From contig QQVD01000037.1 of assembly GCA_003388555.1 (NCBI GenBank), forward strand, positions 1 to 64,000: a DNA stretch of 64,000 nt. Direction: 5' to 3'. How positions within the stretch are numbered: the stretch's first letter is position 1; every line of letters begins with the position of its first letter. Below the pieces are notes generated by a model, which worked only from the letters and a program-made list of their open reading frames with translations, searched no databases and had not been told where the DNA came from. Made by a program: the position numbers and the translations under genes. This DNA is from Acidobacteriota bacterium (GTDB lineage Bacteria > Acidobacteriota > Thermoanaerobaculia > Multivoradales > Multivoraceae). Positions 1 to 64,000 of the stretch are shown here, in pieces.

Positions 1-278
1 CAGAGCTGCGGGAACGTCGAAGGGTTTGCCGGGCACTGGGCAGAGCTGCAGTGGACGCTGCTGGTGATCGCAGGGCTGGGGCGCTGGCCGTTGGTCGTCA
101 GGTCCCACTCGGTGCAGGGCGCGTCGTCGGCGGCGCCACTGAGCTCTGCTGGCAGGCGATCGGACCGGCGCCCAGCGTCGGCTGCCGCCGAACGGAGTTG
201 GCGGGAGCGACCGTTCTCGGCTGCTAGCCTGTCGGCGGTCTTCGCTGCAGCATGAACCGGGTGGGGAGGAAGCGGCAG
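1..278. other. Window edge, no gene assigned
   Basis: No convincing gene is visible here. The minus strand is open from base 1 to beyond base 230 and reads as a Thr/Ser/Pro-rich segment with several cysteines, which could be the middle of an exported protein cut off by the window edge, but no start codon or known domain is visible. The plus-strand frame ending at 255 has no recognisable content. A -10-like hexamer at 225-230 probably serves the next gene. Confidence 0.3.
225..230 (+). promoter_or_regulatory. Candidate -10 box (TAGCCT)
   Basis: TAGCCT lies 48 bases before the ATG at 279 in otherwise GC-rich DNA and matches the TAnnnT pattern seen before many genes in this window. No good -35 is visible, so this rests on pattern alone. 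Confidence 0.3.
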
Positions 279-1133
279 ATGCACGTGGGAGTGACCATCT
301 TTCCGACCGCCGAGGCGATCGAGATGCCGGAGCTGGCCCGCGAGGCAGAGACCCGCGGCATCGAGTCGCTGTGGGTCGCCGAGCATTCGCACATCCCGTC
401 GAGCCGCAAGACGCCGTTTCCCGGCGGCGGCGAGCTGCCGCGGATGTACTACGAGACCTACGATCCGTTCGTGGCGCTGGCCGCGGCCGCGGCGGTCACC
501 GAGCGGATCAAGCTGGGAACCGGCATCTGCCTGGTCGTGCAGCGCGACCCGATCCACACCGCCAAGGAGGTGGCGTCGCTCGATCGGGTCTCCCACGGCC
601 GCTTCCTCTTCGGCGTGGGCGGCGGCTGGAACGTCGACGAGATGGAGAACCACGGCACCGACCCGGCGAGGCGCTTCAAGCTGATGCGGGAGCGCATCGA
701 GGCGATGAAGGAGATCTGGGGCCACGAAGAGGCCGAGTACCACGGCGAGCTGGTCGACTTCGGACCGCTGAGGATGTGGCCGAAGCCGGTGCAGCAGCCG
801 CACCCACCGATCCACGTCGGCGGCGGTTTCCCCGGTGCGGCGCGGCGTGCGATCGCCTACGGCGACGGTTGGATCCCGATCGGCGGACGCGACAGCGGCC
901 TCGAGGAACAGATCGGCCGCTTCCGCGAGATGGCGGGAGAGGCAGGCCGCGAAGGGCTCGAGGTGAGCATCTACGGCGTGCCGCCGAAGGCCGAGGTGTT
1001 CGTGAAGATGCAGGCCCTCGGCGTCGACCGGGTGATCACCTTCCTGCCGCCGGGAAGGCGCGACGAGGTGCTGCCGGTGCTCGACCGCATCTCCGCGGCT
1101 GCGCAAGAGGCACGAGCTGGAGCACCGGGATGA
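279..1133 (+). CDS. LLM class F420-dependent oxidoreductase
   Basis: A luciferase-like monooxygenase family protein of 284 residues, probably cytosolic and using coenzyme F420 or FMN to oxidise or reduce an unknown substrate. It has the family's N-terminal strand (MHVGVTIFPT), the AEHSH segment near residue 40, and the flavin-site region with RVSHGRF followed by GVGGGW near residue 110. The length fits the TIGR03619-like subgroup. The ATG at 279 is preferred to the one at 252 because GGAGGA lies 8 bases before it and the conserved strand begins right there. An SDR gene follows 48 bases downstream on the same strand, so the two may be co-transcribed. Substrate and cofactor cannot be read from the sequence. 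Confidence 0.85.
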   Translation: MHVGVTIFPTAEAIEMPELAREAETRGIESLWVAEHSHIPSSRKTPFPGGGELPRMYYETYDPFVALAAAAAVTERIKLGTGICLVVQRDPIHTAKEVASLDRVSHGRFLFGVGGGWNVDEMENHGTDPARRFKLMRERIEAMKEIWGHEEAEYHGELVDFGPLRMWPKPVQQPHPPIHVGGGFPGAARRAIAYGDGWIPIGGRDSGLEEQIGRFREMAGEAGREGLEVSIYGVPPKAEVFVKMQALGVDRVITFLPPGRRDEVLPVLDRISAAAQEARAGAPG

Positions 1134-1181
1134 CCGGCCCGCGCAGGTCGCGGCGGCGCGGTGACGGGGAGGTGAGCGGCC

Positions 1182-2084
1182 ATGGCCTGGAGTGAAGCGG
1201 ACATCCCGGATCAGAGCGGGCGGGTGGCGCTGGTGACCGGCGCCAACTCCGGGATCGGTTTCGAGGCGGCGCGCGGCCTGGCGGCGGCCGGCGCCGACGT
1301 GCTGCTCGGCTGTCGCAGTCGCGAGCGCGGTGAGGCGGCGATCGGCCGCATCCGGGCCCGCGTCGCGGATGCGTCGATCGAGCTGCTGCCGCTGGACCTG
1401 GCCTCGCTCGATTCGATCGCGGCGGCCGCCGACACGGTCGTCGGACACGGCCGGCTCGACCTGCTGGTCAACAACGCCGGGATCATGGCGCCGCCGCGGC
1501 AGGAGACCGAGGACGGCTTCGAGTCGCAGCTGGGCGTCAACCACCTGGGCCACTTCGCCCTCACCGGGCGCCTGCTGCCGCTGCTGCTCGAACGCCAGGG
1601 ATCGCGCGTGGTGACGGTGAGTTCGAAGGCCCACGAGTGGGGCGAGGTCGACTTCGACGACCTGCAGGCCGAGCGCAGGTACTCGCGGTTCGGGCGCTAC
1701 GGTGACAGCAAGCTCGCCAACCTCCTGTTCACCTACGAGCTGCAGCGTCGCCTCGAGGCGGCCGGCGCACCGACCGTCGCCCTGGCCTGCCATCCCGGCC
1801 TCACCGGCACCGAGATCGGGCGCCAGCTGCCGCTGGGCCGCGGTGTCGCAACGGCGCTCTTCGCCCGGGTGGCGCAGTCGGCGGCCCGTGGGGCGCTGCC
1901 GACCCTGCGCGCCGCCACCGACCCCGAGGCGCGCGGCGGCGAGTACTACGGCCCGGGTGGGTTCTCCGAGTGGGCGGGACCTCCGGTGCTGGTGCGTTCC
2001 AATCGCCGCAGCCGCGACGAAGAGACGGCGGCCAGGCTGTGGCGGGTCTCCTGCGAGCTCACCGGAGTGACGCCGCCGGTGTGA
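1182..2084 (+). CDS. Short-chain dehydrogenase, retinol dehydrogenase-like
   Basis: A 300-residue classical SDR oxidoreductase, likely cytosolic and NADP(H)- or NAD(H)-dependent. The Rossmann motif TGANSGIG is at residues 19-26, NNAG at 97-100, catalytic Ser at 147-148 and the active-site pair Y173/K177 in YGDSKLAN. The YxxSKLAN form is typical of the retinol dehydrogenase/WW-domain oxidoreductase-like branch. A GGGGAGGTGA ribosome site precedes the ATG. It follows an F420-type oxidoreductase gene and converges with the baeRF-family gene. A short hairpin in the 61-base gap could end both transcripts. The substrate is unknown. Confidence 0.88.
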
Positions 2085-2101
2085 GGAGCCTCGCTCCGAG
2101 C

Positions 2102-2117
2102 CCGGTCTGGTGACCGG
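2102..2117. terminator. Hairpin between convergent genes
   Basis: CCGGTC and GACCGG form a perfect 6-bp stem with a 4-base loop, located between the stop codons of two converging genes. There is no T-tract, as often in GC-rich genomes. Confidence 0.3.
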
Positions 2118-2145
2118 ATCGGCGCCGGGAGCCGCGCTCTGATCC

Positions 2146-3384
2146 TCAGTAGCGGTAGACCGCGGCGATCTCGCCGCCGCCCGGCATGGCGTCCGGCTCC
2201 ACCGCGTAGACCGTCGCGCCGGTGGCCAGACACTGCATCGCGGCGTGGTCGAGCAGCTCCTCGGCGTCGTCCTGCGGCGCTTCGAGACGCATCAGCTCGC
2301 GGCGTCGGGGGTCGTAGCGACCCCACACCTCGCGGCCGCGCGGCACGAAGAGCGCCTCGATGCGGCCTTCGTGCGCCGCGTCGAGGACCTCGGCCAGGCG
2401 ATCGGAAGCCTTGCCGGTTCCGAGTCGTTCCGCGAAGCGGCCGGCCGCGGCCTGGCGCTCGCTGTCGAAGACCGGGCGCACCACCTCGAGCGCCCGCTCG
2501 TGCAGCTGCTCGTTGCTCAGGTCGTCGGGGTTGCCGACGACGCTCTCCTCGAGCAGCTGCGGATAGCTGCTGAGCTGGCGGAAGAGTGAGGTGACCTCGT
2601 CGACGCCGGCCAGCACCATCGGGATGCCGGTCTCCGAAAGGGTCTGGCGCAGGCCCCGATCGAGCACCTCGAGGAAGCGGCGCAGCTCGCTCTCGCGGTC
2701 GTCGGTGCCGGCGCCGTGGCCGTGGAAGATCGTCTCGCGGCGCGAACCGCCGCGCCGCTGGCCATGGAACTGCAGCGATCGCTGTTCCCAGTCGTAGCCG
2801 AGGGCGTCGGCGAGGCTCCGTGGCACCGCTTCGTCGAGCTCGATCTCGGCGCAGCGGTGGGGCGAGGCGGCGAGCAGTCGCACCTCGCCGCGCGACAGTG
2901 CGAGGACGTAGAAGCGGCTGCCCTGGGTGAGCAGCGGGAGCAGGGGCTTGAGGTAGAAGTGGTCGGCGACGTGGGCCCGTTCGCTGAAGGAGATGGGCAG
3001 CCGGAAGACCCGCTCGGTGTCGCCGTTGAGCAGCACCGCGAGGCCGTCGCTCTGATGGCGCCAGAAGTCGTCGTCGTCGAGCAGTCGCCTCGCCGGCTTC
3101 ATCAGCGCACGGATACGGTCTTCCTCCAGCTCCCGCGCGGCGAGCTCGCGCTCGGCGCGGGTGAGCAGGTTCTTGAGCCGGATCGGGTCCTGCTCGATCT
3201 CGGGGCCCTTGCGGTGGGTCGGCAGGTAGATCGAGATGCAGGTCCCGCGGTGGGCTGCGAGCTCGGCCAGGTCGTCGCGGCGCAGCAGACGTGACGGGAC
3301 CTGGCGGGGCGAGCTCACCGATCGACTGGGAGATCCGCTGGTGGCGGAGCCGGAGTTGCGGTCGTTGCTCTGGGTCTGACTCAT
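2146..3384 (-). CDS. baeRF-family (bacterial release-factor-like) protein
   Basis: A 412-residue cytosolic protein of the bacterial archaeo-eukaryotic release factor (baeRF) superfamily, close to families 3/7. These are predicted to act on ribosomes, as relatives of eRF1 and Pelota. The hallmark N-terminal segment is present: AHRGTCISIYLPTHRKGPE, followed by a QDPIRLKNLL helix. A middle domain carries FYVLALSRGEVRLL, and the C-terminal eL30-like part carries EALFVPRGREVWGRYD near residue 355. The ATG at 3384 is chosen because GGAAGAGAGG lies just upstream and the family's conserved region begins about 35 residues later; an upstream extension to 3669 is low-complexity. The exact baeRF subfamily and any biochemical activity are uncertain. 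Confidence 0.75.
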   Translation of the reverse strand: MSQTQSNDRNSGSATSGSPSRSVSSPRQVPSRLLRRDDLAELAAHRGTCISIYLPTHRKGPEIEQDPIRLKNLLTRAERELAARELEEDRIRALMKPARRLLDDDDFWRHQSDGLAVLLNGDTERVFRLPISFSERAHVADHFYLKPLLPLLTQGSRFYVLALSRGEVRLLAASPHRCAEIELDEAVPRSLADALGYDWEQRSLQFHGQRRGGSRRETIFHGHGAGTDDRESELRRFLEVLDRGLRQTLSETGIPMVLAGVDEVTSLFRQLSSYPQLLEESVVGNPDDLSNEQLHERALEVVRPVFDSERQAAAGRFAERLGTGKASDRLAEVLDAAHEGRIEALFVPRGREVWGRYDPRRRELMRLEAPQDDAEELLDHAAMQCLATGATVYAVEPDAMPGGGEIAAVYRY

Positions 3385-3844
3385 GGGTACCTCTCTTCCG
3401 TGCTTCTCGATGGCGCGTCCCGGCTCCAGGCTCGGCTCGACATCGATCGCGCCACCCTCGACGCCGAAGGCGGCGCTCGACTCTTCGCTGTCGCTGAGAG
3501 CGTCGATCGCCCTTTCTCCAACTGTGAACAGCAAGCGCGGTGCCAGGAGAGACACTGCGTGGTGCCGACCGCCGCTGGGCCTGAAGAGGCGCTTCGGGCT
3601 GAGGCCGGCGCCGCAACTCCGACCGGTTGGCCGCATCGCTTGCGGCCACGGCCGCGGAGGCGACGACATCAGCGTGACCCCGACGGGCGTGCGCTCGAGA
3701 GATCACCGGCGGGGCCGAGCTTCGGCGGGGACGTTCCCGCGACGCGCTACCATGGTAGCCGGTTGCGAGGCGCGACGATGTCGTCCGCTCCCGTGGCTCC
3801 TCCGTGGCGCGATGTGCTCCACGATGCACCTCAGGAGGCTGAGA
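3385..3844. other. 460-base divergent intergenic region
   Basis: This region separates the baeRF gene (minus) from the VOC gene (plus). No credible small gene is visible. It holds a 14-bp perfect palindrome at 3746-3759 with an embedded TACCAT hexamer, plus the Shine-Dalgarno of the VOC gene. No clear promoter is seen for the baeRF gene. Confidence 0.4.
3746..3759 (+). promoter_or_regulatory. 14-bp palindrome with -10-like TACCAT
   Basis: GCTACCATGGTAGC is a perfect inverted repeat 86 bases before the VOC gene start. It contains TACCAT at 3748-3753, matching the TAnnnT pattern found upstream of other genes here. It could be a -10 box, an operator overlapping one, or chance. Confidence 0.35.
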
Positions 3845-4249
3845 ATGGCTCTCGAGATCAGCAAGGACTCCATCGATCTCGGCATCGTAGTGCGCGATGC
3901 CGAACCGATGCTCGCCTTCTACCGTGACACCCTGGGTCTGCCCCACCAGGCCGACCTCGATCTCCCCGGCGGAATGAAGATGCATCGCCTGCTGGCCGGA
4001 TCCTCGGTGATCAAGCTGGTCGCCTTCCAGCGCACGCCGGCTGCCGCCGCACCACCCGGAGGCTTGTCCGGAGGCAGCGGTTATCGCTACTTCACGATCA
4101 CCATCTCCAACCTCGAAGAAGCGATGCGCCGGGCCGAGAAGAAAGGGGCGAAGATCGCGATGCCGATCACCGAGATCCGACCCGGGATCCGCATCAGCAT
4201 GGTCGAGGATCCCGAGGGCAACTGGGTGGAGCTTCTCGAGGAGGACTGA
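3845..4249 (+). CDS. VOC/glyoxalase-fold protein
   Basis: A compact 134-residue protein of the vicinal oxygen chelate superfamily (glyoxalase I, bleomycin-resistance and dioxygenase fold). It opens with a typical betaalpha-beta unit (DLGIVVRDAEPMLAFYRDTL) and ends with the family's signature, MVEDPEGNWVELLE, whose Glu is usually a metal ligand. The single domain suggests a homodimer. AGGAGG at 3833-3838 with a 6-base spacer fixes the start at 3845. It converges with the nucleoside carrier gene. Substrate cannot be told; lyase, isomerase or resistance functions all fit the fold. Confidence 0.82.
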   Translation: MALEISKDSIDLGIVVRDAEPMLAFYRDTLGLPHQADLDLPGGMKMHRLLAGSSVIKLVAFQRTPAAAAPPGGLSGGSGYRYFTITISNLEEAMRRAEKKGAKIAMPITEIRPGIRISMVEDPEGNWVELLEED

Positions 4250-4277
4250 ACCGACGCCGTGGGCCGGTCCGGTGCCG

Positions 4278-4289
4278 GTGCCGCGGCAC
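4278..4289. terminator. GC-rich palindrome between convergent genes
   Basis: GTGCCGCGGCAC is a perfect 12-bp palindrome, extendable with one mismatch, in the 48-base gap between the VOC gene and the NupC-type gene that converge here. It is a possible factor-independent or pause hairpin. Confidence 0.25.
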
Positions 4290-4297
4290 GCCGGCTC

Positions 4298-5599
4298 TCA
4301 GAGCCCCAGCACGCCCTGCTGCCCGTAGTAGAAGAAGCCGGCGACGCAGCCGGTGAGCAGCGTCGCGATGGTCGCGGCGACCAGGGCGCGCAGCGCCAGC
4401 TGGCCGAGGTCGCCGAGGCGCTCGCTGGCCAGTGCGCCGAAGCCGCCGAGCGCGACGCCGACACCGGCGACGTGGGCGAAGCCGCACAGCGCGTAGGACA
4501 GCACCAGGATCGAACGCGGCGACAGCTCGCCGCTGTCGGCCATCTGGCCCAGATCCTGATAGCTCACCACCTCGGTGAGAACCAGTCGCTGCCCGAGCAG
4601 GCGGGCCGCCTCGGAGAGATCGGCCGGCTCGATGCCGAGCAGCCAGGCGAAGGGCGTGAACAGGACCCCGAGGACTCCGGCGAGGGTCGGCGGCGCCTCG
4701 CCGCCGCCGAGGGCGGCCGGCAGCAGGGCGAGCAGTGCGTCGACCAGCGCCACGACCCCGAGCACGGCGATGAGGATGGCGGCGATTCCCGCAGCGATGC
4801 GCAGGCCGGCCATCGCCCCGGACGCGAGCGCCGCGACCGGGTTGTCCTCGGTCGGCATCGAGTCGAGCCGTGGCACGGCGCCGAAGGTCTCCGGCGCGTC
4901 GCGTTCGGGGAGCATCAGCTTGGTGACCAGCACGGTGCAGGGGATCGAAAGGAGCGAGGCTGACAGGAGGTGGCCGGCGATGCGAGGGAAGGAGTCCTGC
5001 AGCAGCACGACGTAGATCGCGAGCGTCGTCGAAGCCGTCGTCGCCAGGTTGGTCGACAGCACCGTGAGCAGCTCGGAGCGGGTCATGCGCTTCAGGTAGG
5101 GCTCGATCGCGGCCGCGGTCTCGACGCCGAAGAAGATGTGCAGCGCTCCCGCGAGGCCTTCGGCACCCGAGAGTCGAAGGCTGCGATGGAACAGGCGGGC
5201 GAAGATGCGCACCACCGGAGCCACCAGCCCGAGGTGGTGCATCAGCGCCATCAGCGAGGCGAAGAAGATGACCGCCGGCAGCACCTGCGCCGCCAGCACC
5301 ACGCCGATCGAAGATTCGCCGGCCGCGGTGCTCTCGCCCGGTCCCAGGGCGAGCGGACCGAACAGGAACTCGGCGCCGGCCCGGCTGGCTCCGATCAGCA
5401 CCAGCACCGCCCGGTTGACCAGCAGCAGGGCCGAACGCACGGGCGGCAGCAGGAAGATGGCGCCGGCGAGCCCGAAGGTCAGCGCGGTCGAACCGAGCAC
5501 CGTGCGCCACGAGACCTCCCTGCGGCAGCCACCGATCGACCAGGCGAGGAGGCAGAGGACGCACCAGCCGCCCAGCGAGACGAGATTGAGCAGGCTCAT
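4298..5599 (-). CDS. NupC-type concentrative nucleoside transporter
   Basis: A 433-residue inner-membrane protein of the CNT (NupC) family, which imports nucleosides with Na+ or H+. It has about ten hydrophobic segments, with the family's core regions recognisable: a GVETAAAIEPYL helix near residue 155, the STNLATTASTTLAIYV segment near 185, and LTEVVSYQDLGQM near 345. The last corresponds to the region where family members carry the substrate-binding N-E/V-x-x. The C-terminal half ends with CGFAHVAGVGVALGG and a last membrane helix. It starts with ATG and lies 44 bases downstream of the acyl-CoA synthetase stop region on the same strand's neighbour side. Substrate preference is not readable. 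Confidence 0.85.
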   Translation of the reverse strand: MSLLNLVSLGGWCVLCLLAWSIGGCRREVSWRTVLGSTALTFGLAGAIFLLPPVRSALLLVNRAVLVLIGASRAGAEFLFGPLALGPGESTAAGESSIGVVLAAQVLPAVIFFASLMALMHHLGLVAPVVRIFARLFHRSLRLSGAEGLAGALHIFFGVETAAAIEPYLKRMTRSELLTVLSTNLATTASTTLAIYVVLLQDSFPRIAGHLLSASLLSIPCTVLVTKLMLPERDAPETFGAVPRLDSMPTEDNPVAALASGAMAGLRIAAGIAAILIAVLGVVALVDALLALLPAALGGGEAPPTLAGVLGVLFTPFAWLLGIEPADLSEAARLLGQRLVLTEVVSYQDLGQMADSGELSPRSILVLSYALCGFAHVAGVGVALGGFGALASERLGDLGQLALRALVAATIATLLTGCVAGFFYYGQQGVLGL

Positions 5600-5643
5600 G
5601 CCGGGAGTTTCGGGGCCAGTCGGAGTCGTGGGGGATGGGTGCG

Positions 5644-7194
5644 TCAGCCGGCCGGCCAGTAGCGCGCCCGCAGCTGCTGCTTGTACAGCTTCCCGGTGGG
5701 CAGCCTCGGCAGGCGATCGACGAAGTCGAACGAGCGCGGCACCTTGAACGACGCCAGCCGCTGCCGCGCGAAGTCCTCCAGCTCCTCGGCCAGCCGGTCG
5801 TCTGGCTCGACCCCCGGCGCCGGTTCGACGACCGCCTTGACCTCCTCGCCCATGTCTTCGTGAGGCACTCCGATCACCGCGACGTCGAGCACCTTGGGAT
5901 GCAGCACCAGGACGTTCTCGATCTCCTGCGGATAGATGTTCACGCCACCCGAGATGATCATGAAGGCCTTGCGATCGGTGAGGAAGAGGAAGCCGTCCTC
6001 GTCGAGATAGCCGACGTCTCCGAGCGTCGTCCAGCGCGGTCGGTGTGGATGGCGCGACTCGGAGGTCTTTCCCGGGTCGTTGTGGTACTCGAAGAGCTCG
6101 ACGTCCTCCTCTTGCTCGAAGTAGATCGTGCCCGGGCTCCCCGCGGGCAGCTCGGCGCCTTCTTCGTCGCAGACGTGCACCGTGGCGTTCACCGGCCGGC
6201 CCACGGAGCCCGGCTTGGAGAGCCAGGTGGTGGAGTCGATGAAGCAGGTGCCGTTGCCCTCACTCCCGGCGTAGTACTCGCGCAGGATCGGTCCCCACCA
6301 CTCGATCATCTGGCGCTTCACCTCGACCGGGCAGGGCGCGGCGGCGTGCACCGCGACCTCGAGGCTCGAGACGTCGTAGCGTTCACGGATCTCGCGCGGC
6401 AGCTTGAGCATGCGGCTGAACATCGTCGGCACCCACTGGGAGGTGGTGGCCCGATGCAGCTCGATCGCCGCCAGGGCCGCCTCGGCGTCGAACTTCTCCA
6501 TCACCACCACGGTGCCGCCCTCGGCCTGGGTGCCGGTGGTGAAGGCCAGCGGCGCGGCGTGGTAGAGCGGCGCCGGGGAGAGGTAGACGCAGCACTCACG
6601 GATTGCGAACAGGCCCTGCCGGATGGCGCTCTGTTTGGGATCCGGTGCGTCGACGGTCTCCCCGGTCAACGGCCGTTTGATGCCCTTCGGGCGCCCCGTC
6701 GTACCGGAGCTGTAGAACATCGTGCGCCCGCGTGGCTCCTGGTCCAGCCGCCTGGCCGGCGCCGCCGCGAGAGCGTCGCCGTAGTCGTCGTAGCCCTCGA
6801 TCGCGCCTCCGACGGCCAGGCGCTCAGGGCAGCGCCCCAGGTCGTCCAGTCGCTCACCCAGCTCGGCGGCGACCGGCAGGGCGGCCGATGCGACCAGGGC
6901 CTTGGCGCCACAGTCCTCGACGATGTAGGCGGCTTCGTCGGCTGCCAGATAGCGGTTGACCGGCGTCAGATAGAGACCCGAACGGATCGCCGCCCAGAAG
7001 ACCTCGAAGTACTCGATCCTGTTGTCCAGGTAGGCGGCGACGTGGTCGCCCGGCCTCAGTCCGAGCCCGTGCCAGTGCTGGGCCAGCCGGCACGACGCCG
7101 CCTCGAGCTCGCCGTACGTCGCCCTGGCGCTGCTGCCGGTGAGCACCACCGCAGGTCGATCGGGATGTTTGTCGCTGAAGGCGCCTGGATACAT
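5644..7194 (-). CDS. AMP-dependent acyl-CoA synthetase
   Basis: A 516-residue member of the ANL superfamily, which activates a carboxylic acid as acyl-AMP and transfers it to CoA. The P-loop-like A3 motif YSSGTTGRPKG is at residues 161-171. The adenylate-binding YYAGSEGNGTC region, the hinge motif GYLDEDGFLFLTDRK and the C-terminal catalytic Lys motif PTGKLYKQQL are all intact. The ATG at 7194 gives a normal family length; the much longer open frame upstream runs through G-rich repeats and is not coding. A TACACT -10-like box lies about 40 bases before the start. The acid substrate is unknown; the sequence resembles bile-acid/fatty-acid type FadD-like ligases of actinobacteria and other soil bacteria. 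Confidence 0.88.
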   Translation of the reverse strand: MYPGAFSDKHPDRPAVVLTGSSARATYGELEAASCRLAQHWHGLGLRPGDHVAAYLDNRIEYFEVFWAAIRSGLYLTPVNRYLAADEAAYIVEDCGAKALVASAALPVAAELGERLDDLGRCPERLAVGGAIEGYDDYGDALAAAPARRLDQEPRGRTMFYSSGTTGRPKGIKRPLTGETVDAPDPKQSAIRQGLFAIRECCVYLSPAPLYHAAPLAFTTGTQAEGGTVVVMEKFDAEAALAAIELHRATTSQWVPTMFSRMLKLPREIRERYDVSSLEVAVHAAAPCPVEVKRQMIEWWGPILREYYAGSEGNGTCFIDSTTWLSKPGSVGRPVNATVHVCDEEGAELPAGSPGTIYFEQEEDVELFEYHNDPGKTSESRHPHRPRWTTLGDVGYLDEDGFLFLTDRKAFMIISGGVNIYPQEIENVLVLHPKVLDVAVIGVPHEDMGEEVKAVVEPAPGVEPDDRLAEELEDFARQRLASFKVPRSFDFVDRLPRLPTGKLYKQQLRARYWPAG

Positions 7195-7233
7195 CGGGGC
7201 GGTGGCGTCGGCCGGACGGTGGGGATCGCGGCG

Positions 7234-7239
7234 AGTGTA
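7234..7239 (-). promoter_or_regulatory. Candidate -10 box (TACACT)
   Basis: On the minus strand TACACT lies 39 bases before the acyl-CoA synthetase ATG, giving a leader of about 33 bases. The same hexamer, preceded by GC, sits before two other genes in the window. The adjoining G-rich repeat begins only about 8 bases further upstream. Confidence 0.4.
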
Positions 7240-7245
7240 GTGCAC

Positions 7246-7522
7246 CGGGAGGGGAGGGGAGGGGAGGGGACGGGGGTTAGGGGGCAGGGGTTGGGGGTTG
7301 GGGGGAAGAGGGAAAAGGGAAGAGGGAAAAGGGAAGAGGGAAAAGGGATAAGGGACAAGGGACAAGGGACAAGGGAAAAGGAACAACGGAGAGGGAGAGG
7401 GAGAGGGGTCAGGGGTTGGGGGTTTGGGGGTTGGGGCTGAGGCGGAGAGGCAGGCAGGCAGAGAGGCAGAGGGCGGAGAGGCAGAGCGGCAGAGGGATAA
7501 GAGGCAGAGGGGAGAGGGAGGA
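7246..7522 (+). repeat. Purine-rich G-tract tandem repeat block
   Basis: A nested low-complexity array of almost pure purines on the plus strand. It starts with GGGGA units (7247-7269), then GGGGGTT/GGGGGCA/GGGGTTG heptamer-like units (7271-7305). Next come three copies of a 14-base GAAGAGGGAAAAGG unit, then 7-base GACAAGG units to about 7380. A second GGGGTCA/GGGGTTG stretch follows (7406-7436), then a GGCAGAG array to about 7510. A related array occurs in opposite orientation at 23013-23130. Runs of four or more G at short spacing could form G-quadruplexes. The style recalls the heptanucleotide STRR repeats known from cyanobacteria. Confidence 0.9.
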
Positions 7523-7877
7523 AAGAAACGGCAGGCGGGACCAGAGGATGCGGGAGAGGGCAGTGGACGGAGGTCGAGCCCTTCCCGCCTCTCCGGGATC
7601 GGCGAGCAGAGCGCGGCTCTGGAGTAGCCGGCCTCTTCTCCACCTCGACAGCACTCCCCGAGCCGGGCAGTCATCGAGCGGAGGCAGCGCGCGGCGGCCC
7701 CCGCCTCGGCGAGCTGACGACGATCTCTTCGTGTGCGCTCGTCTTCGTGGAGCCGCGGTCTGCTCTGGCTTCCTGGAGGACGCGGGAGACGAAGGTGGTG
7801 AGCTCCGTGCCGCTCCCACTCCCCTGTCCGCGTGCAGGCGCGCGCCGAAGCGAGCGCCAGATCCAACCGCAGGGGCC

Positions 7878-10274
7878 CTACTCTCGCAAAGCCAGCGTCG
7901 GGGCCAGGCCCGAGGCGCGGCGCGCCGGGATCCAGGTGGCGGCGAGCGCCACCAGCACCAGGGTGGCGACGATCAGGGGCAGCAGCACGACCGGGGTCGA
8001 GGCGAGCTCGCCCAGCGATCCGACGATCAGCCGACGGATGGCGAAGGCCATCGGTGCGCCGATCAGCAGACCGATGACGGTCAGGCGCAGGCCCTGGCGC
8101 ACGATCAGTCGCAGCACGCTGCCGCGTCCGGCGCCCATCGCCATGCGCACGCCGATCTCCTGGCGCCGCTGACTCACCGAGTAGGCGAGCACGCCGTACA
8201 GCCCCATCGCCGCGAGCACCAGCGCGAAGAGCGCGAAGGCGCCGACGATGTAGAGGAAGATGTCGATGCCGGTGAGCGATCTGGCGATCGACTCGTCGAG
8301 CGTCATCAATCCGCCGACCGGCAGCGCCGGATCGGCGCTCCACACGGCGGCGCGCAGCGGATCGGCGATCTGCTCCGGCCGCGCTCCTTCGACCCGGAGC
8401 AGCCAGGCGAAGCGGGCCGTGGGGTGCTGCTGATACGGCAGGTAGACCACCTCCGAGGGGCCGTCGATGACGCCGACCCGACGGTGGCGCACAGCCTGCA
8501 CCACGCCGACGATCTCCACCTCCCGCTCCAGCAGTCGCACCCGCTCTCCGAGCGGTGAGCTGTCGGGGAAGAACCGGGCGGCGAACTGTTCGTCGACCAG
8601 GGCCACCGGCGCGGCGCCGCTGCGGTCGGCCGGCTCGAAGTCGCGTCCCTGCAGCAGCACGAGTCCGAGGGCGTCGAGATAGCCGGGATCGATCGCCAGC
8701 CAGGTCGTGCGCGGAGTGCCGCCGTCGACCGTCTCCTCGCCGACCACCTCGACCGTGGTCATCGGGACGTTGCGCTGGCGCGGCGTGGTGGTGGCGGAGC
8801 TCACCGCGACGACACCGGGCAGCGAGCCGAGCTCGCGCCGCAGCGTCTCCTGCAGGCGGAGTCGCGACTCCTCGTCCGGGTAGTCGTTCGGCGGCAGGGT
8901 GAGCGAGAAGGTCATCACCCCGTCGCTGTCGAAGCCCTGAGCGCCGTACTGCACGTCCCAGAAGGCCCACAGCAGCACGCCGGCGCCGCTGAGCAGGGCC
9001 ACGGCCAGCGCCACCTCGGCGACCACGAAGGCCTGGGACAGGCGGTTGCGCCCCCCGGAGCTGCCGTGACCCGAGCCCTGGCGCAACTCGCCGACGAGGC
9101 GGCCGCGCACCGCCTGGGCGGCCGGGATCATCCCGAAGACGAGCCCTGCGGCTGCCGAGATCCCCAGCGAGAAGGTCAGCACGCCGGCGTCCATCACCGG
9201 CAGGATCGCCTGCGGCAGCCCGGCGGCCAGAGCCGAATGCAGGAAGCGGATGAGCAGGAAGCCGAGGCCGGTGCCGAGCAGGCCGCCGAGCATCGCGAGC
9301 ACGACGCTCTCGGTGAGCAGCTGGCGCAGGATGCGGGTCTTGCCGGCTCCCAGCGCGCTGCGCATGGCGAGCTCGCGTCGGCGCGCCTGGCCGCGTGCGA
9401 GCAGTAGGTTGCCGATGTTGGCGCAGGCGATCAGCAGCACGAAGAGGCCGGCGCCTTGGATCAGGCTGAACAGCATCTCGTCCTCGGGGCCCGGCACCTG
9501 GTCATTGAGCAGGCGCACCACGGCGGTGCGGTCGCGGTTCGGCTCCGGGAACAGTCGCTCGAGCTCGCTGGCGATGCTCGCCAGATCCTCTCCGGCGGTG
9601 ACTTCGTTGTGCCCCGGGGCGAGTCTGCCCAGCAGGTAGTCGAGGCTGCGCTCGGCGCGCTCGGCGCTGGCCGCGTCGAGCTCGAGCGGCAGCCAGATGT
9701 CGGTGGTCCAGCTGAGGAACTCGAACGACTGCGGCAGCACCCCGACCACCTCGGTCGGAGCGCGGTCGATCAGGATCGTGCTGCCGACGATGTCCTCTCG
9801 GCCGCCGAATCGGCTCTGCCAGAGGTCGTGGGTGAGGATCGCCACCGGCGCTGCACCGGGCGTCGAGTCCGCGTCGACGAAGGCGCGACCGCGCTCCACG
9901 GTGCCACCGAGCATCGGCAGCAGCTCGGGGGACACGACGTAGGCCTCGAGCAGCTCCGGTGGCCCGTCTCCGGTCAGGTTGAAGGAGCCACTCGCCACCG
10001 CGGCCAGCGAGCCGAGGCTCGAAGCACGACTGCGGTAGTCGAGGTAGTTGGCCACCGAGACGTTGCCGGCGGCTCCGGTGCGGGTGTCGCGCTCCCAGAT
10101 CATCACCAGCTCGTCCGGATCGGGGAACGGCAGTGGTCTGAGGATGTAGCTCTGCAGGATCGCGAAGACCGCGGTGTTGCCGGCGACGACCAGCGCCAGG
10201 CAGGCGATCACCAGACCGGTGATCCAGCGTTGTTTCAGCAGCGTCCGCAAGGCGAACCGGATGTCCTGAAGCAT
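7878..10274 (-). CDS. ADOP-type ABC transporter permease
   Basis: A 798-residue inner-membrane protein with two MacB/FtsX modules in one chain, the architecture called ADOP (acidobacterial duplicated orphan permease). The start MLQDIRFALRTLLKQRW followed by a long hydrophobic helix is typical. A periplasmic MacB_PCD domain follows, then an FtsX core with the signature ARGQARRRELAMRSALGAG. The second module ends with SVSQRRQEIGVRMAMGAGRG and three more helices. Such proteins act as mechanotransmitting or export permeases; substrates are mostly unknown. GAGGAG lies 6 bases before the ATG at 10274. No ATPase or membrane-fusion partner is adjacent. A metal ATPase gene diverges upstream. Confidence 0.88.
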   Translation of the reverse strand: MLQDIRFALRTLLKQRWITGLVIACLALVVAGNTAVFAILQSYILRPLPFPDPDELVMIWERDTRTGAAGNVSVANYLDYRSRASSLGSLAAVASGSFNLTGDGPPELLEAYVVSPELLPMLGGTVERGRAFVDADSTPGAAPVAILTHDLWQSRFGGREDIVGSTILIDRAPTEVVGVLPQSFEFLSWTTDIWLPLELDAASAERAERSLDYLLGRLAPGHNEVTAGEDLASIASELERLFPEPNRDRTAVVRLLNDQVPGPEDEMLFSLIQGAGLFVLLIACANIGNLLLARGQARRRELAMRSALGAGKTRILRQLLTESVVLAMLGGLLGTGLGFLLIRFLHSALAAGLPQAILPVMDAGVLTFSLGISAAAGLVFGMIPAAQAVRGRLVGELRQGSGHGSSGGRNRLSQAFVVAEVALAVALLSGAGVLLWAFWDVQYGAQGFDSDGVMTFSLTLPPNDYPDEESRLRLQETLRRELGSLPGVVAVSSATTTPRQRNVPMTTVEVVGEETVDGGTPRTTWLAIDPGYLDALGLVLLQGRDFEPADRSGAAPVALVDEQFAARFFPDSSPLGERVRLLEREVEIVGVVQAVRHRRVGVIDGPSEVVYLPYQQHPTARFAWLLRVEGARPEQIADPLRAAVWSADPALPVGGLMTLDESIARSLTGIDIFLYIVGAFALFALVLAAMGLYGVLAYSVSQRRQEIGVRMAMGAGRGSVLRLIVRQGLRLTVIGLLIGAPMAFAIRRLIVGSLGELASTPVVLLPLIVATLVLVALAATWIPARRASGLAPTLALRE

Positions 10275-10515
10275 GGTGGCTCCTCGCGTCCGGCCCCTCG
10301 CCCGGGCCGTTGGACGGTGCTCCCACGCGCCGCGAGGCGATCGCCGGGATCGCTCGTGGGTTCCCCAGGGAAGACGTTCCACGGCCGGCTCAGGTTTCCG
10401 CGGCCAGCGAGACCGGGGCAGGTGGTCGTGCCCGGGCGACTGGCTGAAGAGGACTCCGAACGGCGGCGAGCTGCCTTCCGGCAGCGCGGCAGCGCGGCGG
10501 TGCGACGGTGCGGCC

Positions 10516-12645
10516 ATGGCAGACTCGGCCCGGCGTCCGAGCACCCGGACGCCGTGGCTGCGGGAGCTCCACGCATTGGCCGACACCCAGCTCGCTTCGC
10601 AGGTCGGGACCGAGGCCGCCGACCGATCTCTCCCAGAGCCGCCGGGCGGGCTCGACGACCCCGTGCGCCGCTCGCCGCGCGGCGGTGCCCTTGGCGAGCT
10701 CTTCTCGGGACCGCTGCGCGTCGAGGCCCTGTTCGTGGCCATCGGTCTGGCCAGTCTGCTGGCGGGGCTGCTGGCCGAGCTGCGCGGCGCCGAGGCGCTG
10801 TCGTGGGGGCTGTACCTGATCTCCTACGTCTTCGGCGGCTGGTACGGGGCAAGGGCGGGGTTCGAATCTCTGCGCGAGCTGCGCATCGACATCGACCTGC
10901 TGATGGTCGTCGCGGCGCTGGGCGCGCTGGTCGTGCAGGCGCCGTTCGAGGGCGCCATGCTGCTGTTCCTGTTCTCGCTCTCGAACGTGCTGCAGCAGTT
11001 CGCGGTCGGCCGCTCCCGCTCGGCGATCGCGGCCCTGCTCGAGCTGCGGCCCGAAGTGGCGCGGGTGCAGCGGGGTGACCAGTGGGTGCTGGTCGCGCTC
11101 GACGAAGTGCGCGTCGGCGAGCGCTTCGCGTTGCATCCGGGAGATCGCATCCCCCTCGACGGCCGGGTGCTCGAAGGGCACGGTTCAGTCGACCAGTCGT
11201 CGCTCACCGGAGAGTCGGCGCCGGTCGGCAAGGGCCCGGGCGACGAGGTCCTGGCCGGCACGATCAACGGCTCGGGGTCGCTCGAGGTCGAGGTGCTGCG
11301 CGCGGTCGGCGACAGTGCCCTGGCCCGCATGATCGCGATGGTCGAGAGCGCCCAGGAGGAGAAGGCCGAGGCGCAGCGCCTGATCGACCGTCTGGAGCAG
11401 CCCTACGCGCTCGGCGTCATCGGCCTCACCCTGGCTGCCATCCTGCTGCCGCGCTGGTTCTCCAGCGAGCCGTTCGCCGATTCGTTCTACCGCGCCATGA
11501 CGCTGATGGTGGCGGCGAGCCCCTGCGCCCTGGTGATCTCGACGCCGGCGGCGGTGCTCAGCGCGGTCGCCGCGGCGGCGCGCAGCGGAGTCCTGTTCAA
11601 GGGAGGAGTGCACGTCGAGACCGCCGCGAGCATCCGCACCGTCGCCTTCGACAAGACGGGCACCCTCACCGCGGGCCGCACACGTCTGGTCTCGGTGGTG
11701 CCGCTGCCGGGGGCGGGCGCGGACCGGGAGTCCCTGCTGCTGCAGGCGGCCGCGGTGCAGAGCCACAGCGAGCACCACCTGGCGCGGGCGACGCTCGACG
11801 CGGCGGCGGAGCTGCCGGGTCCGCCGCGGCTCTCGTCGTCGAGCGACTTCGAGGCGGTCGTCGGTCGCGGCGTGCATGCCCGGCTCGAGGACTCGGGTCT
11901 GCGGGTCTTCGTCGGCAACCCGCGCTACTTCGAGGAGCTCGCCGGGAGCCGGGGTGCGATCGCCCGCGCCGAGGAAGCTCTCGCGATCGTCCGGCAGTTG
12001 ACCGAGGCGGCGCAGACCGTGGTGCTCGTCGGGCGTGGGCGGGGCGATGCCCCGGTCGAGATTCTCGGAGTGCTCGGCTTCGCCGATCAGCTGCGGGCTG
12101 GCGCACGGCGCACGATCGAGGCGCTGCGTGCAGCCGGCGTCCGCCAACTCTGCATCCTCACCGGCGACAACGAAGCGGTGGCGCGCACGATCGGCGACGA
12201 GGCCGGGATCGACGCGGTGTACAGCGGGTTGCTGCCGGAGGACAAGGTCGAGCGGCTGCGCGAGCTGGAGCGCCTGCACGGCCCGATCGCGATGGTCGGT
12301 GACGGTGTCAACGACGCTCCGGCCCTGGCCGCTGCGACGCTCGGCGTGGCGATGGGCGGCGCCGGCACCGACGTCGCCCTCGAGACCGCGGACGTGGTGC
12401 TGATGTCCGACGAGCTGGACAAGATCCGCTACCTGCTCGAGCTGAGCCGTCGCACGCGGCGGGTGCTGATCGCCAATTTCACGATCTCGCTGCTGGCGAT
12501 GGCCGTGATGGTGGTCGCGATCCTGTGGGTGGGGCTCAGCCTGCCGCTCGCCGTGGTCGGGCACGAGGGCAGCACCGTACTGGTGTCGCTGAACGGGCTG
12601 CGACTGCTCGCCGCGAAGGATGTCGGGCAGAGCGCCCGAGCGTGA
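10516..12645 (+). CDS. P1B-4-type heavy-metal translocating P-type ATPase
   Basis: A 709-residue metal-exporting ATPase of the inner membrane. The actuator motif TGES is near residue 232, the phosphorylation site DKTGT near 378, and the hinge GDGVNDAPAL near 595. The membrane metal site is SPC (ASPCAL, near residue 335), and the sixth transport helix carries HEGST near 682. SPC together with HEGxT is the P1B-4 signature, associated with Co, Fe or related divalent export rather than Cu. There is no N-terminal metal-binding domain. The nucleotide-domain motif usually written SEHP reads SEHH here, so the conserved Pro is lost. The ATG at 10516 gives the expected length; an upstream extension is Arg-rich and unlikely. 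Confidence 0.88.
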   Translation: MADSARRPSTRTPWLRELHALADTQLASQVGTEAADRSLPEPPGGLDDPVRRSPRGGALGELFSGPLRVEALFVAIGLASLLAGLLAELRGAEALSWGLYLISYVFGGWYGARAGFESLRELRIDIDLLMVVAALGALVVQAPFEGAMLLFLFSLSNVLQQFAVGRSRSAIAALLELRPEVARVQRGDQWVLVALDEVRVGERFALHPGDRIPLDGRVLEGHGSVDQSSLTGESAPVGKGPGDEVLAGTINGSGSLEVEVLRAVGDSALARMIAMVESAQEEKAEAQRLIDRLEQPYALGVIGLTLAAILLPRWFSSEPFADSFYRAMTLMVAASPCALVISTPAAVLSAVAAAARSGVLFKGGVHVETAASIRTVAFDKTGTLTAGRTRLVSVVPLPGAGADRESLLLQAAAVQSHSEHHLARATLDAAAELPGPPRLSSSSDFEAVVGRGVHARLEDSGLRVFVGNPRYFEELAGSRGAIARAEEALAIVRQLTEAAQTVVLVGRGRGDAPVEILGVLGFADQLRAGARRTIEALRAAGVRQLCILTGDNEAVARTIGDEAGIDAVYSGLLPEDKVERLRELERLHGPIAMVGDGVNDAPALAAATLGVAMGGAGTDVALETADVVLMSDELDKIRYLLELSRRTRRVLIANFTISLLAMAVMVVAILWVGLSLPLAVVGHEGSTVLVSLNGLRLLAAKDVGQSARA

Positions 12646-12660
12646 CGGCAGGCGGATCGA

Positions 12661-13455
12661 TCAGGGCGTCCGTCGAGCGCGCAGCCGCAGATCGTGGTCG
12701 CGCACCTCGGTCGCCACGGCGCGTCCGTTCTCGAGCGTGAAGCTGAGCCGGACCGCCGGAGCGGCCCGCGGTGCCAGCTCCATGGTGCCGGCGGCGATCA
12801 GCAGACGGGGAAAGTCACCCGCCATGTCGAAGTAGAAGTCGCCGCGGCGCCAGTCGATCGAGAAGCGCTGACCCTCTTCGTCGCCCCACGCGTAGGTGCC
12901 GACGAACGCCTCCGGTGGCGCCGCGAGCTCGGCTCGCGCCGGTGCCGGGTCGGCTCCGCCGAGCTGCTGGAGGTAGCGCACCACGTCCCGGGCCGCCTCG
13001 CCGCCGGCGCGCGCGTGAGCCATCAGGGTGATGCCGTGCGGGCCGAGAGTGCCCTGCACGCCGGGAACCCTCTCCACGGTCGCCCGTACCACGTCGAGGT
13101 GCCCCAGCATCGCGTGGGTGTACAGGTCGGGGCGAGCGCCGTGATCGAGCAAGAGGCGCGCGATGTCGGCGCGGCCCATGTGCCCGGCGGCGCCGATCGC
13201 GCTCTCCCAGTCGCCGAAGCCCCAGTCGATGGCGGCGTTGGCGAGCGCCGGGCTTGCGGCCAGCTGCTCGCCGAGCGCCTCGATGTCCGAGTGGGCGTGC
13301 AGCACCGCCAGTCGTACCCGCTCCGGGTCCTGGGCTGGAAAGAACGAACCGGGTAGGGCGTCGACGACGCGAGAGCTCGCGCCGCGCGGCAGACCCAGGA
13401 CGAAGCCGGCGCCGAGCGCGCTGGCCAGACCGCGACGTGAGATGGCGTGGTGCAT
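12661..13455 (-). CDS. Exported ankyrin-repeat protein
   Basis: A 264-residue protein beginning MHHAISRRGLASALGAGFVLGLP, which looks like a Tat-type signal (twin Arg followed by a weakly hydrophobic stretch). Residues about 50-160 carry degenerate ankyrin repeats: DWESAIGAAGHMGRADIARLLLDHGARPD, here described by its DIARLLLDHGA core, and GHLDVVRATVERVPG. The C-terminal third (after residue 185) is an unrecognised beta-rich domain that starts FVGTYAWGDEEGQ. GGGAG precedes the ATG at 13455. Ankyrin repeats usually bind proteins. The partner and the export route are unproven. It converges with the metal ATPase with only 15 bases between stops. Confidence 0.7.
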   Translation of the reverse strand: MHHAISRRGLASALGAGFVLGLPRGASSRVVDALPGSFFPAQDPERVRLAVLHAHSDIEALGEQLAASPALANAAIDWGFGDWESAIGAAGHMGRADIARLLLDHGARPDLYTHAMLGHLDVVRATVERVPGVQGTLGPHGITLMAHARAGGEAARDVVRYLQQLGGADPAPARAELAAPPEAFVGTYAWGDEEGQRFSIDWRRGDFYFDMAGDFPRLLIAAGTMELAPRAAPAVRLSFTLENGRAVATEVRDHDLRLRARRTP

Positions 13456-13787
13456 ATCGATCTCCCTCTGCACGTCCCAGTGGCGCGACGACCTTCGTGA
13501 ACCCCGATGGGGCTCGGGCACCCTGATGTCGGTACGGAGGGGATCGCCTTCTGGTTCTGGCGCGGCCGCTTCCCAGACCCCGAAGTGCAGGGATCTCCGG
13601 CCGCCAGCAGCTCGACACCGATCTCGAGGCGAAGTTCTCGGCGGCGCGCTCGCCAGCGCTCCATCGCACTCGGGGCTGACAAGATCGTCCCCGGTCAACC
13701 GTGCCATCGATCACACCATCCGGAGCGGCGAGCGAGAGCTCGAACGCCCGGTACGACGACCTCAGAGGTCAAGAAGGGGGATCTCCC
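13456..13787. other. 332-base divergent intergenic region
   Basis: This region lies between the ankyrin gene (minus) and the YdjC-type gene (plus). I see no credible small gene, RNA or strong promoter. Only the Shine-Dalgarno sequences at both edges stand out. Confidence 0.4.
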
Positions 13788-14924
13788 GTGCTCCAGGCTC
13801 ATCGACTCGTCCGCGGAATCCTGCTCGGTCTTGCCGCCTCGATGCTGGCCTCCCTTTCGGCTGCCACCGGTCAGCCGTCTTCCATCGATGCCGCCGGTCC
13901 CACGTACGCCGAGCGTCTCGGCTGGCCGCCCGGCACCCGGGCGCTGATAGTGCACGTCGACGACGCCGGGATGTCGCACGAGTCCAACCTCGGTGCGCTG
14001 CAGTCGATCACCGAAGGGATCGCCAACTCGGTGAGCGTCATGATGCCGTGTCCGTGGGTGTTCGAGTTCGCCGAGATGCTGCGCAGACATCCGGAGATCG
14101 ACGCGGGCCTGCACCTCACGCTGACTTCCGAGTGGGACCTCTACCGCTGGCGCCCGTTGCTGGCGGGTACGGCCCCGGGCCTGCTCGATGACCAGGGAGT
14201 GCTGCCGGCGACCGTGGCCGAGGTCGTGGGGTCGGCGACGGCCGACGAGATCGAGGCCGAGATCCGGGCGCAGATCGCGTATGCCCGCCAGCTCGGCATC
14301 GAGCCGACCCATCTCGACTCGCACATGGGCACCCTGTTCGCCACCCCGCAGCTGCTCGAGCGCTACGTCGAGGTGGGTATCGACACGGGCATCCCGGTCA
14401 TGCTGCCCGGAGGGCACGCCACGCTGCTGCTGCAGCAGTTGAGAGCGGAGGGCGGTGCCGCGGCCGTCGAACGTGCCGCGCAGCTCGAGCAGCTCGGGCG
14501 GCAGCTCGGCGATCATCTCTGGAGCTCGGGGTTGCCGGTCATCGACGACCTGCACAACACGACTTACGGCTGGATCCCCGGCGACGGTGGCGAAGGGCTC
14601 TCGGACGCCGAGCTGCGCGAGTACAAGGTGGAGCGCTACGTCGCGGCGATGAGCGAGCTGCGGCCGGGGATCACCATGATGATCAACCATGCCTCGGCAG
14701 CGGGCGAGCACTTCCTGGCCATCTCGGGGTCCGGGCCGACCCGCCGCGGCGACCTCCTGGCGCTGCTCGATCCGAGGGTCGCCGCGGCGGTCGCGGAGCA
14801 GGGGATCGTGCTCACCACCTGGCGCGAGCTGATGGCGCGACGCAGCGCCGTGGCGCCGGCCGAGGCCGCGGCCACGTCGGGCTCGGCCGCGGCGGCGCAG
14901 CGGGCCGCGGCGCCGCGACCCTGA
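13788..14924 (+). CDS. YdjC/ChbG-type carbohydrate deacetylase, exported
   Basis: A 378-residue protein of the ChbG/YdjC family, metal-dependent deacetylases of N-acetylated oligosaccharides. The metal-site motifs are visible: IVHVDDAGM (Asp pair) near residue 57, GLHLTLTSEW near 110, and PTHLDSHMG near 175. A hydrophobic N-terminus (VRGILLGLAASMLASL) suggests a signal peptide, so it may act in the periplasm, while classical ChbG is cytosolic. The GTG start at 13788 is preceded by AAGGGGGA. The last 30 residues are Ala/Pro-rich and probably disordered. Substrate is unknown; chitooligosaccharides are only one possibility. Confidence 0.82.
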   Translation: MLQAHRLVRGILLGLAASMLASLSAATGQPSSIDAAGPTYAERLGWPPGTRALIVHVDDAGMSHESNLGALQSITEGIANSVSVMMPCPWVFEFAEMLRRHPEIDAGLHLTLTSEWDLYRWRPLLAGTAPGLLDDQGVLPATVAEVVGSATADEIEAEIRAQIAYARQLGIEPTHLDSHMGTLFATPQLLERYVEVGIDTGIPVMLPGGHATLLLQQLRAEGGAAAVERAAQLEQLGRQLGDHLWSSGLPVIDDLHNTTYGWIPGDGGEGLSDAELREYKVERYVAAMSELRPGITMMINHASAAGEHFLAISGSGPTRRGDLLALLDPRVAAAVAEQGIVLTTWRELMARRSAVAPAEAAATSGSAAAAQRAAAPRP

Positions 14925-14953
14925 GACCGACCGCGGTCAGCCGCCCACCCGGG

Positions 14954-15385
14954 TCACTCGTCCTCGACGGTGACCTTCTCCATGGTGTCGCCCTGGCGGA
15001 TCGCGTCGACGGTGTCCTGGCCGTCGATCACCTTGCCGAAGACGCTGTGCTTGCCGTCGAGCCACGGGGTCGGCACGTGGGTGATGAAGAACTGGCTGCC
15101 GTTGGTGTTCGGCCCGGAGTTGGCCATCGACAGCACACCGGGCCCGTCGTGCTTGAGCTCGGGATGGAACTCGTCCGAGAACTTGTAGCCCGGGCCGCCG
15201 GTGCCGGTGCCGTTGGGGCAGCCGGTCTGCACCATGAAGTCGGAGATCACGCGGTGGAACTTGAGCCCGTCGTAAAAGCCCTCTCCGGCCAGCTTCTCGA
15301 AGTTGCCCACGGTCTTCGGGGCCTTGTCGTCGTGCAGTTGCAGGCGGATGGTGCCGCGGTTGGTCTCGATCGTCGCAGTTTTCAT
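14954..15385 (-). CDS. Cyclophilin-type peptidyl-prolyl isomerase
   Basis: A 143-residue single-domain cyclophilin that catalyses cis-trans isomerisation of peptide bonds before proline. The core motifs are intact: [13 protein letters not shown] (with the catalytic Arg in FHR), [26 protein letters not shown], and the [13 protein letters not shown] segment with the usual Trp. It has no signal peptide, so it is probably cytosolic like PpiB. It starts with ATG at 15385. A TACCAT -10-like box lies about 107 bases upstream, and it converges with the deacetylase gene. Confidence 0.93.
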
Positions 15386-15491
15386 GATTCTCGTTCCGTG
15401 TCATGGCCGGAGCGGGGCGGCCCCCCGGCACTTTGTTTTCGGTGGTCGACGAGCCAGGGCGAACCCCGCGGCCCGCCGAGGTGTCGCTGCG

Positions 15492-15497
15492 ATGGTA
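15492..15497 (-). promoter_or_regulatory. Candidate -10 box (TACCAT)
   Basis: TACCAT on the minus strand, preceded by GC, lies 107 bases upstream of the cyclophilin ATG and about 12 bases past the end of the asparaginase gene. No convincing -35 is visible. Confidence 0.3.
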
Positions 15498-15509
15498 GCG
15501 GTTCGGCGG

Positions 15510-16052
15510 TCAACGCCGCGGATGGATCGGCGCGCGGACGAAAGTCTTGAGATCGCGGTCCTTGATCACGCCGGGAAAGCGCAGTGCGCGGCCGTGGGCG
15601 ACGCTGTAGACGCCGGGCGGCAGCACGCCGGTGGCGAACAGCGCCTCGGTGAGGTTCTGCAGGGCGTCGGACCGCTTCATCTCGAACGGCCGCCAGGCGC
15701 CGGTCAGCACCACGGGCATCGCCAGCTGTTCGCCGAGATCGCGCTGCAGACGTTCGCCGGTCTGCTCGAGCGTGTCGGTGCCGTGCAGGATCACCACACC
15801 GGTGCCGGAGTCGGGAGTCTGCTCGACGGCGCCGGCGACGCGCACCGCGGCGACGACGCGATCACGGTCGCCTTCGTCCATGTGCAGGCTGTCCTTGCTC
15901 ATCAGCTCGTGCACGTTGACCTCGGTCTCCTGCAGTCGCAGCTCGCCGAGCATGCGGCGCACGAGGCTGTGACGGTTGCTGAGCTCGCCGCTCTGCTCGT
16001 CGTAGGTCTTTTCGATCGTACCGCCGGTGGTGATCAGGGTGATGCGTCGCAT
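15510..16052 (-). CDS. Single-domain asparaginase-family protein
   Basis: A 180-residue protein matching only the N-terminal domain of type I/II asparaginases, which are normally about 330 residues. Both active-site threonine motifs are present: TTGGTIEK near residue 7 and HGTDTLEQTGE near 90. The family's C-terminal domain is absent and a clean stop follows IHPRR. Stand-alone proteins of this kind exist, so it need not be a broken gene. The active site of full-length enzymes is completed by a neighbouring subunit's C-terminal domain, so activity is doubtful. The start is uncertain: 16052 begins exactly at the domain, 16085 is an alternative, and neither has a good Shine-Dalgarno. Confidence 0.75.
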   Translation of the reverse strand: MRRITLITTGGTIEKTYDEQSGELSNRHSLVRRMLGELRLQETEVNVHELMSKDSLHMDEGDRDRVVAAVRVAGAVEQTPDSGTGVVILHGTDTLEQTGERLQRDLGEQLAMPVVLTGAWRPFEMKRSDALQNLTEALFATGVLPPGVYSVAHGRALRFPGVIKDRDLKTFVRAPIHPRR

Positions 16053-16423
16053 GGCAGGAGAGGTTCCGTGTCGGCCGCTGGGCATGCGTCCGGGAGAGTG
16101 GGCCCAGGGCGTCGGCGTCGACAGTCAGTGCAAGGTCGACAGCCGCGTCGGTGGACCGGCGATCGGTCGGTCGGGAGCCTGCGCCGCCGACCGCGTACAG
16201 CATAGCCGCGCCGGGCGAGGTGGCCCCGCCGCTTGTTCCAGCCGCCGGTCCGGCTGCTGGTTCCGTATCATCGCCGCGGCCCGAGAAGACCCGAACCCGG
16301 CGCGGAACCCGACGATGCGAGGGGCCCGGGCACGCAAGTCGTCTCCCGACACCTTCTCATCGAGCCCCTCCGACCGAGCCCCTCCGATGGAGACCTTTCG
16401 CCCGCGCTAGAGAGGAATCGACG
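16053..16423. other. 371-base divergent intergenic region
   Basis: This separates the asparaginase gene (minus) from the RidA gene (plus). A TATGCT hexamer on the minus strand (16199-16204) and a TATCAT on the plus strand (16266-16271) could be -10 boxes. Neither has a properly spaced -35. No small gene is supported. Confidence 0.3.
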
Positions 16424-17017
16424 ATGTCCAGACTCTCCCGCCCCTCCAGAAGCTCCTGTTCCGGCGGCTTTCACGAGGCCTGCCCGACTGTACTGCTCAC
16501 GCTCGTCCTCGCTCTCGCTGCGGCAGCGTCGCCGGCCCAGGCGCCGGGCGAAGCGAGCACCCCAGTGCAGCGGCTGCAGGCGATGGGGATCGAGCTGCCC
16601 GAGGTGGCGCCGCCGGTGGCCAACTACGTGCGGGCAGTCACCACCGGCAACCTGGTCTTCCTCGCCGGCCACATCCCGCGCACTGCTGACGGCGAGGTGG
16701 TGACCGGGAAGCTAGGGCGCGACCTGGACTGGGAGCAGGGCTACGAGGCCGCCAAGCTGTCGGCGATCGCGATGCTCGCGTCGCTGCAGGCCGAGATCGG
16801 CGATCTCGACCGTGTACGGCGCATCGTGCGGGTCACCGGCATGGTCAACTCGGATCCCGCTTTCGTCGACCAGTCGAAGGTGATCAACGGCTGCTCCGAC
16901 TTCCTCGTAGAGGTCTTCGGGGAGAGGGCCCGGCACGCCCGCGCGGCGGTGGGCATGGCCTCGCTGCCTCTCGGCGCGGCGGTCGAGATCGACATGATCG
17001 TCGAGATCGCCCCCTGA
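16424..17017 (+). CDS. RidA-family protein, exported
   Basis: A 197-residue protein with an N-terminal hydrophobic segment ending in Ala-rich sequence (LLTLVLALAAAASPAQA), consistent with a Sec signal peptide, followed by a YjgF/YER057c/UK114 (RidA) domain from about residue 45. The conserved C-terminal strand HARAAVGMASLPLGAAVEID carries the Arg that contacts the substrate carboxylate in RidA proteins. RidA deaminates reactive imines in the cytosol. An exported member of this subgroup may have another role. AGAGGA precedes the ATG at 16424. A strong hairpin follows the stop. Confidence 0.82.
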   Translation: MSRLSRPSRSSCSGGFHEACPTVLLTLVLALAAAASPAQAPGEASTPVQRLQAMGIELPEVAPPVANYVRAVTTGNLVFLAGHIPRTADGEVVTGKLGRDLDWEQGYEAAKLSAIAMLASLQAEIGDLDRVRRIVRVTGMVNSDPAFVDQSKVINGCSDFLVEVFGERARHARAAVGMASLPLGAAVEIDMIVEIAP

Positions 17018-17020
17018 CGT

Positions 17021-17041
17021 CGCGCCCGCCGAGCGGGCGCG
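17021..17041. terminator. Bidirectional hairpin terminator
   Basis: CGCGCCCGC and GCGGGCGCG form a perfect 9-bp stem with a 3-base loop, starting 4 bases after the RidA stop and 21 bases before the end of the converging phosphatase gene. There is no T-tract. It is the strongest hairpin I noted in the window. Confidence 0.55.
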
Positions 17042-17061
17042 GGACCGGATGCCGGAGAGAC

Positions 17062-18822
17062 TCAGGGATCGGGCGTCGCCGAGGCAGCCGCCGGCGCGCT
17101 GCTCGCCGCCCCGCTCGCCAGCAGCTCGCCGCGATCGATGCCGTCGGCGCGCATCGGCAGGCCGAGCAACCCGGAGAGGGTCGGCGCGACATCGACGGTG
17201 GCCACCGGAAGGTCGACCCGCTGAGCAGGCAGCGAAGGAGCGGCGAGCAGCCACGGCACCCAGGTGTCGTAGCGATTCGGCGAGCCGTGGCTGGCGACGG
17301 TCGAGGAGGTCAGGGTGTTGGGCGTCAGGTCGACGATCAGGTCGGGGCTGCGCTCGGGGTGGAAGCTGTTGCGATACAGGCGCAGTCGCGGTGTGGTGGC
17401 GGCCTCGATCTCTTCGCGGGTGTAGACCGCGTCGATCCGGTCGCAGGCGGTGAGGCCCTCGGCGACGGCGTCCCGCAGGCCTGCGTAGTCGACCTGCCGC
17501 GCCTCGAGCGCCTCGCGATCGAGGTAACCCATCTCTGGCATCCAGTCGATCTCCGCGATGCCGAAGGTCCGCCCCAGCTCGAGGCCGAGCTGCTGTACGC
17601 AGAGCACCTGCTCGGCGCCGAAGCGACCCGCGTCCTCGCCGGCTGCGAGCAGCAGCTCCGGCACCGTGCCGACTCCGTGATCGGAGCTCAGCGAGACCAC
17701 GACGTGCTCGCGGCCGACCTGCTGGTCGAGGAAGTCGAGCAGCTCGCCCAGCACCCGGTCGACGCGCAGCAGCGTGTCGAGCATCTCCGGGCTGTCGGGC
17801 CCGTAGCCGTGGCCGGCGGCGTCGAGTGCCGAGAGACCGACCGAGAGCAGGTCGGGGTAGGCGTCGGTGCCGAGCGCCTCTCCGGCCACCATCGCCTTGG
17901 CCATCTGCACCACTGCCCAGTCGGCCATCGGCGTGCCGTAGACGGAGGCGTAGAAGCTGCGATCGGGCCGCATCGAGAGCCCGCCGAAGGCACGCGGGAA
18001 CTGGCGCGGGAAGAGGCCGAAGTCGAGCGGCTCGACGCCGTAGGCTGCCATCTCTTCGAGCGGGATCGACGGCGTCCAGGCAGTGCCGAAGAGGCCACCG
18101 ACGAGATCGCGGCGGTGGAACTCCTCGAGCCAAGGGCGCTTGGCGCCGGGGGCCGGGTAGTAGTCGGACGTGGTGAACCCGCCGGTGTTCGAGTCGTACC
18201 AGAAGGCGCCATCGGCGTGGTGGCCGGCGGTCAGGATGGAGGCGCGGTCTTTGCCAGCGACGGCGAACACCTTCGCCTGCGGCCAGCGCTCCTTGAGCAG
18301 GTCGCCGAGGGTGGGACTGAGCAGTCGCCGCGGCGCTCTGCCGAACTCGCTGTCGTCGCAGCAGTAGACCTCGGCGGACTCGGAGCGCTCGTACCAACTG
18401 TTGCCGACGACCCCGTGGGTGCCCGGATGGGCGCCGGTGGCGAGGGTGGCGTGGCCGGGAGCGGTGCTCGTGGTGGCGTGCTCGTGGTGCGCCTCGGCGA
18501 ACCACACGCCCTCGTCGAGCAGTCGCGACAGGCCGCTCCTGAAGAGGGGGCGGAAGCGCTCGACGTAGCCGCCGTAGAACTGGTCGACGGTCACCAGCAG
18601 GACGAGTCGTGGGGTGCCCTCGGGTGGGGGCGCCGGGGCCTCCGTCTGGGGCTCCGGCTCCGGTCGGGCGCAGGCTGCCACGAGGCCGAGGATCACGAGG
18701 CCGAGTACCGGAGCCACGCAGTGAGGGAGGGCGGGACGAGCGAGGCGCCGCCGGAGTCGCGCCGGCGAGCCTGCGGGCGGCGGCTGCGTCGCGGGGCGGT
18801 CTGCCTGGGGGTGAGGGACCAT
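17062..18822 (-). CDS. Lipoprotein alkaline phosphatase (PafA/NPP-like)
   Basis: A 586-residue phosphomonoesterase/phosphodiesterase of the alkaline phosphatase superfamily. A long N-terminal region leads to a lipobox-like LGLVAAC near residue 50, so it is probably a periplasm-facing lipoprotein. The metal-site residues are visible: LVTVDQF (Asp), the nucleophile Thr in TTSTAPGHAT, SALDAAGHGYGP (Asp and His) and SLSSDHGVG (Asp-His). The segment GTHGVVGNSWYERS resembles the PafA-type, Ca/Zn-dependent phosphatases. A Pro/Glu-rich linker follows the lipobox. It likely releases phosphate from organic phosphates outside the inner membrane. No Pho-box is recognised. Confidence 0.83.
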   Translation of the reverse strand: MVPHPQADRPATQPPPAGSPARLRRRLARPALPHCVAPVLGLVILGLVAACARPEPEPQTEAPAPPPEGTPRLVLLVTVDQFYGGYVERFRPLFRSGLSRLLDEGVWFAEAHHEHATTSTAPGHATLATGAHPGTHGVVGNSWYERSESAEVYCCDDSEFGRAPRRLLSPTLGDLLKERWPQAKVFAVAGKDRASILTAGHHADGAFWYDSNTGGFTTSDYYPAPGAKRPWLEEFHRRDLVGGLFGTAWTPSIPLEEMAAYGVEPLDFGLFPRQFPRAFGGLSMRPDRSFYASVYGTPMADWAVVQMAKAMVAGEALGTDAYPDLLSVGLSALDAAGHGYGPDSPEMLDTLLRVDRVLGELLDFLDQQVGREHVVVSLSSDHGVGTVPELLLAAGEDAGRFGAEQVLCVQQLGLELGRTFGIAEIDWMPEMGYLDREALEARQVDYAGLRDAVAEGLTACDRIDAVYTREEIEAATTPRLRLYRNSFHPERSPDLIVDLTPNTLTSSTVASHGSPNRYDTWVPWLLAAPSLPAQRVDLPVATVDVAPTLSGLLGLPMRADGIDRGELLASGAASSAPAAASATPDP

Positions 18823-18976
18823 GCGGAGTCTCCGGAGTGGGGATCGTGAGCGGGCGTTCAGCGGATCTGGCGCGGCGGAGAGCGATGTCTCACGGAGAGT
18901 CGACGGAGTACGACGGTGCGGCTGTTTCAGCCGTGGGCCGGCGGCGAACGGCTCAGCCCCCGGGATCGCGGTCCGG

Positions 18977-19567
18977 TCAGCCGAGGGCGTCGGCCACTCC
19001 GTAGGAGGCGAGCGTGGTGCCGAACTCCTGCACGTCGTGGCTCATCACCACCAGGTCGTGCTTGACCCCCTGGCTGTCCTTGACGTGGTCTCGCAACAGC
19101 GCCTCGGGTCGGAAGCCCAACCCCTCGAACACGGCGATGGCGCCCTTCTGGTCGAGCGTCATGCGCGCCATCATCTTCTCGATGCCCTCGGAGAGCGCCA
19201 GGGCGAACGCCTCCTGGGTGAGGGCGCGGCCGAGGCCCTGGCCCCGCCTGTCGGCGCGCACCACGACGCGGAGCTCGGCGACGTGGCGCGACCAGGGCAG
19301 CCGCGACCGGTCGACGGTGGCGTAGCCGACCAGGGCTTCACCGTCGCGCGCCAGCAGCGTGACGACGTGCCCGGCGTCGATCTCCGACAGCCAGGTGTCG
19401 AGGTCCTCGCTCCTGGTGATCTGACGGCGCATGAAGAGCAGGTCGTGTGGCGGCAGGTCCTGGGCCAGATCGAGGAGGTCGTCGCGGTCGGCGCGCGTCA
19501 TCGGCTCGAGGTCGATGGTGCGGTCCTGCAGCCTCAGGGATCGGGGATAGGTGCGCTTGTCGCTCAT
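18977..19567 (-). CDS. GNAT family N-acetyltransferase
   Basis: A 196-residue GCN5-type acetyltransferase using acetyl-CoA. The acetyl-CoA pyrophosphate loop reads RADRRGQGLGRAL (Q/RxxGxG/A motif) near residue 110, after strand VAELRVVV. The downstream helix and GLGFRPEALLRDH match the usual motif B. GAGGAAACC precedes the ATG at 19567. It lies just downstream of phaC on the same strand, 38 bases away, so it may be read with the PHA genes, but its acceptor is unknown. Confidence 0.82.
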   Translation of the reverse strand: MSDKRTYPRSLRLQDRTIDLEPMTRADRDDLLDLAQDLPPHDLLFMRRQITRSEDLDTWLSEIDAGHVVTLLARDGEALVGYATVDRSRLPWSRHVAELRVVVRADRRGQGLGRALTQEAFALALSEGIEKMMARMTLDQKGAIAVFEGLGFRPEALLRDHVKDSQGVKHDLVVMSHDVQEFGTTLASYGVADALG

Positions 19568-19605
19568 GGTCGGGTGGTTTCCTCGCCAGCCGGCGGCGGG
19601 TCGGA

Positions 19606-20709
19606 TCAGATGGAACGGTGGGCGAGCCAGTGCTCCAGCTTGGGCCACAGGCGGCGGACGGCGTTGGCGCCGGCGACCAGGCTGACGTGGCCGCCCTTGA
19701 GCACGATCTCCTGTTTGTCCTGGCTCGAGATCGCCGGGATCAGTGCGCTCGCGGCGGCGCGCGGCACGATGTGATCGTGCTCGGCGAGAACGTGCAGGGT
19801 GGGAACCGTGATCGAGGCGAGGTCGACCCGCCGGCCGGCGAGCTCGAAGGTGCCCTCGAGCAGCTTGTTGCGCTGCTGCAGCTCCTTGGTGACCTGACGG
19901 AAGCACTCGCCGGGGAACGGGATCTGGTCGGCCGCCCAACGGTCGAAGCGGCGGTACGAGGTGACGAACTCGTCGTTCCACATGTTGTCCCACAGCCGCA
20001 CCCTTCCCACCGCCTGCGACACCGGCCGCAGCAGGTTGAAGGAGGCGTACATGAGCTGGGGCGGGACGTTGCCCAGGGTGTCGACGATCTTGTCGACGTC
20101 GAAGTGCCTGGGGTCGGTCCAGCGCTTGAACAGCTCCATGCCGTCGAAGTCGATCGGGGTGGCGAAGCAGGCGAGGTTGCGCAGCGGGCTGCCGGCCTCG
20201 AGCGCCTGGTACAGCACCGACAGCAGCCCTCCCATGCAGTAGCCGACCAGCGACAGCTCGCGCTCCCCGGAGTGCTCCAGCACCCTCTCGATGCAGTCGG
20301 GGATGCGGTCGAGCACGTAGTCCTCGAGCCGCAGCACCTTGTCCTCGGGGGTCGGCGTGCCCCAGTCGATCATGTAGACGTCGAAGCCGCGGTCGAGCAG
20401 GAACTCGACCATGCTCTGCCCGGGAGCGAGGTCGAGGATGTACGGCTTGCTGACCAGCGACATGATCAGCAGCACCGGAACCCGGTAGACCTCGTCGGTG
20501 CGCGGCCGGTAGTGGTACAGGCGCAGGGTGCCGCGGCGGTGGATGGTGTCCTTCGCCGTCAGACCGACCCCCGGGTCGCCGGTCGACAGGTAGTCGAGGC
20601 CCTTGATGCTGCGCGCCATGGTGCGCCGCACCTCGCGCCGCACCGCTTCGGCGAGGGCGGAGGTGTCGATCGCGGCCGTCGTGGCGGCGGTAGAACGCTC
20701 GTTCGCCAT
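19606..20709 (-). CDS. phaC: Class III PHA synthase, PhaC subunit
   Basis: The catalytic subunit of a class III polyhydroxyalkanoate synthase, 367 residues, which polymerises 3-hydroxyacyl-CoA into storage granules. The lipase-like box is GYCMGG with Cys158 as nucleophile. The triad partners are D312 in AEHDHIVP and H341 in GGHVSL. The short length, against about 590 residues for class I, is typical of classes III/IV, which need a second subunit. Its ATG at 20709 overlaps the stop of the phaE-like gene by one base (TGATG), so they are translationally coupled. Genes for the supply of monomer (phaA, phaB) are not in the window. Confidence 0.93.
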   Translation of the reverse strand: MANERSTAATTAAIDTSALAEAVRREVRRTMARSIKGLDYLSTGDPGVGLTAKDTIHRRGTLRLYHYRPRTDEVYRVPVLLIMSLVSKPYILDLAPGQSMVEFLLDRGFDVYMIDWGTPTPEDKVLRLEDYVLDRIPDCIERVLEHSGERELSLVGYCMGGLLSVLYQALEAGSPLRNLACFATPIDFDGMELFKRWTDPRHFDVDKIVDTLGNVPPQLMYASFNLLRPVSQAVGRVRLWDNMWNDEFVTSYRRFDRWAADQIPFPGECFRQVTKELQQRNKLLEGTFELAGRRVDLASITVPTLHVLAEHDHIVPRAAASALIPAISSQDKQEIVLKGGHVSLVAGANAVRRLWPKLEHWLAHRSI

Positions 20710-21305
20710 CAGCGACCGCTCGGTTCGTCTCCGTCCACCTGCTCGGTCTTGCGGCCGGTCGCCTTCTTGCGTCCAGTTGCGGCCCGGGACTTCTTGCCGC
20801 TCTTCTCGCCGCCTGCCTTCGTGCCCGCTGTGCCCGCCTTGCGGGTCGTCTTGCGCCGCTTGGCGGCGCGGGTCGTGGTCTCGGCAGGCTCGCCCGGCTC
20901 TGCCTCCGGCTCTGTGGCTCCGGCTCGCGGCGACTCGACGACGGCGTCGGGTGGGCGTCTGGTGCGCGCCGGCTTCGCGGTGCGCGATCGGGAGCTCCCC
21001 TGCGGATCGCGGATCGCGGCCTCGAGCGACTCGAGCCGCTCCTCGATGGCGCCGAGTCGTTCTCCGAGGCTGAGGATGTCGGTGCGCGTCGGCACGTTGA
21101 GGGCGCTGAAGTAGCGCTGGGTCGACTCGTTCATGGTGCGCTGGAAGACGAGCAGCGTTTCCATCATGCGCGAGCTCACCTGGCCGAACTGCTCACTCGA
21201 GGTGACCTCGTTGAGCATCGTGTTGAGCTGCCTTTCGCTGCGGTCGATCCACTGACGCCACGCATCGAACGGGTCGTTGGGTGGAACCTCCTTGCTGTCG
21301 GCCAC
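20709..21305 (-). CDS. PhaE-like subunit with histone-H1-like tail
   Basis: A 198-residue protein encoded just before phaC and coupled to it. Residues 10-100 are helical: DPFDAWRQWIDRSERQLNTM, then a long amphipathic stretch ending LGERLGAIEERLESLEAAI. This resembles PhaE/PhaR subunits and phasins, which bind PhaC and the granule surface. Residues 105-189 are a low-complexity, Lys/Arg/Ala/Thr-rich tail with TRAAKRRKTTRKAG-like repeats, like histone H1 and the DNA-binding tail of the phasin PhaF. Two GTG codons stand in tandem (21308 and 21305); AAGGAG sits 6 bases before the second, so 21305 is chosen. Whether it acts as synthase subunit, granule-nucleoid tether or both is inference. Confidence 0.75.
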   Translation of the reverse strand: MADSKEVPPNDPFDAWRQWIDRSERQLNTMLNEVTSSEQFGQVSSRMMETLLVFQRTMNESTQRYFSALNVPTRTDILSLGERLGAIEERLESLEAAIRDPQGSSRSRTAKPARTRRPPDAVVESPRAGATEPEAEPGEPAETTTRAAKRRKTTRKAGTAGTKAGGEKSGKKSRAATGRKKATGRKTEQVDGDEPSGR

Positions 21306-21685
21306 CACGGGCTCCTTTCGGGGGGTGCTCGGTCGGCGAGTTCCTCGGCGGCCCGTCCGCCGCGGCCCGGTCGGGGATGCCGACTGGGCGACGGTGCACG
21401 ACCGGCGTGAGAGGAGGGCGGCCGGCAGTGTGAAGACGGTATCAAGCACGCCGCGAGGACCGCCATCGGGTGCGCTTCGGAGGTTGCGGCGATCGATTGC
21501 GCCCGGCGCCGCGCCCGAGCATGGCCCGGCGCGTCCTGCCGACCCACTGCCGGGGCGAAGGACCGGCACGTGGTTCCAGGTGGGGCGCGACAGGGCCGGA
21601 GCAGCACACGGCAGGGCTTCGCCACCGCCCGCCCCGCGGTCGTGAACGCTGGCGCCGCCGAAGAGGGACCGCCGTAGGCACCGGG
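21306..21685. other. 380-base divergent intergenic region
   Basis: This lies between the phaE-like gene (minus) and the DUF481 gene (plus). No small gene is convincing. The only site I can point to is the -10-like hexamer immediately before the DUF481 start, entered separately. Confidence 0.4.
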
Positions 21686-21691
21686 TAGCAT
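21686..21691 (+). promoter_or_regulatory. -10 box of a likely leaderless transcript (TAGCAT)
   Basis: TAGCAT ends 8 bases before the ATG at 21700 and no Shine-Dalgarno intervenes. With the usual 6-8 base distance to the transcription start, the mRNA would begin at or next to the ATG. Confidence 0.45.
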
Positions 21692-21699
21692 CCGCTGCG

Positions 21700-22704
21700 A
21701 TGAAGAACCGGGGGCTGGAGCGGAGTTCACCGAGGGCGACGCGCGACGCCAGGTGCCGTCGTCACGCGGCGGGGTCCCAGCCGCAGCGAGGACGGCGAGG
21801 CGTCGGGCTGCGCGGATGGCTGTCGCTGCTGGCGCTCGCCGCCGCGGCTGGTCCCGCGGCCACCCAGGTCAACACCGAGGCGATGCGACCGGAGTTCGAT
21901 CAACGTGGCTGGCACGGCTCGTTCCAGCTCTCGCTCGGACTGCGCGAGGGCAACAACGAGACGGTGAATCTGGGCGGCGGGTTGCGGCTGCAGCACGCGG
22001 TGCCGTTCGTCGAGCTCCCGGAGGACGACTCCGGCGAACGGTCCGAGGACTCTGGTGCCGGGATCGATGCCGCGGTCGACGCGGGGGGCGACGTGGAGGC
22101 GCCAGGAGACGACGAGACGCTCGGTTTCCGCTCGCCGCGGCGCCTGCTCTTCCTCACCGTGAGCGGAGCGTTCGAGGAGCAGGATGGCGAGGAGGCGGTG
22201 AACGAGGGCTTCACGCACCTGCGCTGGACCCGCATGTGGACGCGTCGCTGGGGAACCGAGTTCTTCGGCCAGGTCGAGTTCGACGAGTTCCGCAGGCTCG
22301 ATCGCCGGGCGCTGCTCGGTGGCGGTGCGCGCTGGCCGCTGATCGAGACGGCCTCGCAGCAGCTCTTTCTCGGCACCGGCCTGATGGCGGAGTTCGAGCG
22401 CCTGGAACCGCTGGCCGGCGGCGAGGAGGCGACCGACGTCGACGCCGTGCGTTCGACCAGCTACGTCGCCTTCCGTCGCGCACCGAGCGACGGGCGGGTC
22501 TCGTATCTGGCGACGCTCTACTTCCAGCCGGTGGTCGACGAGCCGGAGGACTTCCGGCTGCTCGGTGAGTCGGAGATCGCGGTCGCACTGGGCGCGCGGC
22601 TGTCTCTCGGCTTCGTGCTCGTGGTCAAGCACGACAACGATCCGCCGCTCGGCATCGAGGAGCGCGACCTGCAGCTCACCAACCGCCTGCGGGTTCGGTT
22701 CTAG
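21700..22704 (+). CDS. DUF481-family outer-membrane beta-barrel protein
   Basis: A 334-residue exported protein. After a basic N-terminus, a hydrophobic stretch (LSLLALAAAAGPAATQ) forms the signal peptide. Mature sequence starts with strands such as WHGSFQLSLGLREGNNETVNLGGG, whose GLREGN-type pattern is typical of DUF481 salt-stress-induced barrel proteins, and it ends with an aromatic residue (RLRVRF) as outer-membrane proteins do. An acidic, Asp/Glu/Gly-rich insertion at about residues 108-142 probably forms a surface or periplasmic loop. The ATG at 21700 has no Shine-Dalgarno and lies 8 bases after a -10-like box. Function is unknown. Confidence 0.75.
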   Translation: MKNRGLERSSPRATRDARCRRHAAGSQPQRGRRGVGLRGWLSLLALAAAAGPAATQVNTEAMRPEFDQRGWHGSFQLSLGLREGNNETVNLGGGLRLQHAVPFVELPEDDSGERSEDSGAGIDAAVDAGGDVEAPGDDETLGFRSPRRLLFLTVSGAFEEQDGEEAVNEGFTHLRWTRMWTRRWGTEFFGQVEFDEFRRLDRRALLGGGARWPLIETASQQLFLGTGLMAEFERLEPLAGGEEATDVDAVRSTSYVAFRRAPSDGRVSYLATLYFQPVVDEPEDFRLLGESEIAVALGARLSLGFVLVVKHDNDPPLGIEERDLQLTNRLRVRF

Positions 22705-23130
22705 AAGGGTGTTCGCGAGCGGCCCGGCGCTCGCGTCGTCGCACCGGGTTAGGGGACCTGCGGCACGGCGCGGCTCCTTCGCAGTCCGAGGCGTTGCCGC
22801 GCCTCCTTCCGGGCGCTGTGCATGCGGTCGTCGTCCGTTGAGTTGCTGAGCGACGCGCCCTCCAGATGGCCTCCGGTCCCCTCCTCGGAGCGACGACGCT
22901 CGAATGCCTACGCGCTCGGTGAATGGGAGTGGGCCTTGGGCAGAGGATGGGAAGGTGCGCGCGCCTTCTGAGTCGGACTGAGCCGCAGAGTCGTCAGAGG
23001 CACCGGCACCCTTGACCCCTGACCCCTGACCCCTGACCCCCAACCCCCAACCCCTGACCCCCAACCCCCAACCCCTCTCCGCCCCTCTTCCCTCTTCCCT
23101 CTTCCCTTTTCCCTCGTCCCGTCCCTTCCC
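22705..23130. other. 426-base convergent intergenic region
   Basis: No gene is supported between the DUF481 gene and the converging dienelactone hydrolase gene. The first 300 bases are unique GC-rich DNA. The rest is a C-rich repeat block that runs right up to the stop codon of the hydrolase gene. Confidence 0.5.
23013..23130 (-). repeat. G-rich heptamer-like repeat block (second copy)
   Basis: On the minus strand this reads as GAGGGAAAAGGGAAGAGGG units followed by GGGGTTG and GGGGTCA heptamer-like units, the last one repeated four times near 23016-23040. Unit sequences match those at 7246-7522, but the array is shorter and inverted relative to it. It abuts the stop codon of the hydrolase gene at 23131. 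Confidence 0.88.
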
Positions 23131-23856
23131 TCAGCCGACGTTGCGGCGCAGCAGCGAGTGCACCCGTTCCCAGTGCAGCTCGGAGGCCCGCCAGTCGTGG
23201 CGCGGACCACCGGGCGGGGCGTATCCGTGCAGGGCCCAGTCGATCCAGTCGACGGTGTAACGGACCTCGGCGGTGTCGAGGGCGCCGCGCATCACCTGCA
23301 GGTCGCTCTCGGGCGCGGTCGGGTCGTCGGCGCACCATCCGAAGTAGAGCTCGGCCTTCACCGTCTCGAGGTCTCGATGCGGCGAGTCGGCGCCTTCGCG
23401 CACCAGCCAGGCGCCGTGGATCGAAGCCGCCGCGGCGACCCGCTCGGGCATCGCACGGGCGAGCGAGACCACCAGGCCGCCGCTCATGCAGAAGCCGACG
23501 GCGCCGATCGATCCACTGCGCGCGGCCGGATCCTCGTCGGCGATCCGCAGCAGGGCGTGGGCGTCGCCGACGATGTTGGCCGGCGTCACGGTGTCCATCA
23601 ACTCCTTGCGCGCGTGCATGTCCTCGTCGCTCTGTCCGAACTCGCGGAACGGACCGCCGCGGTAGTAGAGGTAGGGCAGCATCACGTAGTAGCCGGCAGT
23701 GGCGAGGCGCGACGCCATCTGGCGCAGCGCCGGCCGGATGCTGGGCGCGTCCATCAGATAGAGGACGACCGGATGTGCCCCGCCGTGCTCGGGGTGGTAG
23801 AGGAAGGTCTTCATCTCGCCTTCCGAGGTGCGGACGTCGAGCTCGCGTTCGATCAT
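23131..23856 (-). CDS. Dienelactone hydrolase family protein
   Basis: A 241-residue alpha/beta hydrolase of the dienelactone hydrolase (DLH) family. The nucleophile elbow is GFCMSGG, with Cys in place of the more common Ser, as in true DLH enzymes. An Asp in YFGWCADDP and a His near the C-terminus (GPRHDW) are candidates for the rest of the triad. N-terminal strands (TSEGEMKTFLYHPE, PVVLYLMDAP) are typical. It lacks a signal peptide. DLH proteins open lactone rings in aromatic degradation, but many homologues have other substrates. No aromatic-degradation genes are adjacent. Confidence 0.85.
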   Translation of the reverse strand: MIERELDVRTSEGEMKTFLYHPEHGGAHPVVLYLMDAPSIRPALRQMASRLATAGYYVMLPYLYYRGGPFREFGQSDEDMHARKELMDTVTPANIVGDAHALLRIADEDPAARSGSIGAVGFCMSGGLVVSLARAMPERVAAAASIHGAWLVREGADSPHRDLETVKAELYFGWCADDPTAPESDLQVMRGALDTAEVRYTVDWIDWALHGYAPPGGPRHDWRASELHWERVHSLLRRNVG

Positions 23857-24056
23857 GGAGCGAGCATGTCACGGTGTACGGACGCTCGACCCCCAGGCAG
23901 GTCCAGGAGAGCGGCACGCGAAACACGGGACTGATGCAGAATCGGGGAACGCCCCGCACACCGCCACCGTAGGGCTCACGCGCCGTCGCCAGCGGGGGAC
24001 CACTCCGCTCCCTGTCGTCGGTTCGAGGGAGTCGCCGATCCGAAGGTCGCTTTCCG

Positions 24057-24488
24057 ATGCTCGACACCATCTTCCTGCTGCCGCTCGTCACCCTGGTCGG
24101 GTGGACCCTGGTGGTCTGGATCTGGATGTACGCGACGCGGATTCCGGCGATCCTGCGCACCGGCATGGCGCTGGATCCCGAGGCGCCTCGCGGCAGCCAG
24201 ATGGCGCAGCTGCCTGCGCGGGTGCGCTGGAAGGCGGACAACTACGACCACCTGCTCGAACAACCGACGCTGTTCTACGCCCTGACTCTCGCTTTCGCCA
24301 TGATCGGTCCGCAGGAGACGAGTCGCAGCGTGGCCCTCGCCTGCTGCTGGGCCTACGTCGGCCTGCGCATGGTGCACAGCCTGGTGCAGACCCTCGGCAA
24401 CCGGATCGAGGCTCGATTCGCCGTGTTCGTGCTCTCGACCCTGCCGCTGTTCGTCCTCGTCGGGCTGGCGCTGCTCGAGGTGCTGTAG
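24057..24488 (+). CDS. MAPEG-family membrane protein
   Basis: A 143-residue integral membrane protein with about four helices, of the MAPEG group (eicosanoid and glutathione metabolism). The signature ADNYDHLLEQPTLFYALTL matches the family's conserved ERxxN/E-H-x-P region near residue 60, and helix 4 ends the protein. Bacterial members can have glutathione transferase or peroxidase activity, but most are untested. It starts with ATG at 24057, with GAAGG about 10 bases upstream. The alpha/beta hydrolase gene follows after 87 bases. Confidence 0.8.
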   Translation: MLDTIFLLPLVTLVGWTLVVWIWMYATRIPAILRTGMALDPEAPRGSQMAQLPARVRWKADNYDHLLEQPTLFYALTLAFAMIGPQETSRSVALACCWAYVGLRMVHSLVQTLGNRIEARFAVFVLSTLPLFVLVGLALLEVL

Positions 24489-24575
24489 ATCGCACCCTCC
24501 TCCGCGACCACCTTCGACTTCCGCGCGTCGTTGCCGCCGAAGCGCCCGATCCGCACGAACCGCGCCATCCGCTCG

Positions 24576-25643
24576 ATGCGCCGGATCGCGTGGGTGCTCT
24601 CGTTGCTGATGTCGAAAACGGTCGCAGGTGCGTGGCCTCCGGTCGCCGTCGACTCGTGCGACGAGGGGCTGGAGGCCAGCGTGCAGCGGCAGTCGAAGGC
24701 CCTGGATGCCGAGTACGACATCACCGGTGGTGGCGGCGGTGGTCTGCGCCGCAGCGAGGACGGACGCTCGACGGCGCCGTTCGTCCTCACCGGAGATCGC
24801 CGCGTGATCCTTCTCCTGCACGGCTTCCTCGCCTCTCCGCCCGAGATGCGGCCGCTCGCCGAGTTGCTGCACGAGCGGACGGGAAACACCGTCTACGTGC
24901 CGGCGATCCCCGGCTTCGGAGGACCTCCGCAGGCGATGAGGGGCGTGCGCCTGGAGCACTGGCGCTTCGCGGTCCGCGATGCGCTCGCCGCGGCCGAGAA
25001 GTGTTCCGACGAGATCGCTGTGGTCGGCTATTCGCTCGGCGGCGGACTGGCGATCGAGCACCTGCTGGGCTCGAGCGAGGGCCAGGTCGCCTCCACGGAC
25101 TCCCGGATCGCCTCGTTGACGCTGCTCTCGCCCTACGTGCGCGGCGCCCGTTGGCAGCTCTCCCGCCTCGGCGTGTCGGCGCCGCAGGCTCTGCTCGGTC
25201 TGCTGCGCCACGCGATGCGGCTGGAGCGCGTGCGTCTCGAACGCGTCTACAGGTGGAGTGGCCGGCGTTACCGGGACCTGGAGATCGTGCTGCAAGATCC
25301 GCTGATCTACGACCAGGCCTTCTCGCTGCGCGGCGGCCTCGACCTTCTGGCGCTGGACCGCCGTCTGCGGAGACTCCGGCGGCGACTGGCACATCGTCCC
25401 CAGCTTCCGGTCTTCCTCGCCGTCACAGCCGCCGACCGCACGATCGACTGGCGCGCCGCGCGGCGTTACGTCGGCGAGGTGTTCGCCAATGTGGAGCATC
25501 TCGAGGTCATCGATCGAGATCGCCTCGTGCCGCATCAGATCGTCGTGCCCGATGCGCGGCGCAATCCCGACGCCGAAGCCCTGTTCGAGCGCATCGCCGG
25601 ATTCGTCGCCGCGAGCTGGAGCCGTGCCGAGGAGGTGGGATGA
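24576..25643 (+). CDS. Exported alpha/beta hydrolase
   Basis: A 355-residue serine hydrolase. The ATG at 24576 starts a plausible signal peptide (MRRIAWVLSLLMSKTVAGAW), which is why it is preferred to the TTG at 24531. The oxyanion strand is VILLLHGFLASPPEMRPL near residue 77, and the nucleophile elbow is GYSLGGG near 150. A lid-like Arg/Leu-rich segment follows, then FLAVTAADRTIDW with a candidate Asp and PHQIVVPD with a candidate His. It resembles monoacylglycerol lipase or carboxylesterase-type proteins. The next gene overlaps its stop by ATGA, so the two probably work together. Confidence 0.8.
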   Translation: MRRIAWVLSLLMSKTVAGAWPPVAVDSCDEGLEASVQRQSKALDAEYDITGGGGGGLRRSEDGRSTAPFVLTGDRRVILLLHGFLASPPEMRPLAELLHERTGNTVYVPAIPGFGGPPQAMRGVRLEHWRFAVRDALAAAEKCSDEIAVVGYSLGGGLAIEHLLGSSEGQVASTDSRIASLTLLSPYVRGARWQLSRLGVSAPQALLGLLRHAMRLERVRLERVYRWSGRRYRDLEIVLQDPLIYDQAFSLRGGLDLLALDRRLRRLRRRLAHRPQLPVFLAVTAADRTIDWRAARRYVGEVFANVEHLEVIDRDRLVPHQIVVPDARRNPDAEALFERIAGFVAASWSRAEEVG

Positions 25644-26695
25644 AGGCTCGCCGGGCTCGCGGGCTGGCGTTGGTGGTGGCCGCATTCGCGGCGCTCGGGC
25701 ACGCCGGGTCGCTCGGGGCGCTGGAGGTCGACCCGTACCACGCCTGGCAGCAGGAGATCGAGGATTCCGCCGACCTGCTCAACGCCTTTCTGGCCGAGTC
25801 CTTCGCCGAGTCGATCGAGCTCGCCAACCAGCGACCGGGGCGCTTCGCGACCTGTCCCGACGTGTCACGTCTCCTGATGCGGCGGGTGTTCTCCTCCGTG
25901 TTCGGGCGCAAGCCGGTGTTTCGCTTCATCGGTCGCCTGCCGCCCAGGTACAAGGCCGAAGGGGGGCACTTCTCGGAGGTCTGGCGCTCGCCCTATCGCT
26001 ACGTGCCGCAGCTCTACTTCTCTTCCCTCGCCGAGACGATCAACGTCGACGGCGTCTATCTCGGCAAGGACAAGATCACTCACGTGTTCGGCTTCGGTCG
26101 TCGCTACTACTCCCGATACCTGCGGGCACGGGAGCGGGGCCTCTCGGCGGAGGAGGCGGTGGCCGAGGCGGTCGCCCGAGGCATGAAGCAGGAGGCCGGC
26201 TGGGTGGGCGGGAGGATCGACGGCATCTTCTCCTACGCCGATCTCGAGTCGAACTACCGCGGGCTCCAGCTCGCCAGGTCGCTGTGTGAGGACCTCGGGG
26301 GAGGCGATGCGCTCGACCTGTCGGGAGGCCCCGGAAGCTGGCGGCTGGTCGGCGTGCTCGACATCCGCGACGTGGTCAATCCGCTGTTCGACGAGGGCTA
26401 CAACACGCCTCGTATGGTCAGCGCGCTGTGGCCGGGCGTGCGGCTGCGGCTGCGGCGGTTCTGCACCGTGCTCGAACTGCCGGAAGTCCGGCAGCGTCTG
26501 GAGCGCTACGACGCCCGCATCGAGAGGCTCGACAGCCCCTCGGAGGAGCTGATCGCCGAGCTGTCGACGGACAGGCAGCGAGCCAGGCGACGGCAGCACT
26601 CGATCTTCACCCTCTGCGCCCTCGACACGGGGTCGCCAGCGACGCTGCCGGCGACCGGCGTCAGCGGCCCGATCGGCGAGGATCGAAGGCGCTGA
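25640..26695 (+). CDS. Exported protein of unknown function
   Basis: A 351-residue protein I do not recognise. It starts at an ATG overlapping the hydrolase stop (ATGA), with GAGGAGG just upstream. A short signal peptide (LALVVAAFAALGHAGSLG) is clear. The mature part is mainly helical: DLLNAFLAESFAESIELAN near residue 45, RLPPRYKAEGGHF and a conserved-looking GKDKITHVFGFGRRYYSRYL near residue 145, then GMKQEAGWVGGRIDG. The Lys-Asp-Lys-x-x-His and Arg/Tyr cluster looks like an active or binding site. The last 40 residues are low-complexity. Tight coupling to the exported hydrolase suggests a shared periplasmic task. Confidence 0.7.
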   Translation: MKARRARGLALVVAAFAALGHAGSLGALEVDPYHAWQQEIEDSADLLNAFLAESFAESIELANQRPGRFATCPDVSRLLMRRVFSSVFGRKPVFRFIGRLPPRYKAEGGHFSEVWRSPYRYVPQLYFSSLAETINVDGVYLGKDKITHVFGFGRRYYSRYLRARERGLSAEEAVAEAVARGMKQEAGWVGGRIDGIFSYADLESNYRGLQLARSLCEDLGGGDALDLSGGPGSWRLVGVLDIRDVVNPLFDEGYNTPRMVSALWPGVRLRLRRFCTVLELPEVRQRLERYDARIERLDSPSEELIAELSTDRQRARRRQHSIFTLCALDTGSPATLPATGVSGPIGEDRRR

Positions 26696-26740
26696 CGCGA
26701 CGTGCTCCGGCCGAGTGCCTCCGTCCGGCGGTGTGCGAGA

Positions 26741-26941
26741 TCACTCGGAGGAGGCAGCCTCGGCCGGCTCCTCCCCGAGCCAGGCGGCAAGGGCCCGCCG
26801 CTGCTCAGCGGTGGGCTCGGCGAACGGCCGCACCTTCCACTCGCCGTCGACGGTCTCGGCGAGCTCGATCTCGGCCTCGATCGAGCACACCGTGAGCCTC
26901 GCCGCGAGTCGCCGATGGTCGCCGGCGCGGCTCGCGACCAC
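26741..26941 (-). CDS. Possible small hypothetical protein (66 aa)
   Basis: A 66-residue frame starting with GTG in the 344-base gap between two plus-strand genes. The composition is protein-like: an N-terminal segment rich in charged and hydrophobic residues (CSIEAEIELAETVDGEW) and a C-terminal helix (AEQRRALAAWLGEEPAE). There is no Shine-Dalgarno and I recognise no family. It may be real, but chance open frames are common at this G+C. Nothing else is visible in this gap except a TAAGGT hexamer at 26960-26965. Confidence 0.3.
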   Translation of the reverse strand: MVASRAGDHRRLAARLTVCSIEAEIELAETVDGEWKVRPFAEPTAEQRRALAAWLGEEPAEAASSE

Positions 26942-27039
26942 GGCTGTGCTCGGATGGTCTAAGGTGAGGCGTGCGGCGCCAGCGCACCCGTTTCGGTGAC
27001 CGCTCGGCGCGCAGGAGGAGGCGTCCGGAGTTTGCAGCC

Positions 27040-27363
27040 ATGCGTGGAGATGGTGGTCGTTTCGAGCTCGACGCCGGCAGTCGCGCTGCGCCGCGACGCC
27101 GCGGTACCGGCAGGATCGCGCTACGCGTCGTGCTGCTCGGCATCATCGTCGCGCTCGCCTACCTGCGTCAGCCGAGCCAGAGCCAGATGTTGGGGCTGGT
27201 CCTGGCGATCGCCTGGGCCCTGCTGCTGCCGCTCGTCCTGCGCGGCGTGTGGCGGGTGACCACAGGTCGCGCCGCCGCGGCGCGCTATGTCTCGCTGGCG
27301 ATCGCGGCCGTCGTGCTGCTGCTCGCATTCGCCTTCGGCGTGCGGCCGTTGCTGACGCTCTGA
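27040..27363 (+). CDS. Small membrane protein, two helices
   Basis: A 107-residue protein with a basic N-terminal tail (about 30 residues) and three hydrophobic stretches: IALRVVLLGIIVALAYL, MLGLVLAIAWALLLPLVL and ISLAIAAVVLLLAF-like sequence at the C-terminus. At least two of these should cross the membrane. The ATG at 27040 has GGAG 9 bases upstream and is preferred to a GTG at 26971. I recognise no family. The following GNAT gene starts 2 bases after its stop, which suggests one transcript. Confidence 0.6.
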   Translation: MRGDGGRFELDAGSRAAPRRRGTGRIALRVVLLGIIVALAYLRQPSQSQMLGLVLAIAWALLLPLVLRGVWRVTTGRAAAARYVSLAIAAVVLLLAFAFGVRPLLTL

Positions 27364-27364
27364 C

Positions 27365-27985
27365 ATGTCTGGAGTGGAGAACACCGTCGGCCCGGGAGCG
27401 CCGAGGCGAGCCGAGCGCGGGCTGCGCGAGCTCGGCACCGGGCGTCTCGACCTGCAGGCCGTGCGCCCTGCCGACGGTGACGAGCTGCATCGACTCTTCC
27501 TCGATCCCCAGGTGCGCCGCTACCTGCTCGACGACGAGGAGATGCCGCGCGAGTTCGTCGACCAGGTGATCGACGACTCCGACCGCGCCTTCTCGGATCA
27601 CGGAGTCGGTCTGTTCGTGATGCGTGAGAAGGGAAGGGAGCGGATCGTCGGCTTCGTCGGCTTCCGCGAGTTCTTCGAGCCGCCCGAGCTGCAGCTGCTC
27701 TACGGCCTGCACCCCGACGTCTGGGGTCGCGGCTACGCCACCGAGTCCTCGCGGGCGATCATCGATCACGCCTTCTCGCAGCTCGCCTTCGAGGAGGTGA
27801 TCGCAGCCACCGATCCGCCGAACAACGCCTCGCTCGCCGTGATGCGTCGTCTCGGCCTGCGCGATCGTCCGAGCGTCGAGAAGGACGGCCGCACGACGCT
27901 CTATACCGGGATCCGTCGTGACCAGTGGCGCTCCGACCACGGAGAGGGCGAAGCCGACCGGGGCTCTGGCCGAGAGCCCGGATGA
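27365..27985 (+). CDS. RimJ/RimL-type GNAT acetyltransferase
   Basis: A 206-residue GNAT protein of the Acetyltransf_3 (RimJ/RimL-like) group. The N-terminal strand GTGRLDLQAVRPADGDELHRLF is typical of that group. The acetyl-CoA loop is WGRGYATESSRAI near residue 120, and the C-terminal ATDPPNNASLAVMRRLGLR is the usual Asn-containing helix motif. It probably acetylates an amino group on a protein or small molecule. It starts directly after the small membrane protein gene and converges with the TPR gene, with only 12 bases between stops. Confidence 0.83.
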   Translation: MSGVENTVGPGAPRRAERGLRELGTGRLDLQAVRPADGDELHRLFLDPQVRRYLLDDEEMPREFVDQVIDDSDRAFSDHGVGLFVMREKGRERIVGFVGFREFFEPPELQLLYGLHPDVWGRGYATESSRAIIDHAFSQLAFEEVIAATDPPNNASLAVMRRLGLRDRPSVEKDGRTTLYTGIRRDQWRSDHGEGEADRGSGREPG

Positions 27986-27997
27986 CCCACCGAGACG

Positions 27998-29806
27998 TCA
28001 GGGTCTGGGACCCGACGACACCCCGTCCGTCGTCTGCGACTCTGGATCCCCGCCGCCGCGCACGCCGCCGGGGGCCTCGATCCGGAGCTGCTGCGCGGCG
28101 TCCCTCGCCGCTTCGAGCCCCGGCGTGCCCTCTTCGGCGTCTCGCCAGATCTCGAGCAGCTCCTGCAAGGCGCCACGGGCGCGCTCCTCGGCGAGAGCCC
28201 CCCCTTCGGCGAGAGAGGCCAAAACGAGACCGGCGAGCGAAGCGGTGCGTCGCGGTGTGCGCTCGAGCTGGCGCTCGAAGGCCGCGGCGGCGTCCGCGTG
28301 GCGCTTCGCCTCGAGCAGCTCCTCGCCGAGCAGCTCCCAGCTCGGCTTGTCGATCTCGGGCGGTCCGAAGGCGAAGGGCAGGCTGCTCTCCAGCTCGGCC
28401 ATGGCGCGCAGCTTGGCGAGCCCTTCGTCGCGTCTGCCGCGGGCGATCGTCAGCAATCCCTCGATCTGGCCGACCTGGATGTCGGCGTGCTGCTGGGTGT
28501 CGAAACGGTCGAGGGCGGCGTCCGGCATGAGGTAGAAGATCTCTCCGGCACGGTCGACCTCGCCGCGCTCGAGCGCTGCCCAGGCGTCGGTGAAGAGCAT
28601 GCGGCGTGCCCCGGGCGTTTCGTCGTCGACGCTGCTCGTCCAGGTCGCGACCCGCTCGGGATCGTCACGGTCGAGCACGTCGCGCGCGCGCATCGCTGCG
28701 AAGTGCCAGCGCTCGCCGCCGCCGGGCTCGTTGCGGATGCGCGCCTGGCAGGCGGTGAGCAGCTCGTCGGCGCGGCTGAGCTGGCCGCGCTGCAGGTAGC
28801 CGTAGTGCAGCCAGTAGGGATAGTGGCCGCACACCACGTCGCGCTCGCCGCGCCGCGCCATCGCCTCGTTCTGCTCGCGCATCGCGTTGATGTTGGCCTC
28901 GATCACCTCCGGCCACATGCCGAGGGCGACGAAGATGTGCGACGTCATGTGCTGGGCGTGCGCGGCGTCGGGCGCGATCTCGGCGTACGCCTCGGCCATC
29001 GGCAGGCCCAGCGGCGCGTGCACCGGATCGTCGAACGAGTGGATCAGGTAATGGGCTGCGCCGGGATGTTCGGGGTTGCGCTCCCACACCGGCATCGCGG
29101 TGGCCGCGGCGCGCATGTAGGTGGCGAAGTCGCGACCCTCGTGGGCCGAGCCGAGGATCGCCAGGGCCCAGAACGAGCGCGCCTCGTGATCCTCGGGGTA
29201 CTGCTCGGCGAGGCGGGCGAGCGCGTCGCGGTAGACGTCGTCGCGCTGCTCCTTGTCGAGCTCGGCGGTTGCCGGCAGGTTGCCGTAGAGCAGCTCGAGG
29301 GTCTCGAGGTAGGAGCGCTCGCGCGGCGTCGCCGTCTTGGCGAGTCGCTCCTCGGCGCTCGGCGCGTAGCGCGCCAGCACCGCGTTGGCAGCGTCGCGGT
29401 CCTGCGCCATCCAGATCGGGTGGTTGTGGGTCATCGCCTCGCCCCAGTAGGCGAGGGCGAAGCCGGGGTCGATCTCCTGGGCGCGCCGGAAGGCCGCGGC
29501 GGCGTCCTCGTACTCGAAGTTGTGCAGATAGAGCACGCCCTGCACGAAGTCGGCCTGGGCCTCGGTGGCACCCGAGTTGGGGAACTCGACACGCCCGAGC
29601 AGGTTGGCGCTGCGGGCGCCGGGCACCTCGGTCGCGTCCGTCGCTTCTGCCGACGGCTTCGGGCTGGCGGTCCCGTCGTCGCAGTGGGCGGTGTGCTGGG
29701 CCGGCAGCGCCGAGGCGAGGAGAGCGAGCAGCACCAGCAGGAGCGAGAGCGGCCGCACCGCGTGGCGGGTCGGTCGGGTGATGCGGCGGAAGGGAGTCGG
29801 CGTCAT
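27998..29806 (-). CDS. Exported TPR-repeat protein
   Basis: A 602-residue protein with a strong signal peptide (LSLLLVLLALLASALPAQ). Tetratricopeptide-like helices appear near residue 80 (YLHNFEYEDAAAAFRRAQEI, then GFALAYWGEAMTHNHP) and again in the C-terminal third (ERGEVDRAGEIFYLMP, AKRHADAAAAFERQLERTP). The middle holds HYLIHSFDDPVHAPLGLPMAE and MTSHIFVALGMW, conserved in a family of soil-bacterial TPR proteins of unknown role. It is likely periplasmic, forming a protein-binding scaffold. AGGAGG lies right before the ATG, and a TACACT box 22 bases upstream gives a very short leader. Confidence 0.83.
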   Translation of the reverse strand: MTPTPFRRITRPTRHAVRPLSLLLVLLALLASALPAQHTAHCDDGTASPKPSAEATDATEVPGARSANLLGRVEFPNSGATEAQADFVQGVLYLHNFEYEDAAAAFRRAQEIDPGFALAYWGEAMTHNHPIWMAQDRDAANAVLARYAPSAEERLAKTATPRERSYLETLELLYGNLPATAELDKEQRDDVYRDALARLAEQYPEDHEARSFWALAILGSAHEGRDFATYMRAAATAMPVWERNPEHPGAAHYLIHSFDDPVHAPLGLPMAEAYAEIAPDAAHAQHMTSHIFVALGMWPEVIEANINAMREQNEAMARRGERDVVCGHYPYWLHYGYLQRGQLSRADELLTACQARIRNEPGGGERWHFAAMRARDVLDRDDPERVATWTSSVDDETPGARRMLFTDAWAALERGEVDRAGEIFYLMPDAALDRFDTQQHADIQVGQIEGLLTIARGRRDEGLAKLRAMAELESSLPFAFGPPEIDKPSWELLGEELLEAKRHADAAAAFERQLERTPRRTASLAGLVLASLAEGGALAEERARGALQELLEIWRDAEEGTPGLEAARDAAQQLRIEAPGGVRGGGDPESQTTDGVSSGPRP

Positions 29807-29828
29807 GGTGCACCTCCTGAGAGGGAGC

Positions 29829-29834
29829 AGTGTA
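29829..29834 (-). promoter_or_regulatory. Candidate -10 box (TACACT) of TPR gene
   Basis: TACACT on the minus strand lies 22 bases before the TPR gene ATG, so the predicted leader of about 15 bases holds little more than the AGGAGG site at 29813-29818. It is the same hexamer as before the acyl-CoA synthetase and helicase genes. Confidence 0.45.
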
Positions 29835-29927
29835 GCGGTCGCGCCGAGTCGGGAGAGGGCTCCCGTGCAGGCGGAGGGCCGGTGGGTCGCTGCGGCTCCG
29901 GGCTATCGGCCCGCCGGCGGATGCGGT

Positions 29928-29933
29928 TAGCCT
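29928..29933 (+). promoter_or_regulatory. -10 box of a likely leaderless transcript (TAGCCT)
   Basis: TAGCCT ends 7 bases before the ATG of the CysE-like gene. The GGGAG next to the ATG has no spacer, so it cannot serve as a normal Shine-Dalgarno. The geometry matches those at 21686 and 56668. Confidence 0.4.
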
Positions 29934-29940
29934 GCGGGAG

Positions 29941-30609
29941 ATGTTCCAGCTGCTCCAGGCCGACTTTAGGCGCCTCGCCGCCCTGCGGGGGCGGGAAGGA
30001 CTCGCCTTCGCGCTGCAGACGGTGCTGTTCGACAACGGCTTCCAGGCGGTCTTCGGCTACCGGGTCGCCAGCGCCCTGAAGCGCCTCGGGCTGCCGCTGC
30101 TGCCGGCGATCGTCTGGCGCTGGACCATCTTCTGCACCGGGGTCGACGTCAACCCCCGGGCGCGCTTCGGCCGCGGCCTGGTGATCAGCCACGGGGTCGG
30201 CCTGGTGGTCGGCGCCGACGTCACGGTGGGCGAGAACTGCCTGCTGCACCACCAGGTGACGCTCGGAGCGCCCACCGTTGGCCGGATCAGCGAGAACCCG
30301 CGCCTCGGCCACGACGTCACCGTCGGCGCCGGAGCCGTCGTGCTCGGCGGCATCGAGGTCGGCGATCGCGCCGTGATCGGTGCCGCGGCGCTGGTGATCG
30401 GCGACGTGCCGGCGGGGGCGCTGGCGCTGGCGCCCGCGGCCCGGCTGCGCGATGCGCCGCCGGAGACCGAGCGTGACCGCGATGTGCGCGACGGTGCTGG
30501 GACGACCGGGAGGGGCAACTCGCCGACACCGCCGACACCGCCGACACCGGCGACACCGGCGACACCGGCGACACCGCCGACGCCGAAGCAGGAAAGAGGA
30601 CCAGGATGA
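29941..30609 (+). CDS. Serine acetyltransferase-like (CysE) LbH protein
   Basis: A 222-residue left-handed beta-helix acyltransferase. Hexapeptide repeats run from GVDVNPRARFGRGLVISHG to VGDRAVIGAAALVIGDVPAGALA, with the catalytic-type His in the HGVGLVVG and LLHHQVTLGA regions. The short N-terminal helical part suggests the compact class of serine acetyltransferases found in many bacteria, which make O-acetylserine for cysteine synthesis. After residue 185 the protein enters a charged stretch and then a Thr-Pro tail made by a 9-bp tandem repeat (30521-30585), which is surely disordered. Its stop overlaps the msrB start (ATGA). The pairing with msrB fits sulfur amino acid metabolism, but other acceptors are possible. 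Confidence 0.75.
   Translation: MFQLLQADFRRLAALRGREGLAFALQTVLFDNGFQAVFGYRVASALKRLGLPLLPAIVWRWTIFCTGVDVNPRARFGRGLVISHGVGLVVGADVTVGENCLLHHQVTLGAPTVGRISENPRLGHDVTVGAGAVVLGGIEVGDRAVIGAAALVIGDVPAGALALAPAARLRDAPPETERDRDVRDGAGTTGRGNSPTPPTPPTPATPATPATPPTPKQERGPG
30521..30585 (+). repeat. 9-bp in-frame tandem repeat (Thr-Pro tail)
   Basis: Seven consecutive copies of a 9-base unit, first CGCCGACAC three times, then CGGCGACAC three times, then CGCCGACGC. They keep the reading frame and encode alternating Thr-Pro-Pro and Thr-Pro-Ala triplets at the end of the CysE-like protein. Copy-number change would lengthen or shorten the tail without a frameshift. Confidence 0.9.
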
Positions 30610-31091
30610 GCCACGACGAGGATCGCAGCGAAGGATGGCGCAGCTTCCTGCCCGCGGGTGCCGAGGGCGACGAGCTCGGGATCGACGACGATCTGGCGCC
30701 GCTCGAGCTCGACGAGGGCGAATGGCGGGCCCGCCTCGACGAGGCGGCCTTCGACGTGCTGCGCGAGGAGGGCACCGAGCGCGCCTTCACCCACGAGTTG
30801 AACGACGAGAAGCGCGCCGGGCTCTACCTCTGCGCCGGGTGCGGCCTGCCGCTGTTCACCTCGCAGATGAAGTACGACTCGGGCACCGGATGGCCGTCGT
30901 TCTACGACTGCATCGACGGACACCTCGACACCCGCCGCGACTTCAAGCTCTTCGTGCCGCGCACCGAGTACCACTGCGCCCGCTGCGGCGGTCACCAGGG
31001 TCACGTGTTCGGCGACGGCCCGCGGCCGACCGGCAAGCGCTACTGCAACAACGGCGTGGCGCTGCGCTTCGTGCCCCGCGACGGCGAGTGA
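30606..31091 (+). CDS. msrB: Peptide-methionine (R)-S-oxide reductase
   Basis: A 161-residue MsrB that reduces methionine-R-sulfoxide in proteins. Two zinc-binding CxxC pairs are present: LCAGCGLPLF near residue 78 and CARCGGHQGHVF near 125. The catalytic Cys is in KRYCNNGVALRF near 148, where most enzymes have RYCxNS/G. The substrate pocket segment GTGWPSFYD is intact. There is no signal peptide, so it is cytosolic. The first 35 residues before the domain are acidic. Its ATG overlaps the stop of the CysE-like gene, so expression is coupled to it. A hairpin follows the stop. Confidence 0.93.
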   Translation: MSHDEDRSEGWRSFLPAGAEGDELGIDDDLAPLELDEGEWRARLDEAAFDVLREEGTERAFTHELNDEKRAGLYLCAGCGLPLFTSQMKYDSGTGWPSFYDCIDGHLDTRRDFKLFVPRTEYHCARCGGHQGHVFGDGPRPTGKRYCNNGVALRFVPRDGE

Positions 31092-31116
31092 AGCTCACCG
31101 GCCGACGGCGAACATA

Positions 31117-31135
31117 CGCTGACGCCGCTTCAGCG
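31117..31135. terminator. Hairpin between convergent genes
   Basis: CGCTGA and TCAGCG form a 6-bp stem with a 7-base loop. The right arm contains the stop codon of the methyltransferase gene on the minus strand, and it lies 25 bases after the msrB stop. Confidence 0.35.
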
Positions 31136-31816
31136 TCGCGCCACACCGTAGACCAGGTAGCGCTGCGACGGCGGCAGCAGCGGCGCCAGCAGGGTGTCGA
31201 GCTGGCCGAGCAGCCGGCGCTGCGACTCGCTGCGTCCGAAGGCGCCGAGGAAGCCGTGGGTGCGCCAGCGCGCGTCGGCGAAGTGGCCGAGCTCGGTCTC
31301 CAGCTCGTCGATCTCGAGGTAGCACCAGGTACGCGCCCAGGGCACGAAGCGGCGGCGCAGGGCGCGGTGCAGGCTCGAACCGGCGAGGTTCTCGGCGAAC
31401 AGCAGCACACCCCCGGGGCGCAGCGCCGCGTGCATGCGGCGCAGCGCCTCACGACGCGGCGCCGGGTCGCCAGGATCGGCGATGGCTCCGAGGATCGACT
31501 TGAACGCGACGACGTCGTAGTGCGGCTGCGCCGGCAGCGCGGTGGCGTCGAGCGCGCGGTACTCGATGCGCCCCGAGAGCGCGTGGCGTGCGTGCAGCGG
31601 CGCCGCGGCGTCGCGTGGGTCGCCGACGTCGGTGCAGTCGACGTGCATGCCGAGCGAGGCGAGCCACAGCGACAGGCCGCCGCGCCGCGCCCCCAGCTCG
31701 AGCGCCCGCAGGCCACCGGGATCGTCGGGCAGCGCGGCGCGCCAGAGCGGTAGCGCCCGCGACCAGTTGACCACGTCCCACTCGAAGATCGCGCCGGGGG
31801 AGATCGGTTCGGACAC
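31130..31816 (-). CDS. Class I SAM-dependent methyltransferase
   Basis: A 228-residue methyltransferase. Motif I reads LRALELGARRGGLSLWLAS, a variant of the glycine-rich E/DxGxGxG loop, near residue 35. An acidic residue at the end of strand 2 (HVDCTDVGDP) should bind the SAM ribose, and YDVVAFKSILGAI is motif post-II. The ALRPGGVLLFAENL segment is motif III. Start choice is uncertain: two GTG codons stand in tandem at 31819 and 31816, and no good Shine-Dalgarno is visible. The acceptor is unknown. It converges with msrB and diverges from the carboxylase operon. Confidence 0.72.
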   Translation of the reverse strand: MSEPISPGAIFEWDVVNWSRALPLWRAALPDDPGGLRALELGARRGGLSLWLASLGMHVDCTDVGDPRDAAAPLHARHALSGRIEYRALDATALPAQPHYDVVAFKSILGAIADPGDPAPRREALRRMHAALRPGGVLLFAENLAGSSLHRALRRRFVPWARTWCYLEIDELETELGHFADARWRTHGFLGAFGRSESQRRLLGQLDTLLAPLLPPSQRYLVYGVARR

Positions 31817-32119
31817 CACGGTGGTACTCGGCGCGCGTCGGTCGGATCGGCTCACGCTGCGAGCCGCAGCGCTGCACCTGGGAGCGTGCAGCGATTCTGT
31901 GTGACTCGATGGTCCGTTTCGGCGGTCGAGAGTTCGTCCCGCGGCGCTGGGCGACACCTCGTCGTTCGAGGCGGCCACAGCTCGGTGATGTCGACTTTGA
32001 CCTGAACGTGAAGGCCGCCGTAGGGTACCACGCAGCCCCAGGCACCTGGCCTTCGCCGGAGACCTCCCCGCTGAGGCTCTGCGTCGCGACGGCAGGGCTC
32101 TTTGCAGGCACCTCAGAAC
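31817..32119. other. 303-base divergent intergenic region
   Basis: This separates the methyltransferase gene (minus) from the carboxylase operon (plus). It contains the well-formed promoter at 31997-32026 for the operon. Otherwise I see no gene or RNA. Confidence 0.5.
31997..32026 (+). promoter_or_regulatory. Sigma70-like promoter of the carboxylase operon
   Basis: TTGACC (31997-32002) and TAGGGT (32021-32026) are separated by 18 bases. Transcription should begin near 32033, leaving a leader of about 87 bases before the first gene. This is the only site in the window with a good -35 and -10 at proper spacing. Confidence 0.55.
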
Positions 32120-33811
32120 ATGCCGACGGACTCCCGCCCCTTCCCGCTCCACGGCGCCGGCCCTGCCCCCAGCCCGCTGCCGAGCACCCGCATCAGCTCG
32201 CGGATCGACGTGCGCTCGGAGGCGTTCCGCAAGAACCGCGAGGACCTGCTCGAACAGCTGCAGCAGATCGACGAGCTGCAGCAGGAGGTGGCGCGAGGCG
32301 GTGGGCCGGAGGCGATGCAGCGCCTCGCCGCGCGCGGCAAGCTGCCGATCCGCCGCCGCGTCGCGCTCGCTCTCGATCCCGACACGGCCTTCCTCGAGAT
32401 CTCGCCGCTGGCAGCCTGGTGCTCGGAGTTCACCGTCGGCTCCGGCTTCGTGGTCGGCATCGGGATCATCTCGGGCGTCGAGTGCCTGATCCTCGGCCAC
32501 GACCCTTCGGTGCGCGCCGGTGCCTTCAACGCCTTCAACTCGAAGAAGCTGATGCGCGGTCTCGAGATCGCCCGCACCAACCGCCTGCCCTACGTGCAGT
32601 TCGTCGAGTCGGCCGGCGCCGACCTGCGCGGCGTGGTGGGAGACCCCGAGGCGGCGATGCGCCGCGACGTCGACCACTTCGCCGAATCGGGGCGGCTCTT
32701 CTACGAGATCTCGGAGCTGTCGAAGCTGCGCATCCCGACGGTGTCGGTGGTCTTCGGCTCGTCGACCGCCGGCGGCGCCTACCAGCCGGGGATGAGCGAC
32801 TACAACATCTTCATCGAGAACCAGTCGAAGGTCTTCCTCGGCGGCCCGCCGCTGGTCAAGATGGCGACCGGCGAAGACGCCGACGACGAGAGCCTGGGCG
32901 GCGCCGAGATGCACTGTCGGGTGTCCGGCCTCGGCGACTACCTGGCGCGCGACGAGCACGACGCGATCCGCCAGCTGCGCGACGTCGTCGCCCATCTCGG
33001 CTGGCGCAAGCAGGGTCCCGAGCCGAGCTTCCCGGTCGAGGAGCCGGTGCTCGATCCGGAGGAGCTGCTCGGCCTCGTCTCGCGCGACCTGCGCTCGCCG
33101 TTCGACGTGCGCGAGGTCATCGGCCGCATCGTCGACGGCTCACGCTTCGAGGAGTTCAAGCCGCTCTACGGGCCGACGCTGGTCTGTGGCTGGGCCAGCG
33201 TGCACGGCTACCGGGTCGGGGTGCTGGGCAACAACGGGGCGCTCTTCTCGGAGTCGGCGGAGAAGGCGGCGCAGTTCATCCAGCTGTGCAACCAGATCGA
33301 CACGCCGCTGCTCTTCCTGCACAACATCACCGGCTACATCGTCGGCACCGAGTACGAGCAGGGCGGCATCACCAAGAACGGCTCGAAGATGATCAACGCG
33401 GTGTCGAACTCGACCGTGCCGCACGTCACGGTGATCCTCGGCGCTTCCTACGGAGCTGGAAACTACGGCATGAGCGGGCGCGCCTATGGCACCCGCTTCA
33501 CCTTCCTCTGGCCGACCGCCAAGATCGCGGTGATGGGCCCCAAGCAGATGGCCGGCGTGATGTCGATCGTCGGGCGCAACGCGGCGGCGCGGCGCGGGCA
33601 GCCCTTCGACGAGGAGGCCGACGCCGCTCGCGCCGCCGAGGTCGAGCACTGGATGGAGAAGCGCTCGCTCGGTCTCTACGCGACGTCGCGGGTCTCCGAC
33701 GACGGCATGATCGATCCGCGCGACACCCGCACCGTCGTCGGCATCGCCCTCTCGGCCTGCGCCAGTCGCGAGGTGCGCGGCGCTCCCGGCTACGCGGTCT
33801 GGAGGATGTGA
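32120..33811 (+). CDS. Acyl-CoA carboxylase beta (carboxyltransferase) subunit
   Basis: A 563-residue carboxyltransferase of the methylcrotonyl-/geranyl-CoA carboxylase type (LiuB/AtuC-like). It moves CO2 from carboxybiotin to an enoyl-CoA. The N-terminal half has the family's GKLPIRRRVALALDPDTAFLE region, and the oxyanion segments are recognisable: FVESAGADL, FGSSTAGGAYQPGMSDY and, in the C-terminal half, LHNITGYIVGTEYEQGGI and GASYGAGNYGMSGRAY. These last two are typical of MCC/GCC rather than propionyl-CoA carboxylases. The ATG at 32120 has no clear Shine-Dalgarno; a TTG at 32102 is an alternative. It is the first gene of a four-gene operon, followed by the biotin carboxylase with no gap. 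Confidence 0.87.
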   Translation: MPTDSRPFPLHGAGPAPSPLPSTRISSRIDVRSEAFRKNREDLLEQLQQIDELQQEVARGGGPEAMQRLAARGKLPIRRRVALALDPDTAFLEISPLAAWCSEFTVGSGFVVGIGIISGVECLILGHDPSVRAGAFNAFNSKKLMRGLEIARTNRLPYVQFVESAGADLRGVVGDPEAAMRRDVDHFAESGRLFYEISELSKLRIPTVSVVFGSSTAGGAYQPGMSDYNIFIENQSKVFLGGPPLVKMATGEDADDESLGGAEMHCRVSGLGDYLARDEHDAIRQLRDVVAHLGWRKQGPEPSFPVEEPVLDPEELLGLVSRDLRSPFDVREVIGRIVDGSRFEEFKPLYGPTLVCGWASVHGYRVGVLGNNGALFSESAEKAAQFIQLCNQIDTPLLFLHNITGYIVGTEYEQGGITKNGSKMINAVSNSTVPHVTVILGASYGAGNYGMSGRAYGTRFTFLWPTAKIAVMGPKQMAGVMSIVGRNAAARRGQPFDEEADAARAAEVEHWMEKRSLGLYATSRVSDDGMIDPRDTRTVVGIALSACASREVRGAPGYAVWRM

Positions 33812-36066
<2,255 letters not shown>

Positions 36067-36070
<4 letters not shown>

Positions 36071-36933
36071 AAGGGCAGCAGGAGACGCGCTACGAGCAGC
36101 GTGGCGACGCTGCCTGGATCACCCTCGATCGTCCCGAGGTGCGCAACGCCCTGTCGGCGACTCTGGTGCAGGAGGTGTTCGACCACCTGCGCGCGGCCTA
36201 CGCCGAGCCCGGCGTGCGCGCGGTGGTGATCACCGGAGCGGGCAAGGGATTCTGCGCCGGCGCCGATCTCAAGAATCCGCCGGGACGGGGACAGGACGGC
36301 AGGCCGTCGGTGCCGTACCCCGACCTGCTCAGCGCCATGCTCGACGGGCCGAAACCGGTCATCGCGGCGGTCAACGGCGCTGCCTTCGCCGGCGGCCTCG
36401 GCCTGGTCGGCGCCGCCGACCTGGTGATCGCCGCCGACGACGCCACGTTCAGCTTCAGCGAGGTGCGCATCGGCGTCATCCCCGCGATCATCTCGGTGGT
36501 CTGCCTGCCCAAGCTCGGAGCGAGCCGCTGCATGCGCCTCTTCCTCACCGCCGAGCGTTTCGACGCCGAGGCCGCGGTGCGCTACGGGCTGGTGCACGAG
36601 GCGGTGCCGCGCCAAGAGCTCGAGGGCGCCGTCGAGAGGGAGGTGGGGGCGATCCGTCTCGGCGGTCCGCACGCCGTCGCCGAGTGCAAGCGGCTGGTGC
36701 GGCGGGTCAGCGAGTGGACGATCGACGAGGGCCTGGCGAGGACCCAGACCTGGAGTGCCGAGCTCTTCGCCACCGCCGAGGCGCAGGAGGGGATCGCCGC
36801 CTTCCGCGAGAAGCGTGCACCGAGCTGGGTGCAGCGGGCGACGCAGGGCGAAGCGACCGATTCGACCGCTTCCGTCGACTCGGGCGAGGCGAGCGGGCCG
36901 GTGGGGACCGGGGCGGAGCCCGACGATGTCTGA
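36067..36933 (+). CDS. Enoyl-CoA hydratase, AtuE/LiuC type
   Basis: A 288-residue crotonase-fold hydratase. The oxyanion loop is ITGAGKGFCAGADLKN near residue 60. The region equivalent to the first catalytic Glu reads AGGLGLVGAADLVIA, with Gly where crotonases have Glu. The second Glu is kept in FSEVRIGVIPAIIS. This combination is what I recall of LiuC/AtuE proteins, which hydrate 3-methylglutaconyl-CoA or isohexenylglutaconyl-CoA, the product of the neighbouring carboxylase. It starts at a GTG overlapping the biotin carboxylase stop (GTGA). The last 30 residues are low-complexity and probably disordered. Confidence 0.85.
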
Positions 36934-38731
36934 AGGTGATCGCCTGCGGGTGGCCAACTGCAGCGGCTTCTACGGCGACCGCCTCGCCGCCGCCCGTGAG
37001 ATGGTCGAGGGTGGGCCGATCGACGTGCTGACCGGCGACTACCTCGCCGAGCTGACGATGCTCATCCTGCACAAGGACCGCGCCCGAGATCCCGAGCTCG
37101 GCTACGCGCGCACCTTCCTGCGCCAACTGCACGACGTCGCGTCGCGCTGCGCCGAGCGTGGGATCAAGATCGTCGTCAACGCCGGCGGGCTCAATCCCTC
37201 GGGGCTCGCCGCGGCCGCCCGCCGGGTCTACGAGTCGTTGGGGGTCGAGGCCGCGGTGGCGCACATCGAGGGCGACGATCTGCTCGACCGGCTCGGGACG
37301 CTGCAGGATGCCGGCGAGGAGCTGCGCCACCTCGATCGGGGCGTGCCGCTCGCCGAGCTCACCGAACCGGTGCTGACGGGCAACGTCTACCTGGGGGGCT
37401 GGGGCATCCGCGAGGCGCTCGCCCGCGGCGCCGACCTGGTGATCGCGCCGCGGGTCACCGACGCGGCGGTGGTCGTCGGGCCCGCGGCCTGGCGCTTCGG
37501 CTGGGGACGCGACGACTGGGATCAGCTCGCCGGAGCGGTGGTCGCCGGTCACGTCATCGAGTGCGGGGCCCAGGCCACCGGCGGCAACTACTCGTTCTTC
37601 TCCGAGATCCCGAGTCTGCGACGGCCCGGTTTCCCGCTGGTCGAGATCGAAGCCGACGGCTCCTTCGTGGTCAGCAAGCACCCGGGCACCGACGGCGCGG
37701 TCGACGTCGGCACGGTGACCGCCCAGCTCCTCTACGAGATCCAGTCCCACCGCTACGCGAACCCCGACGTGGTGGTGCGCTTCGACACCATACGGGTGGC
37801 CCGGGAGGGCGCCGACCGGGTGCGGGTCAGCGGCGTGCGCGGCGAGCCGGCCCCGGAGCGGCTCAAGGTCTGCCTGAACTACCTCGGCGGCCACCGCAAC
37901 ACGATGACCTTCCTGCTGCCGGGCCTCGACGCCGAGGCGAAGGCGGCGGTGCTCGAGGACGCCTTCTGGCACGCGCTCGGTGGTCGCGACCGGTTCGCCG
38001 AGACCCGCACCACCCTGCGCCATGGCGGCGATCCGGGGCACGAGCGTTTCGCGCTGCTCACCGTCGCGGCGCGCGATCCCGACGAGCGCAAGGTCGGCCG
38101 CGGCTTCTGGAACGCGGCGATCGAGATCGCCCTGGCCAACTACCCGGGCTTCCAGACCGTGCAGTCGAGCCGCGAGGCCACCGCCGTCGCGGTCTACTGG
38201 CCGACCCTGGTCTCCGCCGAGGCGGTGGAGGAGGCGGTGGTGCTCGAGTCCGGCGAGCGCTTCGTGGTGCCGCCGTCGCCGTCGCGCGGCGAGCGTGGTC
38301 GGCCGCTGCGCCGTGGGATCGAGAGCCCCGGACCTCCGCCGCTCGACGCAGTGGGCGAGCGGGCGCTCGACGGACCGACCCGCGAGGCGCCGCTGGGTGC
38401 CGTGCTCGGCGCGCGGTCGGGCGACAAGGGGGGCAACGCCAACGTCGGCTTCTGGGCCCGTTCGGCTCTCGCCTACCGCTGGATGGAGCGTTTCCTCACC
38501 GCGGAGCGGCTGGCCGAGCTGTATCCCGAGGCCGCGGCGCTGCGCATCGATCGCCACCCGCTGCCCAACCTGCTGGCGATCAACTTCGTGCTGCACGGAC
38601 TGCTCGGCGACGGCGTCGCGGCGTCGCTGCGCCCCGATCCGCAGGCGAAAATGGTCGGCGAGGAGTTGCGGGCGATCCGGGTCCCGGTGCCGGAGGCGCT
38701 GCTGGAGGAAGTCGGCGAGATGCGTCCGTGA
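36926..38731 (+). CDS. atuA: AtuA-like DUF1446 protein
   Basis: A 601-residue protein of the AtuA/DUF1446 family, needed for acyclic terpene degradation in Pseudomonas but of unknown chemistry. The N-terminal DUF1446 domain (about 1-460) has the hallmark start RVANCSGFYGDRLAAAREMV, then TGDYLAELTMLIL, NAGGLNPSG, and HVIECGAQATGGNYSFF. The C-terminal AtuA-like domain (about 490-600) carries GARSGDKGGNANVGFWARS and LPNLLAINFVLHGLLG. The ATG at 36926 overlaps the hydratase gene by 8 bases. Last gene of the operon. A -10-like box for the next gene starts 30 bases after its stop. Confidence 0.9.
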   Translation: MSEGDRLRVANCSGFYGDRLAAAREMVEGGPIDVLTGDYLAELTMLILHKDRARDPELGYARTFLRQLHDVASRCAERGIKIVVNAGGLNPSGLAAAARRVYESLGVEAAVAHIEGDDLLDRLGTLQDAGEELRHLDRGVPLAELTEPVLTGNVYLGGWGIREALARGADLVIAPRVTDAAVVVGPAAWRFGWGRDDWDQLAGAVVAGHVIECGAQATGGNYSFFSEIPSLRRPGFPLVEIEADGSFVVSKHPGTDGAVDVGTVTAQLLYEIQSHRYANPDVVVRFDTIRVAREGADRVRVSGVRGEPAPERLKVCLNYLGGHRNTMTFLLPGLDAEAKAAVLEDAFWHALGGRDRFAETRTTLRHGGDPGHERFALLTVAARDPDERKVGRGFWNAAIEIALANYPGFQTVQSSREATAVAVYWPTLVSAEAVEEAVVLESGERFVVPPSPSRGERGRPLRRGIESPGPPPLDAVGERALDGPTREAPLGAVLGARSGDKGGNANVGFWARSALAYRWMERFLTAERLAELYPEAAALRIDRHPLPNLLAINFVLHGLLGDGVAASLRPDPQAKMVGEELRAIRVPVPEALLEEVGEMRP

Positions 38732-38760
38732 ACCAGTCAAGTCACTCAGCCGTCGGTAGT

Positions 38761-38766
38761 TACAAT
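38761..38766 (+). promoter_or_regulatory. Candidate -10 box (TACAAT)
   Basis: TACAAT, close to the sigma70 consensus, lies 120 bases before the outer-membrane protein ATG and just after the AtuA gene. No ideal -35 is present at 16-18 bases. Confidence 0.4.
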
Positions 38767-38886
38767 TGCGTCAGGATGCCGGGTGCGGAGGCGTAACTCG
38801 CGCTCCGTGTCCCCGTACAGAGCTACGACGGAACCGACCGTCGTTGCCCACCGGACCGCGACCACGCGACATTGCTGGAGGCCCCC

Positions 38887-39507
38887 ATGCGCCGAGCTCT
38901 CGACCCGTTCCGACTCCTCCACGCCCGGCTCACCGGCGCCGTGCTCCTCGTCATCGCCTGCGCTCTGGTCGCGGCGACTCCGGCCGCAGCTTCGGACTTC
39001 GGCTTCTACGCCTCGCTCAAGGCCGGTACCACCGACGTCGACGCCAGCCTCGGCGACAACCTCGACCAGATCCTCGACGGCGACGACGAGACCACGGCGA
39101 TCGAGGCCGGTTTCCGCTTCGGGCGCTTCTGGGGCGTGCAGGCGGGTTACCACGACTTCGGCGAGGTGGCCGGCAGCGGCGCCTGCCCGGCGTGCGGGCT
39201 GAGCACCGGATTGACCATCCCCACCGTCGCCGAGACCACCGGCTATTCGCTCTCCTTCGTGCCCGAGCTGCCGCTGGGGAACTGGCTGTCGGTCTTCGCC
39301 AAGGGTGGTCTCATCGCTTGGCAGACCGACATCCGCGCGGCCGACTCGGCCGGTGGCGGCGCGATCACCGAGGTGAGCGAGGAGGACCTGATCTACGGGC
39401 TGGGCGTGCGGGTCGACTTCCTCGGGCCGTTCGAGCTGTTCGGCGAGTGGGAGAGCATCGCCGGAGACTTCGAGACGATCTCGTTCGGCGTCACCCTGCT
39501 GTTCTGA
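38887..39507 (+). CDS. Outer-membrane beta-barrel protein
   Basis: A 206-residue protein with a clear signal peptide (GAVLLVIACALVAATPAAA) followed by an eight-strand-like barrel of the OmpA/opacity fold. Strands such as DFGFYASLKAGTTDV, TAIEAGFRFGRFWGVQAGY, and LSVFAKGGLIAW are amphipathic, and the protein ends in Phe (TISFGVTLLF), as expected for BAM-dependent insertion. A Cys pair in SGACPACGL may form a disulfide in a loop. TGGAGG lies 6 bases before the ATG at 38887. The role is unknown. Confidence 0.8.
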   Translation: MRRALDPFRLLHARLTGAVLLVIACALVAATPAAASDFGFYASLKAGTTDVDASLGDNLDQILDGDDETTAIEAGFRFGRFWGVQAGYHDFGEVAGSGACPACGLSTGLTIPTVAETTGYSLSFVPELPLGNWLSVFAKGGLIAWQTDIRAADSAGGGAITEVSEEDLIYGLGVRVDFLGPFELFGEWESIAGDFETISFGVTLLF

Positions 39508-39539
39508 GCGGCGCCGAGACCAGCGCGGCTTAAGGGGGA

Positions 39540-41432
39540 TCAGGCCGATCGAGCCGCCAGGAGGGTGGCGATCTCGCCCGGCGGCACCGGCCGCGCGTAG
39601 TAGAAGCCCTGGATCACGTCGCAACCGCTCTCCCACAGGAAGTCGGCCTGCTCCTCGGTCTCGACGCCTTCGGCGACTACCTCGATCGACAGCGCGTGGG
39701 CCAGCGACACGATGGCGGCGATGATGTTGCGGTTGTCGCTGTCGCGCTCGGTGCCGCTGCCGATCTCCTTGACGAACGACCGGTCGATCTTGATCGTGTC
39801 GAAGGGGAAGCGGGCCAGGTAGCTGAGCGAGGAGAAGCCGGTACCGAAGTCGTCGATCGACAGTCGGATGCCGAGGTCGTGCAGCCGCTTGAGGCGGTTC
39901 TGGTTCGAGGCGGTGTCCTCCATCGCCAGCCGTTCGACGATCTCGAGCTCGATCAACTCGGGATTCACGCACGTCGTGCGCAGCACCTCCTCGAGGGTCT
40001 CGACGAAGCGGCCGTGGCGGAACTGCAGCGGCGAGACGTTGATCGAGAGCGGGATCTCGAGCAGCCCGGCTGACTGCCAGACGCGGATCTGGCGGCAGGC
40101 CTCGCGCAACGACCAATCGCCGAACGGCACCGTCAACCCCATGCGCTCGGCGAGCGGGATGAACTGGTTGGGCGCCAGCAGACCGAGCTCGGGATGGCGC
40201 CAGCGCACCAGCGCTTCGGCGCCGGCGTAGCTCTTGCGATCCCTGCCGACCTTGAGCTGGTAGTGCATCTCGAGCTCGTCGCGCAGCAGCACGCCGCGCA
40301 GCTGACTGCTGAGGCGCGTCTGCTGGAACCAGCGCTCGACGGTCGGCTTGTTCTTGCTCATCGTCGGCCGGAAGAGCTCGTACGAGCTGCCGCCCCGCTC
40401 CTTGGCGGCGGCGAGTGCGGTCTCGGCGTTGCCGAGCAGGGTCTGCGCGTCCTCACCGTCCCAGGGGAAGACGCTGACCCCCAGCGAGGCGGTGGTGAAC
40501 AGCGGATGGCCGTTGAAGTCGTAGGGCTCGTTGATCCGCCTGAGGATGCGACTGCAGGTCTCGCTGATCTCCTCGTCGACGCTCTGCAGCAGCAGCAGGA
40601 AGTCGTCGCCGCCCGAACGCGCGATGGTGTCGTGGTCCTCGAGGCAGCTGCTCAGCCGGCTGCCGACCGCCTGCAGCAGCAGGTCGCCGACCAGGAAGCC
40701 GAGGGTGTCGTTGACCTCCTTGAAGTTGTCGAGGTCGAGCACCATCACCGCGAAACGACGCTCCTGGCGCGAGGCCCGTGCGTCCGCGATCAGGTTCTTG
40801 AGCCGGTTGGAGAACAGCGATCGGTTGGGCAGGTCGGTGAGCGCATCGTAGTGCTGGCGCTGGTAGAGCGAGACGCGGGTGTGGGTGTTGTGCACCACGA
40901 AGGCGGCGAGCTCGCTGGCCGCCTCGAGCGTCTCGAGTCGCTCTTCGCTGAAGGGCGTGACCTCGGGGAAGAAGAAATCGAGGGTGCCGACGACGCGACG
41001 TTCGCCGCGCGAGTCCGCACGGGCGCGCCGCAGCGGCACCGACCAGCAGGAGCGGTAGCCCGCGGCGATGGCGACATCGCGGAGGTCGAGCCAGATCGAG
41101 TTGTCCGCGATGTCCTCGACCACCACGGTCTTGCCGTAGTGCACCGCGGCCGAGCTCGAGGTGCCGACCGGTCCCACCGGGACCCGGTCCATCGCTTCGC
41201 GCAGCGCCGCCGGGATCCTGGGCCCGGCGCCGAAGCGGAGATCGTCGGTCAGCCGCTCGTGCGAGAGGATGGCGCAGCTCGCGCCCTCGACGTACTCGTC
41301 GATCACACGGCAGACGTCGGAAAGCACGTCCTCGATCCCGTCCCGCTCGACGAGGATCTCGAGGATCCGCTTCTGTCCGCGCAGGATGGTCGAGGCGAGG
41401 CCCGACTTCGATGGCGCACGATCCAACAACAT
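39540..41432 (-). CDS. GAF-GGDEF-EAL cyclic-di-GMP protein
   Basis: A 630-residue cytosolic signalling protein. Residues about 20-185 form a GAF sensor domain. Residues about 195-350 are a GGDEF domain whose active-site motif reads SGGDDF, so the Glu of GGDEF is Asp and cyclase activity is doubtful. The EAL domain (about 375-630) keeps its key residues: GAEALVRWRHPE, NVSPLQF, ELEIVERLAM, DDFGTGFSSL, KIDRSF and EGVET. It is therefore likely a c-di-GMP phosphodiesterase controlled by GAF, perhaps with GTP binding at the degenerate GGDEF. It starts with ATG. A TATACT box lies about 50 bases upstream. Confidence 0.9.
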   Translation of the reverse strand: MLLDRAPSKSGLASTILRGQKRILEILVERDGIEDVLSDVCRVIDEYVEGASCAILSHERLTDDLRFGAGPRIPAALREAMDRVPVGPVGTSSSAAVHYGKTVVVEDIADNSIWLDLRDVAIAAGYRSCWSVPLRRARADSRGERRVVGTLDFFFPEVTPFSEERLETLEAASELAAFVVHNTHTRVSLYQRQHYDALTDLPNRSLFSNRLKNLIADARASRQERRFAVMVLDLDNFKEVNDTLGFLVGDLLLQAVGSRLSSCLEDHDTIARSGGDDFLLLLQSVDEEISETCSRILRRINEPYDFNGHPLFTTASLGVSVFPWDGEDAQTLLGNAETALAAAKERGGSSYELFRPTMSKNKPTVERWFQQTRLSSQLRGVLLRDELEMHYQLKVGRDRKSYAGAEALVRWRHPELGLLAPNQFIPLAERMGLTVPFGDWSLREACRQIRVWQSAGLLEIPLSINVSPLQFRHGRFVETLEEVLRTTCVNPELIELEIVERLAMEDTASNQNRLKRLHDLGIRLSIDDFGTGFSSLSYLARFPFDTIKIDRSFVKEIGSGTERDSDNRNIIAAIVSLAHALSIEVVAEGVETEEQADFLWESGCDVIQGFYYARPVPPGEIATLLAARSA

Positions 41433-41481
41433 GGGCGCTCAGGGGTGGGCGGGTTCGGTCTTCAGGCCGCAGGTCCAGGCC

Positions 41482-41487
41482 AGTATA
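41482..41487 (-). promoter_or_regulatory. Candidate -10 box (TATACT)
   Basis: TATACT on the minus strand lies 49 bases before the GGDEF-EAL gene ATG, preceded by GC as in other boxes here. It is close to the sigma70 consensus, but no -35 is evident. Confidence 0.45.
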
Positions 41488-41610
41488 GCCCTCTGTCTGG
41501 CGCCCTCTGGTCGGTCGCCGGTTCCGCTGCCTGGCCTCCTCCCGGTGCGCGGTCGCGCGGGTCCCGGGCCGGGGGACGACCTGCACGGCGCGGGGCGAGC
41601 TGGTGGTCTC

Positions 41611-43668
41611 TCAGACGGCCTCGACCTCGACCCGGGCGTCGTTGAAGCAGGCGCCGCCGGCGACATCGGACAGGTGGTCCGGCACCAGCGCATTGCTGGT
41701 GCGGCCGTTGGCGGTGTGGTGCGACCAGAGGCCCTTCTGGAGCTCGGCCACGCCGGGCCTCAGGTCGGCGTCGATGCGGACGCCGCAGATCACCTCTCCG
41801 AGGCGGTTGAACACACGCACCCTCTCGTCGGGGCGGCCGTCGAGCCCTCTTGCGGCGGCGTCGTCGGGGTGCAGGCCGATGCGTGCCAACGACCGGTCCA
41901 GCTGACCGAAGGTGGAGCTGATGCGGTGACGCGAGGCTGGAGAGATCAGCGTCAGTGGATGCTCCTCGGTGGCGGCCGGATTCTCGAGGAAGCGGTAGAG
42001 ACCGCGAGGGTGCGCCCGGTCGAGGGCTTCGGCGCAGAGCTCGACCCGGCCGCTCGAAGTCAGCGGGAAGGCGTCGACGAACTGGATCGGAGTGGTCCCG
42101 ACCGACGGCTCGATGCGGTCGCGCCGTTCGAACCGCTGCGCCAGCCCCTCCGGACCTTCGCTGCGATCCGTCTCGCCGAGCAGAGCGCGCCGGGCGCTGG
42201 TCTCGTCCAGCGGATCGCCGGGCCGCTCGAGGCCGAGGCGCCGCACCAGCTCGGCGAAGAGGTCGACGTTGCTACGCGACTCGCCGTGCACCGGGATCAC
42301 AGGCCGGGTGCGGTGGATCACCATCTGCCCGTAGCCCCGCGCCACGTCCTCGTGCTCGAGGAAGGTGGTCGCCGGCAGCACCAGGTCCGCGTAGCGCGCT
42401 GTGTCGGTCATCACCGGATCGAAGACGACGGTGAAGAGGTCCTCGCGCAGCAGCCCACGCCGCACCCGCTCCTGTTCTGGCAGCGTCATCAGAGGATTGT
42501 GGTTGTATACGAACAACACCTCGATCGGCGGATCGTCGAGCTCGAGCAGGGCGCGGCCGACGTGGTTCTGGTTGATCTGGCGGGCGTTCCAGCCGGCGGT
42601 GAAGTCGCGCAGGCCTGCGTCGCGCCAGACCCCGGTGTTGCTCATCGTGTAGCCGCCGCCGCGCACCCCGAACTTGCCCGCCACTGCCGGCAGGGCGACG
42701 ATGGCGGCGATCGCCGAGGCGCCGTTGCGGTTGCGCTCCGGTCCCCAGCCGCAGCGGATAACGGCAGGCGACGACGCGGCGTAGAGCTCGACCAGGCGGT
42801 CGATCGAGTTCGCTGCGACCCCGCAGGTCGCCGCGGCGCGATCGAGCGTCCATTCGTCGGCCCTCTGGCGCAGCTCCTCGGCGCCGGAGGTGTAGCGCTC
42901 GAGGAAGCTCTCGTCGGCGTGGCCGCGTCGCCACAGCTCACGGATCACGCAGAGGGCGAGAGCCAGGTCGGTGCCGGGCAGCGGCTGGAGCACCAGGTCG
43001 GCCTGCTTGGCGAGCGGGATGCGACGTGGATCCACCACCACCAGACGGGCGCCGTTCTCCTGGGCGCGGCGGATCTTCGGCACCAGGTGGATGCCGGTCG
43101 CCGAGGGATTGGCGCCCCAGACGACGATCAGCTCGCTGTGCACGTAGTCCTCGAGCGCCACCCCGGCCATCTTGCCGTAGAGGCCGCTGGTCGCGGCGGT
43201 GCTGGGCGCGGCGCAGACGGTGCGTTGCAGACGCGACGCGCCGAGCCGCGAGAAGAGCAGCGCGTCGGTGGTGTCCTGGGTCAGCAGCCCGTTCGAGCCG
43301 CCGTAGGAGAGCGGCAGGATCGCTTCGCCCCCCGAGCGCTCGCTGGCGGAGCGCATCCGCTCGGCGATCAGATCGAGCGCCTCGTCCCAGCCGATCTCCT
43401 CGAAGCCCGCGGGGTCGTCGCTGCCCTTCGGCCCGACCCGGCGCAGCGGCCTGCTCAGCCGCTCGGGTGAGGAGAGATGGCGTTCGATGCGCCGCACCTT
43501 GGAGCAGATGAAGCCGTCGGTCAGGCCGTCGTGAGCGGCCGCCTCGACCACCAGGCGGCCGTTTGCATCGCGGTGCACCGAGAGCGAGCAGCTGTCGGGA
43601 CAGTCGAGGGTGCACGCCGTGGTGCGGGCGACCGGCGTGCCGGCGGTTCGGGCGAGGGGCTCGGCCAT
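41611..43668 (-). CDS. Molybdopterin oxidoreductase, [4Fe-4S]-containing
   Basis: A 685-residue member of the DMSO reductase family (BisC/formate dehydrogenase-like) using bis-MGD molybdenum or tungsten cofactor. The N-terminal cluster motif is CTLDCPDSC followed by FICSK, giving four Cys for a [4Fe-4S] cluster. Later segments include LPLSYGGSNGLLTQDT, VVWGANPSATGIH and VVVDPRRIPLAKQADL, the usual cofactor-binding regions. The C-terminal MGD-binding domain has LTLISPASRHRISSTFGQ. There is no Tat signal, so it is cytosolic. No electron-transfer partner or MoCo gene is adjacent. Its substrate is unknown. Confidence 0.87.
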   Translation of the reverse strand: MAEPLARTAGTPVARTTACTLDCPDSCSLSVHRDANGRLVVEAAAHDGLTDGFICSKVRRIERHLSSPERLSRPLRRVGPKGSDDPAGFEEIGWDEALDLIAERMRSASERSGGEAILPLSYGGSNGLLTQDTTDALLFSRLGASRLQRTVCAAPSTAATSGLYGKMAGVALEDYVHSELIVVWGANPSATGIHLVPKIRRAQENGARLVVVDPRRIPLAKQADLVLQPLPGTDLALALCVIRELWRRGHADESFLERYTSGAEELRQRADEWTLDRAAATCGVAANSIDRLVELYAASSPAVIRCGWGPERNRNGASAIAAIVALPAVAGKFGVRGGGYTMSNTGVWRDAGLRDFTAGWNARQINQNHVGRALLELDDPPIEVLFVYNHNPLMTLPEQERVRRGLLREDLFTVVFDPVMTDTARYADLVLPATTFLEHEDVARGYGQMVIHRTRPVIPVHGESRSNVDLFAELVRRLGLERPGDPLDETSARRALLGETDRSEGPEGLAQRFERRDRIEPSVGTTPIQFVDAFPLTSSGRVELCAEALDRAHPRGLYRFLENPAATEEHPLTLISPASRHRISSTFGQLDRSLARIGLHPDDAAARGLDGRPDERVRVFNRLGEVICGVRIDADLRPGVAELQKGLWSHHTANGRTSNALVPDHLSDVAGGACFNDARVEVEAV

Positions 43669-43802
43669 GGAGGCGCTCCTGACGTGCTGCCGAACGGTCG
43701 TGGGTGCGGCGGCGCGGCTCGGCGCGCCGCGTCTGAGGTCGCCCAGAGCCTAAGCGACCTCCACCCGTGCAGGAAGCAGCGCCGGAGCCGCCACCGCGCT
43801 CC

Positions 43803-43898
43803 GACTGTCGGGAGCTCCCGATCCCGGCAGCTCGGACTCTCGGGAACCTGGGGGCTCGCGAGCTTGGACTCGGGAGCTTGGCGTAGGCTCGCGGCGCG
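43803..43898. repeat. Degenerate 32-bp tandem repeat, three copies
   Basis: Segments starting GACTGTCGGGAG (43803), GACTCTCGGGAA (43835) and GACTCGGGAG (43867) are spaced exactly 32 bases apart. Similarity is limited to the start of each unit and a GAGCTNG near its end. The first unit contains the perfect palindrome CGGGAGCTCCCG (43809-43820). It lies in the gap between the divergent oxidoreductase and cyclotransferase genes, so it may be regulatory. Confidence 0.45.
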
Positions 43899-43940
43899 GC
43901 TGCTGCGGTGGCGGTCGCGGACGGTCGGGAGTACGGGAGC

Positions 43941-44426
43941 GTGAGCAGTCGACGAGCAGCGGATCGAGGTCCGGTTCGGCGCCGGAGCCCGGTCGGGCCG
44001 GACCGGGAGGACGCGCTGCGCCTCTTCGTCTACGGCACGCTGATGCGCGGCGAGAGCAACCACCACTATCTGCAGAACAGCCGTTTCCTGCGCGAGGTGG
44101 CCACCGGAGGCGGCTTCGAGCTGCTCGATCTCGGCGACTTCCCCGGCATGGTCAGGCGCGGGCGCGGCTGCGTGCAGGGAGAGCTCTTCGAGGTCAGTCG
44201 GGAAGTGCTCGCCGCGGTCGACGAGCTCGAGGACCATCCCAACACCTACTGGCGCACCGAGGTGCAGCTCGCCGACCGTTCGCGCGCCGCCAGCTACCTG
44301 CTGATCGACGAGGGGCTCTGCCGGCGGCCGCGCATCGGCGGCGGCGACTGGCGACGGCACCGCGCCGTCGGCGCTTCGGACGCGGCGGGCGAAGGCGATT
44401 CCAGTGCGAGGAGAGGAACGACTTGA
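43941..44426 (+). CDS. Gamma-glutamylcyclotransferase-like (AIG2) protein
   Basis: A 161-residue protein with the gamma-glutamylcyclotransferase/AIG2 fold. The signature LFVYGTLMRGESNH begins near residue 27, followed by DFPGMVRRGRGCVQGELFEV and a catalytic-type Glu in AAVDELEDHP near 95. Such proteins cyclise gamma-glutamyl amines to 5-oxoproline, or have related activities. GTG at 43941 is chosen because GGGAG lies 9 bases upstream; a GTG at 43908 would add an unconserved basic stretch. Its stop overlaps the serC start (TTGA), so the two genes are coupled. Confidence 0.8.
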   Translation: MSSRRAADRGPVRRRSPVGPDREDALRLFVYGTLMRGESNHHYLQNSRFLREVATGGGFELLDLGDFPGMVRRGRGCVQGELFEVSREVLAAVDELEDHPNTYWRTEVQLADRSRAASYLLIDEGLCRRPRIGGGDWRRHRAVGASDAAGEGDSSARRGTT

Positions 44427-45568
44427 GCGACGACGAGACGATGCGAGCGGAGGAGATGATCGCCGGAGAGCGGGTGTTCAACTTCTCGAGCGGTCCGGCG
44501 GTGATGCCGCTCGAGGTGCTGCGCCGCGCCGCCGAGGAGCTTCCCGCCCTGCCCGGTGTCGGCATGTCGGTGATGGAGATCTCGCACCGCTCGCGCTGGG
44601 CGGACGAGATCTTCGCCGAGACCGAGGCGCGCCTGCGGCGGGTCCTGTCGGTGCCCGACGACTACCGGGTCCTCTTCCTGCAGGGTGGCGGCAGCCTGCA
44701 GTTCTCGATGGTGCCGATCAACTACCTGCGCCGCGACGCCAGCGCCGACTACCTGCTCACCGGCTACTGGGGACGCAAGGCGATCGCCGAGGCGCGGCGC
44801 GAGGGCACGGTGCACGTCGCCTGGAGCGGAGAGGGGCACCGTTTCGATCGCATGCCGGTCGCCCCGGAGGAGCTCGAGCTCGACCCCGAGGCGGCCTACG
44901 TGCACGTGACCTCGAACGAGACGATCCAGGGGGTGCAGTTCCCCGGCGACCCCCTGGCAGGCGTCGACCTCGGCGCCGTGCCGCTGGTCTGCGACGGCTC
45001 GTCGGACTTCCTGTCGCGGCCGATCGACGTCAGCCACTACGGCCTGCTCTACGCCTGCGCCCAGAAGAACGCCGGGCCGGCGGGGCTGAGCATCGTCGTG
45101 GTGTCCGACGCGCTGCTCGAGCGCGGCAAGCAGGGCCTGCACAGCATGCTGGACTACCGCAGGCACGCCGAGGCGGGCTCGCGCTACAACACGCCGCCGG
45201 TGTTCGCCGTCTACCTCTTCCGGCTGGTGCTGGAGTGGCTCGAGGATCGATTCGGCGGACTCGAGCGCCTGGGGGAGCACAACCGGCGCAAGGCCGAGCT
45301 GCTCTACGCCGCGCTCGACGAGCACGCCGACTACTACCGCGGCCACGCGCGGCCCGAGTTCCGCTCGTCGATGAACGTCACCTTCCGCACCCCGGACGAG
45401 GACACCGACCGCGCCTTCCTGAGGGGTGCCGAGGAGCTCGGCATGCACCAGCTCGCCGGGCACCGTTCGGTGGGAGGGGTGCGAGCGTCGATCTACAACG
45501 CCATGCCGCTCGCCGGGGTGGAGCGCCTCGCCGAGTACCTGCACGATTTCCGGCGCCGGTCCGGGTGA
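44423..45568 (+). CDS. serC: Phosphoserine aminotransferase
   Basis: A 381-residue PLP enzyme of class V aminotransferases that converts 3-phosphohydroxypyruvate and glutamate to phosphoserine. It may also serve pyridoxine synthesis. The family start FSSGPAVMPLEVLRRAAEEL is intact. GGGSLQFSMVPINYL and the PLP-Lys motif YACAQKNAGPAG (near residue 215) are clear, and LDYRRHAEAGSRYNTPPVFA and GGVRASIYNAMP match SerC. The TTG start overlapping the previous stop is supported by AGGAGAGGAACG upstream; an ATG at 44441 is the alternative. SerA and SerB genes are not in the window. Confidence 0.93.
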   Translation: MSDDETMRAEEMIAGERVFNFSSGPAVMPLEVLRRAAEELPALPGVGMSVMEISHRSRWADEIFAETEARLRRVLSVPDDYRVLFLQGGGSLQFSMVPINYLRRDASADYLLTGYWGRKAIAEARREGTVHVAWSGEGHRFDRMPVAPEELELDPEAAYVHVTSNETIQGVQFPGDPLAGVDLGAVPLVCDGSSDFLSRPIDVSHYGLLYACAQKNAGPAGLSIVVVSDALLERGKQGLHSMLDYRRHAEAGSRYNTPPVFAVYLFRLVLEWLEDRFGGLERLGEHNRRKAELLYAALDEHADYYRGHARPEFRSSMNVTFRTPDEDTDRAFLRGAEELGMHQLAGHRSVGGVRASIYNAMPLAGVERLAEYLHDFRRRSG

Positions 45569-45578
45569 GGGGCGCGGC

Positions 45579-45959
45579 ATGAACGCCGGCACGCCGCAAT
45601 CGGGTGCGCTCGCAGACGGCCGCGGTCCGCACGAGCCGGCTGGCGAGGAGATCGACGCCAGGGCCGCGGTCCGCGAGTGCATCGAGGCCGGGCGCTCCGG
45701 CCTGCTCCTCGACGCCGCCCGACTGCCGCCTGCGTTCTTCGACCTGTCGACTCGCCTCGCCGGCGAGGTCACGCACCAGACCGGCGTCTACCACGTGCCG
45801 ATCGCCATCTTCGGGGTCGACGTGGAGGGCAGGGAGGTGGCGGGCCGGCCGATCGCCTCCCGCAGTCTGTGGAGCTGGATCCACGAGAGCCGGGGGAGCA
45901 GCACGCTGCGCTTCTTCGCCCGGCGCGAGGAAGCTCTCGAGTGGCTCTCGGCTCCCTGA
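45579..45959 (+). CDS. DUF4180-like protein
   Basis: A 126-residue protein that begins 10 bases after the serC stop with GAGGGG upstream. From about residue 45 it resembles DUF4180 proteins as I recall them: a PPAFFDLSTRLAGEVTHQ segment, then VPIAIFGVDVEG, ASRSLWSWIHESRG and a final EEALEWL helix. The first 25 residues are not conserved-looking. Function is unknown for the family. It may be co-transcribed with serC. A strong hairpin follows the stop. Confidence 0.65.
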   Translation: MNAGTPQSGALADGRGPHEPAGEEIDARAAVRECIEAGRSGLLLDAARLPPAFFDLSTRLAGEVTHQTGVYHVPIAIFGVDVEGREVAGRPIASRSLWSWIHESRGSSTLRFFARREEALEWLSAP

Positions 45960-45974
45960 CTCCTTCGCCTCGGT

Positions 45975-45998
45975 GGAGGTCGGGTGCCGACGACCTCC
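45975..45998. terminator. Hairpin between convergent genes
   Basis: GGAGGTCG and CGACCTCC form a perfect 8-bp stem with an 8-base loop, 15 bases after the DUF4180 gene stop and 19 bases before the end of the converging glycan operon. It could terminate both. Confidence 0.5.
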
Positions 45999-46017
45999 CA
46001 CGCCGACGAGCCACTCC

Positions 46018-47208
46018 TCAGTGGCCCGCTCTGGCGATCTCCCGGTAGTAGGCGAGATTGCGCTCGGCCAGCACCTCGATCGAGAAGTGCTCGACGGCAC
46101 GGCGCCGCGCCGCCTCGCCGAGCCGCTGCCGGAGGGGTGCGTCGCGCAGCAGCCGGATCAGCCCGTCGGCGATCGCCGTCGGGTCCCTCGGATCGCAGAG
46201 CAGGCCGGAGACCTCGTGCTCGATGACCTCGGGGCCGGGCCCGGTCGAGCTGGCGAGCACCGGCTTGGCCAGCGCCATGCCCTCCAGCCAGGCGAGCGGC
46301 ATCGCCTCCATGTGCGAGGGGTAGGCGAGCACCTCGGCGCTGGCCAGCACCGTCGCGATCTCGTCGTGCGGCACGGCGCCGCGGAACTCCACTCGCTCCC
46401 GAAGCGGCTCGGGGGTCTCGGCCTCGAGCAGGGCGCGGAAAGAACCGCGACGGTCTCGAGTGTCACGGCCGCAGATCACCAGGTGGAAGTCGGGGATCTC
46501 TCGCGCCACCCGCGGCGCTGCCTGGATCAGCTGACGGATGCCCTTCTTCTCGACCAGCGCTCCGGCGAACGCCACCCGACCCGCCACCGGCGGCCGTTCG
46601 GACGGACGGAAGCGCTCGACATCGACCGGGTTGGGGATCACCTCGATCGGGCGTCCACCAAGGTCGAGGAGGGCGCGGGTGCGCTCCGCCACGTAGTGGC
46701 TCACGGCGCACAGCCGGTCGGCGCGGCGCAGCGAGCGACGCTCGAGCCAGGAGCGCAGCAGCGCCGGATCGCGCTCTTCGGCTTCGGCGAAGAAGCGATG
46801 GCCGCCGTGCATTCGCACCACCCGGCTCCACGGCTCGTCGCCGCCAGGGCCGGACCTGGTCGAGGAGCCGGGCAGCGCCAGCGCGTGCCCGTTCTCCGCC
46901 CCCTCGATCAGATCGATCGGCCGCTCGGCGTCGATCTCACGCAGAGCCCGGCGCAGGCGGAGGGCGTGCTGGGGGATGCGTGGCCGTGTCCGCGCCGCGG
47001 CGAGTCGCCTCACCACGACCCCCTCGTCGTCCTCGCGGGCGTCGTGCTCGCGCCCCGCCTCGATGCCGAGCACCGTGACGCGTTGGCCGGCGGCGACGAG
47101 CCGCCGCGCCAGCATCCGGGTGAAGGTGCCGATGCCGCCGTGGGGTGCCGGCGGATACTCACCGCAGAGATAGACGACGTGCAGCGGACGATCGGTTTCC
47201 CTCGTCAC
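46018..47208 (-). CDS. Glycosyltransferase family 4 protein
   Basis: A 396-residue GT-B glycosyltransferase. The N-terminal glycine loop YPPAPHGGIGTFTRMLARRL is typical of GT4 enzymes. The linker to the C-terminal domain reads VIPNPVDVERFRP, followed by VAFAGALVEKKGIRQLI. The donor-binding region is YPSHMEAMPLAWLEGMALAKPVLAS with the E(x7)E motif, and GLLCDPRDPTAIADGL is the usual C-terminal signature. It starts at a GTG overlapping the upstream gene stop (GTGA). As last gene of the nonulosonate operon it probably adds a sugar to the surface glycan at the cytosolic face. Confidence 0.88.
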   Translation of the reverse strand: MTRETDRPLHVVYLCGEYPPAPHGGIGTFTRMLARRLVAAGQRVTVLGIEAGREHDAREDDEGVVVRRLAAARTRPRIPQHALRLRRALREIDAERPIDLIEGAENGHALALPGSSTRSGPGGDEPWSRVVRMHGGHRFFAEAEERDPALLRSWLERRSLRRADRLCAVSHYVAERTRALLDLGGRPIEVIPNPVDVERFRPSERPPVAGRVAFAGALVEKKGIRQLIQAAPRVAREIPDFHLVICGRDTRDRRGSFRALLEAETPEPLRERVEFRGAVPHDEIATVLASAEVLAYPSHMEAMPLAWLEGMALAKPVLASSTGPGPEVIEHEVSGLLCDPRDPTAIADGLIRLLRDAPLRQRLGEAARRRAVEHFSIEVLAERNLAYYREIARAGH

Positions 47209-48680
47209 CCGACCGCGCCTCCGGCTCTGCCGGCGCGGTGGCGCGATGCGATCGAGACGCAGGCGTCGAGCAGCGCCGAGCAGGCGGTGCCGATCGGCCG
47301 CCCCACCTGCAGCCGCACCAGAGCGGCACGCTCGGCCCGATCGAGGGTGGGATCGGCGAGGTAGGCGGCGACCTGTGCCGCCAGCTCGTCGGCGCTGGTG
47401 GCGACCCGCACGGCGCCGGACTCGACCACCCGCTGGTAGTGCTCGAAGCGGTAGTACACCTCGCGTAGGGGTCCGCCGTAGACCGGCGGGTCGTGCATGT
47501 CGATCGCCAGGTTGACCACGGGCCGGTCGTGGATCGCGAAGTCGAGGCTCATCGTCGATGCGGTGTTGACGTTGAGATCGCAGTGCTGGGTGAGGTTGGC
47601 GAGCAGGCGCACGTCCTCGGCGGTGGGGATGAACTCGTGCCAGCCGTTGCCGGTGCTCCACAGCGGTGGCGAGAAGACCAGCTCCGGGAAACGCCCGCGC
47701 ACCCTCTCGTAGCGAGCACCGTCGTCCACCGGTGAGGGACGCGCGATCACCTGCGGGCGGCCGGGCACACGGCCGTCGGCGATCAGCTCGAGCAGCAGCT
47801 CGAGGTGCTCCGGGTCTTCCGGACAGGTCATCCGGTCGCCACCAGAGAAGCAGATCACCGGGCGCGCCGGGTCGAGCCCGAGGCCGGCAAGAAACTCGTC
47901 TCGCCGCTGCAGCAGCTCGTCGTCGGCATAGGGGTCGAACTGGGCCGCGCCGACGAGGTGCACGTCGTCCGGGCCGATGCGGGGATAGAAGCGGCGCAGC
48001 TCGCTCTCCATCAGCTCGCTCCACACCATGTAGGACTCGAAGGGCGATGCGATGCGTCCCTTGCTGGTCAGGTTGTCCCAGCTGAAGATCTGGCTGCCGG
48101 TGGGGATTCCCAGTCGCCGGGCCGCGATCACCGGCGGCGCGGTCGAGGGTGGCCGCTGGTGTGAAGCGAGCACGAAGTCGGGTGGGTCGTGGCCGAAGAC
48201 CTGCTCGTAGGCGAGGGTCGCCGGTGCGCGCGCGACCAGCGACCGGTAGGGCCGCTCGAGGCAGTCGAGCCGGCGCCGTCCGGCGCACAGTCTGCCGAGC
48301 GCCTTGGCGCAGCCCCGCAGCAGGCGATGTCGCGCCGAGCCGGTGATCGGCTGGCGGTAGACCAGCTGCATGGCGCGGGTGTCGCCCCAGGCCAGGTGGC
48401 CGTAGTAGAGCGCGTAGCGCAGCAGCTGGATCGCCGGCCCCTCCGGATGTGGCACCAGCGGCCGATCTCGCCACACCCCGGGGCCGCTCGCGGATGCGTG
48501 CAGGCTCTCGTCGTCGTCACCGCCCCGCTCGCCGCCGGCGGCGACGGTGAAGGCGGTCACGCGGAGTCCGCGTTCTGCGCACAGCCGCGGGAAGCGGGTG
48601 AGTTGCAGGTTGCGCACCCCCGGGCCGTCCGGGATCAGCAGCGCCAGGTGCAGCGGCCTGTCCGCGCCGCTGCCGCTCAC
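47205..48680 (-). CDS. GT-B-fold surface-glycan transferase-like protein
   Basis: A 491-residue protein with no exact family assignment from me. It looks like a two-domain GT-B protein related to CDP-glycerophosphotransferases and KDO/epimerase-like folds. SQIFSWDNLTSKGRI and SYMVWSELMESEL mark the first domain. RPVICFSGGDRMTCPEDPEH starts the second, and LNVNTASTMSLDFAIHDRPVV matches the donor-site Ser/Thr-x-Asp region of that superfamily. GTG at 48680 is chosen because GGAG lies 5 bases upstream and it overlaps the asnB stop. Context implies transfer of a sugar or nonulosonate residue. Confidence 0.68.
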   Translation of the reverse strand: MSGSGADRPLHLALLIPDGPGVRNLQLTRFPRLCAERGLRVTAFTVAAGGERGGDDDESLHASASGPGVWRDRPLVPHPEGPAIQLLRYALYYGHLAWGDTRAMQLVYRQPITGSARHRLLRGCAKALGRLCAGRRRLDCLERPYRSLVARAPATLAYEQVFGHDPPDFVLASHQRPPSTAPPVIAARRLGIPTGSQIFSWDNLTSKGRIASPFESYMVWSELMESELRRFYPRIGPDDVHLVGAAQFDPYADDELLQRRDEFLAGLGLDPARPVICFSGGDRMTCPEDPEHLELLLELIADGRVPGRPQVIARPSPVDDGARYERVRGRFPELVFSPPLWSTGNGWHEFIPTAEDVRLLANLTQHCDLNVNTASTMSLDFAIHDRPVVNLAIDMHDPPVYGGPLREVYYRFEHYQRVVESGAVRVATSADELAAQVAAYLADPTLDRAERAALVRLQVGRPIGTACSALLDACVSIASRHRAGRAGGAVG

Positions 48681-50521
48681 CGCCACTCCGCCACCTGCGC
48701 GGCGGTGGTCCGACGGTCGCCGACCAGCAGCGAGAGGTCGATCCACTGCCAGATGAAGAAGGAGTTGTCTCCCACGCCGTCGGCGAACCGGCGCCACTCG
48801 CGGCGCACCGCGGCGCCGTCGAGCCAGGCGCAGCGCGCGGCTTCCTCGATCCCTGCCTCGGCCCATGCGCGCAGAGGTCCACGCAGCCATTCGCGCTGCG
48901 GCGTCTGCAGCGGACGCTTGGGCGCCTCGCGCACCCTCTCGGGGAGCAGTCGGGCGGTGAGCTCGCGGACCAGCAGCTTGCCGCCTCCGGCGCCGACCTT
49001 GTGCTCGTCCGGTTGGGCGAGGCCGAGCTCGACCAGCCGGTGATCGAGGAAGGGCTCTCGCAGCTCGACCGAGGCGGCCATCGACACCCGGTCGTTGTAG
49101 CGCAGCGCGCGGGGCAGCTTGCGCTCGACCAGGTCCTCGAGCTGACGGCGCTGCAGGAGGGAGCACGGCCGCGCGCCTGGCCGCTCCTCGCCGCCCGCTT
49201 CCCCCGCCGGGGCACTACTGAAGGCCGCGGCGGCGCGGGCGAGCTGCGGATCGACGACCTCGGGCCGCGTCGAGCGCTCGCGACTGCCCTGCAGGGCGGG
49301 CGCTGCCGGTGAGGCAGAGCCGCCGCGGTAGTAGTCGTAGCCGGCCCAGGCCTCGTCCATGCCCTGCCCGTCGAGGGTCACCTTGATGCCGTGGCTGGAG
49401 GCGTGCTGGAAGAGCTTCGCGTAGGCGAGGGTCGGCAGTCCGCCGGCGGGCTCGCTCTGCACCCTCGAGATGCGCCGCGCCAGGTCGGGCACCTCCTGCG
49501 GCTCCATCCGCACCACGAGGTGCGGATGGGAGCTGCCGTGCAGCATCGCCTCGACCCAGGGCAGCTCGTCGTAGCGCTCGTCGCCTGTGGTGAAGGTCAG
49601 CGCCGGGACCCGGGAGGGATCGACGCCGGCGCGCTGCACCAGGGCGAAGAGCAGCGACGAGTCCAGCCCGCCGCTGAGGTTGACCGCCACCGGCACGTCG
49701 CTGCGGAAGCGCAGTCGCACCGATTCGTCGAGCAGCTCGAGTAGGCGCGCCGCGCACTCCTCGCGCGGCAGGGGAGGCGCTGCGAGCGCCCGCTCGGCGA
49801 CGTCGTACCAGCGCCGGCGCTGCCAGTGCCCGCCCTGCAAGCGCAGCATCTCGCCGGCGCCGAGGCGCTCGATGCCGCGCCAGAAGGTCTCTCGGCCGCG
49901 CTCCGCTGCGCCGTCGGCCAGGAAGCGTGCCCAGACCATGGGCTCCGGCTCGACGCCCAGCCCGATCGCCTGGAGGGCGGCGATCTCGCTGGCGAAGGCG
50001 ACGCCATCGGCGGAGGAGCCGGTCGGCAGAAGTACCGCTCCTGCCGTTTCCGCTCTCTCGCTGGCGCCACAGTTGGCCCAGTAGAGCGGCTTGACGCCGA
50101 AGCGATCGCGCACCAGGACCAGCGAGCGATCGCGCTCGTCCCAGACCGCGAAGGCGAACATGCCGTGCAGCCGGTCGAGGCAGTTCTCGCCCCACACCTG
50201 CCAGGCGGCGAGCAGCACCTCGGTGTCGCAGCTGCCTGCGAAGCGCTGCCCGTGGCTGCGCAGCTCGCGGCGCAGCTCCTCGTGGTTGTAGATCTCGCCG
50301 TTGTAGACCAGGCGCAGGGGGCCGCGCGCCATCGGCTGGTGGCCGCTGGCGGAGAGGTCGAGGATGCTGAGACGCCGGTGGGTGGCCGCGAAGTCCGGCA
50401 GGGACACGGAGCCCTGATCGTCGGGGCCGCGGTGCACGAGGGCCGCGCTCATCGCCGCCAGGGCGCGACCAGTGGTCGGGGCCCGGGTGACCGCGCCGGC
50501 GAGTCCGGCGAAGCCGCACAT
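48677..50521 (-). CDS. Asparagine synthase (glutamine-hydrolysing) family protein
   Basis: A 614-residue AsnB-family amidotransferase. The N-terminus MCGFAGLAG exposes Cys2, the glutaminase nucleophile. YNGEIYNHEELRREL and AFAVWDERDRSLVLVRDRFGVKPLYW are the glutaminase signatures. The synthase domain has the PP-loop NLSGGLDSSLL near residue 280 and NDRVSMAASVELREPFLDH near the end. About 20 unusual residues (ANCGASERAETAGAV region) are inserted after GVKPLYW. In surface-glycan operons such proteins often amidate uronic acids or similar sugars rather than make asparagine, which I infer here. It overlaps the cytidylyltransferase gene by one base (TGATG). Confidence 0.85.
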   Translation of the reverse strand: MCGFAGLAGAVTRAPTTGRALAAMSAALVHRGPDDQGSVSLPDFAATHRRLSILDLSASGHQPMARGPLRLVYNGEIYNHEELRRELRSHGQRFAGSCDTEVLLAAWQVWGENCLDRLHGMFAFAVWDERDRSLVLVRDRFGVKPLYWANCGASERAETAGAVLLPTGSSADGVAFASEIAALQAIGLGVEPEPMVWARFLADGAAERGRETFWRGIERLGAGEMLRLQGGHWQRRRWYDVAERALAAPPLPREECAARLLELLDESVRLRFRSDVPVAVNLSGGLDSSLLFALVQRAGVDPSRVPALTFTTGDERYDELPWVEAMLHGSSHPHLVVRMEPQEVPDLARRISRVQSEPAGGLPTLAYAKLFQHASSHGIKVTLDGQGMDEAWAGYDYYRGGSASPAAPALQGSRERSTRPEVVDPQLARAAAAFSSAPAGEAGGEERPGARPCSLLQRRQLEDLVERKLPRALRYNDRVSMAASVELREPFLDHRLVELGLAQPDEHKVGAGGGKLLVRELTARLLPERVREAPKRPLQTPQREWLRGPLRAWAEAGIEEAARCAWLDGAAVRREWRRFADGVGDNSFFIWQWIDLSLLVGDRRTTAAQVAEWR

Positions 50522-51300
50522 CAGGGCGCTCCCTGCACTTCGCGAGTCTGGAACCAGCGCTCGGCGCGCCGCCAGTCGTCCTCGTCGTCGAGGTTGATCG
50601 AGCGTTCGCGCGGCACTTCGATGCCGAGGGTGCGGCGGCCGTAGAGCGAGCGGCTCTCCTCGAGCACCCGGCGCCGCACCAGGTAGACCGAGCCCTCACG
50701 GTGGAACGCTGGCGCCAGGTCCTGACGCCGCGGTGGCGGCTGCTCGGCGCCGCTGAACAGGCGCAGCGCCCCGTCCTCGGCGCGGAGGTAGACCCACTCC
50801 GGGTGGTGCTCGCAGGGGACCGGCAGCACGGTCATCGCCGCATCGGCGTCGGGGTCGGCCAGCAGCTCGAAGGCGCGCCGGATCCAGCGCGGATCGCGCA
50901 GCGGGGCGGTCGGCTGCAACAGCAGCACGAAACCCGCCTGGCCGCGCGGATCGCCAAGCTCGCGCAACGCCGCCAGCGCGTGCAGCAGCACGTCGAGGGT
51001 CGGCGTCTCGTCGGCGGCGAGCTCGGTCGGGCGGCGGAACGGCAGCTCGAATCCGAGCTGCTCGCCGAGCGTCGCGATCTCGTCGTCCTCGGTCGACAGG
51101 ACGACGCGGCTCAGGCCGGCGGCCCGCGCGTGCTCGAGGGTGTGGGCGATCAACGGTCGGCCGTCGAGCGGCCGCACGTTCTTGCGCGGGATGCCCTTGG
51201 AACCGCCGCGGGCGGGCACCAGGACGAGGGTGTCGTCGGCGAGGGCCGGCGGCACCGGATCGACACCCCACAGGGCACGGCTCTCTTCGTTGGCGGACAT
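50521..51300 (-). CDS. CMP-nonulosonate synthetase (NeuA/LegF-like)
   Basis: A 259-residue cytidylyltransferase that activates sialic or legionaminic-type acids with CTP. The signature VLVPARGGSKGIPRKNVRPL near residue 28 is the CTP-binding loop. RVVLSTEDDEIATL and VLLLQPTAPLRDPRWI follow as expected, and LGIEVPRERSINLDDEDDW near the C-terminus carries metal-binding acids. GTG/ATG coupling to its neighbours places it third in the operon, after neuB- and neuC-like genes. Which nonulosonic acid it uses cannot be read from sequence. Confidence 0.85.
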   Translation of the reverse strand: MSANEESRALWGVDPVPPALADDTLVLVPARGGSKGIPRKNVRPLDGRPLIAHTLEHARAAGLSRVVLSTEDDEIATLGEQLGFELPFRRPTELAADETPTLDVLLHALAALRELGDPRGQAGFVLLLQPTAPLRDPRWIRRAFELLADPDADAAMTVLPVPCEHHPEWVYLRAEDGALRLFSGAEQPPPRRQDLAPAFHREGSVYLVRRRVLEESRSLYGRRTLGIEVPRERSINLDDEDDWRRAERWFQTREVQGAP

Positions 51301-51319
51301 CGAACGGAGCGGCTCGGGC

Positions 51320-52489
51320 TCAGTAGGTGAGGCGTTTGGTGATCGTCAGCGGAGCCTCGGCGAGGCAGGCGGCGATGCGCTCGCCGGCGCGACCGTCGCC
51401 GTAGAGCGGTTCTCCCCGACGGTCGGAGGCCGCTGCCGCCGCGGCGATCGCGGCTCGGATCGCGCCCTCGTCGTGGTCGACGTCGACGACGTTGGCGCCG
51501 CGCTCGCGGCCCGCCTGGCGGCTGCCGATGTTGACCGTCGGCACGCCGAGATAGCTGCACTCGCGGATGCCGACGCTCGAGTTGCCGACCAGGCAGGCGG
51601 TGCCGCAGAGCAGGCGCAGGAAGTCGGTCGGCGCCATGTTCTTGAAGAAGTGCATGCGGCGGCCGCCGCCGTGCTCGCGGAAGGAGCGGATGGCGTTGGC
51701 GACACCGCCGGATCCGGCGTCGACGTTGGGCCAGAACCAGAACGCCGGGCGCCCGGTGGCCTCGACCGCGCGCAGGGTGGCCAGGGTCTGTTCGCGACTG
51801 GCCTCGAACTCGGTGGTCACCGGATGCTGCATGACCACCAGGTAGCCGCCCGGGTGCTCCGGGGGGCGCAGGTCGAAGACCTCACCGACGCCGCCGTAGC
51901 GCTCGAACGGATCGAAGTCGAGGCCCGGTCGGGCCGCGACCCGCGCCGCCAGATCGATCGACGGGCAGCCGGTGACGTGCACCCGCGCCGGGTCCTCTCC
52001 CATGCGCACCACGCGCTTGCCCGCGAGCTCGGTCGAGACCAGGTGTAGGTCGGCGAGCTTGGTCACCGCGTGGCGCACCTTCTCGTCGATCGAGCCGGTG
52101 ATCTCGCCGCCCTGCACGTGCACCAGCGGCAGGTTCATGTACGACGCGGCGATCGCCGTCGCCATGGTCTCGAAGCGGTCGGCGATGGTGACCACCATGT
52201 CCGGCTGCAGGTTGTCGAAGGTGGTCGCCAGCTCGAGCACGCCGAGGCCGGTGGTCTTCGCCATCGAGTGCGGGGTCTCGCCCTCGAGCACCATGAACAC
52301 TCGCGCCGCGGGATGGAAGCCGTCCTCCTCGATGAACCGGGCCGCGGTGCCGTAGCGGTCGAGCAGCGCCGAGCCGGCGACGACCAGCTGCAGCTCGAGG
52401 TCCTCGTGGAGCTCGATCGCCTCGAGGGCGGTCTTGATGCGTGAGTAGCTCGGGCGGGCGGTGATCACCACGCAGATGCGGCGGCTCAC
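51320..52489 (-). CDS. Hydrolysing UDP-GlcNAc 2-epimerase (NeuC/LegG-like)
   Basis: A 389-residue GT-B-fold epimerase. The start RRICVVITARPSYSRIKTAL and the segments IADRFETMATAIAASYMNLP and HVQGGEITGSIDEKVRHAVTKLADLH match NeuC/NeuC-like hydrolysing epimerases. The C-terminal signature VGNSSVGIRECSYLGVPTVN and GSRQAGRERGANVV is diagnostic. It should release ManNAc (or a 2,4-diacetamido sugar for legionaminate) from its UDP-sugar for the neighbouring synthase. It starts at a GTG overlapping the neuB-like stop (GTGA), the usual coupling in this operon. Confidence 0.88.
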   Translation of the reverse strand: MSRRICVVITARPSYSRIKTALEAIELHEDLELQLVVAGSALLDRYGTAARFIEEDGFHPAARVFMVLEGETPHSMAKTTGLGVLELATTFDNLQPDMVVTIADRFETMATAIAASYMNLPLVHVQGGEITGSIDEKVRHAVTKLADLHLVSTELAGKRVVRMGEDPARVHVTGCPSIDLAARVAARPGLDFDPFERYGGVGEVFDLRPPEHPGGYLVVMQHPVTTEFEASREQTLATLRAVEATGRPAFWFWPNVDAGSGGVANAIRSFREHGGGRRMHFFKNMAPTDFLRLLCGTACLVGNSSVGIRECSYLGVPTVNIGSRQAGRERGANVVDVDHDEGAIRAAIAAAAAASDRRGEPLYGDGRAGERIAACLAEAPLTITKRLTY

Positions 52490-53607
52490 GGCTCGGGGTC
52501 CCCCGATTCGGCCTCGAGGTCGTCGAGGCGCAGCAGCCGGTCGGCTTCGACCGCGTGAGCCAGACGGCGACCGAGAAGCTGCGCCTCGCGCTCGGGGCTG
52601 ACGCCGGTGCCGGGCTTCTTGGCCACCAGGTCGCCCGACCGCAGACGATGCCCGGCGGGCATGTCGCGGGCGGCGACGAGGCTGCGCTGGAAGAGGGCGC
52701 GCATCGGTGCGAGAGCGGCGGCTGCGGCGCTCTTGTCGACGGGATGCGCCAGCATGCGTTCGATGGTGCGCACCCCTTCGACCAGCTGCGCGACCTGCTC
52801 CGGCGTCAGCGAAGCCGGTACGTCGGGCCCGAAGGCGTGGCGGCTCAGGGTGACGTGGAACTCGGCCAGCGCCAGGCCGCGCGCCACGCCGGCGAGGATG
52901 GGGTAGATCGTGCCGGAGTGGTCGGAGAGACCGGCCGGGCAGCGGTAGCGTGCTGCGAGCTCGTCGACCAGGTTGAGCCCCACCTTCTCCGGCGGACAGG
53001 GGTACTGCGAGGTGCACTGGAAGATGGCCAGGGGTGGTGGCGCGTCGCCGCGCAGCCGGGCGACGACGGCGTCGATCTCCGCCCAGTCGCTCATTCCGGT
53101 CGACAGCAGGATCGGCTTGCCGGTGCTGCGGATGGCGTCGAGCAGCGGCAGGTTGTTGAGCTCGCCCGAGGCGACCTTCCAACCTTCGATCCCGAGGCCC
53201 TCGAGCAGCTCGAAGGCGGCGAGCGAGAAGGGCGAGCTGAGGAAGATCAGCCCTCGCTCCTCGGCGTGGCGCTTGAGCTCGGCCCACTGGTCGGGGCGGA
53301 ACTCCATCCGCCGCCAGTAGTCGATCCGTCGCTCGTCCTGCGGCGAGAAGCGCACCCGCCAGGGCTCGTCGGGAGTGCTCTCGGCGTCGGCGATGTGGGT
53401 CTGGAACTTGATCGCGTCGACCCCGCTGTCGGCCACCAGGTCGACGAAGGCGTGTGCCGTGCCGAGGCTGCCGTCGTGCGCCTGTGCCACCTCGGCGACC
53501 AGCAGCACCGGACGGTCGGGGTGCTGGAACCAGGCGGCCAGGCCGCGACGCCAGGGCTCGCCCGGAGGGCGTGGCGGGTCGGAAGTGTGCGGCTGTGGAT
53601 CGCTCAT
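52486..53607 (-). CDS. N-acetylneuraminate synthase family protein (NeuB-like)
   Basis: A 373-residue synthase condensing a hexosamine with PEP to form a nonulosonic acid. The TIM-barrel part has VAEVAQAHDGSLG (NeuB proteins have N-H-x-G at this point; here A-H-D-G), GVDAIKFQTH, and CTSQYPCPPEKVGLN with GLSDHSGT. The C-terminal SAF (antifreeze-like) domain covers about residues 305-365 and includes LVAARDMPAGHRLRSGDL and KKPGTGV. It is the first gene of the operon, with a TAGGAT -10-like box upstream. This variant is a subgroup distinct from classical NeuB, so the sugar acceptor may differ. Confidence 0.86.
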   Translation of the reverse strand: MSDPQPHTSDPPRPPGEPWRRGLAAWFQHPDRPVLLVAEVAQAHDGSLGTAHAFVDLVADSGVDAIKFQTHIADAESTPDEPWRVRFSPQDERRIDYWRRMEFRPDQWAELKRHAEERGLIFLSSPFSLAAFELLEGLGIEGWKVASGELNNLPLLDAIRSTGKPILLSTGMSDWAEIDAVVARLRGDAPPPLAIFQCTSQYPCPPEKVGLNLVDELAARYRCPAGLSDHSGTIYPILAGVARGLALAEFHVTLSRHAFGPDVPASLTPEQVAQLVEGVRTIERMLAHPVDKSAAAAALAPMRALFQRSLVAARDMPAGHRLRSGDLVAKKPGTGVSPEREAQLLGRRLAHAVEADRLLRLDDLEAESGDPEP

Positions 53608-53918
53608 GGGATGGGTGGCTGCGGCGGCGGCAGTCGCCCTTCGTCGGGGCTGCGCCGATCCGATGTGCGCCGGTGCGGCACGGGGAGAATCCTACGCAAC
53701 GATCGCGCCCGGGCCTGGAGTAGGCGGAATCCCGACAGGCGCTGGCGATCGCCTGAGTCTGGTACGCCGCAGCCCATCGCTCGCTCTGAAGCCCTCGTCT
53801 CTTCGCCCGGATTGTCCATGAACACCGTAGTGAGCCCGTGGAGGCGCCCGTCGAACGGGATGCATCTGCGGGCGCAGGAGGTGGCTCGTGAATAATCCGG
53901 GCTAGAGGTGATCTCCGC
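53608..53918. other. 311-base divergent intergenic region
   Basis: This lies between the NeuB-like operon (minus) and the ABC exporter gene (plus). It holds a TAGGAT -10-like box for the operon (53689-53694) and a TAATCC just before the ABC gene's ribosome site. No small gene or RNA is supported. It is the likely control point of the glycan locus. Confidence 0.45.
53689..53694 (-). promoter_or_regulatory. Candidate -10 box (TAGGAT) of glycan operon
   Basis: TAGGAT on the minus strand lies 81 bases before the NeuB-like ATG. TTGCGT directly precedes it, too close to be a -35. It matches the TAnnnT pattern of other starts in this window. Confidence 0.35.
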
Positions 53919-55847
53919 GTGCCTGACCCTCGAGAACCACGAAGCCGCTCCGACGCCCGATCGCCCCTGACGAGCCAGGAGGAGGAGCGCGAACACGGCA
54001 AACCCTCGACCGGTGGCGCCGACGACGGCGTCCGGCTCGACGGGGGCGCGGCCTCGTCGACGGAGGCCGGTGGAGCCGAGGTGGTCGGTGAGGCCGGAGG
54101 CGACGCGATGCGCCACCTGCTCGCCGAGTTCCGCGGCTCGAGCGGACTGGTGGCGCTGATCGTCGGCCTCTCGTTCGTGTGTGGCGTGCTCGAGACCGCC
54201 GCCATCACCCTCGCCGTGGCCACGCTGAGCTCGGTGGTGATGGCCGAGATCGCAGCCGGAGACCCTTCGTCGCTCCTCGGCTTCTCGTTGCCGTCGCCCT
54301 GGGTCGCGGTGCAGCTCGGCGTCGCCGCGGTGCTGGTGCGCTGGCTGCTCGCGGTGTGGAACGACTGGCTGATCCAGCACGCGGTGACGCGCTGGACGAT
54401 CGAGCTGCGGTCGCGCCTGCTCACCGCCTTCCTCCACGCCGAGTGGCGGCTGCAGGCCGAGGAACGCTCGGCGGCGGTGCAGGAGCGCCTCTTCCAGAGC
54501 TCGACCCAGGTGTCGAGCCTGATGGCGACGGTGCTGACCTGGCTGCAGTCGGCGATCACGGTGCTGGTCATCCTCGGCGGAGCGCTGGCGGTGAACGCCG
54601 TCGGCGCGGTCGCCGCGGCGGTGGTCTCGGTGGTCCTGGTGGTCATGGTGCGACCGCTCAACGCCTGGATCTCTCGCAGCGCCGAGCGCGCCCTGGAGTC
54701 GATGCTGCGCAGCGCCGAGCTGGTGCGTTCGTGCCTCGAGCTGGTGCGCGAGCTGCGCGTGTTCGGCTCCCGCGACTCGGCCCGCAGGGCGATGCTCGAC
54801 GAGGTGGTGCGCCAGGATCAGGCGCGTCGCCAGGCCCTCTTCTTCTCCGCCTTCTCCGGCCAGCTCTACTTCACCCTGGTCATGCTCGCGTGCTGGGGCG
54901 CCCTCGCCGTCGTGCTGCTGCTCGAGCCGGCTCGATTCGCCGAGCTCGGAGCGGTCGGCCTGCTGCTGCTGCGCAGCCTCGGCTACACCCGCAGTCTGCA
55001 CACCGGCAGCACCAAGATCCGCGGCCTGCTCCCGACCTACGAGGATCTGCGCCGCTTCGAGCGTCGGCTCGCGGGGCTCGGTCGCGAGCGCGAAGTCGCA
55101 TCGGGAAGGACTCCCGAGGACACCGACCTGGTCCTCGAGGGGGTCGGCTTCCAGTATCCGGGCAGCGCCGTGGCGGCGCTGGAGGGGGTCGAGCTCACGA
55201 TTCCCGCTGGGACCTCGTTCGCCGTGGTCGGGCCCTCCGGCAGCGGCAAGTCGACGCTGGCGCAGATCGTCCTCGGCCTGCGCCGGCCGACCGCCGGCAG
55301 GTTCCTCGTCGGGGGGATAGCCGAGCCCGAGCTCGACCCGGCCTGGTGGCGCTCGGCGACCGCCGTCGTCACTCAGGAGAATCTGCTGCTCGACGCCAGC
55401 GTGCTCGAGAACGTGCGCTTCTACCGCCAGAGGATCGACGAGGCGGTCGTCTGGAGGGCCCTCGCCGAGGTGGGTCTCGAGGAGTTCGTGCGCGCGCTGC
55501 CGGAGGGGCTGCTCACCCGTGTCGGCCAGCATGGGGCTCGCCTGTCGGGGGGGCAGCGACAGCGTCTGTGCATCGCCCGCGCCCTGGTCGGCGCGCCGAG
55601 GATCCTGGTGCTCGACGAGCCGACCAGCGCCCTCGACGTGCACTCCGAGCAGGTCGTGCAGCAGTGTCTCGACCGCCTCGCCGGCCGCTGCACCAGGATC
55701 GTCATCGCGCATCGCCTGTCGACCATCCGCAGCTGCGAGCGGGTGCTGGTGCTGGACCACGGGCGCATCCTCGACCTCGGCAGCCCCGCCGAGCTCGAGC
55801 AGCGGCTGGGCTACTTCCGCGAGGCGCTGTCGCTGTCGAGCGGTTGA
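53919..55847 (+). CDS. ABC exporter, permease-ATPase fusion
   Basis: A 642-residue half-transporter, MsbA/PglK-like. A 60-residue Gly/Ala-rich, probably disordered N-terminus precedes about six membrane helices (from LIVGLSFVCGVLETAAITLA). The ATPase has Walker A VGPSGSGKST near residue 443, signature LSGGQRQRL, Walker B ILVLDEPTSALD and the switch His in IVIAHRLST. It starts at GTG with GAGGTGA 8 bases upstream. Divergent from the nonulosonate operon, so it probably flips or exports the lipid-linked glycan. A lipid-A-type or peptide substrate is an alternative. Confidence 0.88.
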   Translation: MPDPREPRSRSDARSPLTSQEEEREHGKPSTGGADDGVRLDGGAASSTEAGGAEVVGEAGGDAMRHLLAEFRGSSGLVALIVGLSFVCGVLETAAITLAVATLSSVVMAEIAAGDPSSLLGFSLPSPWVAVQLGVAAVLVRWLLAVWNDWLIQHAVTRWTIELRSRLLTAFLHAEWRLQAEERSAAVQERLFQSSTQVSSLMATVLTWLQSAITVLVILGGALAVNAVGAVAAAVVSVVLVVMVRPLNAWISRSAERALESMLRSAELVRSCLELVRELRVFGSRDSARRAMLDEVVRQDQARRQALFFSAFSGQLYFTLVMLACWGALAVVLLLEPARFAELGAVGLLLLRSLGYTRSLHTGSTKIRGLLPTYEDLRRFERRLAGLGREREVASGRTPEDTDLVLEGVGFQYPGSAVAALEGVELTIPAGTSFAVVGPSGSGKSTLAQIVLGLRRPTAGRFLVGGIAEPELDPAWWRSATAVVTQENLLLDASVLENVRFYRQRIDEAVVWRALAEVGLEEFVRALPEGLLTRVGQHGARLSGGQRQRLCIARALVGAPRILVLDEPTSALDVHSEQVVQQCLDRLAGRCTRIVIAHRLSTIRSCERVLVLDHGRILDLGSPAELEQRLGYFREALSLSSG

Positions 55848-55907
55848 GTCAGCCGAAAGGGGTTCGCTCCCCGTGCCTCGCCGGTGAGGAGGCCGAGGAG
55901 GCTTCGC

Positions 55908-56468
55908 TCACTGCGCAGAGGAGGACGCAGCGTCCCGGCTCGCCAGCCAGGCGTCGCAGACCTCGCGCACGGCCCCGTGACCACCGCCGGCGCGGGTCTG
56001 CAGGCCGGCCGCCGCCACCGCGTCGGGATGGGCGTCGGCGACGACGATGGCGACGCCGGCCCACTGCAGGCACTCGACGTCGTTGACGTCGTTGCCGACG
56101 TAGGCGACCTCGTCGGCGGCGAGCCCGCGCTCCTCGGCCATGGCCCGCAGCAACGTGAGCTTGTCGTCGAGCTGCTGAGTCACCGGGATGCGCAGCTTCT
56201 CGCAGCGCACCCGCACCACCGGGTTGCGCTCTTTCGACAGCACCACCAGTTCGAGACCCGCGTCGCGCGCCATCTCGAGGCCGAGGCCGTCGCTGCGGTT
56301 GCAGGCGACTGTCTCGTGGCCGAGCTCGGAGACGAAGACACGGTTGTCGGTGAAGACGCCGTCGAAGTCGAGAGCCAGCAGCCGCACGGAGGACATGTGT
56401 CGGGGGCGCAGCGGCCGCGCGACGGTGAGTCCGAGGACCGAGGCGAGAGGCGAGAGAAGCGGCGACAT
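55908..56468 (-). CDS. KdsC-like HAD phosphatase
   Basis: A 186-residue HAD phosphatase of the C0 type (KdsC/YrbI), which removes phosphate from 8- or 9-phosphorylated ketose acids. The nucleophile motif is LALDFDGVFTDN near residue 33, followed by LSKERNPVV, DDKLTLL (Lys) and YVGNDVNDVECLQ. The ATG at 56468 is chosen because AGGAG sits 6 bases upstream; an inner ATG at 56396 starts nearer the domain but lacks a ribosome site. Next to a nonulosonate locus it could act as a nonulosonate-9-phosphate phosphatase, as in the KDN pathway, or as KDO-8-phosphate phosphatase. Confidence 0.82.
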   Translation of the reverse strand: MSPLLSPLASVLGLTVARPLRPRHMSSVRLLALDFDGVFTDNRVFVSELGHETVACNRSDGLGLEMARDAGLELVVLSKERNPVVRVRCEKLRIPVTQQLDDKLTLLRAMAEERGLAADEVAYVGNDVNDVECLQWAGVAIVVADAHPDAVAAAGLQTRAGGGHGAVREVCDAWLASRDAASSSAQ

Positions 56469-56667
56469 GTGGGCTCCTGCGGTTGCGCTCGGGCGCGATC
56501 TGGTGGCTGCGGGCGAGGCCGGGAGCGCGGCGAGCGAGGTCGAGAACGGGCGCTGCGCGACGCGGGGATCGAGGACTGCCGAACTCGACTCGGCGCCGCT
56601 GGTGAGCCTTGCACAACCTGAGGCGGCGACGCCTTCTCCACCGGCGAGGCGGCCCCGACGGCGCTGA

Positions 56668-56673
56668 TACGAT
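56668..56673 (+). promoter_or_regulatory. -10 box of a likely leaderless transcript (TACGAT)
   Basis: TACGAT ends 8 bases before the SDR gene ATG at 56682, with no Shine-Dalgarno in between. The spacing is the same as for the DUF481 gene at 21700. Confidence 0.45.
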
Positions 56674-56681
56674 GCGCCGCC

Positions 56682-57461
56682 ATGCTGATCGAGCCCGAGG
56701 AGAAGCCTCTCCGCGTCTGCGTCACCGGTGGAGCGGGGGGCCTCGGGTTGCAGATCGCCCAGCGCTTCCACCGCGACGGCGCCAGGGTGCACATCTGCGA
56801 CGTGGCTCCCGAGGATCTGCTGCGCACCCTCGGAGATCACCCCGGCATGCACGGCACGACGGCCGACGTCTCGATCTCGGCCGAGGTGCGCGAGTTCGTG
56901 CGCGAAGCGGTCGAATGGATGGGCGGCATCGACGTGCTGGTGAACTGCGCCGGCGAGTTCGGGCCGCGCTGCCGGGTCGAGGAGATCGACGACGAGGAGT
57001 GGGATCGGGCGCTCGGCGTCAACCTCAGCGGCGCCTTCTACTGCATCCGCGAGGTGGCGCCCGTGTTGCGGGCGCAGCGCTCCGGCGCGATCGTCAACAT
57101 CGCCTGCACCGCGGCGCGCTCGGGGATGCCGCGGCGCGCCGGCTACGTCGCCGCCAAGGCCGGCCTGCTCGGGTTGACGCTGGCGATGGCACGCGAGCTG
57201 GGGCCCGACAACGTGCGCTGCAACGCGATCCTGCCGGGAATGATCGACGGACCGGCGGCGCGCCAGCTGGTCGACCTGCGCGCCCGCCAGAGCCGCATCA
57301 GCCGCGACGAGGCCGAGGCGGAGCTGCTGTCGCGGGTGTCGATGCGCACCTGGATCGAGCCCGAGGAGGTCGCCGAGATGGTCGCCTACCTGGCCTCGCC
57401 CGCGGCGAGGCACGTCTCGGGCCAGGAGATCTCGGTCTGCGGCAACCTCGAGTGGGAGTGA
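56682..57461 (+). CDS. SDR oxidoreductase with Ser-to-Cys active site
   Basis: A 259-residue SDR, possibly PtmA-like in a nonulosonate locus. The cofactor loop is TGGAGGLG near residue 15, NCAG near 85, and the active-site Tyr-Lys is in AGYVAAKAG near 155. The residue 13 positions before that Tyr, normally the catalytic Ser, is Cys (segment NIACTAARSG), with Thr next to it. The C-terminal HVSGQEISVCGN is typical of FabG-like enzymes. Catalysis may use Cys or the adjacent Thr, or be altered. The gene appears to be leaderless and lies between the HAD phosphatase and the dehydratase. Confidence 0.82.
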   Translation: MLIEPEEKPLRVCVTGGAGGLGLQIAQRFHRDGARVHICDVAPEDLLRTLGDHPGMHGTTADVSISAEVREFVREAVEWMGGIDVLVNCAGEFGPRCRVEEIDDEEWDRALGVNLSGAFYCIREVAPVLRAQRSGAIVNIACTAARSGMPRRAGYVAAKAGLLGLTLAMARELGPDNVRCNAILPGMIDGPAARQLVDLRARQSRISRDEAEAELLSRVSMRTWIEPEEVAEMVAYLASPAARHVSGQEISVCGNLEWE

Positions 57462-57485
57462 GGGCGCCCGAGCGGCGACCCGCCT

Positions 57486-58547
57486 TCAGCGGCCGGCCGC
57501 CGTGTCGGCGAGGATCGACAGCAGGACCTGCTCGTCGAGACTGCCTCCGGACAGCACACAGATCTTGATGGCGTCGCCGTCGCTGGCCAGCGCCGCGGCG
57601 TAGGTGAGCGCCGCCGAGCCCTCGACGATCAGCCGGTTGCCCCTCGCCAGTGCGGCGAGGGCCCGGCGCGTCGTCGACTCTTCGACCAGGTCGACGCGAT
57701 CGACGACGCGCCGCAGCAGCGGGAACATCTCGCGGGTGATGTAGGGCACCGCGACGCCGTCGCAGAAGGTGCGGCAGTCGACGCTCACCGGCTCCCCGGC
57801 GGCGAGCGAGGCGTGCAGGGCGGGGCATCCGGACGGCTCGACGGCGACCAGTCGGGTGCGTTCGCCCCACCCCGCCGCGTGCAGGGCCGAGCCGATCCCG
57901 GCGATCAGACCGCCGCCGCCGACCGAGACGTAGATCTCCACCGGTTTCCCATCCCGTCTTGCGGGCGGTCTTCCATGCGATCCCTCGTGCCGCGACGGGT
58001 CGCGGTGCTCCAGCTCCCGGACGAGCTCGAGCCCGAGGCTGGCGTGTCCGGCAATGACGTCGGGCTCGATCCACGGATGCACGAAGGCGGCGCTCTCGCT
58101 CCGCCAGCCGCCCTCGCGGAGGAACTCGAACAGCGCATCGCGCGGCACCTGGCGCACCGTGCCGCCGAGCGCCTCGACGGCAGCGACCTTGGTGGCCGGC
58201 GCGCCCTCCGGCATCAGGCTGGTGGCGGCGACGCCGAAACGCCGTCCGCACCAGGCCAGCGCCTGCGCGGTGTTGCCCGCCGAGACGGTGAGCAGGCCGA
58301 CGTCGCGGCGTGAGGCCCCGAGGCGGGAGACCGCGTGGTAGATGCCGCGCAGCTTGAACGAGCCGATCGGTTGCAGCGTCTCCGGCTTGAGCCAGATCTC
58401 TGCCCGCGTCGCGTCGCCGCTGGCGTCCCGGGCGCGTACGAGGGGGGTGCGCAGGCAGACGTCGTAGACGATCTCGGCGGCGCGCTCGAGGGCCTCCAGA
58501 TCCGGCAGCTGGAGGGGCGCGTAGCCGGGCGCCGGGCTCGGTCTCAC
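57486..58547 (-). CDS. PLP-dependent threonine/serine dehydratase-like enzyme
   Basis: A 353-residue fold-type II PLP enzyme, related to threonine dehydratase and serine racemase. The PLP Lys is K65 in IGSFKLRG. SAGNTAQALAWCGRRFG is the Asn-loop region, and SVGGGGLIAGIGSA the phosphate-binding loop near residue 208. It has no ACT regulatory domain, so it is catabolic/racemase-like. About 20 extra residues (HRDPSRHEGSHGRPPARRDG region, 181-200) lie before the Gly loop and come from a repetitive DNA stretch. The GTG start overlaps the helicase-nuclease stop (GTGA), an odd coupling. Confidence 0.82.
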   Translation of the reverse strand: MRPSPAPGYAPLQLPDLEALERAAEIVYDVCLRTPLVRARDASGDATRAEIWLKPETLQPIGSFKLRGIYHAVSRLGASRRDVGLLTVSAGNTAQALAWCGRRFGVAATSLMPEGAPATKVAAVEALGGTVRQVPRDALFEFLREGGWRSESAAFVHPWIEPDVIAGHASLGLELVRELEHRDPSRHEGSHGRPPARRDGKPVEIYVSVGGGGLIAGIGSALHAAGWGERTRLVAVEPSGCPALHASLAAGEPVSVDCRTFCDGVAVPYITREMFPLLRRVVDRVDLVEESTTRRALAALARGNRLIVEGSAALTYAAALASDGDAIKICVLSGGSLDEQVLLSILADTAAGR

Positions 58548-61500
58548 GGCCAGCGCACCGGGATCTGGAGGACGCGGTCTTCGCCGTCGCGGTAGCAGAC
58601 GAACCCCTCGCGCCGGCCGAAGAGGTAGAGGTCGCGCAGCAGCTCGACGGCGCGCCGACAGTACTGCTCGATCTCGTCGAAGCGTCCCTCGCGGTACCAG
58701 GCCAGGCTCTGCATCCCGTCGGAGCTCTTGGCGGCGCCGAGTGTCGCCTCGCACAGTGCCGACAACCCGACCCGCCCGCCGATCGACGCCTCGATCTCCT
58801 CGAGCAGGTCGAGGGTGGGCAGCGAGCGGCTGAAGTCCTCGCCGGTGTATCCGGAGAGCACCCGGTAGTCGAAGCGAACGCTGTTGAATCCGACCACCAG
58901 GTCGGCGCCGCGCAGGTCGTCGACCAGGGCACCCACGTCGTCCTCGCGGTAGACGCGGAAGCGGTTCTCCTCCATGAAGCAGGCGACGGCCAGGGCGACG
59001 CCGAGACGGTGCACGTGCAGCCAGCCGCCGACCTCCTCGGCGCTGCGCTTGGTCTCGACGTCGAAGAGCAGGGTGCGCTCGACCACCCGCGGCAGGGGCC
59101 GCCGTGGTGGCCGAGCGACGAGCTCGGCCGGAGCGCTGCCCGGCGTCGCTGTGTCGGAGGCGGCGCTCGGCGAGCGTGGCGACCAGCCGATCCGTCCGAG
59201 GTCGAAGAGGTTGCGGCTGGGACCGCCGATGGAGTCGCTGTCGACGCTCGCTCCGGCGGCGTCGGGCATCCGGGCTTCCGGCCCCTGTGGCGGTGGCGGA
59301 TGGAAGCGGTGCTCGGGTCCACGTGGCTCGCGGTCGACCCGCGGCGGCGGCGGCTGGACCGGCCGCGAGAGGTCGAGTGGCGGCGGCTCGATCGGCCCCC
59401 TGCGCGGTGCGCTGCGCCCGCGCAGCAGGCGCACCAGCTCGACGGCGCCGGGCTTGTCGAGTGGCCGGTTGCCGTTGCCGCACTTCGGCGACTGCACGCA
59501 GCCCGGGCAGCCGTCGGCGCACTGACAGCGCGCGAGCAGCTCCTCGACCCGGTCGAGCAGCTCGCTGAGCCGCTCGAAGCCGGCCTCGGTGATGCCGACG
59601 CCGCCTTCGTGGCCTTCGTAGAGGAACACCGCGCCGGAGCCGACCTGCGGGTGGAAGGGGATCGAGATGCCGCCGAGGTCGCCGCGGTCGCACAGCGCAA
59701 GCACCGGAAAGAGCGAGATCGCAGCGTGCTCGCAGGCGTGCAGGGCGCCCATGAAGTCGAGTCCCAGCTCGCGGAGCGATTCTTCGATCGCGCCCGGCGC
59801 GGCGAACCAGAGGGCGACGCTGTCGAACTCGACCGGGTCGAGCTCCAGCGCCTCCCGGCTGAGGCGCTCCTGCGACGAGATCTTCTTGCGCTCGTAGCCG
59901 ACGACGCGCTCGGTCACCCGGACCCGCCCCAGCCAGGCGCTCAGCGGCCCCGAGTGGGCGTGGTCGTAGAGCTCGAGGATCTCGGTGTGCTTCTCGGTGA
60001 GCGGCGTGGTGAAGTAGTCGACGTGCACCGGAGTCGCCACCGCCCTCCGCTTCTGCTGGTCGAGCTCCGAGATGGCGAACTGCCGCCCGGCGTGCAGGTA
60101 GATCGCTCCCGGATGGCACTCGCGCAGTGCCCGCACTCCGTCGACGGTGCCGATCGCCCTGCCGCTGGCGTCGCTGACGATGGTGTAGACCGCTCCGCCG
60201 CCGCGCAGCGAGATGCCGCGGTGGGGCGCGCCGTCGAGCGAGTGGATCAGGCTGCCGTCGTGGGACCGGGCCAGGCGATGGGCGGCGAGCATGTCGCCGA
60301 CGGTGGCGGCATGGTCCTCGAGGTAGGCGCGGTCGCGCGCGGTGTCGAGCGCCAGCTCGGTGGCGGCGCAGGCCAGGTGGCGCGACGCGATCGCCGAGTT
60401 GCGCGGTGAGGTCACCAGCGGCTCGCATTCACGTCCGAGGAACTCGTCCGGCTGCCGCAGCAGGTACTGGTCGAGAGCGTCGGGCAACGCCACCAGAGCG
60501 GTGATCGACTCGCGCCCCTGACGCCCCACCCGTCCCGAGCGCTGCCAGGTGGCCATCATCGACCCCGGGTAGCCCACCAGTACGCAGGCGTCGAGGCCGC
60601 CGACGTCGATCCCCATCTCCAGCGCCGAGGTCGAGATCACCGCGTCGAGCTCGCCATCGTGCAGCCGGCGTTCGATCTCGCGCCTCTCGGAGGCCAGGAA
60701 GCCGGCGCGGTAGTTGGCCACGCGCGCGGCGAGCTCGGGCTCCTTGGCCTGCAGCCACGAGTGCAGCAGCTCGGTCATGCGGCGCGCCTTGGTGAAGACG
60801 ATCGTCTTGAGGCCGGCGCGCACCAGCGCCACCAGGAGCTGCAGACTGGTGGTGTAGGGGCTGGTGCTCGGCTGGAGGAGCAGGAAGTGGCGGCCCTCGC
60901 GAGGCGCCCCGGAGTCCTCCACCAGCAGCAGATCGCGACCGGTGAGCTGGCGCGCGAAGGACGCTGCGTTGCTGGCGGTGGCCGACGACGCGATCAGCGA
61001 GGGCTCGGCGCCGGCACGGCGGCAGAGGCGCAGCAGTCGCTGCAGCACGTGGTGGAAGTGGCTGCCGAAGACGCCGCGGTAGGTGTGCAGCTCGTCGAGC
61101 ACGATCCAGCGCAGGTCGGCGAGCAGCGGTTGCCAGCTCGCCGCGTGCCCGAGGATGCCGAAGTGCAGCATGTCGGGGTTCGAGATCAGCACCCGCGGCG
61201 GATCGGCGCGAATCCCCTCGCGTTGCTTGCGCGGCGTGTCGCCGTCGTAGATCGCGCAACGAGCGTCGTCGGTCGCGATCCCGGCCAGCTCGCGCAGCTC
61301 GTCGAACTTGCCCTGCTGGTCGCGCCCGAGGGCTTTGAGCGGGAACAGGAAGAGCGCCTTGCCGGGCTCGCGGCGGAGCGCTGCTTCGAGCACCGGGAGC
61401 TGGAAGACCAGCGACTTGCCTGACGCTGTCGGCGTCGACAGGAGCACGTCGCGGCCCGCCCTCGCCGCCGCCAGCCCCTCGACCTGGTGACTCCACAGGG

Positions 61501-61687
61501 CGTCGATGCCGCGGCCGGCCAGCGCCGCGAGCAGCGGTTCGGGGAGGGGAGGCGTCGGCTCGGCGAGGCGCTGCGGCCGCGCCGGCAGGTAGGCGCGGTG
61601 CGCGATCTGTGCGGCGAGCTCGCCGCCACCGGAGAGGCGGTCGACCAGCTCGCTGAGGGATGCCGCGTCGGTGGTCTGTGGGGCCAT
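58544..61687 (-). CDS. MrfA/YprA-like helicase fused to MrfB-like exonuclease domain
   Basis: A 1,047-residue fusion. Residues 60-450 form a superfamily 2 helicase: Walker A STPTASGKS at 84-92, motif II DELH at 198-201, SATASN near 240, and QRSGRVGRQGR. The middle carries the DUF1998-type region, with EHAAISLFPVLALCDRGDLGG and a four-Cys zinc motif CQCADGCPGC...KC near 719-735, as in Bacillus MrfA (YprA). After a Pro-rich linker (about 750-870) comes a DnaQ-like RNase H fold (872-1047). It has FDVE (D876, E878) and FNSVRFDY, but the third motif reads YCRRAVELL, with Ala1013 where family members have the Asp. MrfA and MrfB act together in mitomycin C repair. The ATG at 61687 gives the expected start. 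Confidence 0.82.
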   Translation of the reverse strand: MAPQTTDAASLSELVDRLSGGGELAAQIAHRAYLPARPQRLAEPTPPLPEPLLAALAGRGIDALWSHQVEGLAAARAGRDVLLSTPTASGKSLVFQLPVLEAALRREPGKALFLFPLKALGRDQQGKFDELRELAGIATDDARCAIYDGDTPRKQREGIRADPPRVLISNPDMLHFGILGHAASWQPLLADLRWIVLDELHTYRGVFGSHFHHVLQRLLRLCRRAGAEPSLIASSATASNAASFARQLTGRDLLLVEDSGAPREGRHFLLLQPSTSPYTTSLQLLVALVRAGLKTIVFTKARRMTELLHSWLQAKEPELAARVANYRAGFLASERREIERRLHDGELDAVISTSALEMGIDVGGLDACVLVGYPGSMMATWQRSGRVGRQGRESITALVALPDALDQYLLRQPDEFLGRECEPLVTSPRNSAIASRHLACAATELALDTARDRAYLEDHAATVGDMLAAHRLARSHDGSLIHSLDGAPHRGISLRGGGAVYTIVSDASGRAIGTVDGVRALRECHPGAIYLHAGRQFAISELDQQKRRAVATPVHVDYFTTPLTEKHTEILELYDHAHSGPLSAWLGRVRVTERVVGYERKKISSQERLSREALELDPVEFDSVALWFAAPGAIEESLRELGLDFMGALHACEHAAISLFPVLALCDRGDLGGISIPFHPQVGSGAVFLYEGHEGGVGITEAGFERLSELLDRVEELLARCQCADGCPGCVQSPKCGNGNRPLDKPGAVELVRLLRGRSAPRRGPIEPPPLDLSRPVQPPPPRVDREPRGPEHRFHPPPPQGPEARMPDAAGASVDSDSIGGPSRNLFDLGRIGWSPRSPSAASDTATPGSAPAELVARPPRRPLPRVVERTLLFDVETKRSAEEVGGWLHVHRLGVALAVACFMEENRFRVYREDDVGALVDDLRGADLVVGFNSVRFDYRVLSGYTGEDFSRSLPTLDLLEEIEASIGGRVGLSALCEATLGAAKSSDGMQSLAWYREGRFDEIEQYCRRAVELLRDLYLFGRREGFVCYRDGEDRVLQIPVRWP

Positions 61688-61715
61688 GTTCGGGGCTCTG
61701 CAGCTCTCGGTGGTC

Positions 61716-61721
61716 AGTGTA
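61716..61721 (-). promoter_or_regulatory. Candidate -10 box (TACACT) of helicase gene
   Basis: TACACT on the minus strand lies 28 bases before the helicase ATG, giving a leader of about 22 bases. GC precedes it, as in the other two TACACT boxes. Confidence 0.45.
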
Positions 61722-61824
61722 GCGGTGCGGTGGCTGCCCGCCGCCGGGCATCTCGGGGAGGGGAGGCGTGGGGCGCGGAGGCGGCGCGGCAGCGCCTGCC
61801 GGAATGCGGCGCCGGAGCCTGGCG

Positions 61825-61830
61825 TAGGAT
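61825..61830 (+). promoter_or_regulatory. Candidate -10 box (TAGGAT) of PH-domain genes
   Basis: TAGGAT lies 95 bases before the first PH-domain gene in the gap to the divergent helicase gene. No -35 is clear. Confidence 0.3.
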
Positions 61831-61925
61831 GCGAAGGCGCCGCGGCCAACCTTGCAGCGGACGCCACGACGCCGCGTCGACAGCGCTCGCACCGGTGAGA
61901 AACGTCGCTCGAAGGAAACGCGATC

Positions 61926-62525
61926 ATGATCGATGCCGAGAGCACGGCCCGGGTCCTCGCCCTCAGCCGGCCGCACCCGAACCTGCTCAAGCTCTACGTG
62001 CTGCAGTCGTTGCTGCTCGGCCCGTTCTTCCCCTTCGCGCTGATCCCCTACCTCTTCCGCTACTCGACGCTGCGCTACGTGTTCGACGAGGAAGGCGTGT
62101 CGATGCGCTGGGGGGTCTTCTTCCGCCGCGAGATCTCGCTCAACTACGCGCGCATCCAGGACATCCACCTCTCCAACCACCTGATCGAGCGCTGGCTCGG
62201 CCTGGCGAGGGTGCAGATCCAGACCGCCAGCGGCTCGGCGGCGGCGGAGATGACCATCGAGGGTTTGCAGGAGTTCGAGCTGGTGCGCGACTTCCTCTAC
62301 TCGCGCATGCGCGGCGCCAAGGGCCTGGCCGACCTCGACGAGGCTCCGGGCACACCCGCCGGGTCTGCTCCGCAGGCTTCGGACTCCGGCGTCGACGTCG
62401 GCGACGGCGGCGACGCCGAGCGCCTGGCGGTGGCGCTCGAGAACGTCGCCCGCGAGCTGGCCGAGGTGCGTAGGTTGCTCGAGAGCGAGGCCGCCGGCCC
62501 GGCGATGGGCGGGTCGGAGCGATGA
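61926..62525 (+). CDS. Bacterial PH-domain (bPH2) membrane protein
   Basis: A 199-residue protein with two adjacent membrane helices near residues 25-45 (LYVLQSLLLGPFFPFALIPYLF) followed by a bPH2 domain (YdbS/YdbT-like): STLRYVFDEEGVSMRWGVFFRREISLNYARIQDIHL, here recognised by its DEEGV, RWGVFFRRE and ARIQDI pieces. The tail after residue 135 is acidic and helical. GAAGGAAAC precedes the ATG. The next gene overlaps its stop (ATGA) and encodes a second PH-domain protein, as in the paired ydbS-ydbT genes of Bacillus. Function is not settled; roles in resisting membrane-active compounds are reported for ydbST. Confidence 0.78.
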   Translation: MIDAESTARVLALSRPHPNLLKLYVLQSLLLGPFFPFALIPYLFRYSTLRYVFDEEGVSMRWGVFFRREISLNYARIQDIHLSNHLIERWLGLARVQIQTASGSAAAEMTIEGLQEFELVRDFLYSRMRGAKGLADLDEAPGTPAGSAPQASDSGVDVGDGGDAERLAVALENVARELAEVRRLLESEAAGPAMGGSER

Positions 62526-63400
62526 AGCGACTCCTCCTGGCGCTGCTCAAAGTACCCGAGCGGCCGAGCCTCCCGCCCGGCCCCGAGGGCTCGGTGGACT
62601 GCTTCCGGGCGTCGCGGAGATTCCTCGCCTACACCGTGCTCAAGTGGGGACTGAAGCAACTCGGCGCGGTGATCTCGCTGGTCGTGTCGCTGGCCTTCCT
62701 CACCGGTTTCCAGTGGGGGCCCTTCGGTGCGATCGAGCCGATGAGAGAGCTCGCCGAAGAGGACATCAGCATCGGTGTGCTCGGCTTCGTCAGCGTCGAC
62801 ACCACGATGGGCGACCTGCTCGGCGTCATCGAGATCTTCGCCATCGGCGCCTTCCTGATCCAGCTGGTGGTCTCGGGCTTCTTCCTCAAGCTGGCGTGGG
62901 AGCTGCGCTGGTACATGGTCAGCGACACCACGATCCGGATCCGAGAGGGGCTGGTGCGGCTCAAGGAGCAGACCATGACGATGGCGAACATCCAGAACAT
63001 GAGCATCCGTCAGGGTCCGCTGCAGCGGCTTTTCGGAATCTACGACCTCGAGGTGCAGACTGCCGGTGGCTCGGGCAGCGGCATGGGCAGCGAGGGCAAC
63101 CCGACGGCCGAGAACCTCCACGTCGGCAAGTTCCGCGGCCTGCGCGACGCCGAGGCGCTGCGGCGCCGCCTGCGGGCTCGTCTCGCCCTGCACTCCGACT
63201 CCGGGCTCGGAGATCCCGACGAGGCGGCTCGCGCCGATGCCCGCCGGCGGGCCGCGGCGGGCAGGGGCGCCGGGGCGGCGGGGCGGCCGGGTGTGGATCT
63301 CGGCGTCGCCACCGCCGCTGCGTCGAGGGTCCTCGAGGAGGCTCGGACGCTGCGCCTTGCGGTGCAGCGTCGGCGTGACGGCGGCATATCGACGGCGTGA
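62522..63400 (+). CDS. Second bacterial PH-domain (bPH2) membrane protein
   Basis: A 292-residue partner of the previous protein, starting at an overlapping ATGA. Two hydrophobic stretches are visible near residues 40-65 (QLGAVISLVVSLAFLTGF) and 100-125 (LGVIEIFAIGAFLIQLVVSGFFL). The PH-like region follows with WYMVSDTTIRIREGLVRLKEQTMTMANIQNMSIRQG, recognised by its IREGLVRLKEQTM and ANIQNM pieces. The C-terminal 70 residues are Arg/Ala-rich and probably cytosolic. The pair likely forms a membrane complex. Confidence 0.78.
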   Translation: MKRLLLALLKVPERPSLPPGPEGSVDCFRASRRFLAYTVLKWGLKQLGAVISLVVSLAFLTGFQWGPFGAIEPMRELAEEDISIGVLGFVSVDTTMGDLLGVIEIFAIGAFLIQLVVSGFFLKLAWELRWYMVSDTTIRIREGLVRLKEQTMTMANIQNMSIRQGPLQRLFGIYDLEVQTAGGSGSGMGSEGNPTAENLHVGKFRGLRDAEALRRRLRARLALHSDSGLGDPDEAARADARRRAAAGRGAGAAGRPGVDLGVATAAASRVLEEARTLRLAVQRRRDGGISTA

Positions 63401-63469
63401 TGACGTGCCGCGGCCGTGGCTGCGCTCCGGCGGCAGGGGTCGTGGCCCGCGCCTGCGAGAGGCGTTGAG

Positions 63470-64000
63470 ATGCCAGAGCTGCCCGACATCGAGGTCTACT
63501 GCGAGGCGCTGCGCGCTCGCACGATGGGAGCACGCCTGCTGGGGCTACGGCTCGGCAGTCCCTTCGTGCTGCGCACCGTGGAGCCTCGTCCGGCCGAGCT
63601 CGCGGGCAGGCGCATCGTCGCGGTCTCGCGGCTAGGCAAGAGGATCGTCTTCCATTGCGCGGAAGACCTCTTCGTCGTCGTCCACCTGATGGTCGCCGGC
63701 AGGTTCGGCTGGTACCAGCGCGGCGGTGCGGAGGTGGCGCTGCGGGCCAAGAACCGGCTCGCGGCCTTCGACTTCTGCGCGTCTCCGGCGGACGGCGAGG
63801 GCGACGAGGAAGTCACCAGCACCCTGCTGCTCACCGAGGCGGGGAAGAAGCGTCGCGCCTCGATCCACCTGCTGCGCGGCCGCGAGTCGCTCGCCGCGCT
63901 CGATCGCGGCGGCCTCGAGGTGATCGGTTGTGAGCTCGGCGAGTTCGAGGAGGTCCTGGCGCGCGAGAACCACACCCTCAAGCGCACGCTGACCGATCCA
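63470..64000 (+). CDS. Fpg/Nei-family DNA glycosylase (partial, runs off the window)
   Basis: The first 177 codons of a base-excision repair glycosylase. The start MPELPDIEVYCEAL gives the catalytic N-terminal Pro (after Met removal) and Glu of the Fpg/Nei family. RRIVAVSRLGKRIVFHC and VVHLMVAGRFGWY match the beta-sandwich core, including the loop Lys. The frame is open to base 64000, so the helix-two-turn-helix and zinc finger lie beyond the window. Substrate, oxidised purine or pyrimidine, cannot be told. The start is 70 bases after the PH-domain gene. Confidence 0.85.
   Translation, partial: MPELPDIEVYCEALRARTMGARLLGLRLGSPFVLRTVEPRPAELAGRRIVAVSRLGKRIVFHCAEDLFVVVHLMVAGRFGWYQRGGAEVALRAKNRLAAFDFCASPADGEGDEEVTSTLLLTEAGKKRRASIHLLRGRESLAALDRGGLEVIGCELGEFEEVLARENHTLKRTLTDP

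Follow-up and report, generated by a model that had tools for sequence, protein, structure and literature searches.

Does the G-rich tandem repeat at positions 7246-7522 of the window (the whole 64,000-nucleotide stretch of acidobacterial DNA analysed) act on the acyl-CoA synthetase gene beside it, or does it belong to something that is not tied to any one gene? A sequence-only reading had described a 277-base array of heptamer units close to a candidate promoter of the synthetase, and had proposed that its G-runs could form quadruplexes or R-loops and alter expression with copy number. The 277 bases consist of 159 G, 81 A, 20 C and 17 T, and composition and Tandem Repeats Finder define them as a purine-rich, G-rich tract with its G strand on the plus strand. 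Its heptamer core at 7266-7436 (plus strand) contains 22 G-runs with a period of 7, as found by the G-run detector. Tandem Repeats Finder reports periods of 7, 14 and 28 inside 7303-7407, and more repeats at 7261-7306 and 7439-7522. The list of units given by the earlier reading had to be revised in part: GGGGTTG/GGGGTCA stands, while GGGGA is only a short lead-in, confined to 7247-7265, and the other units are GGGAAGA/GGGAAAA/GGGACAA. The last ~80 bases, at the interior end of the array (7439-7522, plus strand; Tandem Repeats Finder periods 8, 15 and 23), are filled by a degenerate GAGGCAG-type tract.

Arrays were detected as chained runs of 3-5 G, spaced by 6-8 bases, with at least 5 runs. 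Three are present in the window. Another array of this class (Tandem Repeats Finder and detector), with 16 G-runs, lies at 23009-23120; here the minus strand is the G strand, and the 5' end is 10 bases from the gene at 23131-23856. The third array, at 63259, is within a called gene. When the window was simulated with Markov models of orders 1-3 (60 runs per order), trained on the sequence without the two arrays, 0.02-0.03 arrays per 64 kb were obtained against the three observed. Thus, the 277-base tandem repeat is real, and its like is nearly absent from simulated sequence. Tandem Repeats Finder also reported a 9-base tandem repeat, CGCCGACAC, in ~seven copies with 94% matches at 30521-30585.

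The acyl-CoA synthetase (AMP-binding; Pfam PF00501 and PF13193) occupies 5644-7197 on the minus strand, with its start towards the 5' end of the 7246-7522 array. Our gene caller had put the start further upstream, at 7245; an ATG in the same place as the one at 7197 (MYPG...) is found in three relatives (L210, L211 and L215), and the array is therefore placed ~49 bases upstream of the gene. On its far side is a MacB/FtsX-type permease (7878-10274, minus strand; PF12704 and PF02687), so that the array sits between two minus-strand genes. The second array is faced by the stop of a dienelactone-hydrolase-type gene (23131-23856, minus strand; PF01738) and has a DUF481 gene (21700-22704, plus strand; PF04338) on its far side.

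A quadruplex or R-loop switch that acts in cis on the synthetase and is tuned by the copy number of the units would fit both the short distance of ~49 bases and the high predicted quadruplex potential of the tract. This potential, which had been proposed from the G-runs, was borne out by prediction: the G4Hunter maximum was 3.16, and the fold energy with quadruplexes allowed was −163 kcal/mol, compared with −104 on average (sd 24) over 100 same-letter shuffles, the lowest of which reached −171.5. Since the fold energy falls within the range of the shuffles, it reflects composition as much as order, and RNA folding without quadruplexes gave nothing unusual (z = −1.0). The G-rich strand of the array, however, is the template strand of the synthetase. 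The leader of a synthetase transcript would therefore be C-rich, so that neither a quadruplex nor a G-rich R-loop would be favoured there. The candidate promoter said to lie ~8 bases from the array found no support, as no sigma-70-like site was found in 7100-7950. At all nine synthetase ortholog loci read in relatives the array is absent, and the upstream neighbour is a different and shorter one. Finally, arrays of the same type stand beside many other genes, past stops as well as ahead of starts. A switch for this gene is thus very improbable. Nothing here suggests that the array controls the acyl-CoA synthetase, and the locus cautions against taking a repeat of this kind for a one-gene switch.

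How common such arrays are in the genome was assessed by the whole-genome count that the earlier reading had suggested. The pattern GGGN4, four times, plus GGG, with overlapping matches counted, gave 737 forward and 689 reverse matches in the 6.8 Mb genome, on both strands and on many contigs. The 7246-7522 array is therefore not special to its locus but one among many. The commonest tokens in the arrays of this genome are 7 bases long (686 tokens), the main units being GGGAAAA, GGGGTCA, GGGAAGA, GGGACAA and GGGGTTG, and this one unit set recurs across many loci. Within arrays, blocks of two or three units are locally repeated in tandem. Five pairs of loci share at least 49 bases, compared with at most one in 20 order-7 Markov simulations; long stretches common to loci showed no excess over an order-10 Markov model. 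Some copying between loci is compatible with these results.

The phylum was taken to be Acidobacteriota because a 16S stretch from a family member hit a single named record, a metagenome-assembled genome of Acidobacteriota; the present genome itself gave no 16S match. Across the phylum, the same GGGN4-type pattern gave far lower counts, 0 to 187 matches per genome in 40 relatives; among the matches listed most are poly-G, and a handful are genuine heptamer arrays, for instance (GGGCACA)n in one member of the family. A narrower pattern that excludes poly-G was applied to 297 genomes of the phylum and matched 57 of them, in a patchy distribution and with units that differ between genomes. With this pattern the present genome gave 756 matches and another genome, G103, gave 963. 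The counts depend on the pattern: read backwards, it gave 1515 matches in G090 and 942 in G102, compared with 82 and 24 for the pattern itself, and these two genomes thus favour another unit type. The G103 arrays have GGGACTG/GGGAATA-type units, close to the cyanobacterial type, and the 233 kb of G103 read has 38% GC; thus, a GC-rich genome is not required for arrays.

The position and orientation of arrays relative to genes were examined in 1.26 Mb of tiles from this genome together with 25 stretches picked for holding arrays, a choice that biases the density of arrays and leaves their orientation unbiased. This sample held 69 arrays with at least 5 G-runs, and genes were those of our own codon-usage caller rather than a curated annotation. 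Only one of the 69 lies in a called gene. Leaving out this one and four at contig edges, 64 arrays had genes on both sides; the one at C3:231758 is a GGGGCC repeat rather than a heptamer array, and was kept among the 64 as a failure. The nearer gene is at the 5' end of the array in 58 of 64 cases (P = 9 × 10−12), whichever way that gene points, the median distance to a gene being 22 bases at the 5' end and 248 bases at the 3' end. The layout holds in 23/23 convergent, 10/10 divergent and 25/31 tandem spacers, six arrays breaking it. Where neighbouring arrays on opposite strands are at most 600 bases apart, the order is G-rich then C-rich in 15 of 15 pairs; pair and single-array counts overlap and are not independent. 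Across 462 array-free spacers no switch from purine to pyrimidine was found.

The layout was seen again in other material. In a fresh 400 kb, the 5' gene was nearer for 10 of 11 arrays and the single pair was G-then-C; one of the 12 arrays there lies in a called gene, and three of the 12, retained in the set, are weak GC-rich chains. In 14 other genomes of the phylum the layout holds for 23 of 27 arrays and G-then-C for all five pairs. The 27 arrays leave out 14 that were at edges or in genes, four loci (L110, L113, L119 and L120) were skipped in favour of larger loci from the same genomes, and in stretches of 62% GC or less genes were called by ORF length alone.

An assembly artefact, which the earlier reading had named as the outcome that would overturn it, is hardly credible. 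Four contigs (C1, C24, C31 and C37) do end within 150 bases of an array, as expected if assembly fails at arrays, yet 64 of the 69 arrays are flanked by genes on both sides inside a contig or stretch, and similar arrays are present in other genomes of the phylum. Since the assembly (G000) breaks at arrays, their number is probably underestimated.

Two internal features of the arrays were also explored. In the first 63 arrays, unit classes appeared to follow a cyclic order (GGGGTYR, then GGGRMRA, then GGCAGA/GGCGGAA, then back), with 133 forward changes versus 48 backward and 41 arrays versus 9; these classes were defined post hoc from the same 63 arrays, and the order was not repeated in the fresh 400 kb (8 versus 6 changes and 3 versus 2 arrays, with low power), so that the cyclic order was set aside. 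As a possible sign of growth direction, GGGG runs were more frequent in the gene-proximal third than in the interior third (3.16 versus 1.95, P = 0.003, 38 arrays), and lag-7 identity in the same 38 arrays did not differ between these thirds (P = 0.24). Separately, a dispersed REP-like palindrome, CCTCCCCCT-loop-AGGGGGAGG, gave 43 matches in 1.66 Mb, on C1, C2, C5, C6, C7 and C13 (e.g. G000:C13:37107 and C5:167032). A tie between this palindrome and the array arms was considered and rejected, as it occurs in 4/37 array spacers and 24/603 others (P = 0.07), array spacers being longer on average.

The distribution over spacer types bears on a possible role in ending or insulating transcripts, above all between convergent genes. 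In the tiles, arrays were found in 9 of the 51 spacers between convergent genes, compared with 13 of 292 tandem and 3 of 144 divergent ones, a distribution that speaks for a transcript-end element. The accessible text of Rehm et al. (2015; PMC4692102) reports in addition that Xanthomonas transcripts start or stop at quadruplex-forming heptamer repeats more often than at control repeats. Against such a role, 42 of the 51 convergent spacers are free of arrays, arrays flank many genes upstream of start codons as well as downstream of stop codons, and Rehm et al., in the same accessible text, found no role for their repeats in gene regulation (PMC4692102). We therefore consider it unlikely that ending or insulating transcripts is what the arrays are for; they may have some weak, general influence on where transcripts end.

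The orientation rule, rather than the locus at 7246-7522, is the interesting part, and it raises the question of what makes the arrays. Pfam models of candidate makers were searched in 60 genomes of the phylum, selected to include both array-bearing and array-free ones; the search covers known families. No candidate reverse transcriptase (RVT_1, PF00078) was found in the present genome, rated 98.8% complete, nor any match in the array-bearing G103, G199, G221, G318 and G069. Ku (PF02735) is present in the genome under study and absent from the array-bearing G103, G090, G102, G069, G045 and G202. Y1 transposase genes (PF01797) are found in 52 of the 60 genomes, this one included, and no match was found in the array-bearing G318 and G153. 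As judged by these family models, each of the three is lacking in some of the genomes that bear arrays, so that none looks like a maker of arrays in general. Such a maker must occur in every genome that bears arrays, which makes the cause of the orientation testable.

These searches weigh on two specific origins. In the first, broken intergenic ends would be healed in a telomere-like manner, by templated G-rich 3' extension followed by joining, leaving the order gene-GGGNNNN...NNNNCCC-gene. The topology is exact in all 15 pairs, in the five of other genomes and in the one from fresh sequence; one unit set is found at many loci, and Ku is encoded. The lack of an RVT_1 candidate in this genome and in the five array-bearing genomes named, the lack of Ku in six, and the spacing of the pair arms, which are 82 to ~300 bases apart and in several cases have ordinary-looking sequence between them, nevertheless make this origin most unlikely. 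In the second, the arrays would be the inverted ends of a REPIN-like element moved by a Y1 (RAYT-type) transposase, for which the dispersal of inverted pairs over the genome and the wide occurrence of Y1 genes would speak. However, the three Y1 genes of this genome form a single 10 kb cluster and the 20 kb holding them has no array of at least 4 G-runs, two array-bearing genomes have no Y1 match, and close pairs include only ~30 of the 64 usable arrays. We regard such an element as improbable. The Y1 cluster itself (L205, G000:C21:99934-109711) holds three paralogous RAYT-like genes of 386-407 codons, and downstream of these genes there are several occurrences of a palindrome-like repeat around GATCGGGCGCCTCC and GGTTGGGTCCTTCTCAG.

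A broader possibility is a host enzyme system, as yet unrecognised and at work in at least three phyla, that would write a lineage-specific set of G-rich heptamers outward from gene ends into spacers; reverse transcriptase, Ku and Y1 transposase do not look like such a system. To this we give an outside chance; if it were true, an unrecognised writing system would give spacers the polarity of a head-to-head telomere fusion.

The explanation that we favour, and consider probable, is a dispersed intergenic family of G-rich heptamers of the class described by Rehm et al., expanded in an acidobacterial lineage, which grows by slippage and exchange plus a directional step and needs no gene-specific role. 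Arrays would be seeded rarely, and would then grow and shrink in heptamer steps through replication slippage and unequal exchange, for which the ordinary enzymes of replication and repair are the likeliest agents. Quadruplex folding of the displaced G strand may help slippage, and selection would remove growth into genes. The layout would come from a step that is sensitive to direction: arrays might grow at one end, or the opposite orientation might be selected against. The tandem blocks of units inside arrays are as slippage gives, and the accessible text of Rehm et al. notes that polymerase slippage has been proposed to account for the abundance of heptamers (PMC4692102). Against this explanation, slippage alone accounts neither for the orientation nor for the recurrence of one unit set at many loci, and an age gradient along arrays is not clear.

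The arrays can be compared with several known systems. In eukaryotic telomeres short G-rich units are added, and interstitial head-to-head fusions are inverted pairs whose G strand points away from the genes in the 5'-to-3' direction. The arrays share the G-rich units, the outward G strand and the inverted pairs, but are internal to a bacterial chromosome, and no reverse transcriptase was found. REPINs, which are associated with RAYT transposases, are dispersed intergenic repeats that form inverted pairs. The arrays resemble them in dispersal, intergenic site and inverted pairs, but their units are not palindromic, and in this genome they lie away from the Y1 genes. The short tandemly repeated repetitive (STRR) sequences of cyanobacteria are tandem heptanucleotides dispersed over the genome, as the arrays are, a likeness at the level of general description. 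Heptamers that are intergenic and oriented relative to genes are also known in the TAACTGA direct repeats of Beggiatoaceae and Cyanobacteria which, according to the available part of the source, show an orientation bias (PMC4679880); those repeats differ from the arrays in not being G-rich and in lying mostly forward upstream of the start codon. GATAGRA heptamer repeats in Chloroflexus are mentioned in a further source, likewise available in part (PMC6749651).

The closest class is that of Rehm et al. (PMC4692102), whose accessible text describes GGGAATC repeats in two Xanthomonas genomes and GGGGA(T/C)T repeats in Nostoc PCC 7120, and mentions a report of heptanucleotides in Calothrix. These repeats are dispersed heptamers, mostly intergenic and closer to the gene at their 5' side irrespective of its direction; convergent pairs are common in Xanthomonas and few in Nostoc, repeats between divergent genes are rare, and quadruplexes form in vitro (PMC4692102). 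The 60 commonest tokens of the present genome include neither of the published units, so that the arrays fall outside a strict GGGNATC / GGGGA(T/C)T definition. In the broad sense they belong to the class, as heptamers with runs of at least 3 G, period 7, on both strands, mostly intergenic, with the 5' gene nearer, convergent pairs as in Xanthomonas and under-representation between divergent genes; they differ from the repeats described in the accessible text in having other units, several types of which are mixed in one array, and in being found in another phylum, here at 68-71% GC (PMC4692102). The likeness to cyanobacterial heptanucleotide repeats noted in the earlier reading is thus fair, period, G-runs, intergenic site and orientation matching those described for Nostoc and Xanthomonas in that text (PMC4692102). 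A literature search, part of which named the phylum, found no earlier report of G-rich heptamer repeats in Acidobacteriota, and the array at 7246-7522 is a new occurrence in this phylum of a known repeat class. As far as the accessible account of the other two phyla goes, the same layout is seen in Gammaproteobacteria, Cyanobacteria and Acidobacteriota with units that differ, which suggests that what matters for the rule is the G-run heptamer, as opposed to a single inherited element (PMC4692102).

Follow-up and report, generated by a model that had tools for sequence, protein, structure and literature searches.

A YprA-family helicase joined in one gene to a DEDDy-type nuclease domain, with a metal ligand of the nuclease replaced, in an Acidobacteriota bacterium

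A single gene of an Acidobacteriota bacterium (Thermoanaerobaculia; Multivoraceae; assembly GCA_003388555.1) encodes a YprA-family helicase and a DEDDy-type nuclease domain in one chain; the window referred to below is the whole stretch of DNA that was analysed, positions 1-64,000 of contig QQVD01000037.1. We report here the anatomy, conservation and distribution of this fusion, and the replacement of an active-site aspartate by alanine in this copy. We consider it probable that this is a vertically inherited housekeeping gene of the DNA-repair type, belonging to a widespread YprA-family clade with a tethered DEDDy-type 3'-5' exonuclease domain, and that this copy probably cuts less. As a class such fusions are already in print, a preprint by Bell et al. 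2025 having described fusions of YprA helicases to homologues of MrfB/YprB (PMC12458937); what is new here is that the nuclease is reassigned from MrfB to a DEDDy subfamily and clade of its own, and that a metal ligand is lost in this copy. The gene and its parts are laid out in the window as follows.

58544-61687, minus strand: whole gene, YprA-family helicase/DEDDy-type nuclease-domain fusion of 1,047 residues (open frame; fusion conserved in relatives)
59453-61687, minus strand: helicase module, residues 1-745, with RecA1, RecA2, winged helix and MrfA Zn-binding domain (profile and structure matches)
59081-59452, minus strand: Pro-rich linker, residues 746-869, predicted disordered (pLDDT, length and composition)
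58547-59080, minus strand: DEDDy-type DnaQ/RNase H-fold nuclease domain, residues 870-1047 (profile, active-site motifs and fold)
59054-59062, minus strand: Asp876-x-Glu878, metal ligands 1 and 2, in FDVET (alignment with relatives)
58868-58870, minus strand: Asp940, metal ligand 3, in GFN..RFDY (alignment with relatives)
58661-58663, minus strand: Tyr1009, the "y" of DEDDy (alignment with relatives)
58649-58651, minus strand: Ala1013 (GCC), in place of the fourth metal-ligand Asp (Asp in 68 of 68 other complete fused relatives)

A preliminary description of the gene, which gave no strand, had proposed a single chain of this length with a YprA/MrfA-family helicase, a mobile Pro-rich linker and a DnaQ-like C-terminal domain, and in these respects it was borne out. 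Translation of the minus strand gave an uninterrupted frame with an ATG start, a stop codon at 58544-58546 and no internal stops, and stops are present on the opposite strand of the same region. The linker is 22% proline, is predicted to be disordered in the structure model at residues 786-857 (pLDDT below 50) and varies in length from 41 to 156 residues in relatives. A profile search recognised DEAD, Helicase_C, WHD_HRQ1 and MrfA Zn-binding domains in the helicase module, the winged helix covering residues 428-496 and the zinc-binding domain residues 653-731, where Cys721, Cys723, Cys727 and Cys730 supply the four cysteines of an MZB/DUF1998 domain (PF09369, 67.5 bits). SF2 motifs I, II, III and VI are intact (TPTASGKS at 85, DELH at 198, SSAT at 234 and QRSGRVGR at 382), and there is no deviation at any of the 92 helicase columns that are invariant in 68 relatives. 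B. subtilis YprA/MrfA (6znp) matches residues 11-733 with an E value of 2.6e-131, and in structure comparison the four best PDB matches to the helicase model were all MrfA entries, including 6znp, 6znq and 6zns. The nearest NCBIfam model, TIGR03817, scored 693 bits, below its cut-off of 874.

DEDDy nucleases of the DnaQ superfamily remove nucleotides from 3' ends by means of two metal ions, and the C-terminal domain carries an active-site pattern of this kind (D876, E878, D940 and Y1009), to which relatives add an aspartate four residues past the tyrosine. Nearly all relatives keep this D/E/D/Y/D set; the window copy misses the full DEDDy set (D, E, D, D and Tyr), having Ala1013 at the fourth aspartate. 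Taken alone, the window domain scored 20 bits against RNase_H_2 (PF13482), for which the curated cut-off is 22, and the same family was matched by all 21 members of the nuclease-domain alignment (best 1.3e-9). The model of residues 870-1047 has a mean pLDDT of 94.5 and its best PDB fold matches were polymerases with 3'-5' exonuclease domains, although a PDB sequence-profile search with the domain gave no significant match. The C-terminal region thus does match an RNase H-fold family, a point on which the preliminary description had staked its proposal.

The description of this domain as MrfB-like did not hold up. MrfB is a DEDDh nuclease with a C-terminal TPR domain (PMC11194089). At the place of the His-x3-Asp of DEDDh enzymes the window protein has Tyr1009-x3-Ala1013 and its relatives have Tyr-x3-Asp, and the Bacillota MrfB-type proteins that were fetched have an HN..D motif, the two longest also carrying C-terminal extensions that look TPR-like by eye. 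The window protein terminates with the nuclease domain and has no C-terminal TPR domain; TPR hits on the nuclease domain itself were rejected, being marginal and covering one helix of the nuclease fold. By hhalign, the nuclease domain matched a stand-alone DEDDy family at 100% (E 7.4e-68) but MrfB-type nucleases only weakly (54.6%, E 1.2e-4). Judged by sequence, the fused nuclease is a DEDDy subfamily separate from MrfB and not an MrfB orthologue.

The stand-alone DEDDy RNase_H_2 genes are widespread and short (L158-L170, approximately 170-240 aa, with FDxET..S..EVGG), and several are in genomes without YprA. YprA was found in 3 of 12 searched genomes with the stand-alone nuclease, and in the other 9 no YprA scored convincingly; two of the three proteins, of 808 and 798 aa, are unfused and on a different contig from the nuclease, and the third is a 1,021-aa frame.

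The genomic partners of MrfB-type genes also separate the two kinds of nuclease. Directly beside an unfused YprA, an MrfB-type gene was found at 12 Acidobacteriota loci, compared to none of 13 loci with fused genes, and all 12 MrfB-type hits in the examined loci adjoin unfused YprA. The canonical mrfA-mrfB pairs, with a DEDDh-type nuclease gene of 415-557 aa, are at L237, L241-L243, L245, L246, L248-L252 and L257. A helicase tree placed the mrfAB-linked YprAs together with the other unfused ones in a single clade (98% SH-aLRT), with the fused proteins outside it; the tree was a quick search rooted on a divergent long-branch row, and the exclusion of the fused helicases from the operon clade is independent of the root. 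The window helicase does not group with the YprAs adjoining mrfB, and so is not placed as an MrfA orthologue of the mrfAB operon clade. One unfused helicase of 775 aa (L240, genome G150, 4017-6341) branches among the fused ones and no nuclease domain was detected nearby, which represents a possible loss of the nuclease. The separate mrfB gene that the preliminary description suggested looking for was not found in the genome by a PF13482 search, which rules out a canonical MrfB only, as the window's own weak domain was also missed by it; there is also no second DEDDy domain in the genome. A true MrfA-MrfB fusion, with the mitomycin repair pair of B. subtilis condensed into a single gene, would fit the shared helicase family, the superfamily and Pfam family that the nuclease shares with MrfB, the lack of a stand-alone MrfB in the genome and the naming of fused partners as MrfB/YprB homologues by Bell et al. 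(PMC12458937), but the nuclease is DEDDy rather than DEDDh, TPR-less and weakly matched by the MrfB profile, and the fused helicases lie apart from the mrfAB-operon helicases in the tree, making such an origin distinctly unlikely. MrfAB complementation has been reported to require closely related alleles (PMC12458937).

The fusion of YprA to the DEDDy domain is a recurrent arrangement. The nuclease domain is present in 24 of 60 relatives' genomes, nearly always in frame with the helicase, and those genomes of the order that lack it mostly have no true YprA either (the clearest exceptions, G038 and G032, have helicases on short contigs, that of G038 reaching the contig end). Over 297 genomes sampled from the phylum we counted 39 with the full fusion (the window genome included), 4 more in which it is truncated, either by a contig end or because the frame is very short, and 13 whose nuclease domain has no helicase in frame. 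A set of 80 loci from GTDB genomes, which were ranked by similarity to the Acidobacteriota sequences and are hence biased to the fused form, consists mostly of single-frame fusions, in Acidobacteriota, Desulfobacterota, Latescibacterota, Nitrospirota, Nitrospinota, Planctomycetota, Zixibacteria and other phyla. Recurrence of the single-frame fusion in relatives and across phyla excludes a sequencing or assembly artefact that merged two genes, which had been named beforehand as a finding that would overturn the fusion. A candidate second type of fusion in G120 (a 1,124-aa open frame) was rejected, as it has a helicase and a tail without the nuclease motifs.

The window copy differs from the rest of the fused family at its fourth metal ligand. 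Replacement of this aspartate, D1013A, is the sole deviation of the window protein among 112 columns (92 in the helicase and 20 in the nuclease) that are invariant in the 68 others. It is a one-base change (GAC to GCC) known from one assembly of the species, and a sequencing or assembly error in what is really an ordinary active DEDDy fusion would be in keeping with a single base in a single genome and an otherwise intact domain; the assembly, however, reaches 98.8% completeness in 74 contigs and the gene has a clean frame, and we regard an error as unlikely. General decay of the window nuclease was not supported, since in a three-taxon comparison the rates of the nuclease and helicase branches did not differ significantly (95% interval of the difference -0.04 to 0.18). 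The D262A variant of MrfB, at what is taken by motif order as the equivalent of position 1013, retained some activity and on ssDNA could not be told apart statistically from wild type (PMC11194089), so inactivity of the window nuclease should not be assumed. Cutting by the window nuclease is probably reduced by D1013A, not necessarily abolished; the domain may be a poor nuclease or an inactive one. The preliminary description held that covalent linkage fixes a strict coupling of unwinding to cutting, and for the window copy this is doubtful, because with D1013A such coupling cannot be assumed.

Further degeneration of the nuclease is seen in genus g6 (G025 and G040), of the same order as the window genome, in which DxE, the third Asp and the Tyr have been lost and the rest, the C-terminal half of the domain, persists. 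The two genes are at the following positions of their own loci.

5331-8297 of L145 (genus g6): nuclease without DxE, third Asp and Tyr
5904-8643 of L146 (genus g6): nuclease without DxE, third Asp and Tyr, the helicase also being in two overlapping frames

The g6 helicase has an intact frame in G025 and is in two overlapping frames in G040. This bears on whether the window domain might itself be a pseudo-exonuclease that the helicase retains as an arm for DNA binding or regulation: its fourth metal ligand is gone with all other invariant positions kept, the genome holds no second copy of the DEDDy domain, and G025 has an intact helicase despite the losses in g6. Against this, four of five catalytic positions are present, the equivalent MrfB variant D262A stayed active (PMC11194089) and there is no clear change in rate, and so we think a pseudo-exonuclease possible but somewhat doubtful for this genome. 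The reading that we prefer remains that of a repair-type helicase with a tethered exonuclease domain of lowered activity.

If so, the family helicase would track 3'-to-5' along one strand as MrfA does (the motor direction being based on the MrfA and SftH literature summarised in PMC12458937), and the tethered nuclease would trim 3' ends exposed near it. The long linker, being disordered and of such variable length in relatives, suggests a tether that holds the nuclease close to the motor without coupling the two strictly, with an effect on local concentration instead of a rigid mechanical link. In this genome the helicase would be intact and the nuclease weakened by the lost fourth ligand. We infer the polarity, substrate, repair role and level of activity of the fused gene; direct mitomycin and repair evidence is confined to the other YprA clade, and no assays of fused-clade members were found in the literature searched. 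A more speculative suggestion, which we think rather improbable, is that the YprA-DEDDy fusion is a repair machine apart from MrfAB, with a different nuclease subfamily acquired independently, and that nuclease catalysis is dispensable in it, with at least two lineages of the order (the window genome and genus g6) having switched the exonuclease off or down and kept the domain as a DNA-handling arm. Natural variants with a complete active site, with one ligand missing and nearly dead provide material for testing the need for the nuclease in YprA-type repair.

Two adjacent bPH_2 (bacterial PH domain) genes (window 61926-63400) lie upstream of the helicase in divergent orientation, and past them an Fpg-like glycosylase gene runs off the window, the same order being found in two relatives. 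Directly downstream, on the same strand as the fusion, is a PLP-dependent dehydratase-like gene (window 57486-58535) that is possibly co-transcribed with it; a similar gene is beside the fusion in L148 and was not detected in L147. An SDR gene is also downstream of the fusion, and the bPH_2, Fpg and SDR neighbours are conserved in both same-family genomes that carry the fusion. This conservation suggests that the locus is a stable part of the chromosome and not a mobile or defence island, and there were no defence genes among the four neighbours that were scanned. PADLOC helicase models do match the motor domains, and TALON YprAs terminate in inactivated RNase H folds (PMC12458937), both of which would be compatible with membership of an antiviral YprA system (ARMADA, Druantia, DISARM, Dpd or TALON). 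The helicase is MrfA-sized, however, with its best matches to MrfA, and its neighbours are metabolic, bPH_2 and Fpg genes; a defence role was rejected on the grounds of neighbours and helicase type, and we hold it to be extremely improbable. The helicase aligns along the length of 6znp, which would leave little room for the BrxA-like or zinc-binding insertions of the defence branch.

Compared to B. subtilis MrfA (6znp), the window helicase is alike in domain order, zinc domain and motifs, at 33% identity by structure alignment, but it bears a C-terminal nuclease and falls outside the YprA clade linked to mrfB operons. With MrfB (YprB) the nuclease domain has in common the DnaQ/RNase H fold, the Pfam family and the helicase family of its partner, but MrfB is a TPR-bearing DEDDh enzyme encoded by its own gene and the window domain is a TPR-less DEDDy one that is covalently attached. 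One helicase family pairs with two exonuclease subfamilies within one phylum. The DEDDy proofreading domains of polymerases are the nearest solved folds, yet they share approximately 15% identity with the window domain and sit on polymerases. Stand-alone DEDDy RNase_H_2 proteins are of the same subfamily as the window domain, but are short separate genes, with YprA missing from most of the genomes tested. The window gene fits the description of fusions by Bell et al. 2025 (PMC12458937), with the difference that the partner in the preprint is an MrfB/YprB homologue and the partner here belongs to a distinct DEDDy subfamily and, in this copy, is missing its fourth Asp.
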